Assembly: GCF_947495205.1 (NCBI RefSeq)
Contig: NZ_CANLXV010000004.1
Span: 186,001-250,000 of the forward strand
Length of the DNA stretch: 64,000 nucleotides
Source of the DNA: an uncultured Polaribacter sp.
GTDB taxonomy: Bacteria > Bacteroidota > Bacteroidia > Flavobacteriales > Flavobacteriaceae
Reading direction: 5' to 3'
Every line of letters starts with the position of its first letter. The stretch's first letter is position 1. The notes beneath the pieces are model-generated. The model was not told where the DNA came from, ran no database searches, and saw only the letters and a program-made list of their open reading frames with translations. A program made the position numbers and the translations under genes. Shown here piece after piece: positions 1-64,000 of the stretch.

Positions 1-318
1 GATTTTCAATTGTTAAAAGAAAATATAATTGCTGCTTTTGAAGATGTAAAAGATATTTTAGATATTTTTAATTATTCTATACAACAAGTAATTGTTAAAG
101 ATATTGATTTGAATGATGAAAAATACCAATATTTATTTACTGTAGATTCTATTAATAACCTAGTTGTAGAAGGCATGTCTTTTAGAGAAGCCTATCAAAA
201 AATTGGTGGTCAAGTGCAAAAAGGTACTTACAAACCAGATTTAGGTAAAGAACACACCCATTTAGGTAGTATTCATAATTTAGGACTAGATAAAATTAGA
301 GATAAATATCCTTCTTAA
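1..318 (+). CDS. argH: Argininosuccinate lyase, C-terminal part (5' end outside window)
   Basis: The reading frame is open from base 1 (D-F-Q-L-L-K...), so this is the 3' end of a gene that starts upstream, not a new gene at the TTG given in the ORF track. The C-terminal segment GMSFREAYQKIG is typical of argininosuccinate lyase, which splits argininosuccinate to arginine and fumarate in the last step of arginine synthesis in the cytoplasm. The active-site domains lie outside the window. It is followed at once by a hairpin terminator shared with crtY, which converges on it. Confidence 0.85.
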   Translation, partial: DFQLLKENIIAAFEDVKDILDIFNYSIQQVIVKDIDLNDEKYQYLFTVDSINNLVVEGMSFREAYQKIGGQVQKGTYKPDLGKEHTHLGSIHNLGLDKIRDKYPS

Positions 319-324
319 AAACAG

Positions 325-362
325 AAAACCCTTTAGATTTATAAAAAGCTAAAGGGTTTTTT
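325..362. terminator. Bidirectional intrinsic terminator between argH and crtY
   Basis: A 12-bp stem (AAAACCCTTTAG / CTAAAGGGTTTT) with T-runs on both strands lies between the convergent ends of argH and the carotenoid operon. It can serve both. Confidence 0.8.
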
Positions 363-388
363 ATGTTTTAATTTATCGCATAAATCCA

Positions 389-1528
389 TTAAAAAACTCT
401 TTTAAAGAGTACTTTCATAAACTTAAAGCTTGGCATAGTAGCCATAATTTTTAAGTCTTCTAAAAAAGTAGTTTCATTATCTAAAAACTTTAGTATTTGT
501 TGTGTTTTATTTTTTTGAAATAATCTCGCAAACAAATTGGCTCCTAAATGATTTTCATTGGCTAAAACATCTAGAAATAACAAATCGTAAAACCAAAACT
601 TGTTTTTTTTATGGAATTTAGAAAGCGGTTTTTCAGTTTTTAAAAAAGCCACTAACTTTTGTGTATTTTTTGTAGTATTTTTAAACGTAAAACCTGTACT
701 TGCCTTAGACCAACCACCTGCTGTACCAATATGTATAATGTTTTTAGAATTACTTTTCCAAAATTTAAAGGAGGTCATTGGTATAATACCATCTTCTTTC
801 TCAATTATTTTATATTTCGTAATGCCTTTTTCCTTTAAATAATTTTGTATCGCTTTTTCATAGGTTTCATACGCTAATAATTCTTCAGAAAATAAGGTAT
901 ATTCAAAAAGCGCAACCTTTTTACTTATTGGCAAAATATACATAAAACGAGTGTTTCCTTTTTGAGGAATTTTAAAATCCATAAAAGTAGCAACACTATC
1001 ATCAAAAATAGCTTCTTCTACTTCTATAAACCAACCTACAAAATGCTGATTTAAAACCGGGTATTTTGTTTGTTTTAAATAGCTTTTTTCAAAAACAATA
1101 CTGTTTAGAAGATACTTTGTTTGAAAGTTTTCTTTGTTGGTAACAATATTTGCAAAATCCTCTTTCTGTTCTATGGATTTTACGGTTACAGGTGTAAAGT
1201 GAAAATTCTTTTTAGCTGCTATAAAATTCCAAATTTTATCGTAAAAACTACTACTTCTTATCATTTTATATTGATAAGGTTTTAGATTTTCTTTAGTTGA
1301 ATAAAGTTCACTCTCAAAAATTATTTCTTTCCATAAAGTATGTAAAATAGTATCCCATTCACCAACTCCGTTTTCCCAATAGCACCAAGTTCTATCATTC
1401 TGAGTTTTCCTTTCTTTATCTAAAATTAAAATACTTTTATTATCAAAAAAAGCATCATTAGCCATTCTATAAGCCATCATAAGACCAGCAGCGCCTGCAC
1501 CCAATATTATGTAATCATAGTTTTTCAT
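389..1528 (-). CDS. crtY: Lycopene beta-cyclase
   Basis: This enzyme closes the psi ends of lycopene into beta-ionone rings, using FAD/NAD(P)H at the membrane. An N-terminal dinucleotide-binding motif (ILGAGAAGLMMAYRMA) is followed by DRTWCYWE and, further on, GTAGGWSKASTGFTF, both characteristic of CrtY-type cyclases. The length of 379 aa is normal for the family. It is the last gene of the crt operon: its ATG overlaps the last base of cruF, implying translational coupling. With CruF and CrtD present, it may cyclise only one end of the carotenoid in the final product (inference). Confidence 0.9.
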   Translation of the reverse strand: MKNYDYIILGAGAAGLMMAYRMANDAFFDNKSILILDKERKTQNDRTWCYWENGVGEWDTILHTLWKEIIFESELYSTKENLKPYQYKMIRSSSFYDKIWNFIAAKKNFHFTPVTVKSIEQKEDFANIVTNKENFQTKYLLNSIVFEKSYLKQTKYPVLNQHFVGWFIEVEEAIFDDSVATFMDFKIPQKGNTRFMYILPISKKVALFEYTLFSEELLAYETYEKAIQNYLKEKGITKYKIIEKEDGIIPMTSFKFWKSNSKNIIHIGTAGGWSKASTGFTFKNTTKNTQKLVAFLKTEKPLSKFHKKNKFWFYDLLFLDVLANENHLGANLFARLFQKNKTQQILKFLDNETTFLEDLKIMATMPSFKFMKVLFKRVF

Positions 1529-2166
1529 TAGAAAAATAAAAAAGTTGAGAAAAATAAAGTAATGGCAATAAGTATTTGAATAGAAACTGTTTTATTGGAC
1601 TTGATTTGAAAACGATTGTAAAAAAAATGAGCAATAGCTGCAATTACAAACCAGGCGATATAATTTTTTAGAGGTACTACTCCATTTTCAAATTCCCAGA
1701 AATCAAAACGAGGCGCAGTTACTTCAATAATTAAATCGAGTAACATCATTAACAAACCTCCCAATAAAAATTTTAGAATTGTATTTTTTGATATTTTTTG
1801 GGCTAAATCTGATGTAATTACCGTTAAAACTCCCCAATTAATACAAATCATAATTGGAACACCACCTATTTTATATCCTAAATTTTCTCCATATTCATAG
1901 GTACCAAAAAACAAACTGTAGTTTACACCAAGAAATTCTACTAAAAAACCAATAAAAAATGGAATTGAAAATGCAATAAAAAAACGAAGATTTATTTTTT
2001 CTAAATTCCATAAGATAAATACCAAATTCAGCATTAAATTTAATGGTGTTAAACTTAAAAACCAATCTGATTTAGATGATAAAATACCCAAAATACCAGA
2101 AACATTAAACAACCAAATGGTAAAAATAGAAATGTAAACTTTATATTTTGAAATCATTTTAATCAT
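1528..2166 (-). CDS. cruF: CruF-like carotenoid 1',2'-hydratase (DUF422 family membrane protein)
   Basis: A hydrophobic protein of 212 aa with about six predicted membrane segments and the family core FFGTYEYGENLGYKIGGVP, followed by ENGVVPLKNYIAWF. This family (carotenoid biosynthesis protein, DUF422) includes CruF, which adds water across the 1',2' double bond of the acyclic end of a carotenoid. It overlaps the end of crtD by 8 bp and abuts crtY, so it belongs to the same transcript. The pairing with a CrtD-like desaturase supports the hydratase role. Some DUF422 proteins have not been tested, so the exact reaction is inferred. Confidence 0.75.
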   Translation of the reverse strand: MIKMISKYKVYISIFTIWLFNVSGILGILSSKSDWFLSLTPLNLMLNLVFILWNLEKINLRFFIAFSIPFFIGFLVEFLGVNYSLFFGTYEYGENLGYKIGGVPIMICINWGVLTVITSDLAQKISKNTILKFLLGGLLMMLLDLIIEVTAPRFDFWEFENGVVPLKNYIAWFVIAAIAHFFYNRFQIKSNKTVSIQILIAITLFFSTFLFF

Positions 2167-3637
2167 TTAAAATTAGTTCTGAAACAATTTTACCAGAAAG
2201 TAAACACAACGGAATTCCACCTCCTGGATGCACACTTCCGCCACAAAAATAAAGGTTTTTAATATGCTGACTAAAATTAGGATGTCTTAAAAATGCTGCA
2301 AATTTATTATTGCTAGAAGCGCCATACAAAGCACCTTGATAAGATTGTGTATTCGATTCTATTTTTCTAGGATCTAAAACAGACTCAAAATTAATTAAAT
2401 TTTGAAAATCTACATTTAAAACTCTAGAAAGTTTTGCTATTATATTTTTTTTGGTTTTCTGTATAATTTCATCCCAATTTTGGCCTGTATTAGAAGGTAC
2501 ATTTACCATTACAAACCAATTTTCATTTCCTTTTGGCGCGTCTGTTTTTTCTTCTTTTGAAGTAATATTTACATAAATTGTAGGGTCTTCAAAAACATCT
2601 TTTTTGTTAAAAATATAATCAAACTCTGTTTTATAATCTTCTGAAAAGAAAATATTATGCAAATCTAAATCTGGAAATTCTTTTGTTATACCCCAATAAA
2701 AAATTAAAGCAGAACTTGAGCGTGGTTGTTGTAATGTTTTTTCGGGCGCCTTTTGTTTACTTAGTAATTTGCGATATGTGGGCACAACATCTGCATTAGA
2801 AATTACAACATCTGCAAAATGTTTGTTACCATTTTCTAAAATACCAATGGCTGTTTTATTTTCGACTAAAATCTCTGTAACTAAGGTATTAAATTGAAAT
2901 TTTACACCAATATCTTCAGCTAACTTATACATGCTTTGTGTAATAGAATGCATACCTCCTTTTGGAAAATAAGTGCCAAAATACTGCTCTAAATGTGGAA
3001 TCATAGACATAATTCCTGGCGTTTGATAAGGTGATGAGCCATTATACGTTGCAAAACGATCAAACAATTGCACTAATTTATCATCTTTAAAAACAGCTGC
3101 ATTATAAGCATGCAATGTGGTATTAATATCTAAGCTATTTATTTGAAAAATAGCTTTTATAGTATCTTTAGATAAATAAGTTTGAAACTTATGTAGCGAT
3201 TTCTCTAAAAAAAGTGATGCCGTTAAATCGTACTTTTTTTTACTTCTTTCTAAGTAATTTATAATAGCTACTTCATCTACATTAAAAGCTTTTTCTGCAT
3301 TTTCTGCAAACTGTTTTACATCTGCTTTAGCAGAAAAACGCGTACCATCTTCATAGAAATAATTACAAACGGTTTCTTTTTTTTGATATTGGAAATAATC
3401 TTCTATATTTCTATCCGCAGTTTTAAATAAATCTTCAATAAACTGAGGCATTGTAAATAAAGAAGGTCCCATATCAAAACGATATCCACTTTCTTCAAAT
3501 GCAGTTAATTTTCCACCAAAGTAAGTATTTGATTCAAAAACAGTTACAGCAAAACCAGAAGATTGCAAACGAATTGCAGTAGCTAAACCACCAATACCTG
3601 CACCAACAACAATTGCTTTTTTAATATTTTTTGTCAT
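2159..3637 (-). CDS. crtD: CrtD-like 1-hydroxycarotenoid 3,4-desaturase
   Basis: A CrtI-family FAD oxidoreductase of 492 aa. It has an N-terminal Rossmann motif (VVGAGIGGLATAIRL), FDMGPSLFTMP after it, and the C-terminal family signature FCGGSVHPGGGIPLCLLSG. It is a second CrtI-type desaturase in the same operon as a phytoene desaturase. Together with the adjacent CruF this fits CrtD, which inserts a 3',4' double bond after hydration in myxol/saproxanthin-type carotenoids. It overlaps cruF by 8 bp, and a 95-bp gap separates it from crtZ. The alternative is another CrtI-family desaturase or ketolase. Confidence 0.75.
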   Translation of the reverse strand: MTKNIKKAIVVGAGIGGLATAIRLQSSGFAVTVFESNTYFGGKLTAFEESGYRFDMGPSLFTMPQFIEDLFKTADRNIEDYFQYQKKETVCNYFYEDGTRFSAKADVKQFAENAEKAFNVDEVAIINYLERSKKKYDLTASLFLEKSLHKFQTYLSKDTIKAIFQINSLDINTTLHAYNAAVFKDDKLVQLFDRFATYNGSSPYQTPGIMSMIPHLEQYFGTYFPKGGMHSITQSMYKLAEDIGVKFQFNTLVTEILVENKTAIGILENGNKHFADVVISNADVVPTYRKLLSKQKAPEKTLQQPRSSSALIFYWGITKEFPDLDLHNIFFSEDYKTEFDYIFNKKDVFEDPTIYVNITSKEEKTDAPKGNENWFVMVNVPSNTGQNWDEIIQKTKKNIIAKLSRVLNVDFQNLINFESVLDPRKIESNTQSYQGALYGASSNNKFAAFLRHPNFSQHIKNLYFCGGSVHPGGGIPLCLLSGKIVSELILND

Positions 3638-3732
3638 TGACTTTATCTATAAATTTGGTTTAAGAAGAAAAAGGGTGTCTACTTACAATAAAGGTTTGCA
3701 TCGTTTAAGCAAATTTCTGAACACAGATTTTA

Positions 3733-4185
3733 TTAAGTTAATTTAGGCTTTTTAAAATATTTAAAAGGTACAAATAACATTCCAAAGCATTCGCTATCAT
3801 CTTTACCCATATTTTTATGATGAATTTTATGCGCTTTACGCAAACCTAATAAATATCTATTTTTAGTATGTTTAAACCATTTAAAACGTTGATGTATTAA
3901 AACATCGTGCACTAAAAAATAAGCCAAACCGTAAAATAAAATTCCAAAACCAATTGCTGCGAGCCAAAAAAGTTGATTTCCAAGACCAAAATAGATACTT
4001 AATGAACTAGGTACAGCAAATATTACAAAAAACAAATCGTTTTTCTCAAATACGTTTTGGTATTTAGGTTGGTGATGATCTTCATGTAAATACCAACCAA
4101 AGCCATGCATTACATACTTGTGTGTTAACCAAGTAATGCCTTCCATAGTGCAAAAAACAGTAAAGGTAATTAAAGCGAACAACAT
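3733..4185 (-). CDS. crtZ: Beta-carotene 3-hydroxylase
   Basis: A membrane di-iron hydroxylase of the fatty-acid hydroxylase/sterol desaturase family that adds 3-hydroxyl groups to beta-ionone rings. All four histidine clusters can be seen: HKYVMH, HEDHH, HDVLIH and HKIHH. The length of 150 aa is typical of bacterial CrtZ. Its start lies 2 bp from the end of crtB, so the two are co-translated from the crtI-crtB-crtZ part of the operon. Confidence 0.92.
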   Translation of the reverse strand: MLFALITFTVFCTMEGITWLTHKYVMHGFGWYLHEDHHQPKYQNVFEKNDLFFVIFAVPSSLSIYFGLGNQLFWLAAIGFGILFYGLAYFLVHDVLIHQRFKWFKHTKNRYLLGLRKAHKIHHKNMGKDDSECFGMLFVPFKYFKKPKLT

Positions 4186-4187
4186 TT

Positions 4188-5030
4188 TTAAATCATGTTT
4201 AATTTATACTTTACATAACTTCTTGCCAATAAATTTATTTTCATTGGGTCTGAAATACGTATTCTTGTATCCATAATTTTTTCTGAAGGTACATTGTTTA
4301 ATTTTTTAAGCAATCTTCTGTAGTATCTATAAGCCATATATACGCCAAATTTGGCTTCTACAGGTAATTTTAAAATTCCGTTTTTAAATGCATAATCAAA
4401 ATCTGCTTCAATTTCATTTATAATTAATTGTTTAGAATTGGCATCTAATTGATTTAGATCTACATTTGGAAAATAAGACCTATTTAATAACTCAAAATCA
4501 TCTTTTAAATCTCTTAAAAAGTTTACTTTTTGAAAAGCAGAACCTAAGCGCATTGCTGCATCTTTTAATTGTTCATATTGTGCATCATCTCCATTAACAA
4601 AAACTTTTAAACACATTAAACCAACCACATCTGCAGAGCCATAAATATACTCATCATACTCTGCTTTAGTAGTATATTGTGTTTTATGTAAATCTGCCTT
4701 CATACTTTTTAAGAAAGCAACTACCATTTCATCTGGAATATTATAACGATTTACAGTTTGTTGAAAAGAATTTAAAATAGGATTTAAACTAATACCTTGT
4801 GCTTTTGCAATGTAATAATCGCGCTCAAAATGCGCCATTAATTCTTCTTTATTATAATCATGAAAAGTATCTACAATTTCATCTGCGAATCTTACAAATC
4901 CGTAAATGTTATAAATATCTGTTCTTATAGAAGGTGATAACATGTTTACAGCTAATGAAAAAGAAGTGCTGTATTTTTTAGTAACTAATTTACTGCAACC
5001 GTTAGAAACGGTATCAAATAATTCTTTCAT
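4188..5030 (-). CDS. crtB: Phytoene synthase
   Basis: It condenses two geranylgeranyl diphosphates to phytoene, the first committed carotenoid step. The squalene/phytoene synthase fold is marked by the first aspartate-rich motif (DEIVD) and the second around NFLRDLKDD. STSFSLAV near the N-terminus is also typical. The length of 280 aa is normal. It is packed 1 bp after crtI and 2 bp before crtZ. No crtE (GGPP synthase) is in the window, so the precursor must come from elsewhere in the genome. Confidence 0.93.
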   Translation of the reverse strand: MKELFDTVSNGCSKLVTKKYSTSFSLAVNMLSPSIRTDIYNIYGFVRFADEIVDTFHDYNKEELMAHFERDYYIAKAQGISLNPILNSFQQTVNRYNIPDEMVVAFLKSMKADLHKTQYTTKAEYDEYIYGSADVVGLMCLKVFVNGDDAQYEQLKDAAMRLGSAFQKVNFLRDLKDDFELLNRSYFPNVDLNQLDANSKQLIINEIEADFDYAFKNGILKLPVEAKFGVYMAYRYYRRLLKKLNNVPSEKIMDTRIRISDPMKINLLARSYVKYKLNMI

Positions 5031-5031
5031 A

Positions 5032-6498
5032 TTAGTGATTGTTTTTATTAATTAATTCTGATGCTATTTTACCTGAAATTAAAGCGGGTGGCACACCTGG
5101 CCCAGGAACTGTTAATTGCCCAGTAAAATATAAATTATTTACTTTACTACTTTTTATTTTAGGTCTTAAAAATGCTGTTTGTAAAAGTGTGTTTGCCATA
5201 CCATAAGCATTACCTTTATAAGAATTGTATTCTTTTTTAAAGTCTTTTACACAAAAAGATTTTTTAAAGATAACACTATTTTTAACTTCTTGATTGGTTA
5301 ATTTCTCAAACCTGTTAATTATTTTATGAAAATACTGTTCTCTTAATTCTTCTGTATCTTCTATACCTGGTGCTAAGGGAATTAAGAAAAAACCTGCTTC
5401 TTTACCTTCTGGCGCAGATGTTTTATCTGTCATTGATGTAAAATTGGCATAAAACAAAGGATCTGATGGCCATTTTGGTTCATCATAAATTTCTTCTGCA
5501 TGTTTATCAAAATCGGTATCAAAAAATAAAGTATGATGACTTGCATTTTTTATTTTCTTATCAAACCCAACATAAAACAATAAAGATGAAGGTGCAAAAG
5601 TTTTCTTGCTCCAAAAATTCTCTGAATATTGTCTTTCATTTTGATCTAATAACGTTTCTGTATGATGATAATCTGCACCACTTAAAACCAAATCTGTTTC
5701 AATAGTTTTACCATTTACAATTAAGCCAGATACATTATTTTGTTTATCTGTTAGTATTTTTTCTACGTTAGCATTCACTTGAAATTTAACACCTAAAGAA
5801 GTTGCTAAATTTACCATTCCTTCTACAACTTTATACATACCTCCTCTTGGGTGCCACGTACCCAAACCAAAATCTGCATAGTTCATAAAATTATAAAATG
5901 CTGGTGTATTACTTGGTTTTGCTCCTAAAAACAATACGGGAAATTCTAAAATTTGAATTAACTTATTACTTTTAATATTTTTACGTACTTGTTTTCTAAT
6001 AGTAGAAAAAAATTGAGAAACACGGGCAACAGTTGTTGTGGTAACCAATTCTAATGGAGAAATTCCTGGTCTGTAAACCAAATCTTTTATGGCCGTGTTA
6101 TAATTAGATTTTGCAGAATCTAAAAAAGATTTTAAATGTTTAGCACTTCCTTTTTCCTCGTTTTCAAACATGGTATAAATGTTCTCTAACTTATCAGAAA
6201 TTTCAAGAGAATCTTGCTTTCCAAAATAAACCTCATATCCAGGACTTAATTTGTCTAAGGTGTAATAATCTGATGGCTTTTTACCAAAATCTGCAAAGAA
6301 TTTTTCAAATACATCTGGCATCCAATACCAAGAAGGTCCTAGATCAAATGTAAATCCTTCTTTTTTAAACTGTCTAGCTCTGCCGCCTAAAGTGTCATTT
6401 TTTTCTAAAACGGTAACTTTGTATCCTTCTTTTGATAGGTAGCAAGAAGCGGATAAAGCGGAAAAACCAGAACCTATTATGTATATATCTTTACTCAT
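5032..6498 (-). CDS. crtI: Phytoene desaturase
   Basis: A FAD-dependent desaturase that converts phytoene to lycopene. It has a Rossmann motif (YIIGSGFSALSASCYL), FDLGPSWYWMPDVF and the C-terminal signature FTGQLTVPGPGVPPALISGK. I choose ATG 6498 (MSKDIYIIG) over the track's start at 6528. A TATATTTG promoter -7 box lies at about 6522-6515, downstream of 6528, and the extra ten residues precede the conserved dinucleotide fold without matching the family. It is the first gene of the crt operon, behind the MerR-type regulator. Confidence 0.92.
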   Translation of the reverse strand: MSKDIYIIGSGFSALSASCYLSKEGYKVTVLEKNDTLGGRARQFKKEGFTFDLGPSWYWMPDVFEKFFADFGKKPSDYYTLDKLSPGYEVYFGKQDSLEISDKLENIYTMFENEEKGSAKHLKSFLDSAKSNYNTAIKDLVYRPGISPLELVTTTTVARVSQFFSTIRKQVRKNIKSNKLIQILEFPVLFLGAKPSNTPAFYNFMNYADFGLGTWHPRGGMYKVVEGMVNLATSLGVKFQVNANVEKILTDKQNNVSGLIVNGKTIETDLVLSGADYHHTETLLDQNERQYSENFWSKKTFAPSSLLFYVGFDKKIKNASHHTLFFDTDFDKHAEEIYDEPKWPSDPLFYANFTSMTDKTSAPEGKEAGFFLIPLAPGIEDTEELREQYFHKIINRFEKLTNQEVKNSVIFKKSFCVKDFKKEYNSYKGNAYGMANTLLQTAFLRPKIKSSKVNNLYFTGQLTVPGPGVPPALISGKIASELINKNNH

Positions 6499-6514
6499 TT
6501 TTGTTGATTGTCTA

Positions 6515-6522
6515 ACAAATAT
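6515..6522 (-). promoter_or_regulatory. -7 box of the crt operon promoter
   Basis: TATATTTG matches the Bacteroidota TAnnTTTG -7 consensus and lies 16 bp upstream of the chosen crtI start. No well-spaced -33 TTTG is visible. An interrupted inverted repeat, TTGT-TAG-ACAA, overlaps the box and could bind a regulator such as the neighbouring MerR protein; that part is inference. Confidence 0.55.
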
Positions 6523-6560
6523 ATTCAAAAATTAAACAAAAAAAATGATGCGTATTAATA

Positions 6561-7502
6561 TTATAATACTTTTAACAAATCGGTTACAGTATCATAAAAA
6601 GTAATATCAAAATCGTATTGATTTTCTTTAACGAAAGCGGTTTGCCTACCAATAGCTATAAATTTATGATTGGTTTCTTTAAGAATGTAGTTAATTTCTT
6701 CAAAGTATGGCGCTACTTTATCATCATAAGGCATTACTGTTAAAGACGTTACAAAACATAAATCTCTCTTATTCTCGAAAAAATAACTTAAATTGTTTAA
6801 CGGTAAACTTTGCCCAAGATATATGGTATGATGTCCTCTTAACACCAATTCGTAATTGAGATACAATAATCCCAATTCGTGTATTTCATTTTCCGGGAGA
6901 AAAAGTACGTATGTCTTATTAGAATCTGCAATACTATATTGCAAATTTTCTATATTAATGTGTATTTTTTGTGCTATAAGATTAGATATAAAATGCTCAT
7001 GAGCAGGCATTAAAGTATCCGTTTGCCACAACATGCCTATATGTTCTAAAAAGGGAATAAAAACTTCTTTAAAGATTTCTCTGAATGGTTTTTTATGCAA
7101 TAATTTTTCATAAGTATTGTTAAACAAAACCTTATCAAATTGCAACATAGACAATTTAAATGAATTGATGGCTTCATCATTTATAGCAGTAGAAAATGCC
7201 ACTTGTCTTGCTTGAGTTTTTAACTCTTCCTCAGACATTTTTGCTATTTTAGAAATTTTAAAGCCATTTTTACTAAGCATTACCGTATTTAATAATTTTT
7301 GTAAATTTTCATGAGAATAATATCTAATATTGGTATCCGTTCTTCTTGGTACCAATAAATTGTAACGTTTTTCCCAAATACGTATGGTATGTGCCTTTAT
7401 GCCCGATATATTTTCGAGGTCTTTAATTGTAAATTCTTGCTTTATATTGTTCAACTTTATAGCATTTAAGTTAGACAAATATAGGGGTTTTTGATTTAAC
7501 AT
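6561..7502 (-). CDS. MerR-family regulator with cobalamin-binding domain (CarH/LitR type)
   Basis: A 313-aa protein. An N-terminal MerR helix-turn-helix (about residues 24-95, with KAHTIRIWEKRY) precedes a B12-binding module. It keeps both signatures of the adenosylcobalamin photoreceptor regulators: W-x9-EH (W159, E169, H170) and ExHxxG (E206, H208, G211, with H208 the expected cobalt ligand). In known CarH/LitR proteins, AdoB12 in the dark gives a repressing tetramer and light releases DNA. The gene is upstream of and co-directional with the crt operon (62 bp before crtI) and divergent from an ECF sigma gene, so it probably controls both in response to light. B12 dependence is inferred from motifs only. 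Confidence 0.87.
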   Translation of the reverse strand: MLNQKPLYLSNLNAIKLNNIKQEFTIKDLENISGIKAHTIRIWEKRYNLLVPRRTDTNIRYYSHENLQKLLNTVMLSKNGFKISKIAKMSEEELKTQARQVAFSTAINDEAINSFKLSMLQFDKVLFNNTYEKLLHKKPFREIFKEVFIPFLEHIGMLWQTDTLMPAHEHFISNLIAQKIHINIENLQYSIADSNKTYVLFLPENEIHELGLLYLNYELVLRGHHTIYLGQSLPLNNLSYFFENKRDLCFVTSLTVMPYDDKVAPYFEEINYILKETNHKFIAIGRQTAFVKENQYDFDITFYDTVTDLLKVL

Positions 7503-7510
7503 ATTTTTTT

Positions 7511-7540
7511 TTGTGTAAATTGTAACAAACTTTAACTTTA
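7511..7540 (+). promoter_or_regulatory. Promoter of the ECF sigma operon in the divergent regulator/sigma intergenic region
   Basis: TTG (7511-7513), 19 bp, then TAACTTTA (7533-7540), close to the Bacteroidota TTTG-N19-TAnnTTTG pattern. The GTG start of the sigma gene is 32 bp downstream. Two tandem heptamers, TGTAAAT and TGTAACA, lie between the boxes and could be part of an operator for the divergent MerR-type regulator (inference). Confidence 0.5.
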
Positions 7541-7572
7541 GACTTCTAATAATTAACTAACCAAAAGAAAAA

Positions 7573-8067
7573 GTGCAAAAAGATTTAGAAACTAATTTTT
7601 TAGCTGACTTTGATGCAAACCAAAATATAGCACATAAAATCTGTAGACTTTACACTACAAACCAAAGTGCTCATAATGATTTGTTTCAAGAAATTACCAT
7701 ACAAGTTTGGAAAAACTACCCAAAATTTAGGGGCGATTCTAAATTTAGTACATGGATGTATAGAGTAGCTTTAAATACGGCAATATCATTATATAGAAAA
7801 TCTACAAGACAAATTAAAACTCAAGATTTTGATGCGGTCTCTTTTAAAATAAAAGCTACAGATTATGATGATACAGAAGAATTGCAATTGAAAGCATTGT
7901 ATAAAGCTGTGCATCAATTAAATGATATTGAAAAGGCACTCATTTTTTTATACCTAGAAGACAAACCTTATAAAGAAATTTCTGAGACTTTAGGTATTTC
8001 TAGTGTAAATGCTAGAGTTAAAATGAATAGAGCCAAAGAAAAATTAAAAAACATTTTAAACCCATAA
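7573..8067 (+). CDS. ECF-type RNA polymerase sigma factor
   Basis: A 164-aa sigma-70 family protein with region 2 (DLFQEITIQVWKNYPKFRG, FSTWMYRVALNTA) and region 4 (YKEISETLGISSVNARVKMNRAKEKL). It starts at GTG. It is divergent from the MerR-B12 regulator, 70 bp away, and is followed 2 bp later by a membrane protein that may be its anti-sigma. In Streptomyces a LitR regulator is paired with the ECF factor LitS to drive carotenoid genes. The same adjacency here suggests light-induced expression, but this is inference. Its own target promoters cannot be identified here. Confidence 0.87.
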   Translation: MQKDLETNFLADFDANQNIAHKICRLYTTNQSAHNDLFQEITIQVWKNYPKFRGDSKFSTWMYRVALNTAISLYRKSTRQIKTQDFDAVSFKIKATDYDDTEELQLKALYKAVHQLNDIEKALIFLYLEDKPYKEISETLGISSVNARVKMNRAKEKLKNILNP

Positions 8068-8069
8068 TA

Positions 8070-8684
8070 ATGGATTTATTAGAAAATTATAAAAAAGCTT
8101 GGGAAAACCAACCCAAAGACACCAATAAGCTAAGTAGTGCAGCAATCTACAAATTAGCCAAATCTAAATCTTCATCTATTGTAAAATGGATTTTTATTAT
8201 TGGCATTTTAGAATTTATTATTTTAAATTCTGCCTATTTTTTTGTTGATATGGAAGCTGCTTACTTAGAATATCAAAAACTTGGTTTGTACAATTTTGTA
8301 TTTTATTCTCAATTTTTTGCCTATGCAATTATTATTTATTTCCTGTTTCAGTTTTACAATAATTATAAGAAAATTTCTGTGTCAGATTCCACAAAAGTAC
8401 TCATGAAAAAAATTATAAAAACTCGTAGATCTGTAAAAAATTATGTGATTTTTAATTTGGGGTACATGGCTTTAATTATGCTTATTGTAATTATAGCAGA
8501 AATTAATTTAAAAATTGATGATATAAATCTAAATCAAATGTTGCTTGTAATTTTGTTAAGTTTAGTGGTTTGTTTACTAGCACTTGGTTGTTTATTACTT
8601 TTTTATCAATTACTTTATGGCTTTTTATTAAAAAAATTAAAGCGTAATTATAAAGAATTGGCTAAATTAGACGACTTTAACTAA
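8070..8684 (+). CDS. Membrane protein, possible anti-sigma factor
   Basis: 204 aa with a soluble N-terminus (about 35 residues) and four hydrophobic segments near residues 40-60, 80-97, 125-145 and 155-185. I recognise no named domain. Its start is 2 bp after the ECF sigma stop, so the two are co-translated, and flavobacterial ECF genes are often followed by such a protein. A role in holding the sigma factor at the membrane is likely but rests on position alone. An outer-membrane protein gene follows 10 bp later. Confidence 0.6.
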   Translation: MDLLENYKKAWENQPKDTNKLSSAAIYKLAKSKSSSIVKWIFIIGILEFIILNSAYFFVDMEAAYLEYQKLGLYNFVFYSQFFAYAIIIYFLFQFYNNYKKISVSDSTKVLMKKIIKTRRSVKNYVIFNLGYMALIMLIVIIAEINLKIDDINLNQMLLVILLSLVVCLLALGCLLLFYQLLYGFLLKKLKRNYKELAKLDDFN

Positions 8685-8694
8685 CACCTTATCA

Positions 8695-9180
8695 ATGAAA
8701 AAACAGATCTTATTCTTATTTTTAGGACTTTCACTAGCTACTTTTTCTCAAAAATCAGACTTTTGGAGCCGTGTACAATATGGTGGTGGTTTTACGCTTG
8801 GTTTTGGTAATAACCAAACTAATGTAGGTATATCTCCAAGTGCAATTTATAATTTTGATAATGGTTTTGCATTGGGAACAAGTGTTACTTATCTTCACTC
8901 AAGAATAAACGATTTTACCACAAATCTTTATGGAGCAAGTTTAATCTCTTTATATCAAACCAAAATTGGCGTACAACTTTCTGGTGAATTTGATTATAAT
9001 TTTGCAAGACAATCTTTACTTTCTGGCGGATCTGTAAACACCAATTTTCCTGCTTTGCATTTAGGTATTGCTTACAATCAAGGCAGGTTTGCTGTAGGTA
9101 TAAGGTATGATGTTTTATATGACGAAAATAAAAGCGTTTTTGCTTCTCCAATATCGCCAGTTGTTCGTTTTTATTTCTGA
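8695..9180 (+). CDS. Small outer-membrane beta-barrel protein
   Basis: 161 aa. An N-terminal signal peptide ([19 protein letters not shown]) is followed by alternating beta-strand sequence rich in glycine and aromatics. The protein ends in aromatic-rich PVVRFYF, as outer-membrane barrels do for BAM recognition. Similar short barrels are sometimes mislabelled alpha-ketoglutarate decarboxylase in databases; nothing here supports an enzyme. It is the third gene of the sigma operon and so is likely an envelope-related partner. Its stop overlaps the convergent threonine aldolase gene by 10 bp. Confidence 0.7.
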
Positions 9181-10196
9181 TAATTTTTCAATTCTTTTAA
9201 TAAAATTTCGTGCATTTGATTGGTATAATTTAAATGTGTAACAATTCTTATTTTACCTTCTCCCATAGGTGTTAATAAAATGTTTTTTTCTTTCATTTTA
9301 TTGATAAAATTATCTGCACCAATTTTTTCATTCACATAAAAAATAAGAATATTGGTTTCTACAGGTTCTATTTTAGTAATGTAACTGCAAGTTTCTAAAA
9401 CCGTGGCAATTTCCTTGGCTTTTCTATGATCTTCTGCCAAACGTTCTATATTATTTTCTAGTGCGTAAATACCAGCGGCAGCTAAAAAACCAACTTGTCT
9501 CATGCCACCACCTAATAATTTACGCAATCGCAATGCTTTTACAATGTTTGCTTTAGAACCTAATAATAATGAACCAATAGGTGCGCCTAAACCTTTAGAC
9601 AGGCAAATCGAAATCGTATCAAAAAGTTGCCCATACTGTTTGGGGTTTTCCTTTTTAGCCACCAAAGCATTAAATAAACGTGCACCATCTAAATGATAAA
9701 CTAAATTATTTTTTTGTGCTACTTTCTGTATTTTTTCCAATTCAGAAAAATCCCAACATGCGCCACCTCCTTTATTCGTGGTATTTTCTACACAAATTAA
9801 CTTTGTAAATGGCAAGTATATTTGTGGTTTTACTGCTGCAAACTCCTCAATTTGACTTGCAGTAAACATACCTCTTTCTCCGTCTATTAATTTACAAGTA
9901 ACTCCAGAATTAAAGGCAACTCCACCACTTTCGTAATTATAAATATGTGCATATTTATCTGCAATTACCAAATCTCCTGGTTGTGTATGTAATTTTATAG
10001 CAGTTTGATTTGCCATTGTGCCCGATGGAAAAAAAAGTGCAGCTTCCATACCAAACATTTTTGCTGCTTTTTCTTGAAGTTGGTTTACAGTTGGGTCCAT
10101 TTGAAAAACATCATCGCCCACTTTTGCTTGCATCATAGCATCTAACATGCCTTTTGTAGGTTTGGTTACTGTATCTGAAATTAGGTCTATGGTCAT
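9171..10196 (-). CDS. ltaE: Low-specificity L-threonine aldolase
   Basis: A PLP enzyme of fold type I that splits L-threonine/allo-threonine to glycine and acetaldehyde. The N-terminal [11 protein letters not shown], the [10 protein letters not shown] stretch (aspartate and arginine of the PLP pocket) and [16 protein letters not shown] (Schiff-base lysine) all fit. The length of 341 aa is normal. It is convergent with, and overlaps by 10 bp, the outer-membrane protein gene. It has no co-directional neighbour within 100 bp, so it is probably transcribed alone. Confidence 0.9.
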
Positions 10197-10329
10197 CTAA
10201 AGAAAACTTTAAAAACTAAAATAGCATTTTTAAAGTTTTACTCAAAAAAAATAGCTTATTTTAAACCTTTAATTTGTTTTTATTGTTAAATAATGCTACT
10301 TTATGATATTAATTACTTATAAACCTTAA

Positions 10330-12789
10330 ATGAATATTTTAAAATTTGTATTGCTTATTTTTTTTGTGACTATTTCTTTTATTTCAAATGCACAAACTAA
10401 TATTTACCACAGTCCTGTTGAAGTATTAGAAAAATATAGTTTAAAAAATTATTCAGAAAAAGTTTACGTTCATTCTGATAAAACGATCTACAACAATGAA
10501 GATGACATTTGGTTTACTTTATATTTAATTAATGGAGTTACACACAAAAAATCTAATAAAAGTATGTTAGCATATGTTGAATTGCTAAACGAAAAAAATG
10601 ACATTATAAACCAAAAAAAGCTATTCATAAATAATTTAAGTACCGCTGGAAATTTTACATTATCTAAAAGTATAAAACCTGGTAACTATAAAATAAGAGC
10701 CTATACTAACCACATGAAAAATCAGAGCAGTTCTTATTTCTTTGAAAAAAAAATAACAATTTGGTCTTACAACAATGAAATTATAAATAACCAAGTTAAA
10801 GAAGTTAGCACAACGATTGCTAATAAAGAAACAGCAAGTAAACCAGATTTACATTTTTATCCACAAGGTGGCTATTTAGTAAATAGTTTAATGAATAAGG
10901 TGGTTATTAAACTGAAGAACAAAATTTACGATACTTTGCAGGTTAAGGGGAATATAGTTGACCAAAATAACGAAATAATAACTAGTTTTACTTCTACCAA
11001 ATTTGGATTAGGCGAATTTTCTATAATTCCTAAAAAAGGAAAAAAATACTTTGCAATACTAACACATAACAATAATGATTTTAAATATAAACTGCCTGCA
11101 GCTTTAAATAAAGGCTTTGTTTTGAATGTTGTAAACTCAGATAAAAAAATATACATCTCTCTAAATACAAATTCTAAAAATGGCTTATTAGGGAGTTCTC
11201 TTTTAATTCATAAAAGAGGAAAATTAATGTATAACCAAAAAATTAAAGAAGTTGTTCATAAAAAAACACTACAAATCCCAGTAAATCAACTTAACAATGG
11301 CATTATTCACATTACACTATTTAACAGCGACTTACACCCTGTTTGTGAACGTTTAGTGTTTGTTTATAAAGAAGATAATACTCCTAAAATATCTATTGAA
11401 AAAGAAAAAGAATATTATGGAATTAGAAAAAAAGTAAATTTAAAAATAAATGTAAAGAACAATCAAGACATTGTAATACCAAGTAAACTTTCTTTGTCTG
11501 TTAAAGATATAAATACTTTACCTAAAGAAAAGTTTGCTGAAAATATAAAAAGTTGGTTGCTGTTAAATTCTGATTTAAGAGGCAAAATTAAAAATCCTTC
11601 TTATTTTTTTAATAATAAAGAAAAAAGAAAAAGCAAGTATCTGTTAGACTTAATTATGCTTACAAACGGTTGGAGAAAATTTACATGGCAAGAGGTTTTA
11701 GCAAATAAATTAAACAACTTACAACACAAACCCGAAAAAGGTTTTATGCTTCAAGGAACTGTAAATTCAATAAGATCTTCTAAAAATTCATTACCAAAAT
11801 ACACAAGACTAACCTTCCCAGCAGGAGGTTTGTTTAAACAAGAACCCATAACAAAAACAGATAGTATTGGTAATTATTCTTACGGTCCTTTTGTTTTTTT
11901 TGATAGTATTCCTGTAATTGTAGAAGCTAGGCTTAATAACTTTAAATCTAAAAGAAAAGAAGATAAAAAAGTAATTATTACACCTAAACTAGGAAAAAAA
12001 GAATCGAAAATTATTTCTAAAAAAAACACTAAAGATAATATACAATCCAAAATTCTTGTAAAACCTTACACAGAACAACAAAAAAAATTACAAAAACTTA
12101 AAAATAAATTTACACAAACTGAAAATGTACTAAACGAAGTGGTTGTAAAAGCTAAATTAAAAAAAGAAGAGGATGAAAGAAATAGAGAAATGAATAAAAG
12201 AACCTCTTATGGAAATGCTTTTAATAGAACCGACTTAAATGAAATTGGTAAGTCTTTTGGAGACATTTTTAATTTATTAGCTACAATTGGTGGCTTAACA
12301 ATTAATGGTGATCAAGTAAGGGTAAACAGACAAAGAGATGCAGAACCTTTAATTTTATACAACGAACTTCCTATTGAAGCTATTGAATTGAGTGGCATAC
12401 CAGCTAATGAAGTTTCTTTTGTAGATGTTTTGGTTGGCCCTGAAATTGCTATTTTTAGTAGTAGTGTTCCTGTAATTTCTATATACTCTAAAAGTAGTTC
12501 TGGCAGATTTATAGAGAGAGAACCAGGAATTACAAATTACAAAGCAGCTGGTTTTTATACTGCTAAAGAATTTTATGCACCAGACCATATTAATGGCATA
12601 GAAGAACAAACAAAACCAGATGTGAGAACAACGCTACATTGGGCACCTAATATTATTGTAATGAAAGATAAACCTGTGGAGATTTCTTTTTTTACTTCTG
12701 ATATTAAAAGTGAATACATTATAGAAATTGAAGGAATTTCTGTAACAGGCAAACCAATTTATAAAACCTCTAAATTTTTTGTTGAATAA
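10330..12789 (+). CDS. Exported MG2/TonB-plug-like surface protein (paralogue of the gene at 57941)
   Basis: 819 aa with a signal peptide (cleavage near ISNAQ). The N-terminal part (about residues 20-130, KVYVHSDKTIYNNEDDIWF) resembles the macroglobulin MG2 domain, a beta-sandwich found in large surface proteins. A region near residues 650-730 (LNEVVVKAK, then a GGLTINGDQVRVN-like stretch) looks like a TonB-receptor plug, but no beta-barrel follows. The C-terminus carries DVRTTLHWAP. The same architecture recurs at 57941. The function is unknown; an outer-membrane or surface location is likely. It stands alone, with a long upstream gap and a convergent neighbour. Confidence 0.65.
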   Translation: MNILKFVLLIFFVTISFISNAQTNIYHSPVEVLEKYSLKNYSEKVYVHSDKTIYNNEDDIWFTLYLINGVTHKKSNKSMLAYVELLNEKNDIINQKKLFINNLSTAGNFTLSKSIKPGNYKIRAYTNHMKNQSSSYFFEKKITIWSYNNEIINNQVKEVSTTIANKETASKPDLHFYPQGGYLVNSLMNKVVIKLKNKIYDTLQVKGNIVDQNNEIITSFTSTKFGLGEFSIIPKKGKKYFAILTHNNNDFKYKLPAALNKGFVLNVVNSDKKIYISLNTNSKNGLLGSSLLIHKRGKLMYNQKIKEVVHKKTLQIPVNQLNNGIIHITLFNSDLHPVCERLVFVYKEDNTPKISIEKEKEYYGIRKKVNLKINVKNNQDIVIPSKLSLSVKDINTLPKEKFAENIKSWLLLNSDLRGKIKNPSYFFNNKEKRKSKYLLDLIMLTNGWRKFTWQEVLANKLNNLQHKPEKGFMLQGTVNSIRSSKNSLPKYTRLTFPAGGLFKQEPITKTDSIGNYSYGPFVFFDSIPVIVEARLNNFKSKRKEDKKVIITPKLGKKESKIISKKNTKDNIQSKILVKPYTEQQKKLQKLKNKFTQTENVLNEVVVKAKLKKEEDERNREMNKRTSYGNAFNRTDLNEIGKSFGDIFNLLATIGGLTINGDQVRVNRQRDAEPLILYNELPIEAIELSGIPANEVSFVDVLVGPEIAIFSSSVPVISIYSKSSSGRFIEREPGITNYKAAGFYTAKEFYAPDHINGIEEQTKPDVRTTLHWAPNIIVMKDKPVEISFFTSDIKSEYIIEIEGISVTGKPIYKTSKFFVE

Positions 12790-12819
12790 AACGATAGTTA
12801 AGTAGCTATTTATTTTGTT

Positions 12820-15237
12820 TTAATTCCCAATTGGTGATCCATCAGGAATTTGTGGTGCCAGTGTTTTTTTATGTGATTTTGGATTTTTTAAATAATCTTT
12901 AATCATCTTAACCATAGCATCATTATAAATTTTTTGTGTTCCTTTGCTTTTTTTATTCTGAAGAATTTCTTTAATTTCATTTAACTTATACAAAACAATA
13001 GCATTTACTTGTTGGTATTGATTTTTGTTTGCGCCTAAATAAAACAATTGCTCTAAAACCTTAATATTTATAACGTTTTGCAATTCTTTATAATAATTAA
13101 TGTTGTATGTTTTTTTAATGGTTTTTGAGATCAATTCGTCAATTAACTCCTCTAAACCTAATTGATTCTTATTCAAACTTTTATGCGCAATTAAACGCGA
13201 CATTCTTTGTGAATTTAACAATAAACTTAATGTCATTTCAGAAGCTGTTTCTACTGCACTAAAAGCATCAAATGCTACACCTAATTTGCTTTTAAAAGAT
13301 TCTCTTGTTCTCCCAAAACCCATCGCCCTTGGCGGAAATAAACCCAACTTTTCTTCTGGAATTGCAATTTCATTAACATGTAAAGTTTGTAAAACTGCTT
13401 GCAATGCAATGCGTTCTGTAGTTCCAGAAACTCTTTTTACTATGGTTTGATTATCGCCTTTTACAGCATAACTATACTCTAAACCACCAATTAATTTTGA
13501 AGTAGCTTCTGTTTGATATCTATGAAAAAAATAAAGAGGCACAAAAACATCTTCTAATACAGAATACGGCTGGTTTGTTTTTATATTATCTGCAGAAAAA
13601 TTTGCAATTGCCTTTTTTCTAATTTTTAAAACATTGTACAATTCATCATGAATATTGCCTCCATTATCCCATAAATGTGCTGCAGAATTTGCACTTCCTT
13701 TAGACCTAGCATCTTGATCAGATAAATATTTTAAACCTTTTTTTGCAGCATTTTTCAGAATAAGATTCAATTCTTTTGCTTCATTTTTATCTTTAGGAAA
13801 ATCTTGATAAAAATACGCAACAGTTACCTTATCCCAAGCACCAATTTTGGTATCATAAGCATCAGAAAAATTAATACTTCCATCTTCTTTTAAACTAAAT
13901 TTTGGATGTGGATAATCCATAACAGAGCTTCTATTATTGGTACTTGCAGCAAAATTATGGGCAAAACCTAAAGTATGCCCAATTTCATGTGCAGATAATT
14001 GTCTTATTCTTGCCAAAGCCATTTGTAAAGCAAAATCATCATTTGAATTATTATTAGCATAAGGTGCTTGCAAAGCTTGTGCAATTAAAAAATCTTGACG
14101 AATTCTTAAACTCCCCAAACTTACATGACCTTTAATAATTTCTCCTGTTCTAGGATCAGAAATACTTGCACCATAACTCCACCCTCTTGTAGATCTATGC
14201 ACCCATTGTACCACATTATAACGCACATCTAAAGGATCTGCATTTTCTGGTAACATTTTAAACTGAAAAGCATCTTTGTAACCAATGGCTTCAAAAGCTT
14301 GGTTCCACCAAAGACCACCATCTAACAAAGCAGATCTTACTGGCTCTGGAGTTCCTCTGTCTAAATAATAAATAATAGGTTTTTTGGCTTCAGAAATTTT
14401 AGCATTTGGGTTTTTCTTTTCTAAACGATGTCTGTAAATAAATCGTTTGGTAATAGCTTCATTTACAGGTGTGGCATAATCTAAATAAGACATGGCATAA
14501 CCACCAGAACGTGTATCAAAACTTCTAGGTTTGTAGTTATTGTCTGGTAATTTTACAAAACTATGGTGCTGATTTACAGAAACTGCTGTTGCATCTGGAG
14601 TTACACTTCTTATGTTATAACCTTTAGGTTTTCCTTTAAAAGTAAGTAAAACATCAAACTCAACATTTTTAGGAAATGCTTTGGTGCGTTCTAAATTAAA
14701 AGCACTTCTACTTTTATCTAAACTGTAGTTTCCTTGATTATTTCTTGCCAAAGTATTTGCCACACCATGAGCATCTCTCATAAAAAATAAAGAAGCATCT
14801 ACCAAATAGGTATTGTTTTTTATCTCTTTAATTACAAAGCCATGCAATATAGATTTTGCAAACGCCTCCTTTACAGATTTTTGTTCTTCAATGTTTTGTG
14901 TAATTGCTCTATACTTTAAATTGGGTTGTACCAACAAAATTTTATTCCCAGCTTTTTTAAAATGCACTACTACTCCGCCACCTAACTGCCCTCTATCTAA
15001 ACCAATATCGTTAGAACCAATTCCTTCAGAAAGTGCATTTACATATAAAAAATCTGTATTTAATTTATCTATTTCTAGGTAAATTTTATCTTCATTTTCA
15101 TCGTAATAAAACGTAAAATATCCTTGGTATTTTTTAATACCTTTTTGTAATTTTTTAGATGATTTTTCAATAAAAAACTGAGAAAATCCTTTTGAACAGC
15201 AAGCAATTAAAACAAGAATAAAGAGTATTTTTTTCAT
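12820..15237 (-). CDS. Secreted zinc-dependent metalloprotease
   Basis: 805 aa with a signal peptide (MKKILFILVLIACCSKGFSQ). The zinc motif HEIGHTLGFAHN (HExxHxxGxxH) lies near residue 410-420, followed by SSVMDYPHP, a methionine-turn-like segment of metzincin type. The flanking regions match the large zinc metalloproteases with DUF5117/DUF5118-type domains common in Bacteroidota. It probably acts in the periplasm or outside the cell on proteins or peptides; the substrate is unknown. It is divergent from prfB and likely monocistronic. Confidence 0.87.
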   Translation of the reverse strand: MKKILFILVLIACCSKGFSQFFIEKSSKKLQKGIKKYQGYFTFYYDENEDKIYLEIDKLNTDFLYVNALSEGIGSNDIGLDRGQLGGGVVVHFKKAGNKILLVQPNLKYRAITQNIEEQKSVKEAFAKSILHGFVIKEIKNNTYLVDASLFFMRDAHGVANTLARNNQGNYSLDKSRSAFNLERTKAFPKNVEFDVLLTFKGKPKGYNIRSVTPDATAVSVNQHHSFVKLPDNNYKPRSFDTRSGGYAMSYLDYATPVNEAITKRFIYRHRLEKKNPNAKISEAKKPIIYYLDRGTPEPVRSALLDGGLWWNQAFEAIGYKDAFQFKMLPENADPLDVRYNVVQWVHRSTRGWSYGASISDPRTGEIIKGHVSLGSLRIRQDFLIAQALQAPYANNNSNDDFALQMALARIRQLSAHEIGHTLGFAHNFAASTNNRSSVMDYPHPKFSLKEDGSINFSDAYDTKIGAWDKVTVAYFYQDFPKDKNEAKELNLILKNAAKKGLKYLSDQDARSKGSANSAAHLWDNGGNIHDELYNVLKIRKKAIANFSADNIKTNQPYSVLEDVFVPLYFFHRYQTEATSKLIGGLEYSYAVKGDNQTIVKRVSGTTERIALQAVLQTLHVNEIAIPEEKLGLFPPRAMGFGRTRESFKSKLGVAFDAFSAVETASEMTLSLLLNSQRMSRLIAHKSLNKNQLGLEELIDELISKTIKKTYNINYYKELQNVINIKVLEQLFYLGANKNQYQQVNAIVLYKLNEIKEILQNKKSKGTQKIYNDAMVKMIKDYLKNPKSHKKTLAPQIPDGSPIGN

Positions 15238-15323
15238 GATAAAAATATTTTCTATAAAACTATAAAATAACTACGGTGAATAAAAGAAGAAATCCTAAAA
15301 TTTAATTTATTTTTGTTTTAACT

Positions 15324-16415
15324 ATGATTACACAAGACCAATTAAAAAACATTGAAGTTAGAATTGATAAGCTAAAAGATTATTTAGAAATCGATAAAAA
15401 ACTGATTGAAATTGCCAATGAAGAAGAAAAAACGGCAAATCCAGATTTTTGGAACAATCCAAAAGCTGCAGAATTGGTAATGAAAGAATTGCGGATCAAA
15501 AAAAAATGGGTAGAAGATTACAACAAAGCCATTTCTTTAAACGAAGACGTAAACGTATTGTATGAATTCTACAAAGAAGGCGAAGTTGAAGAGGAAGAAA
15601 TAACAAATCAGTTTGAAGTTTTAAGTACTTTTTTAGAAGATATAGAATTTAAAAACATGCTTTCTGAAGAAGGCGATGCACTTTCTGCAACGGTACAAAT
15701 TACTGCAGGCGCGGGTGGCACAGAAAGTTGCGACTGGGCAGAAATGCTGTTTAGAATGTACTCTATGTGGTCTGAAAAACAAGGCTTTAAACAAAAAACA
15801 TTAAATTACCAAGCAGGAGATGCTGCAGGTATAAAAACCGTAACTTTTGAAGTTTCTGGAGATTACGCATTTGGTTGGCTTAAAGGTGAAAACGGCGTGC
15901 ATAGGTTGGTAAGAATTTCTCCTTTTGACTCTAATGCCAAACGCCATACAAGTTTTGCTTCTGTTTATGTATATCCTGTTGCAGATGATTCTATTGAAAT
16001 TGATATAAATCCTGCAGATATAGAAATTACCACAGCACGTTCTAGTGGTGCAGGTGGGCAAAATGTAAATAAAGTAGAAACTAAAGTACAACTTACACAT
16101 AAGCCATCTGGCATACAAATTTCTTGTTCAAACTCACGCTCACAACATGATAATAGAGCAACTGCAATGCAAATGCTTAAATCTCAATTGTATGAAATTG
16201 AACTGCAAAAACAGCAAGCTGCAAGAGATGATATTGAAGCCAATAAAATGAAAAATGAATGGGGTAGCCAAATTAGAAATTATGTAATGCACCCTTATAA
16301 ACTAGTAAAAGATGTAAGAACTGCTCATGAAACTGGTAATGTAGATGCTGTTATGGATGGAAATATTAATGCATTTTTAAAAGCCTATTTAATGTTAAAC
16401 GGACAAAAGGGTTAG
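15324..16415 (+). CDS. prfB: Peptide chain release factor 2
   Basis: Recognises UAA/UGA stop codons and triggers peptide release. The SPF anticodon-like tripeptide (residues 199-201) identifies RF2 rather than RF1. The catalytic GGQ is at 244-246 within [14 protein letters not shown]. The length of 363 aa is complete. Unlike the E. coli gene, the frame is open through the region matching the programmed frameshift (KDYLEID, residues 18-24), with no in-frame UGA, so frameshift autoregulation is absent. A (TTGTTGG)7 repeat begins right after the stop. Confidence 0.95.
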
Positions 16416-16464
16416 TTGTTGGTTGTTGGTTGTTGGTTGTTGGTTGTTGGTTGTTGGTTGTTGG
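16416..16464 (+). repeat. Heptanucleotide tandem repeat (TTGTTGG) x7
   Basis: Seven perfect copies of TTGTTGG begin at the base after the prfB TAG stop and end in GGTTAACC. A short degenerate echo (TAG-TTGTTGG-TTGTTAG) follows the pta stop at 55031-55047. Perfect copies of a 7-mer are prone to slippage, so copy number may vary between strains. No function is evident. Confidence 0.9.
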
Positions 16465-16567
16465 TTAACCAATTTTAAAAAATTGAATTCTTTTAAACAA
16501 ATAAATTTATCTTTCTTTTTTCAACCTTGAATCTTTACAAACTTTTAAAATTTAAAAAACATAAAAA

Positions 16568-16909
16568 ATGATAAAAATATACCATAATCCACGTTGTAGA
16601 AAATCTAGAGAAGGAGTAACTATTCTGCAAGAATCAGGTAAAGAATTTGAAGTTGTTAAATATTTAGAAAATATACCTAATGAGCAAGAACTTACAAATA
16701 TCATAGAAATGTTAGGCATCTCTCCAATACAACTGGTTAGAAAAACAGAAAAAATTTGGAAAGAAAATTACAAAGGAAAAGTGTTAACAGATTCAGAAAT
16801 TATTAAGGCAATGTTAAAAAACCCTAAATTAATAGAACGCCCTATTGTAATAAATGGCAATAAAGCCACAATTGGCAGACCTTCTGGTGCTATTTTAAAA
16901 ATAATCTAA
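16568..16909 (+). CDS. arsC: ArsC-family (arsenate reductase-like) protein
   Basis: 113 aa, thioredoxin-like fold of the glutaredoxin-dependent ArsC/Spx/YfgD family. HNPRCRKSRE carries the catalytic cysteine (C10) and RPIVINGNKATIGRP is the conserved C-terminal arginine-containing motif. No other arsenic genes (arsB, arsR) are nearby, so a general YfgD-like thiol role is as likely as arsenate reduction. It lies between prfB and a TonB-type receptor and is probably transcribed separately. Confidence 0.8.
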   Translation: MIKIYHNPRCRKSREGVTILQESGKEFEVVKYLENIPNEQELTNIIEMLGISPIQLVRKTEKIWKENYKGKVLTDSEIIKAMLKNPKLIERPIVINGNKATIGRPSGAILKII

Positions 16910-17001
16910 ATTAGAAAACGGCTTTTTGTTTAACTTTTTTTTAACCCAATAAAACTATACTTAAATAGAACTTTGTACGTAACTAATTAAAGTTTTAAGT
17001 T

Positions 17002-19464
17002 TTGAAAATAAAAATACTTTTATTTATAATTATAGTTTTTTCAATTAACCTTTTATCTGCTCAGAGAACATCATCAAAAAAAAATATCAAACTCACAGGT
17101 GTTGTTGTTGATTTAAAAACGAATCAACCTTTAGAGTATGCCACCATCATTTTAAAAAACACCAAAACAAATGTAGTTTCTGGCGGAATTACAGATGCAA
17201 AGGGTAAATTTAACATAGAAACTCCAAAAGCAAATTATTTAATAAGTGTAGAATTTATTTCTTTTAAACCCGTAAAATTTCCTGCACAAACCTTATCTGC
17301 AGATAAAAATTTTGGTACTATTAAATTGTCTGAAGATGCAAATAGTTTAAATGAAATTGTGCTAGTTGCAGAAAAAACTACGGTAGACATTCGTTTAGAC
17401 AAAAAGATTTTTAATATTGGTAAGGATTTATCTATAAGAGGTGGTAATGCAAGTGATGTTTTAGGCAATGTACCTTCTGTACAAGTAGATGTGGAAGGCG
17501 CTGTAAGTTTACGTGGTAATGAAAACGTAACCATTTTAATTAATGGCAGACCAAGTGCATTAGTTGGTTTAAATGGCGCAGAAGCATTAAGGCAAATTCC
17601 TGCAGAAGCCATAGAAAAGGTAGAAGTAATTACATCTCCATCTTCTAGATATGATGCTGAAGGAACAGCAGGAATTTTAAACATCATTTTAAGAAAAAAT
17701 AAACTTACAGGCTTTAATGGTTCTTTACAATTAGATTTAGGAATACCAGAACGTTTAGGAACCGCTTTTAATGCCAATTGGCGCACAAAAAAATGGAATT
17801 TATTTACAAATACAGGTTTTAGATATAATGAAACGCCAGGAAATGCAACAACAGATTCAGACTTCTTTTCTACTTCTGCACAAAATGCAAAAGTAATAGA
17901 ACGTAGAAAATTCGATCGTTTAGGAAGATCTATTTTTACTAGTTTTGGAGCAGAATATTATCTAACAGAAAACTCTAGCATAATTGGTAACATTGTTTAC
18001 AATGGTGGTAATGATGATGATGTAAACTCAAACACAATAGACAGGTTTGATAGTAACAATAATTTAAACGAAGCCACTTTTAGAAGAGAAAAAGAGGCGG
18101 AAGATGAAGCCAGAATTCAATATACATTAGACTATGTAAATAATTTTAATGAAACCGGTAAAAAACTAACTGTAAATTTACAATACTCTACAGAAACAGA
18201 AGAAATAAACAACGGAATTACAGAAATAGATACCCAAGTAAATCTGCTAAACGATTTAGAACAAGTAATAGAAGACCAAGATGAAAATCGTGCATTAGTA
18301 CAAATAGATTATGTGCATCCTGTTGGAGAAAACATACAATATGAAATAGGTTATAGAGGTAATTATAGAGACATTTTTAATAGCTTTTTTTTAGCAGAAA
18401 GACTAGATTTTCCAAACGGACCTTTAGTGCCAGATGCCGGCTTAAACAATGCCTTTAATTATGAAGAATTTGTAAATGCTGCATACTTTCAATATGGTCA
18501 AAAATTTAATAATATTTCTTTATTAGCAGGTTTGCGTTACGAATATACTTTTATAGAAATTATACAACAAACGGCAACAACCACAAATAGTCAAAATTAC
18601 GGTAACCTATTTCCTACCATAAATTTAGGTTATGAAATTAAAGATGGCGAAAATATTACTTTAGGCTATAACAAAAGAATAAGAAGACCAAGAGGCAGAA
18701 GCTTAAATCCTTTTCCTAGCAGATCAAGTGAATCTAATATTTACACAGGTAATGTAGCTTTAAACCCAGTAATTACAAATGCAATAGATTTAGGTTACCT
18801 TAAAAGATGGAGCAAATTTACTTTAAGCACCTCTATTTACTACAACATTAGCAATGATAATTGGGAAAGAATACAAGAAGACACTGGCGAAATTACAGAC
18901 AATGGAGATCCTATAATTAGAAGATTCCCTATAAATTTATCTACAGAAGAAAGAGTTGGTTTAGAATTTACTTTAAATTATAAACCTTTTAAAATATGGA
19001 ATATTAATAGCGATTTTAATCTCTTTAACGTTACAAGCACAGGAGATTACACAAACCCAAAAACCAATCAAGTTACCAATTTCGATTTTGTAAATACCTC
19101 TTATTTTATTCGTTTAAACCAAAAAATCACATTGCCTGGTAAAACAGATTTACAAATTAACACCAATTATTTTGGGCCATCACAAAATGCCCAATCTACA
19201 AGAGAAGGTATTTTTAGTCTAAACCTTGCAGCAAGTAAAGATTTTTTCAATGAAAAAGCTTCATTAAGTTTAAATTTTAGCGATGTTTTTAATAGCAGAA
19301 TTAGCAGAAGAATTACAAATATACCCAATGTTTTAAACCAAATTGCAGAATTTCAATGGAGAGAACCACAATTTAGAGTAAGCTTTGTATATCGTTTTAA
19401 TCAAAAGAAAAAACCAAACATAGGAAATAGAGATAATGGTGGTAGAGAAGATTTTGAAGGCTAA
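17002..19464 (+). CDS. TonB-dependent-receptor-like outer membrane protein
   Basis: 820 aa with a TTG start giving a good signal peptide (cleavage after LLSAQ). A carboxypeptidase-regulatory-like beta-sandwich (about residues 27-110, LTGVVVDLKTNQPLEYATI) is followed by a plug domain (about 130-230, ASDVLGNVPSVQVDVEGAVSLRGNENVTILINGRP) and a long C-terminal barrel (OMP_b-brl_3 type). The likely role is uptake or binding of a substrate at the outer membrane. The ligand is unknown, and no SusD partner is adjacent. It is followed by a strong bidirectional terminator. Confidence 0.85.
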   Translation: MKIKILLFIIIVFSINLLSAQRTSSKKNIKLTGVVVDLKTNQPLEYATIILKNTKTNVVSGGITDAKGKFNIETPKANYLISVEFISFKPVKFPAQTLSADKNFGTIKLSEDANSLNEIVLVAEKTTVDIRLDKKIFNIGKDLSIRGGNASDVLGNVPSVQVDVEGAVSLRGNENVTILINGRPSALVGLNGAEALRQIPAEAIEKVEVITSPSSRYDAEGTAGILNIILRKNKLTGFNGSLQLDLGIPERLGTAFNANWRTKKWNLFTNTGFRYNETPGNATTDSDFFSTSAQNAKVIERRKFDRLGRSIFTSFGAEYYLTENSSIIGNIVYNGGNDDDVNSNTIDRFDSNNNLNEATFRREKEAEDEARIQYTLDYVNNFNETGKKLTVNLQYSTETEEINNGITEIDTQVNLLNDLEQVIEDQDENRALVQIDYVHPVGENIQYEIGYRGNYRDIFNSFFLAERLDFPNGPLVPDAGLNNAFNYEEFVNAAYFQYGQKFNNISLLAGLRYEYTFIEIIQQTATTTNSQNYGNLFPTINLGYEIKDGENITLGYNKRIRRPRGRSLNPFPSRSSESNIYTGNVALNPVITNAIDLGYLKRWSKFTLSTSIYYNISNDNWERIQEDTGEITDNGDPIIRRFPINLSTEERVGLEFTLNYKPFKIWNINSDFNLFNVTSTGDYTNPKTNQVTNFDFVNTSYFIRLNQKITLPGKTDLQINTNYFGPSQNAQSTREGIFSLNLAASKDFFNEKASLSLNFSDVFNSRISRRITNIPNVLNQIAEFQWREPQFRVSFVYRFNQKKKPNIGNRDNGGREDFEG

Positions 19465-19566
19465 TATTTTTTGGGCGTTTTAACGGGCTTTACGTTGCAA
19501 TCTTTTGCTCATACTTCACAAAAGGATTTCCACTGCAATCCCTAACGCACTTACTCAACCGCACAA

Positions 19567-19606
19567 AAAAACTCATAATGTTATTAACATTATGAGTTTT
19601 TTTATA
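19567..19606. terminator. Bidirectional terminator with perfect 13-bp stem
   Basis: ACTCATAATGTTA, one T, then TAACATTATGAGT: a perfect 13-1-13 inverted repeat flanked by A-run and T-run. It separates the receptor gene (plus) from a small membrane protein gene (minus) and can end both transcripts. Confidence 0.85.
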
Positions 19607-19623
19607 TATATATTTAAGAAATA

Positions 19624-19797
19624 CTACTTTCCTTCAGCAGCTTCTCTAGCTTCTTTCTTTAAAATAAAGTTTTCCCAAATTGTACCACCAATCCAATATG
19701 GCACTACAAAAGTTAACAAGAATATCAACAACCAAAAACCAGCTGTAAAAATAAACATGAATAAAATTAAACCTGAAAACTGAGAAAAATCTAACAT
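19624..19797 (-). CDS. Small membrane protein (57 aa), not in the ORF track
   Basis: ATG at 19797 and TAG at 19624-19626 encode 57 aa beginning MLDFSQFSGLILFMF. One long or two short hydrophobic segments (residues 9-36) are followed by VPYWIGGTIWENFILKKEAREAAEGK, a charged tail. The clean start, the amphipathic tail and its own terminator at 19567-19606 support a real gene. The longer overlapping 63-aa ORF in the track is in another frame and looks like noise. I do not recognise the family; similar 50-60 aa one-helix proteins occur in flavobacteria. Confidence 0.75.
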   Translation of the reverse strand: MLDFSQFSGLILFMFIFTAGFWLLIFLLTFVVPYWIGGTIWENFILKKEAREAAEGK

Positions 19798-19919
19798 TTG
19801 TTTTAAATTGAATAATTATGATACAAAAATAATACATATTTTTAAAAAATCAACTGAAAAAAACATTTTTTTCCAGAGTATTTTAAAGCTATTGTCCATT
19901 AAATATAACTTGGTTTTTG

Positions 19920-19927
19920 TAAATTTG
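19920..19927 (+). promoter_or_regulatory. -7 box upstream of fumC
   Basis: TAAATTTG matches the TAnnTTTG consensus exactly and lies 22 bp before the fumC ATG. No TTTG at the ideal -33 distance is visible. Confidence 0.5.
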
Positions 19928-19949
19928 TTTCACTAAAATTTCAAACAAA

Positions 19950-21350
19950 ATGACAAAGTTTAGAATCGAAAAAGATACTATGGGAAATGTAGAAGTTCCC
20001 GCAGATAAATATTGGGGCGCACAAACAGAACGTTCTAGAAATAATTTTAAAATTGGCGCACCAGCCTCTATGCCCTTAGAGATTGTTTATGGTTTTGCTT
20101 ATCTTAAAAAAGCAGCCGCTTTTACAAACGCAGAATTGGGTGTTTTAGCAGCAGAAAAAAGAGATTTAATAGCACAAGTTTGTGATGAAATTTTAGAAGG
20201 AAAACACAACAATCAATTTCCATTGGTAATTTGGCAAACAGGTTCTGGTACACAATCTAACATGAATGTTAATGAAGTTATTGCCAACAGAGCACATGAA
20301 ATTGCAGGAAAAGTTATTGGAGAAGGAGACAAAACCATACAACCTAATGATGATGTAAACAAATCACAATCTTCTAACGATACTTTTCCTACAGGAATGC
20401 ACATTGCTGCTTACAAAAAAATAGTAGAAACTACCATTCCTGGAATTACACAATTAAGAGATACATTACAAGCCAAATCAGAAGCATTTGCAGACGTTGT
20501 AAAAATTGGTAGAACCCATTTAATGGATGCCACTCCCCTAACCTTAGGACAAGAATTTTCTGGTTATGTAGCACAATTAAATTTTGGTTTAAAAGCATTA
20601 CACAGTACATTAGCACACTTATCTCAATTGGCTTTAGGTGGTACAGCTGTAGGTACAGGTTTAAATACACCAAAAGGTTATGATGTTTTAGTTGCAAAAT
20701 ATATTGCAAAATTTACAGGATTACCTTTTGTAACTGCAGAAAATAAATTTGAGGCATTAGCAGCACATGATGCTTTAGTAGAAACACATGGTGCTTTAAA
20801 GCAAATTGCAGTTTCTTTAAATAAAATTGCAAATGATATTCGTTTAATGGCTTCTGGCCCACGTTCTGGAATAGGCGAAATTATAATTCCTGCAAACGAG
20901 CCAGGTTCATCTATAATGCCAGGTAAAGTAAACCCAACACAAGCAGAAGCCATGACCATGGTTTGTGCACAAGTTATGGGTAATGATGTTGCTGTAACAG
21001 TTGGGGGCACACAAGGGCATTATGAACTTAATGTTTTTAAACCAATGATGGCCGCAAACGTGTTACAATCTGCGCAATTAATTGGTGATGCTTGTAAGTC
21101 TTTTGATGAACATTGTGCAGCTGGTATAGAACCAAACCACGGCAGAATTACAGAATTGGTAAACAATTCTTTAATGCTTGTAACCGCTTTAAATACTAAA
21201 ATTGGGTATTATAAAGCAGCAGAAATTGCAAACACAGCTCATAAAAATGGAACAACTTTAAAAACAGAAGCTGTACGTTTAGGTTATGTTACAGAAGACG
21301 AATATGATGCCTGGGTAAAACCAGAAGAAATGACCGGTAGTTTAAAATAA
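19950..21350 (+). CDS. fumC: Class II fumarate hydratase
   Basis: Converts fumarate to malate in the TCA cycle. The fumarase/aspartase signature [11 protein letters not shown] is present near residue 320, with [11 protein letters not shown] and [10 protein letters not shown] earlier; all are catalytic-site segments. The length of 466 aa is usual for homotetrameric FumC. It appears monocistronic, with its own promoter and terminator. Confidence 0.96.
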
Positions 21351-21372
21351 ATTTTAAATCTAGATTAATATA

Positions 21373-21404
21373 AAAGTCGAAGTTTAAAACTTCGGCTTTT
21401 TTTT
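21373..21404 (+). terminator. fumC terminator
   Basis: A 12-bp stem (AAGTCGAAGTTT / AAACTTCGGCTT, one G-T wobble) followed by eight Ts, 22 bp after the fumC stop. Confidence 0.8.
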
Positions 21405-21468
21405 GTGGTTTTTGCCTATTTTAAAAATAATAAAAAATTAATTCATTTTAAAACGTAAATTCGCAATC

Positions 21469-22467
21469 GTGAAAATAGCAATTGTTATATTAAACTGGAA
21501 TGGACAAAAACTGTTAGCGCAGTTTTTACCTTCTATTATTGAATTTAGCCATAATTTAGCAACAATTTACGTTGCAGATAATGCGTCTACAGATAATTCT
21601 ATTTCCTATATTCAAGAGTTTTTTCCTTCTGTAAAAATTATAGAAAATTCTGTAAATGGTGGTTACGCAAAAGGTTATAATGATGCTTTACAAAAAGTTG
21701 ATGCCGATATTTATTGTTTATTAAATTCAGACATAGCAGTAACCAAAAATTGGTTAACTCCTATTTTAAAAACGTTTAAAGAGGAAAAAAATACGGCTAT
21801 TATTCAACCTAAAATTTTAGACTATAACAACAAAACCAAGTTTGAGTATGCAGGTGCTGCTGGTGGTTTTATAGATTTATTGGGTTACCCGTATTGTAGA
21901 GGCCGTCTTTTTGAAACTTTAGAAGAAGATAAAAATCAGTTTAATAACAATACAGAAATTTTTTGGGCATCTGGAGCTTGTTTATTTATACGTGCTAAAA
22001 CCTACCATGAGGTTGGTGGTTTAGATGAAGATTATTTTGCGCACCAAGAAGAAATAGACCTTTGTTGGCGCGTTAAAAATATTGGCAAAACTATTAAATA
22101 TGTTGGGCAAAGTACTGTTTACCATATTGGTGGTGCTACTTTGTTAGAAACCAATCCGCAAAAAACGTATTTAAATTTTAGAAATAGTTTATTAAACGTA
22201 GTTAAAAATGTGCCTAAAAAATGGTTTTTAATCGTAATTTTTTCAAGATTAATTTTAGACGGAATTGCTGGAATTAAATTTTTATTAGAATTAAGACCTG
22301 TGCACACTTTAGCTATTTTAAAAGCACATTTTAGTTTTTATAGCAACTTTTATAAATTTTTAAGGAAACGTAAAAAACTTCATAAAAACCAAGATTATTA
22401 CATACATACCAGTATTGTTTGGCAGTATTTTTTTAGAGGTAGAAAAACGTTTGAAGAACTAAATTAG
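21469..22467 (+). CDS. Family 2 glycosyltransferase
   Basis: 332 aa with a GTG start. The GT-A fold is marked by VILNWNG, VADNASTDNS, and the metal-binding region around LLNSDIAVTKNWL. A later EEIDLCWRVKNIG is typical of rhamnosyl/N-acetylglucosaminyl-transferase-like GT2 enzymes. A hydrophobic C-terminal segment may tether it to the inner membrane. It probably adds a sugar to an envelope polysaccharide or glycolipid; the acceptor is unknown. No other glycan genes are adjacent. Its 3' end overlaps the convergent SRPBCC gene by 4 bp. Confidence 0.85.
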   Translation: MKIAIVILNWNGQKLLAQFLPSIIEFSHNLATIYVADNASTDNSISYIQEFFPSVKIIENSVNGGYAKGYNDALQKVDADIYCLLNSDIAVTKNWLTPILKTFKEEKNTAIIQPKILDYNNKTKFEYAGAAGGFIDLLGYPYCRGRLFETLEEDKNQFNNNTEIFWASGACLFIRAKTYHEVGGLDEDYFAHQEEIDLCWRVKNIGKTIKYVGQSTVYHIGGATLLETNPQKTYLNFRNSLLNVVKNVPKKWFLIVIFSRLILDGIAGIKFLLELRPVHTLAILKAHFSFYSNFYKFLRKRKKLHKNQDYYIHTSIVWQYFFRGRKTFEELN

Positions 22468-22946
22468 TTCTCTTTCAGTATTAATTTCCACTTTTCTGTC
22501 TCGGCAAAGTTTTTAATGGTAATATTTCTGTCTTTCAAAAAGTTGGTCATGTATTTTTTCAAAAATAAAAAATCGGCCAGTTTGCCTAAATAGCCTAATG
22601 GTGATCTATATTTAAACACATCTTTTATAATTACTACACCTTCTTTTTGTTCTAGATAATGTTCGTGTCTAAAACTCTTAAAAGCTCCTTTTACCATTTC
22701 ATCAGCAAAAAAAGTAGGAAAAGTGTAGTCTGTAACTTTAGAAGTTAATTTTTGGGTAATTCCTAAGTGTTTTGCTTGCCAAGTTACGGTTTCATTTAAC
22801 CCTATTAATCCAGAAGTTTTACCAGCTATTGCTTTTTCGTTTGTTTTATTTGTAGATATTATATGTAAATCTATACTTCTAATTAAGTTAAAAACAAGTG
22901 CTATATTATTTGTATTTATAACTGTTGTTAAATGTATTATTGGCAT
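22464..22946 (-). CDS. SRPBCC/START-like fold protein
   Basis: 160 aa. The pattern of long C-terminal helix and beta-strands with FRHEHYLEQKEGVVIIKDVFKYRSPLG matches the SRPBCC (polyketide cyclase/START-like) proteins often annotated as cell division inhibitor-like. These bind hydrophobic ligands; the ligand here is unknown. It lies 18 bp downstream of tsaC on the same strand and is likely co-transcribed with it. Confidence 0.7.
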   Translation of the reverse strand: MPIIHLTTVINTNNIALVFNLIRSIDLHIISTNKTNEKAIAGKTSGLIGLNETVTWQAKHLGITQKLTSKVTDYTFPTFFADEMVKGAFKSFRHEHYLEQKEGVVIIKDVFKYRSPLGYLGKLADFLFLKKYMTNFLKDRNITIKNFAETEKWKLILKEN

Positions 22947-22964
22947 AATATTTCAACTAAAATA

Positions 22965-23582
22965 TTACAAGATATCTAAACTTCCTTTGCCTTCTCTAAC
23001 CAAAGTTGGTTCTTCTGTTAAATCTATTACTGTAGATGCTTCATTATCTCCATAACCACCATTTATAACAACATCTACTATAGCTTGCCATTTTTCAAAT
23101 ATTAATTCTGGATCTGTTGTGTATTCTAATACATCATCTTCATCTCTAATAGAAGTAGAAATTATAGGGTTTCCCAACTCTTCTACCAGTGTTCTTATAA
23201 TATTATTATTGGGTATTCTTATACCTACTGTTTTCTTTTTCTTAAAGACTTTAGGAAGGTTTTTACTACCTGGTAAAATAAATGTATATGGCCCTGGTAA
23301 TGCTCTTTTTAAAATTTTAAAAGTAGATGAATCTATTTGTTTTACATAATCTGAAAGATGGCTTAAATCATTACAAATAAAAGAAAAGTTAGCTTTTTCT
23401 AATTTAACACCTTTTATTTTAGCAATTTTTTCTACAGCTTTTGTGTTTGTAATGTCGCAGCCTAAACCATAAACCGTGTCTGTAGGGTAAATTACCAAAC
23501 CACCAGACTTTAAAACCTGAACAACTTTAGCAATTTGCCTTGGATTAGGATTCTCATTATAAATGGTAATAAATTGTGCCAT
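22965..23582 (-). CDS. tsaC: L-threonylcarbamoyladenylate synthase (TsaC/Sua5 family)
   Basis: Makes threonylcarbamoyl-AMP for the t6A37 modification of ANN-decoding tRNAs. The YrdC-domain motif YPTDTVYGLGCD and the GIRIPNN segment are clear. The 205 aa correspond to the single-domain TsaC form without a Sua5 C-terminal domain. It is followed by the SRPBCC gene; upstream, the terminator of the response regulator separates it from that operon. Confidence 0.9.
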   Translation of the reverse strand: MAQFITIYNENPNPRQIAKVVQVLKSGGLVIYPTDTVYGLGCDITNTKAVEKIAKIKGVKLEKANFSFICNDLSHLSDYVKQIDSSTFKILKRALPGPYTFILPGSKNLPKVFKKKKTVGIRIPNNNIIRTLVEELGNPIISTSIRDEDDVLEYTTDPELIFEKWQAIVDVVINGGYGDNEASTVIDLTEEPTLVREGKGSLDIL

Positions 23583-23618
23583 AAATTTACAGTTCTTAAT
23601 TTAAGATAGTACAAAACA

Positions 23619-23655
23619 AAATCACTCAGTCTAAAAAAATTAGATTGAGTGATTT
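23619..23655 (-). terminator. Terminator of the RprX/RprY-like operon
   Basis: Inverted repeat AAATCACTCA / TGAGTGATTT, extended by partial pairing around an A-rich loop, directly downstream of the response regulator gene. Confidence 0.65.
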
Positions 23656-23678
23656 CATATATGGGAAAATTTTTTATT

Positions 23679-24380
23679 TTAAGTTTTATCTACTAATCTA
23701 AAACCTTCTCCATGAATATTTAAAATCTCTACATTTTCATCTAACTTTAAATACTTTCTTAATTTGGCAATGTAAACATCCATACTTCTAGAGGTAAAAT
23801 AGTTATCATCTCTCCAGATTTTAGTTAATGCCAATTCTCTTGGCATTAAATCGTTTTTATGAATGGCTAACATGCGTAATAATTTACTTTCTTTGGGCGA
23901 TAATTTTACAGGTTCACCCGTTTCACCAACAGCTAAATGGCGCAATTTAGAATTAAAGAAGAAATTACCGATAACAAATTCAAATTGTTCAGAATCTGCT
24001 GTTGTATCAGACTCTTTTCTCTGTAAAATTGCCTTAATTTTATGCAATAATACTTCAGAATCAAAAGGTTTATTTAAATAATCATCTGCACCAACAGCGT
24101 AGCCTTTTAAAACATCTTCTTTTAACGTTTTGGCTGTTAAAAAAATAATTGGCACTTCTTTGTTTGTGCTTCTAATATCTTGTGCTAATGAAAAACCATC
24201 TTTTCTTGGCATCATTACGTCTAAGATACACAAATCATAATCGCTATTTTTAAACATAATAAGACCTTCTATACCGTCTTTTGCGTGTGTTACATTGTAA
24301 TCATTTAACGCTAAATAATCTTTTAAAACTGTTCCAAAATTTGGATCATCTTCTACTAATAAAATTTTTTTACTTCCCAT
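23679..24380 (-). CDS. rprY: OmpR-family response regulator (RprY-like)
   Basis: 233 aa. The receiver domain (1-120) has the acidic pair in LLVEDDP, phospho-acceptor aspartate in CILDVMMPRKDG, threonine in FLTAKT and lysine in LNKPF. The C-terminal winged-helix domain (about 135-230) has LSPKESKLLRMLA and SRSMDVYIAKLRKYL. It is translated just after the histidine kinase (11 bp gap). Architecture and order match the RprX-RprY pair of Bacteroidota; the signal is unknown. Confidence 0.9.
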   Translation of the reverse strand: MGSKKILLVEDDPNFGTVLKDYLALNDYNVTHAKDGIEGLIMFKNSDYDLCILDVMMPRKDGFSLAQDIRSTNKEVPIIFLTAKTLKEDVLKGYAVGADDYLNKPFDSEVLLHKIKAILQRKESDTTADSEQFEFVIGNFFFNSKLRHLAVGETGEPVKLSPKESKLLRMLAIHKNDLMPRELALTKIWRDDNYFTSRSMDVYIAKLRKYLKLDENVEILNIHGEGFRLVDKT

Positions 24381-24391
24381 TTTTTATATTA

Positions 24392-25963
24392 TTAAATTAA
24401 AGGTAATTTCACTGTGAATATACTTCCTTCTCCTTTTTCACTTTCTACAAATACTGTTCCATGATGTTTTTCTACAATTTCTTTTACGTAAGCTAAGCCT
24501 AAACCATGGCCTTTAACATCATGAATGTTTCCTTTCTGCTCTCTATAAAATTTATCAAAAACTTGTTTTTGCACTGTTTTACTCATACCAATACCGTTGT
24601 CTTTTATCTTAAAAACCAAAAATTTATTGGTACTTTCTGTATAAACGTTTATTATTGGTGCTCCGTTAGAATATTTTATAGCATTTTCTAGCATATTTAC
24701 AACAACGTTAGTTAAGTGAAATTGGTTTCCTGGAAATTCAGAAACCACTGCTTTAAAATGCACATTTATTTTTCCTTTTCTATCTTGTGCAAGCAAACTC
24801 ACATGAGAAATTGCATCTTCTATAATGTCGTGTAAATCTATAGTTTCCTTACTTAAATCTATTTGATTTTTTTCTAATCTAGATATTCTTAAAACGTTTT
24901 CTACTTGAGAATGCATTCTTTTATTTTCGTCCTTAATCATTTGAATATAGCGCAAAACCTTTTCATTATCTCCCAATATTTTAGGGTTTCTAATGGAGTC
25001 TATAGCTAAATTTATAGTAGCTATAGGTGTTTTAAATTCATGCGTCATATTATTAATAAAATCTGTCTTAATTTCAGAAATTTTCTTTTGTCTAATTAAT
25101 TGGTATAAAGAACTAGAAAAAGCCACAATAATTATAAATATAAAAAATAATGATAGCAAAAGAATACTTGAAATACCAGACAATATCAATTCATTTTTAC
25201 CAGGAAAAGTAACGTATAAATCGTAACCTACAATGGCACCTTGTGCATCATAAAACAACGGATATTTATAAGAATCTTTTGTATTAATTGTGTAATAACC
25301 AGATTTTAGTTTAGTAGCCAAACCTTCTTTGGTATAAACACCATACTTAAAATCTAAATGTATATTTTTCTTAGAAAGTTCATCTTTAATTGTATTATTT
25401 AACTCTGTATTACTAACTCTTTGATGAATTGGTTTTCTAGAATTATAATCTTTAAAGATTTCTGTAATTTGAATTTCTTCTAAATTTAAAAAGTCTTTTG
25501 TAAACGAATATCTAGTCTCATCAGATGAAGAAAACAAACCATCAATACCTGTATTAATTTTTGCTTTAAAATAATCTTTTTTCCCTGTGAATCTTTTAAA
25601 TATAATAGAATCGTTATCTAAAAATTCTGTAGGTAAATTAAAATTTTCTTCTAAAAATGTAGATCCGTATGTAAATTTTTGCTGTGTAGTGGTATCTATT
25701 TCTTGAATTAAAAATTGCTTAATTTCTGCACTATCAGGATTTCCTTTTTTATTGATAAAATTTCTAACCTTAGTTCTAAAAACTGTAGTTTCTTTCTCAT
25801 TAATTCTTTCTGCAGCTCTTCCTAAAGATTTTAAAACATCATTCTCAAACTGTTCTTGCTTACTTTCTAAAGCATTGTTAATCCAATATAGTTGTACGGC
25901 TATTATTCCTATCAAAGAAATAGTCATTAAAACAACAATAAGAATAAACATTTTTTTACGCAT
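24392..25963 (-). CDS. rprX: Membrane sensor histidine kinase (RprX-like)
   Basis: About 523 aa. A first membrane segment (residues 5-25), a periplasmic sensor region of about 220 residues and a second membrane segment lead to a HisKA domain (MTHEFKTPIATINLA) and HATPase_c with N (NMLENAIKYSNG), G1 (DNGIGMS) and G2 (GHGLGLAYVKEI) boxes. I prefer ATG 25963 (MRKKMFILI) to the TTG at 25984, because the signal anchor begins there. It is paired with the downstream OmpR-type regulator. Confidence 0.88.
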   Translation of the reverse strand: MRKKMFILIVVLMTISLIGIIAVQLYWINNALESKQEQFENDVLKSLGRAAERINEKETTVFRTKVRNFINKKGNPDSAEIKQFLIQEIDTTTQQKFTYGSTFLEENFNLPTEFLDNDSIIFKRFTGKKDYFKAKINTGIDGLFSSSDETRYSFTKDFLNLEEIQITEIFKDYNSRKPIHQRVSNTELNNTIKDELSKKNIHLDFKYGVYTKEGLATKLKSGYYTINTKDSYKYPLFYDAQGAIVGYDLYVTFPGKNELILSGISSILLLSLFFIFIIIVAFSSSLYQLIRQKKISEIKTDFINNMTHEFKTPIATINLAIDSIRNPKILGDNEKVLRYIQMIKDENKRMHSQVENVLRISRLEKNQIDLSKETIDLHDIIEDAISHVSLLAQDRKGKINVHFKAVVSEFPGNQFHLTNVVVNMLENAIKYSNGAPIINVYTESTNKFLVFKIKDNGIGMSKTVQKQVFDKFYREQKGNIHDVKGHGLGLAYVKEIVEKHHGTVFVESEKGEGSIFTVKLPLI

Positions 25964-26071
25964 AATCAAAGTTACTACATTCAAAAATTGAAATTGCGTT
26001 TTTTAACCTAAATTAACGGATAAAATGAAATTTTAAGTGTTTTTTAACAAAAAGACTAAATTTATATAAAT

Positions 26072-26662
26072 TTAAGCTCTTCTTTTTGTTAAAATTTTAT
26101 GGATACTATTTACTTGTGTTTTTGTATCTTCTAATACAGTATTGGTAATTAAATAATTAGATAAAAGTGTTTTTTTTGCATCTTGCCATTGGTTATTAAT
26201 GCGTGCCAGCACTTTTTTTCTAGAAGTATTATCTCTTGCTATAACACGTTTAATTCTGCTTTCTAAATCTAAACAAACAGAAATTACCACATCAAACTGA
26301 TCTTGAGAATTACTTTCAAAAAGAATAGCACTTTCATAGATGATGTAGGCTTTATTTTTATTTTGGGTTACAAATATTTTAAAATGCTTTTTAACCTCTG
26401 GGTGCACAATGGCGTTTAGCTGTTTTAATTTTTGTTTGTCTTTAAAAACTATGGCACTTATAAAGTCTCTATTTAAAACGTTATTGACATAGGCTTTTTC
26501 TCCAAAAAGTGCAATTAGTTCAGTTTTTATGGTTTGGGAGTTTGCCATTAATTTTTTAGCCTCTTTATCTGCAATATAAACAGCTACATTATTAAATGCT
26601 TTAAAAAAATTTGCTACGGTTGATTTTCCACTACCAATGCCACCTGTTAAACCTACAACCAT
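26072..26662 (-). CDS. coaE: Dephospho-CoA kinase
   Basis: Last step of coenzyme A synthesis: phosphorylation of the 3'-hydroxyl of dephospho-CoA. A P-loop at the N-terminus (GLTGGIGSGKST) and NAIVHPEV further on are typical of CoaE. The length of 196 aa is normal. It starts 1 bp after the YbbR-like gene and is co-transcribed with it. Confidence 0.93.
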   Translation of the reverse strand: MVVGLTGGIGSGKSTVANFFKAFNNVAVYIADKEAKKLMANSQTIKTELIALFGEKAYVNNVLNRDFISAIVFKDKQKLKQLNAIVHPEVKKHFKIFVTQNKNKAYIIYESAILFESNSQDQFDVVISVCLDLESRIKRVIARDNTSRKKVLARINNQWQDAKKTLLSNYLITNTVLEDTKTQVNSIHKILTKRRA

Positions 26663-26663
26663 T

Positions 26664-27602
26664 TTATTTTTCTATTAAAAAATCTACCTTGTTTGGCGTT
26701 ATTTTATAACTTTTTACCAAATTAGATTTATAAACTAACTGAGGTACAAAATAACTGGCATTATTTTTTTTTGCTAATGCATAATCGCAAACAATCTGAA
26801 AAGAATTTTGATTGATTTTGTTAAAATGTTTTAAACTTACAATAAAAGAAACAGAAACCTTTTTTGTGAGCGTGTTAACTGTTGTATTTTCGGGTACATT
26901 AACAAGTTTATAAGGTACTTCTAAATTACCTTCTGTAAAATTTTCTACTATACCAGTTATCTGAACTTTATCTTTACCTAATTTTAAATTATTAACTTTT
27001 TTAGATTTTTTTATACCTACATCTGCTTTAAAATTTGCCATTACATTATCTAAAGTTAACGGCAAAAGTTCTAAATATTTTAACTTTTGTATATAGGTTT
27101 CTGGGCCATAAACTAAAATACTATCTGGTGCTATATTTATGGGTGCTGCTAAATCATAACCTAAATGATATTTGATATTTAGATTTGCTTTTACCGGTAC
27201 TTTTTTGGTAACTAAACTTCCCAAATCTAAAAACAAAGTGTCTTGTGCAATTTCTAAAAGCTCTAAACCTTTTGGCAGTTGCTTTTTTAATTTATTTTGT
27301 TGGTTTTTAGTTAGCACATAATAGGTAGTTCCTACTTTTCTATCAACAATATTTGCGTTAATTTTTAAAATTTTGGCATTAATTCTAGTTTTTAGTATTT
27401 TAAAACCAGAGGCCTTAACAAGCAAATCAATATCTTTTCTGGGTTTTGTTTGTAAAATTTTATCTTGGGCTATACCTACATATTTTAATGGAAAATTTAT
27501 TGTAATAACATATTCTTTAGAAAGTGTTATTAAAAGCCAAATGGCTATAGCTGCAAATAAAAAGCCAATAAAAGTCTTGGATATTTTCCTTTTTGATTTC
27601 AA
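26664..27602 (-). CDS. YbbR-like domain protein
   Basis: 312 aa with one N-terminal membrane anchor (about residues 10-28) and extracytoplasmic YbbR-like repeats (e.g. PVKANLNIKYHLGYDL..., DSILVYGPE). YbbR repeats occur in CdaR, which regulates c-di-AMP synthase in Firmicutes, but no cdaA is next to it here, so that role is not supported. Its position between yajC and coaE is common in flavobacteria. It is separated from yajC by a terminator. Confidence 0.75.
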   Translation of the reverse strand: MKSKRKISKTFIGFLFAAIAIWLLITLSKEYVITINFPLKYVGIAQDKILQTKPRKDIDLLVKASGFKILKTRINAKILKINANIVDRKVGTTYYVLTKNQQNKLKKQLPKGLELLEIAQDTLFLDLGSLVTKKVPVKANLNIKYHLGYDLAAPINIAPDSILVYGPETYIQKLKYLELLPLTLDNVMANFKADVGIKKSKKVNNLKLGKDKVQITGIVENFTEGNLEVPYKLVNVPENTTVNTLTKKVSVSFIVSLKHFNKINQNSFQIVCDYALAKKNNASYFVPQLVYKSNLVKSYKITPNKVDFLIEK

Positions 27603-27643
27603 AACATTGTTTTTATATGATGCAATCTACGCAAAACGCGTTT

Positions 27644-27683
27644 ATAAAAAAAGTGAGTTTTATCTAAAAAGATAAAACTCACT
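27644..27683 (-). terminator. Terminator of the nusB-DUF1573-yajC transcript
   Basis: A perfect 13-bp stem (AGTGAGTTTTATC / GATAAAACTCACT) followed by a T-run on the minus strand, 24 bp after yajC. Confidence 0.85.
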
Positions 27684-27706
27684 CTTTATAAAAACTTTAT
27701 AAAGTC

Positions 27707-28024
27707 TTATTTTTTTGCTGGCGTAGTATACTTTTTACTTAATTCCATAGATATTGCAGAACGTTCAAATTTAATTCTACCTGCTCCTGTTTCTATGGTA
27801 ATTGTGTTATCTGTAGTGTTCACCTCGGTAATTTTACCATGCATACCACTAGAAGTAACCACTTTAACTCCTGTTTTAATTTCTGCTTGAAAAGCTTTTT
27901 CTTTTTTCTGACGCGTCATTTGTGGTCTTATCATAAAAAAATATAAAACCAAAATCATTGCTGCAAAAGGCAACATACTCATTAAACTTCCAGCGCCTGA
28001 TTGTAATATTATTGTATAAAACAT
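27707..28024 (-). CDS. yajC: Preprotein translocase subunit YajC
   Basis: 105 aa with one membrane helix near the N-terminus (LPFAAMILVLYFFMIRPQ) and the family core RPQMTRQKKEKAFQAEIKTG. It is an accessory of the SecDF complex in the inner membrane. It starts 5 bp after the DUF1573 lipoprotein gene, with nusB further upstream: a common flavobacterial order. Confidence 0.92.
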   Translation of the reverse strand: MFYTIILQSGAGSLMSMLPFAAMILVLYFFMIRPQMTRQKKEKAFQAEIKTGVKVVTSSGMHGKITEVNTTDNTITIETGAGRIKFERSAISMELSKKYTTPAKK

Positions 28025-28029
28025 CTAAT

Positions 28030-28494
28030 TTATTTTGCTTTCGGAGTTACCATTCCTTTTAGAGTTAAAATTTCTCTACCAGATGCTGTATTGGTTACTA
28101 AAGTTATGTTTTTTTGTTGTCTGTTTTTCTTACCGTTTGTATTAAATCTTACTTCTATATCTTTAGTTTCTCCTGGTTTTATAGGTGCTTTAGGCCAAAC
28201 AGGTACTGTACAACCACAAGTAACTTTTGCATCTGTAATTACCAAATCTGTTTTACCAGAATTTGTTACTTTAAATGTAGTTTCTACAATTTCTCCTTCA
28301 GTAACTGTACCAAAATCATATTCTTTTTTATCTACAGAAATAGAGGCCACACCTTTTTCAATTTCTGCATCTCTAGATTTTGCCGTTTCTACATTTTCTT
28401 TATTAATTTTTGTTGACGCATTACTAGCATCTCCACAAGAAACCATAAATAAAGTTGTAGCTACTAAAGCTATTGATAATGTTATATTTTTCAT
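28030..28494 (-). CDS. DUF1573 lipoprotein
   Basis: 154 aa. A lipoprotein signal (TTLFMVSCGD, lipobox Cys 20) is followed by a single DUF1573 immunoglobulin-like beta-sandwich (YDFGTVTEGEIVETTFKVTN, CGCTVPVWPKAPIKPGE). DUF1573 proteins are frequent in Bacteroidota envelopes; the function is not established. It lies in the nusB-yajC operon, 55 bp after nusB. Confidence 0.85.
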   Translation of the reverse strand: MKNITLSIALVATTLFMVSCGDASNASTKINKENVETAKSRDAEIEKGVASISVDKKEYDFGTVTEGEIVETTFKVTNSGKTDLVITDAKVTCGCTVPVWPKAPIKPGETKDIEVRFNTNGKKNRQQKNITLVTNTASGREILTLKGMVTPKAK

Positions 28495-28549
28495 TGTATA
28501 AAAGTTTTATTTTTGTAAAAATAATAAATATTTTTTGGTTTAAAAAAAA

Positions 28550-29488
28550 TTAGATTAAGCCTCTACCTATTTTAACTATTTTTTTGTTTGCTATAAATTC
28601 TTTTGAAATTTTATCTAAAACTCCGTTTATAAAATAACTACTTTTTGTAGTTGAATAATCTTTAGAAATTTCTATATACTCATTAATAGTTACTCTTGTT
28701 GGTATAGATGCAAAGTTTATAAATTCTGTAATTGCCATTTTAATCAAAATCATATCAATATCTGCAATTCTATCTGTTTCCCAATTTGGGGTTTTCTCTT
28801 CGATATCTTTCTCGTAATCGGCTTGTTTTAAAACCGTTTTTCTAAACAGATTCCCTACAAAATCTTCATCATCTTTATCTTTATAAAGCGCACCTACAGT
28901 AAATATTTTATTTTCTTTTTGCTTACTTAAAGATTTAGAAACCCAAGTATTTATAAAAGGAATATCATCTACCCAAGAAATTAAAGCATCCTCATAATAA
29001 TCTGCCAATTTTTCATTTGGCGCTATAATTTGTTTAAAAAAGTTTACTACAAATTCTTTGTCTTCTTTAAATGAATCTTCTGAAGATGCTAAATATTTTT
29101 TGTACAAATCGCTTTTTTGCAATTCATCAAAAATAATTTTCACATACTCATCATTTTCTTGCCAATTGTCTAATTTATTCAATTCTACATAACCTTCTAC
29201 ACTTACACTTTCTGCAATTGCATTAATTAAACGGTTCTGAATAAATTTAGTATTAGGTGCTAAATCTTCTTCTGTAGCTAAAATTTTCTTCTTAGAAAGC
29301 GCTATTTTTTTTGAAGCTAATTTTTGAACTTCAACCAATAATAAAAGATTTAAAACATACAGATCTAACATTTTTAAAATACTATGTTTTAAAAACTTTT
29401 CTTCTCTAACAATATCATCATTATGAGATTGCGTCATTGCATAAACAGACTGCATTACTTTAACTCTAATATGTCTTCTATTAATCAT
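28550..29488 (-). CDS. nusB: Transcription antitermination factor NusB (extended form)
   Basis: 312 aa, about twice the E. coli length. It starts with RRHIRVKVMQSVYAM as NusB proteins do, and the C-terminal NusB core (VDIDMILIKMAITEF-like, then PTRVTINEYIEISKDYST) is intact. The long central insert is usual for Bacteroidota NusB. It acts with NusE/S10 at boxA of rRNA transcripts. First gene of an operon with the DUF1573 and yajC genes; divergent from an ABC exporter. Confidence 0.92.
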   Translation of the reverse strand: MINRRHIRVKVMQSVYAMTQSHNDDIVREEKFLKHSILKMLDLYVLNLLLLVEVQKLASKKIALSKKKILATEEDLAPNTKFIQNRLINAIAESVSVEGYVELNKLDNWQENDEYVKIIFDELQKSDLYKKYLASSEDSFKEDKEFVVNFFKQIIAPNEKLADYYEDALISWVDDIPFINTWVSKSLSKQKENKIFTVGALYKDKDDEDFVGNLFRKTVLKQADYEKDIEEKTPNWETDRIADIDMILIKMAITEFINFASIPTRVTINEYIEISKDYSTTKSSYFINGVLDKISKEFIANKKIVKIGRGLI

Positions 29489-29686
29489 TACTAAAAACTT
29501 TAATTTTTTGCTTTAATTTTGGTCTAATTAACACTGCAAAAGTAGTATTAATTTAATTCTAAATATATAGTAAATTCATTTCTTTTTTTCATTTTTTTTA
29601 ACCTTTCAAAAAGGCAAATAAGCTCCTTTTTTATTTTTATTGATGTATCTTCGTCGCACACAAAAAACGTATCTAGAAACAAACTA

Positions 29687-31441
29687 TTGAAGGCTTTAAA
29701 ATACATTAACAAATACTTTGTAAAATACAAGTGGCGTATTTTAATTGGACTTTTTATTACCATTTTATCTAAACTGCTAGCACTTAAAGTGCCGCAAATT
29801 GTTGGCGATTCTTTAAATATTGTTGAAGATTATGTAAATGGTACAGAAACCAATTTAACCTTTGTAAAACAAGAATTATTAAACAATGTACTTGTAATTG
29901 TAGGTGTTGCTTTACTTGCTGGTTTTTTTACTTTTTTAATGAGGCAAACCATTATTGTAACTTCTCGTTTAATAGAGTTCGATTTAAAAAATGAAATTTA
30001 TCAACAATACCAAAGACTCTCTTTAAATTTTTACAAAAAAAATAGAACGGGAGATTTAATGAATAGAATTTCTGAAGATGTTTCTAAAGTAAGAATGTAT
30101 GTTGGACCTGCTGTAATGTATACTATGAACATGCTGGTTTTAATTGCTGTTGGTTTTACTCAAATGATAAATATTGATGTAAAACTTACCTTATATACAC
30201 TTTTACCTTTTCCTGTTTTATCTATTTCTATTTTTCTTTTAAGCAAAGTAATTCATAAAAGAAGCAGTATTGTACAAGAATATTTGTCTAAATTAACAAC
30301 ATTTAATCAAGAGTTTTTCTCAGGAATAAGCGTTGTAAAATCGTATGGTATAGAAAACCAAATTATTAAAGATTTTGATGCTATTGCAGATGAAAGCAAG
30401 CAAAAAAACATTCATTTACAACAAGCAAATGCTTTATTTTTTCCTTTAATGATTTTATTAATTGGTTTAAGCAATTTAATTGTAGTTTATATAGGTGGTA
30501 AATTATATATAAATAATGAAATTCAAATAGGAACCATTATAGAATTTATGTTGTACGTAAATATTTTAACCTGGCCAGTAGCTGTTATTGGTTGGGTAAC
30601 TTCTATGATACAACAAGCAGAGGCATCTCAATTAAGAATTAATGAGTTTTTAAATGAAGTTCCAGAAATTAAAAACAACACAAACAAACCAACACATATA
30701 ATAGGTAAAGTTACCTTTAAAAACGTAACTTTTACGTATGATGACACCAATATTACCGCTTTAAAAAACATTTCTTTTACAGCAAAAGCTGGTGAAACAA
30801 TAGCAATTTTAGGAAAAACAGGTTCTGGAAAATCTACTATAATTGAATTAATTGTTCGTTTATACGATACTAAAAAAGGTGTTATTTTAATTGATGATAA
30901 ACCTATTGAAAATGCAAATTTAGATAGCATAAGAGATCAAATTGGTTTTGTACCACAAGACCCTTTTTTGTTTTCTGAAAGTATAGGCAATAATATTAAG
31001 TTTGGTAAAGAAGATGCAACTGAACAAGAAATAATACAAGCTGCTAAAAATGCGGTTGTACATAATAATATTATAGATTTTCCTAAAGGATATGATACCG
31101 TTTTGGGCGAAAGAGGTGTAACACTTTCTGGTGGCCAAAAACAGCGCGTTTCTATTGCTAGAGCAATTATAAAAAAGCCTAAAATATTAATTTTTGACGA
31201 TTGTTTATCTGCTGTAGATACAGAAACAGAAGAACAAATTTTAGCAAATTTAAAACAAGTTTCTAAAGATAAAACCACTTTTATTATAAGCCATAGAGTA
31301 TCTTCTGCTAAAAATGCAGATAAAATATTAGTACTTGATAATGGAAATATTATTCAGGAAGGCTCTCATAATCAGCTTATAACAGAAAAAGGATATTATA
31401 AAGATTTGTATGAACAACAACTTTTAGAAAAAGAAAATTAA
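29687..31441 (+). CDS. ABC exporter, fused permease-ATPase
   Basis: 584 aa with a TTG start. The transmembrane domain (residues 1-320, six helices) contains the ABC type-1 exporter segment NRISEDVSKVRMYVGPAVMY. The ATPase domain (from about 345) has Walker A GKTGSGKST, signature LSGGQKQRVSIARA, Walker B ILIFDDCLSAVDTET and the H-loop SHRVSS. It is a half-transporter of the MsbA/MdlB type that works as a dimer. The substrate (lipid, drug or peptide) cannot be told from the sequence. Confidence 0.9.
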   Translation: MKALKYINKYFVKYKWRILIGLFITILSKLLALKVPQIVGDSLNIVEDYVNGTETNLTFVKQELLNNVLVIVGVALLAGFFTFLMRQTIIVTSRLIEFDLKNEIYQQYQRLSLNFYKKNRTGDLMNRISEDVSKVRMYVGPAVMYTMNMLVLIAVGFTQMINIDVKLTLYTLLPFPVLSISIFLLSKVIHKRSSIVQEYLSKLTTFNQEFFSGISVVKSYGIENQIIKDFDAIADESKQKNIHLQQANALFFPLMILLIGLSNLIVVYIGGKLYINNEIQIGTIIEFMLYVNILTWPVAVIGWVTSMIQQAEASQLRINEFLNEVPEIKNNTNKPTHIIGKVTFKNVTFTYDDTNITALKNISFTAKAGETIAILGKTGSGKSTIIELIVRLYDTKKGVILIDDKPIENANLDSIRDQIGFVPQDPFLFSESIGNNIKFGKEDATEQEIIQAAKNAVVHNNIIDFPKGYDTVLGERGVTLSGGQKQRVSIARAIIKKPKILIFDDCLSAVDTETEEQILANLKQVSKDKTTFIISHRVSSAKNADKILVLDNGNIIQEGSHNQLITEKGYYKDLYEQQLLEKEN

Positions 31442-31450
31442 TCTTTAACA

Positions 31451-31479
31451 TTGCCAAGTAAATTATTTTGTTAGATTTG
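31451..31479 (+). promoter_or_regulatory. Promoter of the DUF3276 gene
   Basis: TTG (31451-31453), 18 bp, TAGATTTG (31472-31479): a good Bacteroidota -33/-7 pair 35 bp before the ATG. It shows that the gene can be transcribed independently of the ABC exporter. Confidence 0.6.
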
Positions 31480-31514
31480 TTACTTCAATTATTTAATTAT
31501 TATTTACAAATAAC

Positions 31515-31883
31515 ATGGCAGAGAGAGTTGAACAAGAAGAAATTTTTTCGCAGGTATTAAGAGCCGGAAGAAGAACCTATTTTTTTGATGTAAGAGCAAC
31601 AAAGGCAAATGATTATTATTTGACTGTTACAGAAAGTAAAAAATTTACACATGATGATGGTACTTTTCATTATCAAAAACACAAAATTTATTTGTATAAA
31701 GAAGATTTTACAGATTTTCATGAAATGCTAAAAAAGGCAACAGACTATATTATTACAGAAAAAGGAGATGAAGTAATTAGTGAACGCCACCAAAAAGACT
31801 TTAAAAAAGAAGAGCCTAAAACAGATACAGCAGAACCAAAATCTGCAGAAAGTTTTACAGACGTTTCTTTTGATGATATTTAA
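31515..31883 (+). CDS. PUR-family nucleic-acid-binding protein (DUF3276)
   Basis: 122 aa. A PUR-alpha-like repeat (IFSQVLRAGRRTYFFDVRATKANDYY...) covers residues 8-85, followed by an acidic low-complexity tail. The family is nearly universal in Bacteroidota and binds single-stranded DNA/RNA in studied members; the cellular role is not settled. It has its own promoter and terminator. Confidence 0.87.
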   Translation: MAERVEQEEIFSQVLRAGRRTYFFDVRATKANDYYLTVTESKKFTHDDGTFHYQKHKIYLYKEDFTDFHEMLKKATDYIITEKGDEVISERHQKDFKKEEPKTDTAEPKSAESFTDVSFDDI

Positions 31884-31955
31884 CTGTTCCTTAAAACAGT
31901 ATTGTAATATGTAATTACAAAAAATTTCAATTCAAATTCAATTTACACTTAATTA

Positions 31956-31990
31956 AAAAAACCATAAATTTACTATTTATGGTTTTTTTT
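31956..31990. terminator. Bidirectional terminator between the DUF3276 gene and menF
   Basis: Stem AAAACCATAAAT / ATTTATGGTTTT with A-run upstream and T-run downstream, between convergent genes. Confidence 0.8.
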
Positions 31991-32016
31991 ACTTTTAAAA
32001 CAACATAGGTTTGTAA

Positions 32017-33087
32017 TTACAAAACTTGCTTCATGGTTAATGCCTTAGAAACAGTTTCTTCCCACTCTTTTGCTGCATTGCTATCTTTTGTAATGCCACC
32101 ACCAACATAAATTGTAGCCTTTTGATTTTCTATGCGCATGCACCTTAAATTTACAAATAGTTGACTATTTTTAGTTTCTGAATTTGAACTGTTTAAATTT
32201 AATTCTCCTAAAAAACCAGTATAAAAAGTACGTTTATAATTTTCATTATTTACAATAAAATCATTAGCCAAATCTCTAGGCAAACCGCAAACTGCAGGTG
32301 TTGGGTGTAATGCTCTAATCAACGTTTCTAAATTAGAATTCTCTTTTAAAACACCTGTAACTTTTGTTTTTAAATGCAATAAGTTGCCTGCTCTAACAGT
32401 TTCTGTTTTATCTACATGCAGTTCTTTGCCAATATCTTTTAACTGGTTTTCTATAAAATCTGTTACCAATTGCTGCTCTTCCAATTCTTTGGATTTCCAA
32501 ATAGTACGCTGTATACTTTCATTTGAATTGTAAAGCTGTGTACCTGCCAAAGACATTGTTTTAAACGTATTACCTTTAGTAAATAACAATGTTTCTGGCG
32601 TAGCACCAAACCATAACCCCACTTTTGGATGATACCAAACATAAACAAAAGCATTTGTATAGGTAGCCAATAATCTTTTGTAAATTTCTACAACAGCTAC
32701 TTCAGATAAATTAACAATTTCTTCTCTAGAAATTACTACTTTTTGTAATAGAGAATTTTTAATTGTATCAATTGCTTTTTCTACAATGCTTATATGTTTT
32801 ACTTTATTACCTTTTGCAGATATACTGTTTGTGTTTTTGTAAAACTCCTGCTCTAGCGCTAGTTTTTCTGAAATACGCAAAGCATTTTTTATAGGAAAAA
32901 AAACTGCTTTTTCTTCTTTTGTAAATGGAGCAAACACAAAACCTTGCTCTTTAAAATTATGAATAAATTTTAAAATATCATCTTGCATAAAAATACCAGA
33001 AACTTCTTTTTTATTAGGCTTTCTATAAGCCACAAATGGAAGTTTATTTTGGTAATGTTGAGCTATTTTTGGGAGTAAACTATTCAA
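32017..33087 (-). CDS. menF: Isochorismate synthase (chorismate-binding enzyme)
   Basis: 356 aa of the anthranilate/isochorismate synthase family. KVVISREEIV, PTPAVCGLPRDLA and the C-terminal YVGGGITKDSNAAKEWEET carry the active-site segments. It converts chorismate to isochorismate for menaquinone synthesis. The neighbouring hotdog thioesterase (8 bp upstream) is consistent with a menaquinone pair. The family also makes siderophore precursors, but no such genes are nearby. Confidence 0.85.
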   Translation of the reverse strand: MNSLLPKIAQHYQNKLPFVAYRKPNKKEVSGIFMQDDILKFIHNFKEQGFVFAPFTKEEKAVFFPIKNALRISEKLALEQEFYKNTNSISAKGNKVKHISIVEKAIDTIKNSLLQKVVISREEIVNLSEVAVVEIYKRLLATYTNAFVYVWYHPKVGLWFGATPETLLFTKGNTFKTMSLAGTQLYNSNESIQRTIWKSKELEEQQLVTDFIENQLKDIGKELHVDKTETVRAGNLLHLKTKVTGVLKENSNLETLIRALHPTPAVCGLPRDLANDFIVNNENYKRTFYTGFLGELNLNSSNSETKNSQLFVNLRCMRIENQKATIYVGGGITKDSNAAKEWEETVSKALTMKQVL

Positions 33088-33095
33088 TAGAAAAA

Positions 33096-33518
33096 TTATT
33101 TTTTTGGAAGATCTAAAACAATATTAGTCATTTTTGCTACAGAAATTAATTGATCATTTTCATCTACAATGGTAACCTCCCACAAGTGTGTGCTTTTACC
33201 TTTATGAATATTTTTTGCAGTAGCAAATACAACACCTTCTTTTTTACTTTTAATATGATTAATAGAAAGCTGTATGCCGTTTACAAATTGATTTTTACGA
33301 TCAATAAAAAAATTAGATGCTGCACTGCCAACACTTTCTGCTAAAGCTGCAGTGGCACCACCATGCAACTGCCCATAAGGTTGATGCACTTTATTGTTTA
33401 CCGGCATTTTTGCCGTTAAAAAACCGTCACCCACATTAATATATTCTATATCAAGAGTTTCCATTAGCGTGTTTTTAGAATGCTCATTAAATTTTTTTAA
33501 AATGATAGTTTTATCCAT
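33096..33518 (-). CDS. Hotdog-fold thioesterase, probably 1,4-dihydroxy-2-naphthoyl-CoA hydrolase
   Basis: 140 aa PaaI/YdiI-like protein. QPYGQLHGGATAALAESVGSAAS is the conserved hotdog helix with the catalytic region. It is in one operon with the isochorismate synthase, so hydrolysis of DHNA-CoA in menaquinone synthesis is the most likely role. A general acyl-CoA thioesterase remains possible. Confidence 0.8.
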   Translation of the reverse strand: MDKTIILKKFNEHSKNTLMETLDIEYINVGDGFLTAKMPVNNKVHQPYGQLHGGATAALAESVGSAASNFFIDRKNQFVNGIQLSINHIKSKKEGVVFATAKNIHKGKSTHLWEVTIVDENDQLISVAKMTNIVLDLPKK

Positions 33519-33589
33519 ATCTAATTATTTATTATGTAAAAATACATATAAAAAATTGTATTTTTGTTGCAGAAAAGTTAAACCATTCT

Positions 33590-34093
33590 ATGTACAAAAT
33601 ACGCGTAATTTTAGATACCAAAACAGACGTAATTCGAACTATTTTAGTTGAAGACTCCTTTAACTTAGAAGACTTACATTTTACCATTGCCAAATCTTTT
33701 GGCTTTGTTGGGCAAGAGATGGCATCATTTTACAAAACCGATGAAGAATGGATACAAGGTGAAGAGATTCCGCTTTTTAATATGGCTGAAGCGGGTGAAG
33801 GTCTTTCTATGCAAACCTGTAAATTGGTAGAAACTTTACCAGAAGAAAACAGTAAACTTATTTATGTTTACGATTTTTTAAAAATGTGGACTTTTTATGT
33901 GGAAGTAATTGAAATTTCTAATGCAACCAAAGCAGATTTACCTGCTATTATTTTAACGGTTGGTGAAATTCCTGAAGAAGCACCTGATAAAACATTTGTA
34001 GCAGAAAACCCAGAACAATTATTTGGAGATGAAGGTGATATTGATGATGATTTTGGGCACTTTGATGATGATTTTGATTTTAACGAGTATTAA
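33590..34093 (+). CDS. pRiA4b ORF-3-like (IS1096 TnpR passenger-like) protein
   Basis: 167 aa. The N-terminus (YKIRVILDTKTDVIRTILVEDSFNLEDLHFTIAKSFGF) matches the PRiA4_ORF3-like fold, annotated as IS1096 passenger TnpR. The C-terminus is a run of Asp/Glu/Phe (DDDFGHFDDDFDFNEY). No transposase or inverted repeats flank it, so it is a resident chromosomal gene despite the name. The function is unknown. It is divergent from the menaquinone pair. Confidence 0.75.
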   Translation: MYKIRVILDTKTDVIRTILVEDSFNLEDLHFTIAKSFGFVGQEMASFYKTDEEWIQGEEIPLFNMAEAGEGLSMQTCKLVETLPEENSKLIYVYDFLKMWTFYVEVIEISNATKADLPAIILTVGEIPEEAPDKTFVAENPEQLFGDEGDIDDDFGHFDDDFDFNEY

Positions 34094-34140
34094 ACTTATA
34101 GGAAATATAGGCAACAAAAAATCTTATTAAAACAATAAAA

Positions 34141-34166
34141 GAACGACAACTTAACCGTTGTCGTTC
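34141..34166 (-). terminator. Hairpin after the PA2169-like gene
   Basis: A perfect 10-bp stem (GAACGACAAC / GTTGTCGTTC) between convergent genes. On the minus strand it is followed by a T-rich stretch, so it best serves the PA2169-like gene. Confidence 0.6.
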
Positions 34167-34194
34167 TCTCGTGAGGGACTTTAATTATATCAAC

Positions 34195-34644
34195 TTATTT
34201 GATATCCTCTAACTTTCTTATTCTAGATAAATCTGTTGCAATTTTGTTTTTTTGCTGGGTTAAAAGAGTTGCCGTTGTTTTTGGTAAAGTACTTTCCGTT
34301 AAAACTTCATTATAATCTTCTATTGAGGTTTTTTCTCCCCTAATTGCTTCTTGCAGCATAGCCTCTTCATTATCAGAAGAAAAAAGTGCTTTTACATCCA
34401 TCCAATTTCTATGTGCATTGGCTAATAAACTTCCTTCTTCTGTTGCAGCTGCATTAAAAAGATTTAATTCTTTCTTTAGTTCTTTACTAAACTGCTCTCT
34501 TTCTTGTGCTCTTTCTTTAAAATATGCTTTTAAAGGCAAACTCTCTGTATGTTCCGCTGCTTTATTAAAGCCTTTTTCTGCATCATAAGTTCTTGTTAAT
34601 AAGTTATTTAATTTACTTTCTATTGCTATTGGAAAATTTTGCAT
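34195..34644 (-). CDS. PA2169-family four-helix-bundle protein (DUF2383)
   Basis: 149 aa, ferritin-like four-helix bundle: LNNLLTRTYDAEKGFNKAAEH, YFKERAQEREQF and LQEAIRGEKTSIEDYNEVL. PA2169-type proteins are stress or stationary-phase associated in other bacteria; the exact role is unknown. It is the most downstream gene of the minus-strand stress island. The upstream 137 bp contain at best a degenerate form of the island's direct-repeat promoter, so I do not count it in that regulon. Confidence 0.8.
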   Translation of the reverse strand: MQNFPIAIESKLNNLLTRTYDAEKGFNKAAEHTESLPLKAYFKERAQEREQFSKELKKELNLFNAAATEEGSLLANAHRNWMDVKALFSSDNEEAMLQEAIRGEKTSIEDYNEVLTESTLPKTTATLLTQQKNKIATDLSRIRKLEDIK

Positions 34645-34781
34645 TCAGTTGTTTTTTAATGAGTAATTATTTTTTTTCTGATGTCAATTACATTTCATCT
34701 TTTGAAAATTTAATTTAAAAACGAAGTTTTAAAGCGTTTCAATTTAAATTTAACCTTATTCTTTTTCAGCAATGTATTATA

Positions 34782-35252
34782 CTATTTCTCTAAAGGCAAG
34801 AACACATCTTCTACAGTAATCGTTAAATTATCTGTATTTTCTGTATCAAATTCATACGTTCCTTCATTGGTAATTAGCTTTGTTTCATCAGAACTTGTTA
34901 CAATAGACGCTCCATTTGAATTCAGTTTATAGTTCATTTTTTTGTTAAAATCTTTTAGAAAAGACATGTTTAATTCTTTATCGTAAATTTTATCGTTATT
35001 TGTATCCATTAAAATTACTTTCGCTACAGTAACAGGAGATTCTATAATGGTTTGATTTAATTTAAATCGATCTTTTTTGTTAAGAATAATTGGTTGCGTT
35101 TCTGTAACAATTGTTTTTACCTTCATAACCTCACCATCTGGCTTCATGTAGGTTTCATAAGAAATTGTTTCTTTAATATTTTTTAAGCTTTGGGCATTTA
35201 AAGAAAATGTTGTTGCGAATACAAATACTGTTATTTTAAATAAATTTTTCAT
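34782..35252 (-). CDS. Exported hypothetical protein of the stress island
   Basis: 156 aa with a signal peptide (cleavage near LNAQS). The rest is soluble and beta-rich, with no family I recognise. It sits behind two tandem copies of the island's direct-repeat promoter (35314-35377 and 35413-35476), which suggests strong, co-ordinated expression with the potassium channel, MscS and Dps genes. A periplasmic or outer-membrane-associated stress role is an inference from this context. Confidence 0.65.
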   Translation of the reverse strand: MKNLFKITVFVFATTFSLNAQSLKNIKETISYETYMKPDGEVMKVKTIVTETQPIILNKKDRFKLNQTIIESPVTVAKVILMDTNNDKIYDKELNMSFLKDFNKKMNYKLNSNGASIVTSSDETKLITNEGTYEFDTENTDNLTITVEDVFLPLEK

Positions 35253-35313
35253 AATGTTTCTGTGTTTTACTGTGTTCCTATTTATTTTAATTATTATTTT
35301 TATTTGTTTAATA

Positions 35314-35377
35314 CAAAGGTCTTAATTATTGCTAGGTTATACGTTATACAATTTTTAGAGAATCTTATATAATTTAA
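35314..35377 (-). promoter_or_regulatory. Direct-repeat promoter Pa (exported protein)
   Basis: In minus orientation: TTAAATTATATAA (35377-35365), 8 bp, AAAAATTGTATAA (35356-35344), 22 bp, GACCTTTG (35321-35314). The repeats start 21 bp apart. The -7-like box keeps CTTTG, but its first two bases deviate from TA. The gene's ATG is 61 bp downstream. Confidence 0.65.
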
Positions 35378-35412
35378 AAAGCAAGTTTTAATGCAACCCT
35401 TTACAAACACTA

Positions 35413-35476
35413 CAAATTTAAGCAGGTAACTTATATATTCTATTACAGAATTTTTATTGAATTTTATATAATTTAA
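35413..35476 (-). promoter_or_regulatory. Direct-repeat promoter Pb (upstream copy)
   Basis: TTAAATTATATAA (35476-35464), 8 bp, AAAAATTCTGTAA (35455-35443), 22 bp, TAAATTTG (35420-35413): a full match to the -7 consensus. Transcription from here would run through Pa into the exported-protein gene. Confidence 0.7.
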
Positions 35477-35495
35477 AAGGCCACTAAAATTATTG

Positions 35496-35532
35496 AAAAA
35501 AAAAAAAAAATGGCAACTATAACGTTGCCATT
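35496..35532 (-). terminator. trkH terminator
   Basis: Stem TGGCAAC / GTTGCCA (35511-35530), followed on the minus strand by an unbroken run of more than ten Ts, 70 bp after the trkH stop. Confidence 0.85.
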
Positions 35533-35607
35533 TGTATACATATTTTATGTATTAAAAATATTGTTTTAACCATTATTTTCAATGGTAAATAAAATCGAAG
35601 TATTTTT

Positions 35608-36960
35608 TTAGACTGCCAAATCATCTTCTATAAGAATTGCCTTATCATCTAATTTTCTTGCTAAAAGTGCAAAACCAAACGTTAAAACCCCAACACGACC
35701 AATGAACATTAAAATAATAATTAAAAATTTACCCACATTGCTTAAATCTCCAGTAATACCTCTACTTAAACCCACTGTTCCTAAAGAAGAGGCAACTTCA
35801 AAAAGAATATCTTCATAACTTGCGTTTTCACTATAAGTCATTAAAAAACTAAATAAAAAAATGAGAACTGTGTATAAAATAAAGGTAGAAGTGGCAACAT
35901 AAAGTCTTTCAAAAGGAATTTTTCTATTTAAAAACGTTATTTTCTTTTGTCCTAAAACCCTACTCTTTAAAACTGAAATCATAGCGGTTAATGTAGTTAT
36001 TTTCATTCCACCTGCTGTACCAGATGGAGAAGCACCAACGTACATTAAAAAAATAACTAATAACATTGTTGGTAAAGATAAGTTACTTGTTGCTATTGTG
36101 TTAAAACCAACAGTTGTCATAGCAGACATGGTTTGAAAAAATGATTTCATTAAAACATTTTGACCAGTTTCATTTACTAAAGGTTCTGTAAAATATGTTA
36201 CAGCAGTACCCAAAGTAAGTAACACAATAAAACCGTAAATAACAATTTTTGATGTGAAAGATAACTTGTTAGATTTTCTAGAAATACGATACCACAAATC
36301 TGTAATTACTATAAAACCTAAAGAACCTGCAATGGCTAAAACAGCTATAATTGTATTTATAAAAGTATGATCTTGAAAGTTTTCGAAACTATTGTTAAGT
36401 AAACCAAAACCTGCTGTACAAAAAGCAGATACACTATGAAAAACACTATACCACAATGCTTCTAGTGTTTGCATACCCGTGTCTTTAAAGGCTATGTAAA
36501 AACAAATTGCGCCTAAAGTTTCCATAACAATGGTAAATAATATTACACTTTTTAAAAAATCGTTTATTTTGATGGTTTTTGGCATTGTAAATTCTGCCCC
36601 AATAATTTTTTTATGCCAATGTGTAATTTTTTTTGTTGTAAATAACAAAAAATATGTGGTTAGCGTCATATAACCAATTCCTCCTATTTGAAATAAAAGC
36701 ATCACAATAAACTGCCCAAAAAAGGTATAAGAATCTATAATACTAATGGTAACTAAACCCGTTGTAGAAATTGCCGATGTAGAAATAAAAAGATTATCTA
36801 TAAATGATATTTCTACTTTATGAAATATTGGAAGTGATAATAATAAAAAACCTATTATCGTATAAAGAAAAAAGCCCCAAACTAAATTCATTTGTGGAGA
36901 TTTACTTAACTGAAATTTTTTATACCAAATTAAAAATCTATGAATGCTATTGTTTTTCAT
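35608..36960 (-). CDS. trkH: TrkH/KtrB-type potassium uptake channel subunit
   Basis: 450 aa polytopic inner-membrane protein with the four pore-loop repeats of the SKT superfamily: TSAISTTGLVT, SAFCTAGFGL, SAMTTVGFNT and ASSLGTVGLSRG. It imports K+ together with a cytoplasmic TrkA/KtrA NAD-binding subunit, which is not encoded in this window. Potassium uptake is the first response to osmotic upshock. The gene has its own direct-repeat promoter (Pc), shared in design with the MscS/Dps operon, so it is likely part of one osmotic/envelope stress regulon. Confidence 0.9.
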   Translation of the reverse strand: MKNNSIHRFLIWYKKFQLSKSPQMNLVWGFFLYTIIGFLLLSLPIFHKVEISFIDNLFISTSAISTTGLVTISIIDSYTFFGQFIVMLLFQIGGIGYMTLTTYFLLFTTKKITHWHKKIIGAEFTMPKTIKINDFLKSVILFTIVMETLGAICFYIAFKDTGMQTLEALWYSVFHSVSAFCTAGFGLLNNSFENFQDHTFINTIIAVLAIAGSLGFIVITDLWYRISRKSNKLSFTSKIVIYGFIVLLTLGTAVTYFTEPLVNETGQNVLMKSFFQTMSAMTTVGFNTIATSNLSLPTMLLVIFLMYVGASPSGTAGGMKITTLTAMISVLKSRVLGQKKITFLNRKIPFERLYVATSTFILYTVLIFLFSFLMTYSENASYEDILFEVASSLGTVGLSRGITGDLSNVGKFLIIILMFIGRVGVLTFGFALLARKLDDKAILIEDDLAV

Positions 36961-37001
36961 TAGTTTGAGTTTCTATATAGTGATTAACTTATTTTACACA
37001 A

Positions 37002-37065
37002 CAAAATTAGAATAGTACACTTCATTTTAAATTACATAATTTTTAAAAAAGCTTACAAAATTTTA
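37002..37065 (-). promoter_or_regulatory. Direct-repeat promoter Pc (trkH)
   Basis: TAAAATTTTGTAA (37065-37053), 8 bp, AAAAATTATGTAA (37044-37032), 22 bp, TAATTTTG (37009-37002). The -7 box fits the consensus, and the trkH ATG is 41 bp downstream. No -33 TTTG is present, which suggests that an activator is needed. Confidence 0.75.
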
Positions 37066-37095
37066 ATTATTACATTAGTTACAATTGTTTTTAAG

Positions 37096-37124
37096 TAAAA
37101 AAACCTCAATATAAATTAAGGTTT
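37096..37124 (-). terminator. Terminator of the dps operon
   Basis: In minus orientation a 10-bp stem, AAACCTTAAT / ATTGAGGTTT (one wobble), loop TTAT, then a T-run, downstream of dps. Confidence 0.7.
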
Positions 37125-37176
37125 GTTTGTATAATTTAATTCTGATATATTATTGTATACTACTTACAATGAGGTT

Positions 37177-37683
37177 TTATTGAATTGGCATTTCACTTAA
37201 CATTAATTCTTCATCTGTGTTATGACTCCATGCATTTAACATCCAACTTTCTTTTTCTAATTCGTTTATAAAGCTTCCCATCATATCCATAGTACCTTCA
37301 TCTTCAATTTTACTTGCCGCTTGCATAACATTACCCATTTGACTTAAAATTTGTTTATGATTTTCTAATATTGAGGTAATCATTTTAGCATCATCCAAAG
37401 AAATTTCTTCTTCTTTAATATTACTAATTTCTAAATATTGGCTTGCCTTACTAATTGGGTGATATTTTAATGTTAAAATACGTTCTGCAACATCATCTAT
37501 TTTTGTGCGCGCATCATTGTATAAGTTTTCAAACTTTTGGTGCAATTCAAAGAAATTTTTTCCTAGAATATTCCAATGAAAAGTTCTTAAGTTTTGATAA
37601 TATAAGTGATAATCTGCTAATAATATGTTTAACTGATTTACTACTGGTTTTACTTTATTTTGATCTATATTTAAATAATTCAT
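37177..37683 (-). CDS. dps: Dps family ferritin-like DNA-protection protein
   Basis: 168 aa. The ferroxidase-site residues typical of Dps are visible in LRTFHWNILGKNFFELHQKFENLYNDARTKIDDVAERI (His, Asp, Glu). Dps dodecamers bind DNA and oxidise and store iron, protecting against peroxide and starvation. It is the last gene of the operon lipoprotein-lmo0937-YtxH-holin-like-hypothetical-mscS-dps, starting 17 bp after mscS. Confidence 0.92.
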   Translation of the reverse strand: MNYLNIDQNKVKPVVNQLNILLADYHLYYQNLRTFHWNILGKNFFELHQKFENLYNDARTKIDDVAERILTLKYHPISKASQYLEISNIKEEEISLDDAKMITSILENHKQILSQMGNVMQAASKIEDEGTMDMMGSFINELEKESWMLNAWSHNTDEELMLSEMPIQ

Positions 37684-37700
37684 TTTTTTAATTTTTAAGG

Positions 37701-38600
37701 TTATACTTCTTGTTGTTGTGGAAAATATTTATCCAACTGATTCCCAAAATCTAAGGTTCTAATTGGAAAAGGAATTCCAATTCCTTCTTTATCATATGCT
37801 TTTTTGATAAGCATAATTGCTTCACTTTTTGCTTTAGCAACTTCTAAGGCAGATGAGGAGTTAATCCAAAAACGGATTTCATAAGTTATGGCACTATTAC
37901 CAAAACCTCTGTATAAAAACAATACATCTTCTGGTGTTTCTGGAACATCAAAATTATCTATAATAATTTGTGTAGTTAATTCTTTTACTTTTTCTAAATT
38001 AGAACCATATGCTACGCCATTTTCTAAAATTACTCTTGATTTTTCTGTTGCAGAAAAGTTTTTAATAGGGTTTTCAATTACCAATTTATTTGGTATATAC
38101 ACTAAGTTATTATCTTTTTGCCTTAATGTTAGCGCTCTAAAATCTACATCTACAATTGCACCTTCATATCCATTGGTTTTAATCCAATCGCCATTTTTTA
38201 CATTTTTAATGTAAGAAAGAACAACCCCAGAAAAAGTATTTGTTAATGCCCCTTGTAGTGCCAAACCAACTGCTAAACCTGCAACACCAGCACCTGCTAA
38301 AATTGTTTTTAAGGTTTTGTCTAAATCTAAAATTCCTAAAATTAAAAACAAACCTATAGCAACAATTACCATTGCAATTGCTCTTCCTAGCACCCTTCTC
38401 ATAGAAATTTGTATGCTAGTTTTTCTAAGTAATTTTTGCAATAATTTGCTAAAATATTTAGCAATTAATAGCGTAAATAAAAATACAACAATAGCTATTA
38501 TTATGTTGGGTATGTTAAGTATAAAAGTATCTAGCCAAGTATTTAACTTTACATACATTTCTTGAAAAGCTTCATTAAAATCTGCTGTATTAATTGTCAT
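37701..38600 (-). CDS. mscS: Small-conductance mechanosensitive channel (MscS family)
   Basis: 299 aa. Three membrane helices, with the pore-lining helix AGAGVAGLAVGLALQGALTNTFSGVVL (Gly/Ala packing pattern), followed by the beta domain (NGDWIKTNGYEGAIVDVDFRALTLR, YIPNKLVIENPIKNFSA). It opens under membrane tension after osmotic downshock. It lies 12 bp after a hypothetical gene and 17 bp before dps in the stress operon. Confidence 0.93.
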   Translation of the reverse strand: MTINTADFNEAFQEMYVKLNTWLDTFILNIPNIIIAIVVFLFTLLIAKYFSKLLQKLLRKTSIQISMRRVLGRAIAMVIVAIGLFLILGILDLDKTLKTILAGAGVAGLAVGLALQGALTNTFSGVVLSYIKNVKNGDWIKTNGYEGAIVDVDFRALTLRQKDNNLVYIPNKLVIENPIKNFSATEKSRVILENGVAYGSNLEKVKELTTQIIIDNFDVPETPEDVLFLYRGFGNSAITYEIRFWINSSSALEVAKAKSEAIMLIKKAYDKEGIGIPFPIRTLDFGNQLDKYFPQQQEV

Positions 38601-38612
38601 ATTTAAATTTAT

Positions 38613-38933
38613 CTATTTTTTTGGGGTTACTATTTTTTTTGTGAAATATTGGGTTAAGACTCCTAAAACTAAATTTAATAACGTGTTAGATTTACTTAAT
38701 TTAAGTTTTTTAAGTAATACACCAGATAATACAGTAAGTATTGGTTTGGTATAATCTAATTCTTTAAAAAGATTTTGAATAGTTGAAGAAACTATGTTAG
38801 AAAAACTAAAATCTGTTACCGTATTTTGGTAATCAACTATTACATCTTCTGCTAAATACCGTTGCTTATTTTTTAAGATATAAATCTGTTGATGTAGTTC
38901 TTCTTTTGTTGTTGGCTTAGTGTTCATTTTCAT
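38613..38933 (-). CDS. Hypothetical protein of the stress operon
   Basis: 106 aa. A charged helical N-terminus (KEELHQQIYILKNKQRYLAEDVI) is followed by one or two weakly hydrophobic stretches and a basic tail (TKKIVTPKK). I recognise no family. It overlaps the end of the holin-like gene by 17 bp, indicating tight coupling. Partnership with that membrane protein is possible but unproven. Confidence 0.6.
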   Translation of the reverse strand: MKMNTKPTTKEELHQQIYILKNKQRYLAEDVIVDYQNTVTDFSFSNIVSSTIQNLFKELDYTKPILTVLSGVLLKKLKLSKSNTLLNLVLGVLTQYFTKKIVTPKK

Positions 38934-39303
38934 TAAATTTGTTGTTTACAATAATTTCTCGTTCTCTATTTAATTCTGTAATTATTAAATTACTTATTAG
39001 CGTAACGATTAATTTTTTTCTAAATAGATAAAATAAAATCCCAAATAATAAATACATACCAGCAACTACAATAAACCCTAATGCATATGAACCAAATTTA
39101 TTGGCAAAATAAAAGCCAAACCCTAGATTAAGAAAAAGCAAAAACATAGAAAAAATAAGTATTAAAACAGTTTTACTAATAACATTAGAAATAATATCTG
39201 CCGTAAAATCTATAGCTTGTAGTTTATATAATTCTAAACTAGTTTCTACATAATTTTTTGTTTTAGAAAATAAATTTTCTAATTTTTCTCCTACGTTTTG
39301 CAT
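38917..39303 (-). CDS. Phage holin-like / YqjE-type membrane protein
   Basis: 128 aa with two membrane helices (about residues 45-70 and 78-97) between amphipathic ends. The pattern matches the putative Actinobacterial Holin-X/YqjE proteins, which sit beside YqjD/ElaB- and YtxH-type proteins in stress operons. There is no phage context here, so a lytic holin role is unlikely. It starts 10 bp after the YtxH gene. Confidence 0.7.
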   Translation of the reverse strand: MQNVGEKLENLFSKTKNYVETSLELYKLQAIDFTADIISNVISKTVLILIFSMFLLFLNLGFGFYFANKFGSYALGFIVVAGMYLLFGILFYLFRKKLIVTLISNLIITELNREREIIVNNKFNENEH

Positions 39304-39313
39304 CTTATTCTTT

Positions 39314-39580
39314 TTAGGCTATTTCTTTTTTTACTTTAGAAAGCTCTTTTTTACTTTTATCTATAATTTCTGAACTTGCCTTTTTAACAACATCATATTT
39401 TTTAGATAAGTTTTCTAAAACAGCTTCTACATTTTCAACTACATCTTCTTTAGTTTCCTTTGCTTTTCCTGCAATTTTTTCTCTTGTTTTTTCTCCTTTA
39501 TCTGGTGCCAATAAAATTCCTGCTATTCCTCCTACTATTGCTCCTCCTAAAATTCCTAAAATTGTGTTTTGTTTACTCAT
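39314..39580 (-). CDS. YtxH domain protein
   Basis: 88 aa. A glycine-rich membrane segment (LGILGGAIVGGIAGILLAPDKGEKTREKI) is followed by a charged coiled-coil-like helix. This is the YtxH/gas-vesicle-protein-like family, general-stress-induced in Bacillus. It sits 36 bp downstream of the lmo0937-like gene in the same operon. Confidence 0.82.
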   Translation of the reverse strand: MSKQNTILGILGGAIVGGIAGILLAPDKGEKTREKIAGKAKETKEDVVENVEAVLENLSKKYDVVKKASSEIIDKSKKELSKVKKEIA

Positions 39581-39616
39581 AATTTGTTTTTATTATTAAT
39601 TATTATTTAATTTTTA

Positions 39617-39763
39617 CTATTTACCTCTTATTAATCTAAGCAAAATTGCAATTGCTGCGAATACTAATAATACATGCACAATACCTTTTGTGTTGTATAC
39701 AAAAAAGCCAAATGCCCAACCTATTACTAATATTACAGCTACTAAGTATAAAATATTTTTCAT
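39617..39763 (-). CDS. Lmo0937-family small membrane protein (48 aa), not in the ORF track
   Basis: ATG 39763 to TAG 39617-39619 encodes MKNILYLVAVILVIGWAFGF... with two membrane segments and the family ending IAILLRLIRGK. Lmo0937/DUF5670 proteins are very short two-helix membrane proteins that are often stress-linked. The gene lies between the lipoprotein (22 bp upstream) and the YtxH gene. The plus-strand 65-aa ORF in the track over this region is a shadow. Confidence 0.85.
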   Translation of the reverse strand: MKNILYLVAVILVIGWAFGFFVYNTKGIVHVLLVFAAIAILLRLIRGK

Positions 39764-39785
39764 GTTTCTTATCTTTTAATTTGAC

Positions 39786-40310
39786 TTACTTTAGTAGCTT
39801 TAAAGTGTTAAACGTTGTATCTATATTCCCTTTTAATTTTTGAATACTTTCTTCTGCTACTAACGTAATGTCTTTATTATCCGACTTTTCTAAAAGAGAA
39901 TCTAAAACTTCTTTTTGTATGTCTAAATTTTCTTTAATTTGATGAATTAAGATTTTTCTGACATTTTCCTCTCTAGAAAGATCATTCTTTAAGGGCTTTA
40001 TTTTTGTTGAATTGGCAACTAGTATCATATTTTCTTTTGCTATATTCTGCAAGTTCTCTAAAATTTCTAGCTGCTCTTTTTTAATTTTTTTTGCTACTGT
40101 TATAATTTCTGAATTCAAGTTGGTATCTTCTACCTGATTGCATAATTCTATAATATTTAAATTTTTTTGAGTTGCTTTAGATAATAAAGATGCTTCTATT
40201 TTATCGTTGATAATGCTTTCTCTCAAAACATCTTTTTCTTCTTTTTTTACGATAATTAAATCACAAGAAACAAATAGCATTGCCGCAATTAGAATGTATA
40301 TATTTTTCAA
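39786..40310 (-). CDS. Lipoprotein with DUF4142-like helical bundle
   Basis: About 174 aa. I choose the TTG at 40310, which gives a proper lipoprotein signal (MKNIYILIAAMLFVSCD). The track's TTG at 40349 lies inside the -7 box of promoter Pd and would be untranscribed. The mature part is almost all helical (repeated KK.Q.EI.ENLQNIA and KENLDIQKEVLDSLLE), similar to DUF4142 proteins of Bacteroidota. It is the first gene of the stress operon ending in dps, with two tandem promoters upstream. The function is unknown. Confidence 0.65.
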   Translation of the reverse strand: MKNIYILIAAMLFVSCDLIIVKKEEKDVLRESIINDKIEASLLSKATQKNLNIIELCNQVEDTNLNSEIITVAKKIKKEQLEILENLQNIAKENMILVANSTKIKPLKNDLSREENVRKILIHQIKENLDIQKEVLDSLLEKSDNKDITLVAEESIQKLKGNIDTTFNTLKLLK

Positions 40311-40338
40311 AATTTTAATTATTTTTTGTTTTGTTTTA

Positions 40339-40402
40339 CAAAGTTGCAAAGAATTACATGCATTTGTCTTACATCATTTTTACAAATAATTACACAATTT
40401 TA
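40339..40402 (-). promoter_or_regulatory. Direct-repeat promoter Pd (lipoprotein-...-dps operon, proximal)
   Basis: TAAAATTGTGTAA (40402-40390), 8 bp, AAAAATGATGTAA (40381-40369), 22 bp, CAACTTTG (40346-40339). The chosen TTG start is 28 bp downstream. Confidence 0.7.
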
Positions 40403-40446
40403 AGTTGATTTTTTTTTTACTTAAATAGGTTTTTGTAATTACACTT

Positions 40447-40510
40447 CAAAGATGCAACAGGATTGCATTATTTGTGTTACAACATTTTTATATATTGTTA
40501 CATAATTTTA
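40447..40510 (-). promoter_or_regulatory. Direct-repeat promoter Pe (lipoprotein-...-dps operon, distal)
   Basis: TAAAATTATGTAA (40510-40498), 8 bp, AAAAATGTTGTAA (40489-40477), 22 bp, CATCTTTG (40454-40447). It is a second complete copy 108 bp upstream of Pd in the same direction. Confidence 0.68.
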
Positions 40511-40536
40511 ATATTTAAAAATTTTGGATATAAAAA

Positions 40537-40566
40537 AAACGCTATTAACTAAGTTAATAACGCTTT
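40537..40566 (-). terminator. Terminator after the CHASE3 histidine kinase
   Basis: An imperfect hairpin around AACGCTATTAAC / GTTAATAACGCTT (7-bp perfect core, mismatches outside), followed on the minus strand by a T-run. It insulates the promoters Pe/Pd from the kinase operon. Confidence 0.55.
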
Positions 40567-40588
40567 TTAATAAATGCGATTTAAGAAA

Positions 40589-42367
40589 TTATGCTGGTAA
40601 AAACACAGTAAAATTAGCGCCTTGGTTTGGCGTTCCATTTGCGAAAATAAAACCACTATGATTGTCTGTTATTTTTTTACAAATAGACAAACCTATTCCT
40701 GTTCCAGAATATTCGTTTTTATTATGTAATCTGCTAAATAATTCAAATATTTTTTCGGTGTACTGTGCATCAAAACCAATACCATTATCTTTGAAAACAA
40801 AACAATGGTATTTTTTATGTGTTCCATTTTTTAGTCTAAAATCATTATTTTTAGCTACTAGTTCGTAAGATATCTTTATTTGCGGACGCTTATCTATTGC
40901 CTTATATTTTAAGGAATTACTTAGTAAATTTGTAAACAATTGCTCAATTTGAAATGGAATTACTTTTACTTTAGGTAAAATATCTGCTGTAATTATTGCA
41001 TTTTCTTTGGTTATAATTTCAGACAGCTCTTGTTTTGCGTCTTCTAACAACTCATTTAAATCTTTAACAACAAGAATTTCGTCAGATTTATTTGTTCTAG
41101 AAAACTGCAATAAATCATCAATTAAATTACGCATTCTTTTTGCAGAAAAATTTATACGTTCCATGTATTTTTTTCCAGATTCAGAAAAATTATCTGATTC
41201 TTTATCTTCTAATCGAGATAAAAACGTTTGTATTTTTCTTAAAGGTTCTTGCAAATCATGACTGGCAACATAATTAAAGGCTTGTAATTCTTTATTGTTT
41301 AATTCCAGCTCTTTATTTCTTGTTTCTAAAGTGTTCGCATAATCAATTTCATCTGTAATATCTGTAGTAGTGCCAATTAATTGTTCTTTACCTTCTAAAT
41401 TACTAATACTTTTTCCGTAAGCTTTTAAATATTTAATGTTACCATTTTTATGCACTACTCTGTAATTTATAAAAGGTAAATCTTTTTCAATTTTCATTTG
41501 AGCAACTTGCTCTTCTAACTTTTTACGATCTTCTGGATGTACATAGCTATTAAAGTTAGCTATTGTAGCTTTAAAAGCATTTGGTTTTTCTCCTAATAAT
41601 CTGTACAAATTATCTGAAAAATAAAATTTATCATCTTCAACATTCCACCTCCAACTACCATGTTTATTTATAATTTCTGCTTGATTTGTAGCTTCTTTAA
41701 AGGTTTCTAATTGTTGATTTGTTTTGCGCAGTTTGTCTAAATCTGAACTTATTTTTGCATAAGCTATGTATAACAATACTAAAGTTAATATGATTAAACC
41801 ATATAAAAATATTGGTGTAAATTTTATAGTGTTTTCATAACTTTCTTTACGTTCTGCCAAAAGATTATTTTCTAAAGCTAACATGCCATTTAGTTTCTTT
41901 CGAATTGCATCCATATATGCTTTACCTTCAAAAAAAACTTGTTTAAACTTTTCTACATCTGTTTGATCTCTTAACGCCATTTTACTGGCTACTTCAAAAT
42001 TATGCAAGCGTGCTTCAATTAAACCATTTAAATCTTTTAAACTTTGTTGATGTTTGGAATTCTTTTTTGTTAATGCTTTTAATTCTGCAAAAGTGTTATT
42101 AATTTTACTTCTACTTTTAAAAAAAGGCTCTAAATACAAAGAATCTTGCGTAATTATAAAGCCTCTCTGCCCAGTTTCTGCATCTTTTAAATAAGATAAA
42201 ATTTGCTCTAACTCTACATTTAATTTATACGTTTGTATAACTTCTTGTTGTGTTTTAGATAACTCAGATATATGCTTGTAAGTTACCCCAGTAATAAACA
42301 AGATTACAAAAAGACTTACCACAAATATAATTTTTACAAACCAAGATTTTTTGTAATTCTGTTTCAT
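40589..42367 (-). CDS. CHASE3-PAS sensor histidine kinase
   Basis: 592 aa. Two membrane helices (about 10-30 and 185-205) flank a CHASE3 extracytoplasmic sensor (LKDAETGQRGFIITQ). Next come a PAS domain (about 230-345), a HisKA domain with the phospho-His in VASHDLQEPLRKI, and HATPase_c (DNGIGFDAQ, GTGIGLSICKKI). It resembles phytochrome-type kinases in its catalytic part. It lies 2 bp after a single-domain response regulator, its probable partner, and in one operon with an AraC-type regulator and the AI-2E permease. The signal is unknown. Confidence 0.9.
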   Translation of the reverse strand: MKQNYKKSWFVKIIFVVSLFVILFITGVTYKHISELSKTQQEVIQTYKLNVELEQILSYLKDAETGQRGFIITQDSLYLEPFFKSRSKINNTFAELKALTKKNSKHQQSLKDLNGLIEARLHNFEVASKMALRDQTDVEKFKQVFFEGKAYMDAIRKKLNGMLALENNLLAERKESYENTIKFTPIFLYGLIILTLVLLYIAYAKISSDLDKLRKTNQQLETFKEATNQAEIINKHGSWRWNVEDDKFYFSDNLYRLLGEKPNAFKATIANFNSYVHPEDRKKLEEQVAQMKIEKDLPFINYRVVHKNGNIKYLKAYGKSISNLEGKEQLIGTTTDITDEIDYANTLETRNKELELNNKELQAFNYVASHDLQEPLRKIQTFLSRLEDKESDNFSESGKKYMERINFSAKRMRNLIDDLLQFSRTNKSDEILVVKDLNELLEDAKQELSEIITKENAIITADILPKVKVIPFQIEQLFTNLLSNSLKYKAIDKRPQIKISYELVAKNNDFRLKNGTHKKYHCFVFKDNGIGFDAQYTEKIFELFSRLHNKNEYSGTGIGLSICKKITDNHSGFIFANGTPNQGANFTVFLPA

Positions 42368-42369
42368 AC

Positions 42370-42816
42370 TTAAAGTCTTAAAAGAAAGTTGTTTTTGTTA
42401 AGACCATTGGCTTGGTATTGCCAATTTGTAGTTACTACATTGTTTAATATTTTTTTTAGTTTTTTAAAACTATCTGGTTTTTTTATATAAATATTTGCTC
42501 CTTTTACAAAAGTATCTTCTATATCTTCTTCAGAGGCAGATGTAGAATAAATAGCAATAACCATATTTTTAAAGCGAGAATTTGCTTTTATTTCATGCAA
42601 ACACTCTTTACCAGATTTCCTTGGCATATTTAAATCTAAAAAAAGAATTTCTGGAATAACAGCATCTTCACTTAACAAATATTCCATTAAATAAGCACCA
42701 TCATTATAAGTACTAACCTTAGTTGTAATTTTTAACTCATCAAAAGCATCTGTAAAAAAAAGTCTATCATCCTCATCATCATCTGCCAAAATAATATGTG
42801 TGTAATCTTTTGCCAT
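42370..42816 (-). CDS. Single-domain response regulator (Rcp1-like)
   Basis: 148 aa, receiver domain only. It has the acidic cluster ILADDDEDDR, phospho-acceptor in ILFLDLNMPRKSG, S/T in YSTSAS and lysine in IKKPD. There is no DNA-binding output, so it must act through another protein, either by phosphotransfer or by binding, possibly the AraC-type protein 5 bp upstream or the kinase 2 bp downstream (inference). Confidence 0.9.
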   Translation of the reverse strand: MAKDYTHIILADDDEDDRLFFTDAFDELKITTKVSTYNDGAYLMEYLLSEDAVIPEILFLDLNMPRKSGKECLHEIKANSRFKNMVIAIYSTSASEEDIEDTFVKGANIYIKKPDSFKKLKKILNNVVTTNWQYQANGLNKNNFLLRL

Positions 42817-42821
42817 AAGTA

Positions 42822-43376
42822 TTAATTATTTAGTAATTTTCTTTTTGCTATAATTCTTTGAAAGGCAGATGGTGTAATGCCTGTTGTATTTTTAAATTGA
42901 GTGCTTAAGTGTGCTACACTAGAATAATTTAATTTAAACGCAATTTCTGTTAAGCTTAAATTTTCATTTAAAATTAAATGTTTGGTATATTCTATTTTTT
43001 GCAAAATGATAAAATTTTCTATGGAAGTGTAGGTAACTTCAGAAAATAAGCTTGCCAAATAATGATAACTGTGTTCTAATTTTTCGGATAAATAAACGGA
43101 ACTTTTAGTTTGAATTTCTGTATCTAAATTATAAATCATATCTATAATTGTATCTTTAATTTTTTGAACTAAAATGGTTTTTTGATCCTCTACAATTTCT
43201 ATATCATAAGCATCTAAAGCTTCACTAAACATTTTTTTTTGTTCTGATGATAAGGGCTCTAAAAAATCTACTTCACCAAAATTAGCGATATTGTATTTAA
43301 GACCTAATTTATTTAATTGTTCTGTTAAAACAGCGGAACAAACCTTATTAAAATTAAATTTTACAAAAATTTTCAT
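42822..43376 (-). CDS. AraC-family transcriptional regulator with small alpha/beta N-terminal domain
   Basis: 184 aa. The C-terminal AraC helix-turn-helix pair (about 95-182: LILNENLSLTEIAFKLNYSSVAHLSTQFKNTTGITPSAFQ) is intact. The N-terminal 75 residues (MKIFVKFNFNKVCSAVLTEQLNKLG...) look like a ferredoxin-like beta-alpha-beta module without a CxxC metal motif; I cannot name its ligand. The gene is 56 bp downstream of the AI-2E permease and 5 bp upstream of the response regulator, so it is probably transcribed from promoter Pf. It is the best in-cluster candidate to bind the 21-bp-spaced direct repeats, because AraC-type activators bind such tandem sites next to the core promoter. Confidence 0.85.
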   Translation of the reverse strand: MKIFVKFNFNKVCSAVLTEQLNKLGLKYNIANFGEVDFLEPLSSEQKKMFSEALDAYDIEIVEDQKTILVQKIKDTIIDMIYNLDTEIQTKSSVYLSEKLEHSYHYLASLFSEVTYTSIENFIILQKIEYTKHLILNENLSLTEIAFKLNYSSVAHLSTQFKNTTGITPSAFQRIIAKRKLLNN

Positions 43377-43432
43377 TACTACATATTTTCAGTAAATTTA
43401 ATTTTAATCTTCTTAAGAAGGTAATTTTATCT

Positions 43433-44545
43433 CTATTTATTTTTGCTTCTAATCAGTTTCCATTTTTTTAATCTCGCTCTAGCTGTACTTTTTAAAAACT
43501 TATCTTCTGGTTCACCTATTAAAAAACCTAATGCCTTATGATCTTTAGAATTATCAAACAAAACTTTTAAAGTTGCTGTTATTGGCAAAGCTACAACCAT
43601 ACCAGAAACGCCCCAAAGCATTGCAAAAACAATAAGACTTACTATAGCAATAAATGCATTAACACTAACTCCAGCGCCTATTACTTTGGGCGTAATAAAA
43701 TACCCTTCTATAAACTGAATGGCTGCAAACATTGAGATAACACCAACAGCATACCAATAAGAATCTTTAGTTGCCAAAGCTACAACTGCTGGTAAAATAG
43801 AGCCAATAAAAACACCAACATAGGGTATAATAATTAAAAACGCACCAAAAAAACCGAAGAAAATAGCATTATTAATTCCTAAAATTAACAAACCAATACT
43901 ATTAAGTGTACCTACAATTAAAATTACCTTTATTAATCCTAAAAGATAATTTCTTTGCACATTGTAAATCTTACTTATTATTGAGTTTAAGAAACTTTTG
44001 GTTTCATTTTTAAATAGTTTGTAACTAAAATTCCTAAAAAATCTTCTGTAATATAAAAAGAAAAACATGTAAATAGGTATTAAAACTAAATCGGTCATTA
44101 AAGTTCCCCAACCCGCTATAAAAGAAGACAATTTATCAAAATTACCTTTTATTAATGCGCCAAAATTTATTTCATCATTTAATAAAGATGCATTTCTTTT
44201 TACACCCATTATATCCTCAAAAAAAAGAATTGTTCTTGTATATAAATCATCTAATTTAGAAATGTAAACTTCACTATTATCAACAAAAAAATACAATTGC
44301 GTACCAATAACAAAAAGTAAAATGGTAGTAATTACAAAAATTATAATTATAGAAATAATGGTTGCTAAAAGTCTGTTGCATTTCATTTTCTTTTCTAATT
44401 TTTTCTGTATTGGAAAAATCATTATTGCAAAAATAATAGCTAAAACCAGTGGCACTATTAAAGATTTTAAGATAAATAAAATAAAAACAGTTGCTATTAA
44501 TGTTATTAGAGAAGATAATTTGTTTGATTTCAAGTGTGTATTCAT
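43433..44545 (-). CDS. AI-2E family transporter (PerM/TqsA-like permease)
   Basis: 370 aa, about eight membrane helices. The family core IIIPYVGVFIGSILPAVVALA and VIGAGVSVNAFIAIVSLIVFAMLWGVSGMVVALPI is clear. Members export autoinducer-2 or act as Na+/H+ antiporters, so the substrate is open. It is the first gene behind promoter Pf and probably the head of the operon permease-araC-response regulator-kinase. The sodium antiport function known for some members would suit an osmotic-stress island. Confidence 0.87.
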   Translation of the reverse strand: MNTHLKSNKLSSLITLIATVFILFILKSLIVPLVLAIIFAIMIFPIQKKLEKKMKCNRLLATIISIIIIFVITTILLFVIGTQLYFFVDNSEVYISKLDDLYTRTILFFEDIMGVKRNASLLNDEINFGALIKGNFDKLSSFIAGWGTLMTDLVLIPIYMFFFLYYRRFFRNFSYKLFKNETKSFLNSIISKIYNVQRNYLLGLIKVILIVGTLNSIGLLILGINNAIFFGFFGAFLIIIPYVGVFIGSILPAVVALATKDSYWYAVGVISMFAAIQFIEGYFITPKVIGAGVSVNAFIAIVSLIVFAMLWGVSGMVVALPITATLKVLFDNSKDHKALGFLIGEPEDKFLKSTARARLKKWKLIRSKNK

Positions 44546-44570
44546 TTGTTTTATTGGCAGATTAGTGCAA

Positions 44571-44634
44571 CAAAGTTAACTGCAACAACAATATTTTTTG
44601 TTACATAATTTTCTTAATTATTTATACAATTTTT
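44571..44634 (-). promoter_or_regulatory. Direct-repeat promoter Pf (AI-2E permease-AraC-RR-HK operon)
   Basis: AAAAATTGTATAA (44634-44622), 8 bp, GAAAATTATGTAA (44613-44601), 22 bp, TAACTTTG (44578-44571). The -7 box is a full consensus match, and the permease ATG is 25 bp downstream. If the AraC-type protein binds here, the operon is self-regulated. Confidence 0.75.
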
Positions 44635-44715
44635 AATCTTTATAAATGCAGCTATTTAACGTAACAAAATTGCAAAGTAATCGTCTTACTTAAATAACTA
44701 ACTAAAATATTTTCT

Positions 44716-45615
44716 TTGGAAACCATCTTATCGCTTAAAAACTTAGACAAAAAATATGGTGCTGTACATGCTGTAAATAATCTTTCTTTTGATATTCAAA
44801 AAGGTAATGTTTATGGTATTTTAGGTCCTAATGGTAGTGGAAAATCTACTACTTTAGGTATTATTTTAAATGTTGTAAATAAAACTTCTGGAAATTTTTC
44901 TTGGTTTAACGGAAAATTATCTACGCATGAAGCCTTAAAAAAAGTAGGTGCAATTATAGAACGACCTAATTTTTACCCGTACATGACTGCCGTTCAAAAT
45001 TTAAAATTGATTTGTACCATAAAAGACATATCAACAGAAAAAATAGAAGAAAAGCTAAAAACAGTAAATCTTTTTGATAGAAGAAATAGTAAATTTAAAA
45101 CTTACTCTTTAGGTATGAAACAGCGTTTGGCAATAGCATCTGCATTGCTAAATGATCCTGAAATTTTAATTTTAGATGAACCTACAAACGGATTAGACCC
45201 ACAAGGAATACATGAAATTAGACAAATAATACAAAAAATTGCAAGCACAGGAACAACAATATTATTAGCTTCTCATTTATTAGATGAAGTAGAGAAAGTT
45301 TGTTCTCATGTAATTGTTATTAGAAATGGCGTAAAACTTTACAGTGGTAGTGTTGATGAAATGACGGCATCAAACGGTTTTTTTGAATTAAAAGTAGCAG
45401 AAAATGAAAGTAACTTGCTGTCTGTTTTAAATAATCATCCTTCAATTTTAAAAGTAAACAAAGAACAAGAAACTATTATCGCAACTTTAAAAGAAGATAT
45501 TACTGCAACAGAAATAAATAGTTTTTTATTTAATAAAGGCTTTATTTTAAGCCATTTAGTAAAACGAAAACCTAGTTTAGAACAAAAGTTTTTAGATTTA
45601 ACAACTATCAATTAA
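44716..45615 (+). CDS. ABC transporter ATPase (ABC-2 type, BcrA-like)
   Basis: 299 aa with a TTG start. Walker A is in GPNGSGKST, the signature is YSLGMKQRLAIASALL, Walker B is ILILDEPTNGLDPQG and the H-loop follows in LLASHLL. The C-terminal 80 residues form the regulatory extension common in antibiotic/peptide exporters. It works with the permease gene 55 bp downstream. The substrate is unknown. Confidence 0.88.
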   Translation: METILSLKNLDKKYGAVHAVNNLSFDIQKGNVYGILGPNGSGKSTTLGIILNVVNKTSGNFSWFNGKLSTHEALKKVGAIIERPNFYPYMTAVQNLKLICTIKDISTEKIEEKLKTVNLFDRRNSKFKTYSLGMKQRLAIASALLNDPEILILDEPTNGLDPQGIHEIRQIIQKIASTGTTILLASHLLDEVEKVCSHVIVIRNGVKLYSGSVDEMTASNGFFELKVAENESNLLSVLNNHPSILKVNKEQETIIATLKEDITATEINSFLFNKGFILSHLVKRKPSLEQKFLDLTTIN

Positions 45616-45670
45616 AATTTTTTAGCCTTTGTTTTAGTACAACTGCCAACCTTTTAAAAACACAAGTACC

Positions 45671-46516
45671 ATGTTACGATTATTAACTATAGAGTTTCAT
45701 AAATTAAAATACAATAGCGCTAGTAAAGTTTTAACTTTAATATATTTTGGGTTATTAACTTGTATTGCCTTAATTGCTGCCATAAGATTTGATATTGGCC
45801 CTATAAAATTCCATTTAGCAGAAATGGGTATTTTTAATTTTCCTTACATATGGCATTTTAACACCTATATAGCTTCTATTTTAAAATTCTTTTTGTTGTT
45901 AGTTATTGTTTCTATGATGGCGAATGAATATAGTTACAAAACACTAAAACAAAATCTAATAGACGGTCTAAGTAAAAAAGAGTTTATACTTTCTAAATTT
46001 TATACGGTTATTGCTTTTGCTGCTATTTCTACAATTTTTGTTTTTTTGGTTTCGCTAATTTTAGGTTTATGCTATTCAGATTATACAGAATTTGGTATTA
46101 TAACATCTGGCTTGCAATATTTATTTGCTTTTTTTCTAAAACTAGTTTGTTTTTTCTCAATGGGCTTATTTTTTGGAATATTAATTAAAAGATCTGCCTT
46201 TGCCGTTGGCGCAATAGTAGTTTGGTTTATTGCTGAAAATATTTTTAGAGGCTATTTATACTGGAGTTATAAAAATGAAGAAAGTACATCTGAAATAGTT
46301 GCTCAAATTATGCAATTTTTACCTTTAGAAGCCATGTCTAATTTAATAAAAGAACCAGGATCTAAACTAGGCGCTGTGAAAACTTTTGCTAACCAAATGG
46401 GAGAAACTTTTACAAAAAGTTATGCCGTAGACTTTTCTACCATTCTTATTGTTGCTGTCTGGACATTTATCTTTGTTTATTTATCTTTTACATTGTTAAA
46501 AAAGCGAGATTTATAG
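45671..46516 (+). CDS. ABC-2 type transporter permease
   Basis: 281 aa with about six membrane helices. An N-terminal amphipathic start (LRLLTIEFHKLKYNS) and MANEYSYKTLKQNLIDGLSKKEF match ABC-2 permeases of the BcrB/NatB type. It pairs with the preceding ATPase. Some homologues extrude Na+ or antibiotics; neither can be distinguished here. Confidence 0.82.
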   Translation: MLRLLTIEFHKLKYNSASKVLTLIYFGLLTCIALIAAIRFDIGPIKFHLAEMGIFNFPYIWHFNTYIASILKFFLLLVIVSMMANEYSYKTLKQNLIDGLSKKEFILSKFYTVIAFAAISTIFVFLVSLILGLCYSDYTEFGIITSGLQYLFAFFLKLVCFFSMGLFFGILIKRSAFAVGAIVVWFIAENIFRGYLYWSYKNEESTSEIVAQIMQFLPLEAMSNLIKEPGSKLGAVKTFANQMGETFTKSYAVDFSTILIVAVWTFIFVYLSFTLLKKRDL

Positions 46517-46560
46517 TGCTTTTTAAATATATTTGAGGCTTGTAATTGAAATGCCATCAA

Positions 46561-49500
46561 ATGAAGAATTTCTTGCCCTTAATAGTAGTGTTTATTGCGT
46601 TAAATGTATTTGCTCAAAAAGAAGCTAATTTCTGGTATTTTGGTAATGGCGCAGCTTTAGATTTTAATTCTGGTTCTCCCATACCCGTTTCTGGTAGTCA
46701 ATTAAATACTTTAGAAGGTTGTTCTTCTTTTTCAGACGCTAATGGTAATTTATTATTTTATGTTGGCGCGCCTACAAATGATGATAGTTTAAGAACTTCT
46801 AGAAATCTTACAATTTGGGATAAAAACAACAACCCAATGCCAAATGCTACAGGATTAAAAGGAGATTCTTCAAGCTCTCAATCTGCTTTAACAGTGCCAG
46901 CTCCTGGTAAACCTAATATTTATTATTTATTTACTGTAGGTACAACAGCCACAGGAAACGCTCCTTTTCCAGGAACGCCTGGTTTTTTTTATTACGAAAT
47001 TGATATGTCTTTAAACAACGGTTTAGGAGACATTAATACAAGTATTGGAGATGCAGGCGCAATAAATTTATCTAGCGGAAAAGATAATTTATGGTCAGAA
47101 AAAGTAACAGCTGTAAGGGCTGCTGCTTGTAATAGCTTTTGGGTGATTTCCATGGCTCAAGGAACAGCAGCTTCTGGAAATAATGAATTTTATGCCTACA
47201 AAGTAAATGAAAGTGGTGTAGATGTTTTAAACCCAGTAATTAGTGTTATCCCTAATTTTAGTACAGATGATCAAAGAGGTTATTTAAAAGTTTCTCCAGA
47301 CGGAAGCAAATTAGTAGCAGCAAATATGAGCTCAGGCACTTTTATTTTTGATTTTGATGCAACTACAGGTTTGGTTTCTAATTTAAATGGAAGCAATCAA
47401 GTAAGCAGATTAGATACTTTTGGTTCTGGTTCTGCAGATGGTTATGGTGTTGAGTTTTCAATAACTAGTAATGTGCTTTATATATCAACTGGTTTTTTTA
47501 ACAATGAAAGTTCAAATGCAAACTTGTATCAATACGATCTTAAACAAGCATCTATTGAAGAAATTAATAACTCTAGAGAACTTATAATGAGTTATAGAAA
47601 CTCTAGAGCTGCTTTACAGTTAGGTCCAGATGGTAAAATATATTGGTCTGCCAACAATTCTAACAATATTAGTGTAATTAACAGACCAGATGAATTGGGT
47701 GAAAACTGCGATTACAGTCACCTTTCTGTACCAGTAGGAGCAACAGTTACTGCAAGTCAAGGTCTTCCTCCCTTTTTATCATCTTTATTATTACCAATAG
47801 AAGTTACAGATAATGATAGTGATACAGTAATTAATAATCAAGATTTAAGTTTTTGTGCGGGTTCTAATAAAACCATTGTACCAGAAGTATTATCTGGCAC
47901 AGATATTAGCTATGAATGGTTTTTTAATGATGGTACTACAAGAAACACAGTTACAACAAACCCAAATTTAGTTTTTACTAATTTAGCAAATGCAGACTCA
48001 GGTACTTATACATTAGAAGTAAATTTAACAGATGAATGTGGAAATATTACTAGGTTTGAAGCTAATTTTGCAATAACTGTATTTGAAGCTGCAAATGCCA
48101 CAAAACCAGAAGATATTATTTTTTGTGATACAGATAACGATGGTTTTAATACATTTGATTTACAAGCAACTAAATCTATTGAAATTAGAAATGGTTTAGA
48201 CGCTGGGGTTTTTGATGTTTTATATTTTGACAATCTAACAGATGCAAATTCTGGAGAAAATGCCTTACCTAATCCATACACAAATCAAAATCCTTTTAGC
48301 TCACAAACTATCTATGCTAGAATACAAAATATTTTTGTACCAGATGTTTGTTTTGATATTACAGAATTTGAATTGGCTGTAACAGGACTTCCCACTCCTA
48401 CCCAACCAGAACCTTATAGAATTTGTGATGATATAGAAAGTAGCAGCGATACAGATGGCATTATTAATACTTTTTTACTCAATACAAAAGATACTGAAAT
48501 TTTAGGAACTTTAAGTAATACACAAAACAACGTTAGTTATCATACCACGCAAATTGGCGCCATAAATAATGATGCAAGTACAATAATTGATAAAAACAAT
48601 GACTACACAGTAACCAATTCAGAAACTGTTTTTATAAGAGTAGAAAATGTAGACAATTCAGCTTGTTTTAATGCTAATCTTACCTTAGAATTAATTGTAG
48701 ATCCTTTACCTGTATTACTTCCTAACCCTATTTTACAACATTGTGTGGCTACTGGTACTGCAAACCCAACTGTTAATTTAACTTTGGCAGAACCAAATAT
48801 TTCTAACACAACAAATGTTACTTTTCAATATTTTACAGATGCAGCAGGTACCAATCAAATAACAGCTATTACTTCTTACCCAGTGCAGACTAATCTTACA
48901 CAATCTGTATTTGTTAGCGTTACAACAAATCAAAATTGTGCTAGAGATCTTGTAGAATTACAAATTAACGTAGGTGAAGAGTCAGATAGTCCTTATGCAG
49001 ATTTACAAACACCTGCTTGTGACGATTTTTTACAAGCAGATGGCACAAACGGACCAAACAATAATGATACAGATAACATTACAACTTTTATGTTAGATAA
49101 AAACACTATAGATGCTAACATATTTAATGGTGCAATGATTACAAATCGTAATAATCTCGAAATTTTATATTTTGAAAATAATTTAGATAGAAACAACTCT
49201 TTAAACCAAATTGATATTACCAATTATAGAAACAATCTTTCTAAAATTGATATTACCACAAATGCAAACGGAATTCGTTTTCCTATATATTATAAAATTT
49301 TAAGTACTATAAACAATAATTGCCAAGGTTTAGGCCAATTTTTCTTACAAATTAACACTGTACCAACTGCAGAAATTGTTCCCGATTTAGAATTATGTGA
49401 TGATAACGAAGATGGAATGAACACCAATGGAATTGTACAAAACTTTAATTTAGAAAATAAAACTACAGATATTTTAGGGACACAAAATGATACCGATTTT

Positions 49501-51081
49501 AAAGTAACTTATCATCTAACGGCTACAGATGCCAATACTGGTAATGCTCCTATTCTTTCTCCTTTTGCTAATACAATTGCCAATTCTCAAGAAATATTTG
49601 TTAGGGTTACTAATAATGTTACAGGTTGTTATACCAGTCAAACTTCTTTTAATGTAATTGTAAATCCTGTTCCTGTCGCTAATTTTGTACCAGATTTAGA
49701 AGTTTGTGATGACAATTCTGATGGTTCTGCAAGAAATGGGTTTTCTCAATCTATTGATTTAGAAGCACAAACAACTACTATTTTAGGAACTCAAGATCTT
49801 GCAAATCACACTGTAACCTACCATAGAAGTTTAGCAGATGCACAAAGTGGTAATTTGCCTTTAATGTCTCCTTATACTAATCTAGCACCAAACAGAGAAA
49901 CTATTTTTGTGCGTATTGTAAATAATACAACAGGCTGTGCAAATGGTATTTCTAATTTTGATGTTTTAGTAAATCCAGAACCTACTTTTAATCCTGTTTC
50001 TAATCTTTCTTTTTGTGATGATGCTGTTGATGGCGATGATGCAAACGGAATTATTCAAAACATAGATTTAGACAGTCAAATTCCTGCGCTTTTAGGAAAC
50101 GCCCAAGATCCAGATGATTTTATTGTTACCTTTCATAATTCATCTGCAAATGCATCTTCTGGTGCTGATGCTATTTTATCTCCTTATACAAACACCTCAT
50201 CCACAGAAACCATTTTTGTAAGAATTCAAAATAAAGCAACTTTTTGTGTAAATGATGATGCTACTTTTGATGTTATTGTAAATCCTTTGCCAAATTTTAA
50301 TGTAACATCGCCACAAATTGTTTGTTTAAATAATACTCCTTTACCTATTTCTGCAGAAAATCCTTCAGAAATTTACACTTATGAATGGAAAGATATGGCT
50401 GGAAACGTTGTAGGAAATTCTCAAACGCTAGATGTTGTTGTTGGCGGAAATTACACAGTTACTGCAACAACCACAAACGGCACCGATTGTTCTAGAACAG
50501 AAATTATTTCTGTAAACGAATCAAACCCTGCTATTTTATTACCAGAATTTGTAACCGTTGTAGATGAAGGAAATAATATTGGTTCAGAAAATAATTTATC
50601 GGTAAATATAGATATTATCAACAATAATTTAGGCATAGGAGATTATCAATTTGCTTTAAGAAACGATGATGAAAATACCACAACACTTTTTCAAGACGAA
50701 CCTATTTTTGAAAACTTAGCAGGTGGAATTTATACCATTATTGTAAATGATAAAAATGGTTGTTCGCCAGATACTACTTTACAAATATCTGTTTTACAGT
50801 TTCCTAAATTCTTTACGCCTAATGGCGATGGTGTAAATGATACTTGGGTAGTAAAAGGTGCCAACAAAGCATTTTATCCAAATAGTAGTATAAATATCTT
50901 TAATAGATTTGGTAAGTTGGTAGCACAAATTCCGCTAGAATCTGGTGGCTGGAATGGTACTTTTAATGGAAAACTACTATCTTCTGATGATTATTGGTAT
51001 AACATCACCTTAATTCCTGCAGATACTAGCAAACCTACAATTCATAAAAAAGGTAATTTTTCCTTATTAAGAAGAAGGTAA
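46561..51081 (+). CDS. T9SS type B sorting-domain protein (gliding motility-associated C-terminal domain)
   Basis: About 1506 aa. I use ATG 46561, which gives a clean signal peptide (MKNFLPLIVVFIALNVFAQ), rather than the TTG at 46546. An N-terminal beta-propeller-like region (to about 420, with LGPDGKIYWS) is followed by an Ig/PKD-like part and then several 90-110 residue repeats, each opening with a CDD(N/D)-type acidic motif (e.g. LELCDDNEDG, LEVCDDNSDG, LSFCDDAVDG). The C-terminus (FFTPNGDGVNDTW, INIFNRFGKLV, GWNGTFNGK) is the type B sorting signal for type IX secretion. It is probably a surface adhesin or gliding-related protein. Confidence 0.92.
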   Translation: MKNFLPLIVVFIALNVFAQKEANFWYFGNGAALDFNSGSPIPVSGSQLNTLEGCSSFSDANGNLLFYVGAPTNDDSLRTSRNLTIWDKNNNPMPNATGLKGDSSSSQSALTVPAPGKPNIYYLFTVGTTATGNAPFPGTPGFFYYEIDMSLNNGLGDINTSIGDAGAINLSSGKDNLWSEKVTAVRAAACNSFWVISMAQGTAASGNNEFYAYKVNESGVDVLNPVISVIPNFSTDDQRGYLKVSPDGSKLVAANMSSGTFIFDFDATTGLVSNLNGSNQVSRLDTFGSGSADGYGVEFSITSNVLYISTGFFNNESSNANLYQYDLKQASIEEINNSRELIMSYRNSRAALQLGPDGKIYWSANNSNNISVINRPDELGENCDYSHLSVPVGATVTASQGLPPFLSSLLLPIEVTDNDSDTVINNQDLSFCAGSNKTIVPEVLSGTDISYEWFFNDGTTRNTVTTNPNLVFTNLANADSGTYTLEVNLTDECGNITRFEANFAITVFEAANATKPEDIIFCDTDNDGFNTFDLQATKSIEIRNGLDAGVFDVLYFDNLTDANSGENALPNPYTNQNPFSSQTIYARIQNIFVPDVCFDITEFELAVTGLPTPTQPEPYRICDDIESSSDTDGIINTFLLNTKDTEILGTLSNTQNNVSYHTTQIGAINNDASTIIDKNNDYTVTNSETVFIRVENVDNSACFNANLTLELIVDPLPVLLPNPILQHCVATGTANPTVNLTLAEPNISNTTNVTFQYFTDAAGTNQITAITSYPVQTNLTQSVFVSVTTNQNCARDLVELQINVGEESDSPYADLQTPACDDFLQADGTNGPNNNDTDNITTFMLDKNTIDANIFNGAMITNRNNLEILYFENNLDRNNSLNQIDITNYRNNLSKIDITTNANGIRFPIYYKILSTINNNCQGLGQFFLQINTVPTAEIVPDLELCDDNEDGMNTNGIVQNFNLENKTTDILGTQNDTDFKVTYHLTATDANTGNAPILSPFANTIANSQEIFVRVTNNVTGCYTSQTSFNVIVNPVPVANFVPDLEVCDDNSDGSARNGFSQSIDLEAQTTTILGTQDLANHTVTYHRSLADAQSGNLPLMSPYTNLAPNRETIFVRIVNNTTGCANGISNFDVLVNPEPTFNPVSNLSFCDDAVDGDDANGIIQNIDLDSQIPALLGNAQDPDDFIVTFHNSSANASSGADAILSPYTNTSSTETIFVRIQNKATFCVNDDATFDVIVNPLPNFNVTSPQIVCLNNTPLPISAENPSEIYTYEWKDMAGNVVGNSQTLDVVVGGNYTVTATTTNGTDCSRTEIISVNESNPAILLPEFVTVVDEGNNIGSENNLSVNIDIINNNLGIGDYQFALRNDDENTTTLFQDEPIFENLAGGIYTIIVNDKNGCSPDTTLQISVLQFPKFFTPNGDGVNDTWVVKGANKAFYPNSSINIFNRFGKLVAQIPLESGGWNGTFNGKLLSSDDYWYNITLIPADTSKPTIHKKGNFSLLRRR

Positions 51082-51186
51082 AAAATATTAAAAAAGTTTA
51101 AGAAAGTTTTATGGTTAATCATGTTTTAATGCTAAAACTATCACAACTATATTTCTTAATTTAGCAAAAATTAAGAAAATTTATCT

Positions 51187-52830
51187 ATGGACATCAACTT
51201 CAATAAAAACGAAGATTATAATAGATTACTAGCATCAGATTTACGTAAAAGACTTGTAAAAGTAAAAGTAGGTGGTGGTCAAAAAAGAATAGACAAACTA
51301 CATCAAAAAGGAAAATTAACTGCAAGAGAAAGAGTTGATTATTTACTAGATAATAATGAAAAATCTATAGAAATTGGTGCTTTTGCCGGTGAAGATATGT
51401 ATGCAGAACACGGAGGTTGTCCTGCTGGTGGTGTAATTGTAAAAATTGGCTATATACAAGGTACACAATGCATTGTAGTTGCAAACGATGCTACTGTAAA
51501 AGCGGGCGCTTGGTTTCCTATTACGGGTAAAAAGAATTTAAGAGCACAAGAAATATCCATAGAAAACAAACTTCCTATTATTTATCTAGTAGATTCTGCA
51601 GGTGTATATTTACCTATGCAAGATGAAATTTTTCCTGACAAAGAACATTTTGGACGTATTTTTAGAAATAATGCAATAATGAGCAGTATGGGAATTACCC
51701 AAATTTCTGCAGTTATGGGAAGTTGTGTTGCTGGTGGTGCATATTTGCCAATTATGAGTGATGAAGCTTTAATTGTAGACAAAACTGCAAGTATTTTCTT
51801 AGCAGGAAGTTACTTAGTAAAAGCCGCCATTGGAGAATCTATAGATAACGAAACTTTAGGAGGAGCAACTACACATTGTGAAGTTTCTGGAGTTACAGAT
51901 TACAAAGCAAAAGATGATAAGGATGCTTTAGACAAAATTAAATTTATTGTTGATAAAATAGGTGCTCCAGAAAATGCAGGTTTCAATAAAAAAGAAGCTT
52001 TTCCTCCAAAGGAGAAAGAAGAAGATATTTTTGGAATTTTACCCAAAGAAAGAAACGCGCAATATGATATGCTAGAAATCATTAAACGTTTGGTAGATAA
52101 ATCTGAATTTGAACAATACAAAAAAGGTTACGGGCAAACCATAGTTACAGGTTATGCAAGAATTGATGGTTGGGCAGTTGGTATTGTTGCCAACCAACGT
52201 AAATTAGTAAAAACAACTTCTTCTAAAACCAAACCAACAGAAATGCAATTTGGTGGTGTTATTTATAATGATTCTGCAGACAAAGCAACTCGATTTATTG
52301 CCAATTGCAATCAGAAAAAAATACCTTTAGTATTTTTGCAAGATGTAACCGGCTTTATGGTAGGATCTAAATCTGAACACGGAGGCATAATAAAAGATGG
52401 TGCAAAAATGGTAAATGCTTTAAGCAATTCTGTTGTGCCAAAATTTACGGTAATTATTGGCAATTCTTATGGCGCTGGTAATTATGCCATGTGTGGTAAA
52501 GCCTTTGACCCTAGATTAATTGTTGCTTGGCCAAGTGCAGAATTGGCAGTTATGAGTGGTAATTCTGCAGCAAAAGTATTATTACAAATAGAAACTGCAT
52601 CTCTTAAAAAAAGAGGAGAAGAAATTACACCTGAAAAAGAGGCTGAATTGTTTGATCAAATAAAATCGCGTTATGACAAGCAAATTTCTCCTTATTACGC
52701 GGCTGCCAGAATTTGGACAGACGCTGTTATAAATCCTCTAGACACCAGAACTTGGATTTCTATGGGTATTGAAGCTGCAAACCACGCTCCTATCGAAAAG
52801 AAATTTAATATGGGAATTTTACAGGTTTAA
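51187..52830 (+). CDS. Acyl-CoA carboxylase, carboxyltransferase (beta) subunit
   Basis: 547 aa. The two crotonase-like halves of the carboxyltransferase are visible: RIDKLHQKGKLTARERVDYLLD at the N-terminus, GSCVAGGAYLPIMSDE for the first oxyanion region and GNSYGAGNYAMCGKAFDPRL in the second half. It resembles methylcrotonyl- or propionyl-CoA carboxylase beta subunits. The biotin carboxylase/carrier subunit is not adjacent, so the substrate is unclear. Confidence 0.88.
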   Translation: MDINFNKNEDYNRLLASDLRKRLVKVKVGGGQKRIDKLHQKGKLTARERVDYLLDNNEKSIEIGAFAGEDMYAEHGGCPAGGVIVKIGYIQGTQCIVVANDATVKAGAWFPITGKKNLRAQEISIENKLPIIYLVDSAGVYLPMQDEIFPDKEHFGRIFRNNAIMSSMGITQISAVMGSCVAGGAYLPIMSDEALIVDKTASIFLAGSYLVKAAIGESIDNETLGGATTHCEVSGVTDYKAKDDKDALDKIKFIVDKIGAPENAGFNKKEAFPPKEKEEDIFGILPKERNAQYDMLEIIKRLVDKSEFEQYKKGYGQTIVTGYARIDGWAVGIVANQRKLVKTTSSKTKPTEMQFGGVIYNDSADKATRFIANCNQKKIPLVFLQDVTGFMVGSKSEHGGIIKDGAKMVNALSNSVVPKFTVIIGNSYGAGNYAMCGKAFDPRLIVAWPSAELAVMSGNSAAKVLLQIETASLKKRGEEITPEKEAELFDQIKSRYDKQISPYYAAARIWTDAVINPLDTRTWISMGIEAANHAPIEKKFNMGILQV

Positions 52831-52876
52831 AAACTATTCTTCTAAAAGAAAAAATTTCATAAATAAATTATAAATC

Positions 52877-52906
52877 ATGACTAATATCACAATTAGTCAT
52901 TTTTTT
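52877..52906 (+). terminator. Terminator after the acyl-CoA carboxylase gene
   Basis: A 9-bp stem (ATGACTAAT / ATTAGTCAT) with a 6-nt loop and a following T-run, between the carboxylase and pta. Confidence 0.85.
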
Positions 52907-52939
52907 ATGCCTTATTTTTGTAATATAACTATATAAAAC

Positions 52940-55033
52940 ATGAGTAAAGCCATATACATTGCTACCGTAGAATCTGATAGTGGAAAATCTTTAATATCAT
53001 TAGGGCTTTTAAGAATGATGCTAACCAAATCTTCTAAAGTAGGTTATTTTAGACCCATTATTAATGAGTTAAATGAAAACCAAATAGATGAGCACACCAA
53101 TACTGCAATCAACTTTTTTAATTTAGAAATAGATTATAACGACTGTTACGCTTACAAACAAGGTGAGGTAGTAGAACTTTTAAGTGAAGGAAAAGAAGAT
53201 GAAGTAATACAAACCGTTATAAAAAAATACAAGAAATTAGAGGCCAACTACGATTATGTGCTTGTAGAAGGTACAGATTTCTCTGGAAGTGGTGGTTTTA
53301 CTGAACTTGACGTAAATTTAATGATTGCCAAAAATCTAGGAATACCAGCACTAATTGTAGGTTCTGGAAACGGCAAAAAGAAAAAAGATTTTATAAATAC
53401 CATGCAATTATCTTACAATTCTTTTGTTCAAAAAGAGGTGGATGTTTTGGGTATTATTGCCAACAAAATCGAAGTAGACGAGGTAGATTATATTCAAGAA
53501 GAATTAACCAATCATTTTCCTAAAGAATTACAAATTGACATTATTCCTAAAATAGATTTTTTAGCTTTCCCAACCGTAAAAGAAGTTGTTAAAGCCTTAA
53601 ACGGAGTTGTTTTGTTTGGCGATCAGTTTTTAGAAAATGCCATTGGAAGCTACAGTACTGGTGCAATGCAACTTAGAAATTATTTAACAAGAATAAAAGA
53701 AAATGCATTGGTAATTACACCTGGAGATAGAGCAGATATTATTTTAGGCGCCTTACAAGCAAACGCATCTAAAAACTATCCTAAAATTGCGGGCATTATA
53801 CTTACGGGCTCTTTAATACCAGAAGAATCTATCTTAAAATTAATAGAAGGTGTACAATCTACAGTGCCTATTATTGCTGTTAATGGTGGTACATTTAACC
53901 TAACTAATAAAATTGGAGCGGTAAAATCTAAAATTTATGCTTCACACAACAAAAAAATATTATTGTCTTTAGATACTTTTGATAAACATGTAAGCGCAGA
54001 AGGTCTTACAAACATACTTACTTCTTATCAATCAGATAAATTAACACCAAGTATGTTTCAATATAATTTATTACAAAAAGCAAGAGTACATAAAAAACAT
54101 ATTGTTTTACCAGAAGGAGAAGATGAACGTATTATTACAGCTGCAGCACGTTTACAATTATTAGATATTGTAGATTTAACGCTGTTAGGAGACAAAAATG
54201 CGATTCAACTAAAATGCGATCAAATTGGTTTACAAATAGATTTAGATAAAATAAATATTTTAAATCCTACAGATTCTATTCATAATAAAAACTTTGAAAG
54301 CACTTTGTACGAAGCAAGAAAACATAAAGGAATGTCTGAAACTACCGCAAAAGATTTGGTGCATGATGTTTCTTATTTTGGTACTTTAATGATTTTAAAC
54401 GGTTTGGCAGATGGTATGGTTTCTGGAGCAGTACACACCACAATGCACACCATAAAACCTGCTTTACAATTGATAAAAACAAAACCAGGGGTTTCAGTGG
54501 TTTCATCGGTATTTTTTATGTGTTTGTCAGATAGAGTTTCTGTTATGGGAGACTGTGCTGTAAACCCAAGCCCTAATGCAGAACAATTGTCTGAAATTGC
54601 TATTTCATCTGCACAATCTGCAGAAGCTTTTGGCATAGAAGCTAAAGTTGCAATGCTCTCCTACTCTTCTGGAAGTTCAGGAAAAGGAGAAGAAGTAGAA
54701 AAAGTAAGAAAAGCCACAGAATTAACAAAAACCAAGAAACCTGCTTTAAAAATTGAAGGCCCTATACAATATGATGCAGCAGTTGATATGTCTGTAGCCA
54801 AAACTAAAATGCCAGATTCTAATGTGGCAGGACAAGCTTCTGTGCTAATTTTTCCAGATTTAAATACAGGGAACAATACCTACAAAGCCATACAAAGAGA
54901 AACAGGTGCTTTGGCTATTGGCCCAATGCTACAAGGTTTAAACAAACCTGTAAACGATTTAAGTAGAGGTTGTACTGTAGATGACATTTTTAACACGGTT
55001 TTACTAACAGCAATTCAAGCAAACCAGGATTAG
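52940..55033 (+). CDS. pta: Phosphate acetyltransferase (long form)
   Basis: 697 aa. An N-terminal dethiobiotin-synthetase-like/DRTGG region (TVESDSGKSLISLGLL; DRTGG-like region near 215-330) precedes the C-terminal PTA_PTB catalytic domain (RVHKKHIVLPEGEDERI; SYSSGSSGKG; DLNTGNNTYKAIQR). It interconverts acetyl-CoA and acetyl phosphate. It is followed 138 bp later by ackA; together they form the acetate/ATP pathway. The -7-like TATTTTTG at 52913-52920 may be its promoter. A short TTGTTGG echo follows its stop. Confidence 0.94.
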   Translation: MSKAIYIATVESDSGKSLISLGLLRMMLTKSSKVGYFRPIINELNENQIDEHTNTAINFFNLEIDYNDCYAYKQGEVVELLSEGKEDEVIQTVIKKYKKLEANYDYVLVEGTDFSGSGGFTELDVNLMIAKNLGIPALIVGSGNGKKKKDFINTMQLSYNSFVQKEVDVLGIIANKIEVDEVDYIQEELTNHFPKELQIDIIPKIDFLAFPTVKEVVKALNGVVLFGDQFLENAIGSYSTGAMQLRNYLTRIKENALVITPGDRADIILGALQANASKNYPKIAGIILTGSLIPEESILKLIEGVQSTVPIIAVNGGTFNLTNKIGAVKSKIYASHNKKILLSLDTFDKHVSAEGLTNILTSYQSDKLTPSMFQYNLLQKARVHKKHIVLPEGEDERIITAAARLQLLDIVDLTLLGDKNAIQLKCDQIGLQIDLDKINILNPTDSIHNKNFESTLYEARKHKGMSETTAKDLVHDVSYFGTLMILNGLADGMVSGAVHTTMHTIKPALQLIKTKPGVSVVSSVFFMCLSDRVSVMGDCAVNPSPNAEQLSEIAISSAQSAEAFGIEAKVAMLSYSSGSSGKGEEVEKVRKATELTKTKKPALKIEGPIQYDAAVDMSVAKTKMPDSNVAGQASVLIFPDLNTGNNTYKAIQRETGALAIGPMLQGLNKPVNDLSRGCTVDDIFNTVLLTAIQANQD

Positions 55034-55171
55034 TTGTTGGTTGTTAGTAACAAAAAAACTTAAATCTTAACGAAGCTCACTGTAAAATAAATAAGTAATT
55101 AATTAAAAATAAAAATAGTAATTAAAATAGTAGATTTTTAAATTATACAGCAACTTTACAACTCAAACAAA

Positions 55172-56356
55172 ATGAAAATACTAGTATTAAATGCAGGTTC
55201 TTCTTCCTTAAAATATCAAGTAATAGAAATGCCTAAACAAATTGTAAAATGTGTTGGTCTGGTAGAAAGAATTGGAATGGAAGATGCCATATTTAAGCAT
55301 GAAAAAGAGGGAGAAGAATTTTTGGAAACGTTGCCAATTTTAAATCATAAAATAGGTTTGCAAAAAATTGCAGATACCTTAACAGACCCTAAAATTGGCG
55401 TAGTTACTAATGCAAATGAAATTGAAGCTGTTGGGCACAGAGTAGTTCACGGTGGTAACAAATTTAGCAAAACAGTGCTTGTTACAAAAGAGGTAAAAAG
55501 CAACATAAAAGCCTTATTTGATTTAGCTCCATTGCACAATCCAGCAAATTTAACAGGAATAGAAATTTCAGAAACCATTTTTAAATCTGCCAAACAAATC
55601 GTTGTTTTTGATACTGCTTTTCATCAAACCATGCCAAAAAAAGCCTATCAATATGCAATTCCTAATAATTATCTAGACAACCATCATATTAGAGCATATG
55701 GCTTTCATGGTACTAGTCATAAATACGTTTCTGAAAAAGCAATAGAAAAACTTGCCCTAAAAGATTCAAAAATTATTACCATTCATTTAGGTAATGGTTG
55801 CAGTATGGCTGCTTTACAAAATGGCAAAACTATAGATACATCTATGGGTTTTGGACCAATGAATGGTTTAATAATGGGAACCAGGTCTGGTGATATAGAC
55901 CCTTCTGTAATTTTCTTTTTGATGAAAAAATTGAATAAAAACGCGGAAGAAGTAAATACTTTATTACAAAAAGAATCTGGTATGTTGGGCTTAACAGGAC
56001 ATGCTGATTTAAGAGAAATTACCGAAAAAGCAAGCAATGGCAATAAAAATTGTAAAAATGCACTTGATTTGGCAACTTACAAAATTCAAAAATATATAGG
56101 TGCTTTTACAGCCGCATTAAATGGTTTAGATGCTATTGTATTTACTGCAGGCATTGGAGAAAATTCTGCAATAATAAGAGCGCTAGTTTGTGAAAATTTA
56201 GACTTTTTGGGTATTGATTTAGATTTTAATAAAAATGCTTTAAAATCTAAAGAAATAAGAGAAATACAGAAAACTACAGGCAAAGTAAAAATATTTGTAA
56301 TTCCTACTAATGAAGAATTAGAAATAGCCATACAATCTTACAATTTATTAAATTAA
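55172..56356 (+). CDS. ackA: Acetate kinase
   Basis: 394 aa. Converts acetyl phosphate and ADP to acetate and ATP. Family signatures LVLNAGSSSLKYQV at the N-terminus, GHRVVHGG, and FDTAFHQTMP with AYGFHGTSHKYVS are present; the ATP-binding HLGNGCSMAA and TAGIGEN stretches follow. It forms a functional pair with pta and is ended by a strong terminator. Confidence 0.96.
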   Translation: MKILVLNAGSSSLKYQVIEMPKQIVKCVGLVERIGMEDAIFKHEKEGEEFLETLPILNHKIGLQKIADTLTDPKIGVVTNANEIEAVGHRVVHGGNKFSKTVLVTKEVKSNIKALFDLAPLHNPANLTGIEISETIFKSAKQIVVFDTAFHQTMPKKAYQYAIPNNYLDNHHIRAYGFHGTSHKYVSEKAIEKLALKDSKIITIHLGNGCSMAALQNGKTIDTSMGFGPMNGLIMGTRSGDIDPSVIFFLMKKLNKNAEEVNTLLQKESGMLGLTGHADLREITEKASNGNKNCKNALDLATYKIQKYIGAFTAALNGLDAIVFTAGIGENSAIIRALVCENLDFLGIDLDFNKNALKSKEIREIQKTTGKVKIFVIPTNEELEIAIQSYNLLN

Positions 56357-56365
56357 CAAATACTT

Positions 56366-56402
56366 AAAAGCCTTTGAAATTGAAATTTCAAAGGCTTTTT
56401 TA
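56366..56402 (+). terminator. ackA terminator
   Basis: A long stem (AAAAGCCTTTGAAAT / ATTTCAAAGGCTTTT) with a short loop and a T-run just after ackA. The convergent exported-protein gene ends about 20 bp further on and may use the same hairpin. Confidence 0.88.
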
Positions 56403-56419
56403 TGATTTTTAAGAAAGAA

Positions 56420-56884
56420 TTAATCAATAGTTTTAGGTTTTAGGCTTCTTAACTTAATAATACTATCAATTAATATTTGCGCCTTTTTTTTGTAGATAGA
56501 ATCATATCTGTCAGACAAACCGTCTTCTCTTGCATTCTTATTAATTCTTGCGTTATTAATGTATTTTAATTCCTTTTGCAACTTTCTTATAATGGCATCT
56601 GGATGTAACTTTTTTATATAGTTAACACCTAATTTTCGCAAACTATTGGTGTAACTTGCAACCTGCTTCTGATAAACTTTTTCCTTTTCTGGAGTCCATT
56701 TTTTAAGCGATTGCAACTTCTCTCGTTTTTCATTTAAAGCCTTAATTTTTGCTTTAATTTTTTGAATTAAAATAGTTTTATCTTGATAAACCTTATCAAA
56801 CTTTACAACTCCTAATACTGAGTTAACTGCTTTAGCTTGTATGGCAAACATTAATAAACTAAATAATATTATTTTTTTAAACAT
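56420..56884 (-). CDS. Exported hypothetical protein, charged and helical
   Basis: 154 aa with a signal peptide (cleavage near IQAKA). The mature part is rich in Lys and Glu and predicted helical (QKIKAKIKALNEKREKLQSLK), with no recognised domain. It lies downstream of another exported-protein gene on the same strand (121 bp gap containing that gene's terminator). A periplasmic location is likely; the function is unknown. Confidence 0.6.
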   Translation of the reverse strand: MFKKIILFSLLMFAIQAKAVNSVLGVVKFDKVYQDKTILIQKIKAKIKALNEKREKLQSLKKWTPEKEKVYQKQVASYTNSLRKLGVNYIKKLHPDAIIRKLQKELKYINNARINKNAREDGLSDRYDSIYKKKAQILIDSIIKLRSLKPKTID

Positions 56885-56942
56885 TGTTTCAAACTTACAA
56901 ATTAAAAAGACTATTCAAACAAAAATGAAACAAAAATAATAC

Positions 56943-56980
56943 CAAAAAAAAGTCCTATAAAATTTTAGTTTTATAGGAAC
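56943..56980 (-). terminator. Terminator of the 57006 exported-protein gene
   Basis: A 10-bp stem (TCCTATAAAA / TTTTATAGGA) with a minus-strand T-run, 26 bp after the stop. Confidence 0.8.
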
Positions 56981-57005
56981 TCTTTTTAATTAATTTATAA
57001 CAAAA

Positions 57006-57353
57006 TTATTTAATACCTAATATTTTAATTGGTAGTATAAATACTTCTGAGGCTGTTTTTGTAGAAATTTTCTTGTAGTTTAATCTACTTTTAACAAAAG
57101 TATCTACCACTGCACTATTGGTCTCCACGGATAAAACTACAATTTCATTTTTATTATTAATCATAATTTTTACCGTTGCTTTTTCTGTATTAGTTAAATT
57201 TAATTCAGAATTTTTTAAAAGCTTTTGTACATCTTTTGTAATTGTTGTCATTACTTCTTTTTTATCAAGCGGTAATTCATTAGATGCTGCTACTAAATTA
57301 CTAAACCCTAATAAAAAGGCTACTACTACTGTTTTAATTTTTAATGTATTCAT
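57006..57353 (-). CDS. Small exported hypothetical protein
   Basis: 115 aa with a signal peptide (cleavage near LVAAS). The mature part (about 90 aa) has the outline TEKATVKIMINNKNEIVVLSVET...VKSRLNYKK, reminiscent of a TonB C-terminal-like alpha/beta domain found in many short flavobacterial exported proteins. No function is known. It is transcribed alone, with its own terminator. Confidence 0.65.
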   Translation of the reverse strand: MNTLKIKTVVVAFLLGFSNLVAASNELPLDKKEVMTTITKDVQKLLKNSELNLTNTEKATVKIMINNKNEIVVLSVETNSAVVDTFVKSRLNYKKISTKTASEVFILPIKILGIK

Positions 57354-57940
57354 TTTGTTTTTTATTTTTTTGTTTGTGTGTTTTAAAACTGATGCAAAAA
57401 TACAAAGGAAAAAAACTTTAAAATGTTATAAATTCCTTAAAAAAATAAGTGATAAACACTTTAAAAATACACTATTTACATTAAATTGATATTAAAATTA
57501 CGATTAATACATATACTAATTATTAAATACCCAAACAATCTTAACTTTAATTACTATTATGAATACTATAAAAAAGAAGTTTCTAACTATTATTAATAAG
57601 TACAAATAAACTGTTACGAATACTGCAATTCTTTAAAAAAAATCCGTTTTGTAAAAATTATGCCTTTTTAATTTGAGTAACAAAAACTGTATTTATTGCT
57701 ATCTGTATAAAAGTATTCTTCAACTAAACACTAGTCTGTTTACTTATTTTATATTCTAAATTTCGATCTTATGGTTATGCTTTTCAATTTAAGCAAATTA
57801 AAATTTGATTAACCACTACAAAAAACATTATTTAAACAAACTAGAAACCTTTTGTATTAATAACTACTTAAAATTAAACGATTTAAAACAGATTAATATT
57901 TTTTTTTCGTAACTTAAAATAATTTTATCAAACTTTAATT
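57354..57940. other. Gene-free AT-rich region (587 bp)
   Basis: I see no ORF with credible coding character. A 16-codon ORF (57559-57609, MNTIKKKF...) follows a TAACTTTA -7-like box (57542-57549), but this is too short to call. The region holds the start regions of the two divergent flanking genes. Confidence 0.5.
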
Positions 57941-60823
57941 ATGAAGAAACCTATTATCCTTTGTATAATTATTATTTTCAGTATTACGCTATCCAACAAT
58001 ACAAAGGCACAGACAAAGACAAATCTTAAAAGTTTTGATAAAATAGCTTACGCAGAAAAAATCTACCTGCAACTGAATAGCACTGTTTTTACTACAGACC
58101 AAATTATATGGTTTAAAGCAATTGTTACCAACATTAACCATAAAAAATCTAACTTAAGTAATATACTTTATGTAGAACTTATAAATTTTGATGAAAAAAT
58201 TATTGCTTCTAAACTAGTTAAGTTAAAAAACGGCATTGGAAATAATTTTTTTGATCTTCAAGAAAACACTCGCTCTTTACCAGCTGGTAAATACTTGGTA
58301 CGTGCTTACACAAAATGGAATACAAATTTCAAAGAAAGCATTATTCACAAACAATACATTGATATTTATAAACCCACAAAAACAGCTTATGACAAAAAGG
58401 TAATTAGAAATGTTGTTATCTCTGAAAAAGCAAATAAAGCATTAGAACTTTCCGCTAAAGTGTTTCCAAAAATAATTAATCCAGCATTTAAGGGAAAACT
58501 AAAAGTATTTTTAAGTATTGATAACAAGAAGGATTCATTAATAGTTCTTAAAGATAAAAACAAAGAATACTCTTTTAATTATATACTACCTTCTAACGCT
58601 GTTAAGGCTAAAATTGATATTCAATTAGATGCTGTAAGAATAAAAAACAACAACTTTAAAACCTTTAATTCTTACAGTAAAACAATAGGTATTGATAAAA
58701 ATTATATCGATTTACAATTTTTTCCAGAAGGTGGCAAACTTGTACATGGACTAACAAGCAATATTGCCTTTAAAGCTTTAGATTATAAAAACGAAGGAAT
58801 ACCAATTAGTGGAATTATTAAAGATAAAAATGGGATTTCTATTACTGAATTTAAAAGCAACCAGTTAGGAATGGGATTTTATCAATTAAAACCTGATAAA
58901 GACAATTCTTATTATGCAGAAATTATTAAAGATCCAGAAACTACTTACAAATTTCAATTACCTAAAACCCGTGAAAAAGGACATGTATTAAGTGTAAAAT
59001 CTAGTCAAGATTTTTTTAATGTATTAGTACACTCCAACCTTTCTAAAACCGATAGTTTATTTATAAAGACACAAGCAAGAGGTATAACTTATTCTAAAAC
59101 TAAAGTGCAATGCAAAAAAGGTAGCGTAAAAATGGCTTTTAAAAAAAGCTTGTTTCCCGAGGGAATTGTAACATTTACTGTATTTAACAAAAACAAAGTA
59201 CCTCTTTGCGAACGCCTGGTATTTAATTTTAAAGAAAATAGCAATCGTTTAAAAATTAGCGCAAAAACAGATAAAAAAATATATAAACAGCGAGACAATA
59301 TTACTTTTGATATTCATGTAAAAGACAGCCTAAACGCAAAAACCTCTTTTTTAGTTTTAAACAAAAAACAGTTGGGTGAGATGCAATTTCAAAGAGGAAA
59401 TATTTTGTCGTACTTTTTATTAGAATCAGAATTAAAAGGAAAAATTGAACAACCTAATTTTTATTTTAACACCCAAAACAAACATCGTTTTTATGCCATG
59501 GATGCTTTATTATTAACACAAGGTTGGCGAAATTATATTTTTAAGCCTACTAATAAAAAAATCGAGTTTAAACATCAACCTGAAAAAAAATTGCAAATTT
59601 CTGGGACCGTTGAACAATATACAAAGCGAAAAAGAAAGCCTAAAAAACCAGTAAACCTGACATTAATGACCCTAGACAAAAAAAATTTACAAGCCAAGGT
59701 TTCTACTATAGATAGTTTAGGTAGATTTTCTTTTGATTTAGAAGATATTTTTAATAGCGAATTGGAATATTTAATACAAACAACAAACCATAAAGGTAAA
59801 AAAAAGGAATTGACCATTAATATAGACAAACCAACTCCTTTAAACATAAACTTTGAAAAACTAGAAAAATTACAACTTGCAGATGAATTTAATCTTTACG
59901 TAAAAGAAAATAGAAAAAGATTTGCGAAAGAAAACCCATTTCGTGTAGATAAAAATGGTTTTGTGTTAGATGAAGTAATTGTAAAAACAAGATTACTTTC
60001 TCCTATTCAAAAAAAAATGACTGAAGAACACGGTGAACCCGATGTTATTATTGAAGAAAAAGAATTGAAATCTAAAATTAAAAAATGGTCTTATGGTTTG
60101 TTTAGTATTCTAACTTTTAACTACGCTGCAGATATAAATGTAATTAATGTTCCTTTAAATTATATAGCAGATTCTACTACACTAAGTTATGTACAAGGAA
60201 CAAACTTTAGTTTTAGCACTCAAAACGGCACGCCTGTAGACATAGTTTCAATTAAATCTAATGACCCTGATGCAGTTGGAGGTTTCTCTTACGCCCATGT
60301 TTATGATACTTTTTTTACTTTTACTATTATAGATGGTATACCTGTAAGAATACAAGACTATCCTTTATTAGAAAATATTCCATCCGAAGAAATTAAAAGT
60401 GTAGAAATTATAAGGTTTCCAAAAAATTCTGCAAAATATTATTACGATGTATTTAATAAATTTATGCCAGCTGGAATTAGACCGGATTTTTCTTTTCTAA
60501 ATATTTACACCCATACAGGTAAAGGCTTATTTGGCATTACAGAAACAAAAGGTATCTATAAAAATATCTTACCTAGTTTTGCTATTAGCAAAGAATTTTA
60601 CGCTCCAAAACACCAAAATTTAACTAAAAGAGATTGGGAAGTACCAGATTTACGCTCAACCATTTTTTGGCAACCAGAAGTAAAATTAGATAAAAACGGA
60701 ACTTCAAAAATAGAATTTTATACAGATGACAATATTGGAGAAATGATGGTTATTATAGAAAGTATTGCTGATGATGGAAAACTTGGTTATTATGAAACTA
60801 CATATAAAGTTAAAAAAAACTGA
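57941..60823 (+). CDS. Exported MG2/TonB-plug-like surface protein (paralogue of the gene at 10330)
   Basis: 960 aa with a signal peptide (cleavage near NTKAQ). An MG2-like beta-sandwich at the N-terminus (KIYLQLNSTVFTTDQIIWFKAIV) is followed by macroglobulin-like repeats, then LDEVIVKTR and a TonB-plug-like region, with no barrel after it. The C-terminus has KEFYAPKHQN and DLRSTIFWQPE, which match KEFYAPDHIN and DVRTTLHWAP in the 819-aa paralogue. Shared blocks such as FFPEGGKLV / FYPQGGYLV and LTQGWRNY / LTNGWRKF run along the whole length. Probably located at the outer membrane; function unknown. Confidence 0.65.
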   Translation: MKKPIILCIIIIFSITLSNNTKAQTKTNLKSFDKIAYAEKIYLQLNSTVFTTDQIIWFKAIVTNINHKKSNLSNILYVELINFDEKIIASKLVKLKNGIGNNFFDLQENTRSLPAGKYLVRAYTKWNTNFKESIIHKQYIDIYKPTKTAYDKKVIRNVVISEKANKALELSAKVFPKIINPAFKGKLKVFLSIDNKKDSLIVLKDKNKEYSFNYILPSNAVKAKIDIQLDAVRIKNNNFKTFNSYSKTIGIDKNYIDLQFFPEGGKLVHGLTSNIAFKALDYKNEGIPISGIIKDKNGISITEFKSNQLGMGFYQLKPDKDNSYYAEIIKDPETTYKFQLPKTREKGHVLSVKSSQDFFNVLVHSNLSKTDSLFIKTQARGITYSKTKVQCKKGSVKMAFKKSLFPEGIVTFTVFNKNKVPLCERLVFNFKENSNRLKISAKTDKKIYKQRDNITFDIHVKDSLNAKTSFLVLNKKQLGEMQFQRGNILSYFLLESELKGKIEQPNFYFNTQNKHRFYAMDALLLTQGWRNYIFKPTNKKIEFKHQPEKKLQISGTVEQYTKRKRKPKKPVNLTLMTLDKKNLQAKVSTIDSLGRFSFDLEDIFNSELEYLIQTTNHKGKKKELTINIDKPTPLNINFEKLEKLQLADEFNLYVKENRKRFAKENPFRVDKNGFVLDEVIVKTRLLSPIQKKMTEEHGEPDVIIEEKELKSKIKKWSYGLFSILTFNYAADINVINVPLNYIADSTTLSYVQGTNFSFSTQNGTPVDIVSIKSNDPDAVGGFSYAHVYDTFFTFTIIDGIPVRIQDYPLLENIPSEEIKSVEIIRFPKNSAKYYYDVFNKFMPAGIRPDFSFLNIYTHTGKGLFGITETKGIYKNILPSFAISKEFYAPKHQNLTKRDWEVPDLRSTIFWQPEVKLDKNGTSKIEFYTDDNIGEMMVIIESIADDGKLGYYETTYKVKKN

Positions 60824-60839
60824 TAAAATCTAACTTTTA

Positions 60840-60879
60840 ACAAATTATGATATTCAAATGAATTTGTATGTTTTTTTTT
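60840..60879 (+). terminator. Possible terminator of the 57941 gene
   Basis: Stem ACAAATT / AATTTGT with an internal ATTCAAATGAAT pairing, followed after ATG by nine Ts, 16 bp after the stop. Confidence 0.5.
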
Positions 60880-60954
60880 AATTAGCACTGCTCTCACATT
60901 TAAATTTCTAACAAAATTGATAGGTACAACATATTATCTCGAAAATTTTACAAT

Positions 60955-60988
60955 AAAAAAACCCAAAACAAATTACTGCTTTGGGTTT
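60955..60988 (-). terminator. Terminator of the 61010 lipoprotein gene
   Basis: Stem AAACCCAAA / TTTGGGTTT with a minus-strand T-run downstream of the lipoprotein gene. Confidence 0.75.
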
Positions 60989-61009
60989 ACATTTTAAAAA
61001 AACTTATTT

Positions 61010-61966
61010 TTAGTTTCTAGACATCGTTAAATCATCTCTCCATAAAATTTCTGCACGTCCACCTACACATCTGTAAGCTCCCATACGAATTCTCATTTCC
61101 TCTGGATCTGCAGATTGACCAGCTGTATTCTGAACTGAAATTTCAAATGTTTTTGCTACACCGTTAATATTAACTCTAACTCGCTGTCTTTTTCTACCAC
61201 CACTTGTATAAAATTCTGTTCTAATGGTTACGTTAAAGTTTCTATTACGTTTTACTGTTGCAATTTTTATTAGTCTTCTACCTGAGCTTGAAGATCCACC
61301 TCTTTTCTTTACAAGTTCTGCATAGATTTCAAATTCTTTTATTTTTCCATTACTATCTCTTATTACACCACCAAGACCATTATTAGATCTTTTTGGTTTT
61401 GCAATAAATAATACAATTGCAGGATCTCTAGATTCTCTTAAATCTGTTCTTAAATTTGTGTGTTTTCCTTTAACTTGCGCAATATACGTTCCGTTTTTAT
61501 CTCTCATGTCATTAGGAGCATAAGGGCCATTTACTAAACCAGTATTTAAAATTCTTACAGTACCTGAAATTTCAATGTATTTACCGTTAGAGAAATTTGT
61601 CTGCGGACTTGTACGCTCCATTCTAACTTGTAATTTACCCGACTGGTTATTAGCGCTGTTTAATCTGTACCCACCCCAATTGTAACTAGAACCATAAGTA
61701 GATTGTTTGTAATCATAAGAACAACTTCTATCATCTATGTTAGTACTAATACTAGAGTTATAATCAGTACCACTTATGGCATCAATTATATCCCAATCAT
61801 TGGTGTCACAAACACCTTTTGCTTGCAGTTCATTTTCTAAAGCAGCTTCTTTTCCAATAGACTGTTCTTCATTTAATAATTCATTATCTTCTTGTTGACA
61901 AGAATAAAATGTTCCTAGGGACATTAAAATCACTAAAGCCCCCACCTTAGTGTTAAAATCTCTCAT
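61010..61966 (-). CDS. Lipoprotein with jelly-roll-like domain (possible polysaccharide lyase-like fold)
   Basis: 318 aa. A lipoprotein signal (SLGTFYSCQQED) is followed by an acidic spacer. From about residue 85 a beta-rich domain has a strand order resembling concanavalin-like alginate lyase (PL7-type) proteins: VRMERTSPQTNFSNGKYIEISGTVRI, TYIAQVKGKH, DPAIVLFIAK and the last strands RIRMGAYRCVGGRAEILWRDDL. The PL7 QIH motif appears as QVK, so catalysis is doubtful and glycan binding is possible. This fold call is a weak inference. A -7-like TATTTTTG lies at 62006-61999. It is monocistronic. Confidence 0.5.
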   Translation of the reverse strand: MRDFNTKVGALVILMSLGTFYSCQQEDNELLNEEQSIGKEAALENELQAKGVCDTNDWDIIDAISGTDYNSSISTNIDDRSCSYDYKQSTYGSSYNWGGYRLNSANNQSGKLQVRMERTSPQTNFSNGKYIEISGTVRILNTGLVNGPYAPNDMRDKNGTYIAQVKGKHTNLRTDLRESRDPAIVLFIAKPKRSNNGLGGVIRDSNGKIKEFEIYAELVKKRGGSSSSGRRLIKIATVKRNRNFNVTIRTEFYTSGGRKRQRVRVNINGVAKTFEISVQNTAGQSADPEEMRIRMGAYRCVGGRAEILWRDDLTMSRN

Positions 61967-62171
61967 AATTAAGTTAATTTAGTATATATTATTTTTGCCA
62001 AAAATAGAAATGATACCATGTTCAACTATCCTGCACAATCCTGATATAACGCAAAAAATTGAATAGATTTTTAACAAAATCACATTAAAACCCTTAAAAT
62101 CATAAATTTAAATTAAAACCAAAAGATTTATGAAATTTAACTTTTTTTTAATATACGAAATATAAACACAA

Positions 62172-62200
62172 AAAAAACCTCGTTTTCACGAGGTTTTTTA
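62172..62200 (-). terminator. sucC terminator
   Basis: A hairpin AAAACCTCG / CGAGGTTTT with T-runs either side, 28 bp downstream of sucC. Confidence 0.85.
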
Positions 62201-62227
62201 CTTCTACAAAGTTATTAAAACAATAAT

Positions 62228-63421
62228 TTATCCTAAAACTTCACTTACTTTATCTGCTGCTTCTTGAAATTCTGTTGCAGAAATTATTTCCATTCCAGAA
62301 TTATCTATCAATTCTTTTGCTTCTGTTGCATTTGTACCTTGTAGTCTACAAATAATTGGCACTGTAATTTTGTCTCCCATATTTTTGTATGCATCTACAA
62401 CACCTTGTGCAACTCTATCACAACGTACAATACCACCAAAAATATTTACTAAAATTGCTTTTACAGCTGGGTCTTTTAGAATAATACCAAATGCAGTTTC
62501 TACTCTTGCTGCATCTGCAGTACCACCAACATCTAAAAAGTTTGCTGGCTCTCCTCCAGATTCTTTAATTAAATCCATAGTACCCATTGCTAAACCAGCA
62601 CCATTTACCATACAACCTACGTTACCATCTAAATCTACATAATTTAAACCTGCAGCTTTGGCTTCTACTTCAATTGGGTTTTCTTCTCTTAAATCTCGCA
62701 TTGCAGCGTAATCTTTATGTCTGTATAACGCATTTTCATCTAAGGAAACCTTAGCATCTACAGCCATTATTTTAGAATCAGAAGTTTTTAAAACCGGATT
62801 AATTTCAAACATAGAAGAGTCTGATTTGATGTAAGCAGTATATAAAGCTGTAACAAATTTTGTCATTTCTTTAAAAGCAACACCAGATAAACCTAAATTA
62901 AAAGCAACTTTACGCGCTTGAAAAGGCATAATTCCTAATAAAGGATCTATTTCTTCTGTAAAAATTAAATGTGGAGTTTCCTCTGCAACTGTTTCAATAT
63001 CCATTCCACCTTCAGTAGAATACATAATCATGTTTTTGCCAGTTGCTCTGTTTAATAAAACAGACATATAATATTCATCTGGTTCTTCATCTCCAGGATA
63101 ATACACATCTTCTGCTATCAAAACTTGATTTACCAACTTTCCTTCTGCAGAAGTTTGTGGTGTAATTAACATCATTCCTAAAATATCATCAGAAATACTT
63201 TTAACTTCATCTAAGTTTTTAGCTAGCTTTACACCTCCACCTTTTCCACGACCACCTGCATGTACCTGAGCTTTTATAACATGCCAACCTGTGCCAGTAT
63301 CTTCTGTTAATTTTTTAGCTGCAGCAACTGCTTCTTCTGGTGTATTTGCTACAATTCCTCTTTGAATTCTAACTCCAAAACTATTTAATATTTCTTTTCC
63401 TTGATATTCGTGTAAGTTCAT
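62228..63421 (-). CDS. sucC: Succinyl-CoA ligase (ADP-forming) subunit beta
   Basis: 397 aa from ATG 63421 (MNLHEYQGKEIL), the conserved family start. The track's upstream start at 63478 adds 19 residues of unlike composition and is rejected. The ATP-grasp domain (VIKAQVHAGGRGKGGGVK, EDVYYPGDEEPDEYYMS) and the C-terminal CoA-ligase domain (FLDVGGTADAARVE, VNIFGGIVRCD) are clear. It makes ATP from succinyl-CoA in the TCA cycle. The alpha subunit gene (sucD) is not adjacent within the window. Confidence 0.95.
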   Translation of the reverse strand: MNLHEYQGKEILNSFGVRIQRGIVANTPEEAVAAAKKLTEDTGTGWHVIKAQVHAGGRGKGGGVKLAKNLDEVKSISDDILGMMLITPQTSAEGKLVNQVLIAEDVYYPGDEEPDEYYMSVLLNRATGKNMIMYSTEGGMDIETVAEETPHLIFTEEIDPLLGIMPFQARKVAFNLGLSGVAFKEMTKFVTALYTAYIKSDSSMFEINPVLKTSDSKIMAVDAKVSLDENALYRHKDYAAMRDLREENPIEVEAKAAGLNYVDLDGNVGCMVNGAGLAMGTMDLIKESGGEPANFLDVGGTADAARVETAFGIILKDPAVKAILVNIFGGIVRCDRVAQGVVDAYKNMGDKITVPIICRLQGTNATEAKELIDNSGMEIISATEFQEAADKVSEVLG

Positions 63422-63760
63422 CCTTTGTAATATTTTAAACGTAAGCAAAAGTACAAATTCAGATATAAAATTTAGCACTCTACCTCATAAAAAAACCAAA
63501 AATTAAATAGAAAAACTTTCTTTAAGAATTCTTTAACAACTTTGCATTATAATTTCAAAAAAATACAAATATTCAATAATTTAAAAATTTAAAAATTCGC
63601 AAATATTTTGTAAGTAATTGTAAATGTTATAGACTATATGGTTATAAGAAATAGTTTTAGTATTATTTTTTGAGTTATTTAAGTTTTTGAATTTGGAAAT
63701 CAGAGGTACTTCTATGTATTTCTGATTTCTTTTTTATAATTTCGTTACAAATTATAAAGA
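63422..63760. other. Divergent intergenic region (339 bp) with terminator-like hairpin
   Basis: No coding sequence is seen between sucC and lolD. A plus-strand hairpin with a T-run lies at 63696-63735 (separate entry). A TAATTTCG -7-like box (63737-63744) follows it, 16 bp before the lolD ATG. Confidence 0.55.
63696..63735 (+). terminator. Terminator-like hairpin in front of lolD
   Basis: GAAATCAGA / TCTGATTTC with a 16-nt loop and six Ts after it, 25 bp before the lolD ATG, on the same strand. It could end a short upstream transcript or act as a leader attenuator. Confidence 0.55.
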
Positions 63761-64000
63761 ATGATTGTTTGTAAAAATATTCACAAATATTATGGTGATG
63801 TAGAAGTACTAAAAGGTGTAAATCTTACCATTAAAAAAGGAGAGGTTGTGGCTATTGTAGGTCCTTCTGGCGCTGGAAAAACTACACTTCTACAAATTTT
63901 AGGAACCTTAGACAAGCCCATAAACAAAAAAAATTCTGAGCTTACACTCAATAATATTTCTTTAAAAGATTTAACTGACAAACAACTTTCTAGCTTTAGA
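63761..64000 (+). CDS. lolD: LolD-like ABC transporter ATPase, N-terminal part (runs out of window)
   Basis: The first 80 codons of an [13 protein letters not shown]... ATPase with Walker [10 protein letters not shown]. The spacing and the segment LGTLDKP after Walker A are typical of LolD/MacB-type ATPases, which drive lipoprotein release from the inner membrane. The 3' end lies beyond base 64000, so signature and Walker B motifs cannot be checked. It is absent from the ORF track because it is open at the window edge. Confidence 0.8.

Follow-up and report, generated by a model that had tools for sequence, protein, structure and literature searches.

Six sites on the minus strand of the window, by which we mean the whole 64,000-nucleotide stretch of Polaribacter DNA analyzed here, raise the question of whether they are operators of a single regulon and, if so, which protein occupies them. 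We consider it likely, with a probability of roughly 0.82 and in the absence of binding, expression or start-site data, that all six are operators of the same regulon and that this regulon is under the control of a 184-residue AraC-type protein encoded in the same island (positions 42822-43376, minus strand).

The six sites share one architecture

The first-pass annotation of this region described six minus-strand sites of 64 bp (35314-35377, 35413-35476, 37002-37065, 40339-40402, 40447-40510 and 44571-44634), each comprising two copies of a 13-mer with an invariant 21-bp period, followed at an invariant 22 bp by a -7-like box and lacking the usual TTTG at -33. All six were confirmed at these positions; the repeats start 21 bp apart in 6/6 sites and lie 22 bp from the 8-bp box in 6/6, with spacer sequences that vary while the spacing remains constant. 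Two details held only in part: the seventh base of the 13-mer is not fixed, and, judged against the Bacteroidota sigma-A -7 consensus TAnnTTTG (PMC9723704), the box retains TTTG and the A in all six sites and the first T in only three. On direct reading, the -33 TTTG element is absent from 6/6 sites, its position being occupied by the second half-site. The pattern AAATNNTRTAA-N10-AAATNNTRTAA-N26-TTTG matches the six sites without a mismatch.

All operators and genes described below lie on the minus strand. Operator 1 (44571-44632; half-sites 44622-44632 and 44601-44611, TTTG 44571-44574) is the promoter of the regulator operon, with the ATG of the AI-2E transporter gene 25 nt further on. Operator 2 (40447-40508; half-sites 40498-40508 and 40477-40487, TTTG 40447-40450) and operator 3 (40339-40400; half-sites 40390-40400 and 40369-40379, TTTG 40339-40342) are the upstream and downstream partners of a tandem pair, the latter preceding a lipoprotein gene. 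Operator 4 (37002-37063; half-sites 37053-37063 and 37032-37042, TTTG 37002-37005) is followed after 41 nt by the ATG of trkH. Operator 5 (35413-35474; half-sites 35464-35474 and 35443-35453, TTTG 35413-35416) is the upstream partner in a second tandem pair with operator 6 (35314-35375; half-sites 35365-35375 and 35344-35354, TTTG 35314-35317), which is followed after 61 nt by the ATG of a secreted-protein gene.

A search of the whole window with AAATTRTRTAA-N10-AAATTRTRTAA at up to three mismatches returned only the six sites, confirming what had previously been judged by eye, while dinucleotide shuffles of the window gave a mean of 0.60 matches to the dual repeat at the same tolerance and never six. 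With TTTG required at +26, exactly six matches were obtained in the window at 0, 1, 2 and 3 mismatches, compared with 0, 0, 0.05 and 0.27, respectively, in Markov-3 sequences. A consensus-free test on the four intergenic regions that host the sites ranked a period of 21 bp first (5 windows), followed by 36 bp (4).

When the 3.14-Mb genome was searched by pattern, the dual repeat matched five island sites at 0-1 mismatches and the sixth at 2; the remaining 15 matches equaled the number found with a reversed-pattern control (15). When TTTG was included, the six island sites matched without mismatch and only two others were found, both at 2 mismatches, making the island sites the best six in the genome. 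We rejected the possibility of additional weak operators elsewhere in this genome, the counts being at control level; the regulon is inferred, from sequence alone, to be restricted to the island in the Polaribacter genome studied.

The operator is conserved in relatives

Using the island AraC-type protein as bait, we collected 80 loci, none longer than 20 kb, from other species of Flavobacteriaceae and Weeksellaceae. At up to two mismatches, the dual repeat occurs 108 times in these loci, nearly always on the same strand as the regulator, versus none for the reversed pattern. A scan of gaps from 0 to 30 gave 108 at a gap of 10 (the 21-bp period) and 0-3 at each other gap. The distance from the repeat to TTTG is 26 bp in 86 cases and 25 bp in 12, so that about one operator in ten in relatives departs from the spacing that is invariant in the window. 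The half-site consensus among relatives is AAATTnTRTAAC, and tandem operator pairs recur, 88-121 bp apart. A single architecture describes the operator, which is real and conserved: two direct-repeat half-sites AAATTnTRTAA(C) with a 21-bp period and a sigma-A-type -7 TTTG located 25-26 bp after the second.

The first-pass annotation had named two observations that would refute it, namely a random distribution of the motif inside genes and transcription starts not placed about 7 bp after TTTG. The former was not met, since only 4 of 153 distinct operators lie inside open reading frames versus 83% of random positions, and the next open reading frame starts a median of 90 nt from TTTG. Regarding the latter, operators of relatives show a purine peak 5 nt past TTTG, which is compatible with the claim and probably marks the transcription start, an inference for which measured starts are lacking. 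A start at this purine would center the repeats near -40 and -60, with their midpoint near -50.

A trivial origin of the sites, either by chance in AT-rich sequence or as a mobile repeat element, is all but excluded. The window has a G+C content of only 28.6%, which favors a chance reading; however, shuffles, Markov sequences and reversed-pattern controls were all near zero, bearing out the earlier assertion that AT-richness is not a sufficient explanation. Against both chance and a mobile repeat, the spacers differ while the spacing is constant, and the promoter-located pattern is conserved across genera.

The association extends to more distant regulators of the subfamily, near which 21-bp repeats with TTTG at 26 bp are found (19 matches vs 2 in the control). 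A search with AATTnTRTAAC at up to three mismatches, applied to subfamily members in 20 further genomes of the class, gave 18 matches at 21 bp and 0-3 at other spacings. As a separate observation, the second recognition helix of one paralogue group is mostly SSVAYLS rather than SSVAHLS, and the half-sites tend toward TACAA; a pairing of this helix with these half-sites is possible and no more than suggestive, as the sample is small and one regulator deviates.

A candidate regulator and its proposed receiver partner

The operon behind operator 1 encodes, in order, an AI-2E family transporter (43433-44545), the AraC-type protein (42822-43376), a stand-alone receiver consisting of a REC domain only (42370-42816, phospho-acceptor Asp61), which is the proposed partner of the regulator, and a sensor kinase of CHASE3-PAS-HisKA-HATPase organization (40589-42367). 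The 184-residue protein combines an N-terminal alpha/beta domain with a C-terminal DNA-binding domain matched by Pfam HTH_18 (2.3e-14) and HTH_AraC (8e-11); the AraC-type domain was matched in 32/32 aligned members, and the structure model matches GadX, MarA and AraC domains. In both sequence and fold, the DNA-binding part comes nearest to YesN-type REC-AraC regulators and GadX. The N-terminal domain gave no Pfam match in 32 members, and a fold search returned only a weak match to the CopA metal-binding domain (3fry, E=1.3); a heavy-metal-associated (HMA) domain was suspected and is not claimed on this evidence.

Operators and regulator co-occur. Across 201 genomes of the family, 13/13 genomes with an orthologue (at least 63% identity) carry at least two operators, with a mean of 5.7 vs 0.38 in the control, while the mean is 0.41 operators (control 0.29) in the 134 genomes that lack a close homologue, their best match being no better than 1e-30. 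Within one GTDB genus of 118 genomes, which includes Polaribacter strains and Tenacibaculum adriaticum, operators were found in 18/18 genomes with an orthologue (at least 48% identity) versus 5/100 without (p=4e-17, kinship ignored). As the genomes share descent, this p value overstates the number of independent events, and two of 84 genus genomes without any homologue still have a match, which counts against the link. Co-occurrence could also partly reflect co-inheritance of a single island rather than binding; 20 of 44 operators in other family genomes are unlinked to the regulator gene and speak against this, but such operators were seen only in genomes with an orthologue.

The sites had originally been proposed to be an undescribed regulon operator of either AraC-like or LytTR-like type, and an alternative to our reading is that another protein binds them, the 184-residue gene being merely a target. 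The candidates are a LytTR response regulator and a 338-residue AraC protein encoded beside some operators. In LytTR operators, direct repeats with about 12 bp between them lie just upstream of -35 (PMC6193735), and the genome encodes 15 LytTR domains; the 338-residue AraC gene has its own upstream operator in many relatives. However, none of the LytTR genes lies in the island, and a LytTR binder was rejected for want of a linked gene. The 338-residue protein is missing from the Polaribacter genome, where the closest match shows 25% identity across half its length; as this genome nevertheless has six perfect operators, the protein is rejected as the binder there. Within the genus, operators follow the 184-residue orthologue. 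We consider another binder unlikely. It is very likely, although inferred without binding data, that the 184-residue protein binds the operators. The AraC option is likewise probably correct, being supported by linkage, co-occurrence in the genus, fixed spacing and a PBAD-like placement.

The receiver gene directly follows the regulator gene, as a separate gene, in 80/80 loci, and the kinase is present in 61 of them. Asp61 is kept in 61/61 loci with the kinase and lost in 18 of 19 without it, those 18 having Asn, Lys, Arg or Glu instead; the remaining locus (L059) is a 4.3-kb contig ending too early to include the kinase. All 18 loci lacking Asp61 are from Chryseobacterium, where regulator, receiver and operators are kept, and they therefore represent one lineage and not 18 events. 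An Rfam search yielded no family for transcripts suspected in Chryseobacterium. We infer that kinase and receiver likely constitute a phosphorelay, and that the receiver likely has an additional, phosphorylation-independent bond with the regulator, a contact deduced from gene order. Since its DNA-binding part is nearest to REC-AraC types, the system is reminiscent of a response regulator whose two parts are separate chains.

Predicted mode of action and target genes

In the mechanism we propose, one regulator monomer would occupy each half-site, both on the same face of the helix, and the bound protein would substitute for the absent -33 element and bring RNA polymerase to a weak -7 promoter. 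The CHASE3-PAS kinase would sense a stress and phosphorylate the stand-alone receiver, whose gene adjoins that of the regulator; this receiver would in turn control the AraC-type protein through contact, in the manner of a two-chain REC-AraC response regulator. The predicted output is the regulator's own operon, constituting positive feedback, together with osmotic, DNA-protection and envelope genes. The AraC half-sites at PBAD are centered at -52.5 and overlap -35 (PMC7408454); the operators are placed similarly to araI1/I2, from which we infer that a degenerate sigma-A promoter is activated in class II fashion.

Conversely, the AraC-type protein might bind and repress constitutive promoters, with the signal relieving repression. 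AraC-family proteins are capable of both activation and repression (PMC7408454), and expression data for these genes are lacking. Against this alternative, the missing -33 element and degenerate -7 box are expected for activator-dependent promoters, and the constant distance of 25-26 bp to TTTG points to contact with RNA polymerase, something not needed for simple repression. Repression is thus very unlikely, and activation, while inferred, is favored as the likely mode.

The putative regulator shares with E. coli AraC at araBAD I1/I2 a C-terminal AraC-type DNA-binding domain, autoregulation (predicted here), and two half-sites in direct repeat, spaced by about two helical turns and next to or overlapping -35/-33. 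It differs in having no sugar-binding domain, its N-terminal domain being unassigned, and in its Bacteroidota sigma-A promoter with a -7 TTTG box and its separate receiver partner. With YesMN-type systems (YesN, AraT), whose DNA-binding domains are the nearest solved structures, it has in common a membrane sensor kinase, a receiver domain and an AraC-type DNA-binding domain encoded in one operon; in contrast, receiver and DNA-binding domain are here separate proteins, and the Chryseobacterium lineage has lost the kinase and phospho-Asp and kept the regulator-receiver pair. LytTR systems are alike in their direct repeats of about 21 bp just upstream of the core promoter and in positive autoregulation (PMC6193735), whereas no LytTR protein is encoded in the island.

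Behind operators 2 and 3 runs a series of genes for the lipoprotein (39786-40310, start codon uncertain; distantly DUF4142-like via a Kordia relative), a 48-residue lmo0937 family membrane protein (39617-39763), a YtxH-like protein (39314-39580), a holin-like membrane protein (38917-39303, weak Pfam match), a small unassigned protein (38613-38933), an MscS-type mechanosensitive channel (37701-38600) and a Dps-type ferritin-like protein (37177-37683). Operator 4 precedes the gene for a TrkH-type cation transporter (35608-36960), and operators 5 and 6 precede those for the secreted protein (34782-35252) and a DUF2383 four-helix protein (34195-34644), for which a shared transcript is inferred. 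Overall, the predicted targets are Dps, CsbD, YtxH, MscS, TrkH, DUF2383, lipoproteins, beta-barrels and the regulator's own operon. The target genes of the window recur in relatives behind 206 operators (up to two mismatches). This gene content is compatible with stress-protection genes under one regulator, and a role in stress is likely, although inferred from gene content without expression data.

Similar kinds of targets (Dps, CsbD, YtxH, small membrane proteins, osmotic channels) are found in the SigB, RpoS and EcfG regulons of other phyla. Unlike these, the system described here would employ an AraC-type activator on an ordinary sigma-A promoter and no alternative sigma factor, and induction by stress has not been shown. 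To our knowledge, Bacteroidota have no established general stress regulator of the kind represented by SigB, RpoS or EcfG. It is conceivable, though less likely than not, that a small receiver-partnered AraC-type activator fills this role in a Bacteroidota general stress response. On this reading, the activator would belong to a subfamily distributed across the class and act at sigma-A-type promoters of the ordinary kind through a direct-repeat operator with its fixed 21-bp period, and in some genera sensor, regulator, targets and operators would occur together as a self-contained island.

The AraC-type, class II-like architecture is of a known kind; the pairing of the regulator with a receiver, the promoter context in Bacteroidota and the regulon itself appear to be new. 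No description of operator or regulon was found in the literature searched, which did not cover most subscription journals, and a start-site study of F. psychrophilum (PMC9723704) mentions neither AraC nor direct repeats. The analysis yields a named candidate regulator and an operator precise enough for targets to be predicted from sequence alone, making the switching-on of Dps, CsbD, mechanosensitive channels and envelope proteins in flavobacteria directly testable in culturable genera. The lineage without kinase and phospho-Asp that still has regulator, receiver and operators offers a natural experiment.

The reach of the regulon appears to differ among relatives. In the genus, 36 of 41 operators are no more than 10 kb away from the regulator, versus 24 of 44 in other family members, from which we infer a mostly self-contained island in the former and a dispersed regulon in the latter. 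Regulator-distant operators are mostly located 20-70 nt upstream of their genes, which encode Dps and CsbD, MscS, a lipoprotein followed by DUF1328, lipocalin and OmpA-like proteins, and beta-barrels.

A variant operator and a dense site cluster

Paralogous regulators in loci L182-L200 from other species (e.g., L198, L199 and L200) are accompanied by a variant operator with half-sites AAATTnTACAA, in which the 21-bp period and the distance to the TTTG are unchanged. In the second recognition helix, most of these paralogues, not all, carry Tyr in place of His, and the two changes together might represent a specificity switch, a reading that rests on a small sample from which one regulator departs. 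In G183, one of the family genomes scanned, seven operator-like sites with half-sites GAATnATGTAA (C6:44040-67071) all fall inside about 25 kb near a regulator homologue (C6:34257, 47% identity), and from these sites a dense putative regulon is inferred.

Genes and possible small RNAs behind operators

Many relatives encode an AraC-family protein of 338-354 aa downstream of an operator (loci L055, L057, L067-L070, L085, L090, L093 and L172), conceivably a second-tier regulator in these species; it is absent from the genome of the window. In Chryseobacterium indologenes, two operators adjoining the regulator precede stretches (L122:9715-9925 and L122:11097-11640) that lack a convincing ORF and end in terminator-like hairpins in computed folds, so these operators may drive small non-coding RNAs, as inferred from sequence alone. 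The arrangement is similar in L106, L117 and L130, and an Rfam search of such stretches matched no family. Separately, the window contains a Flavo-1 RNA (RF01705, 19477-19550, minus strand, 50 bits by Rfam); this RNA is widespread in Flavobacteriaceae and its function is unknown.

Distribution of the regulator

Within the window's genus, regulator orthologues (48% identity or more) are patchily distributed, occurring in 18 of the 118 genomes. A Dokdonia bin carries the nearest relative that was found (78%). This pattern would be compatible with the island having been transferred horizontally or lost repeatedly.
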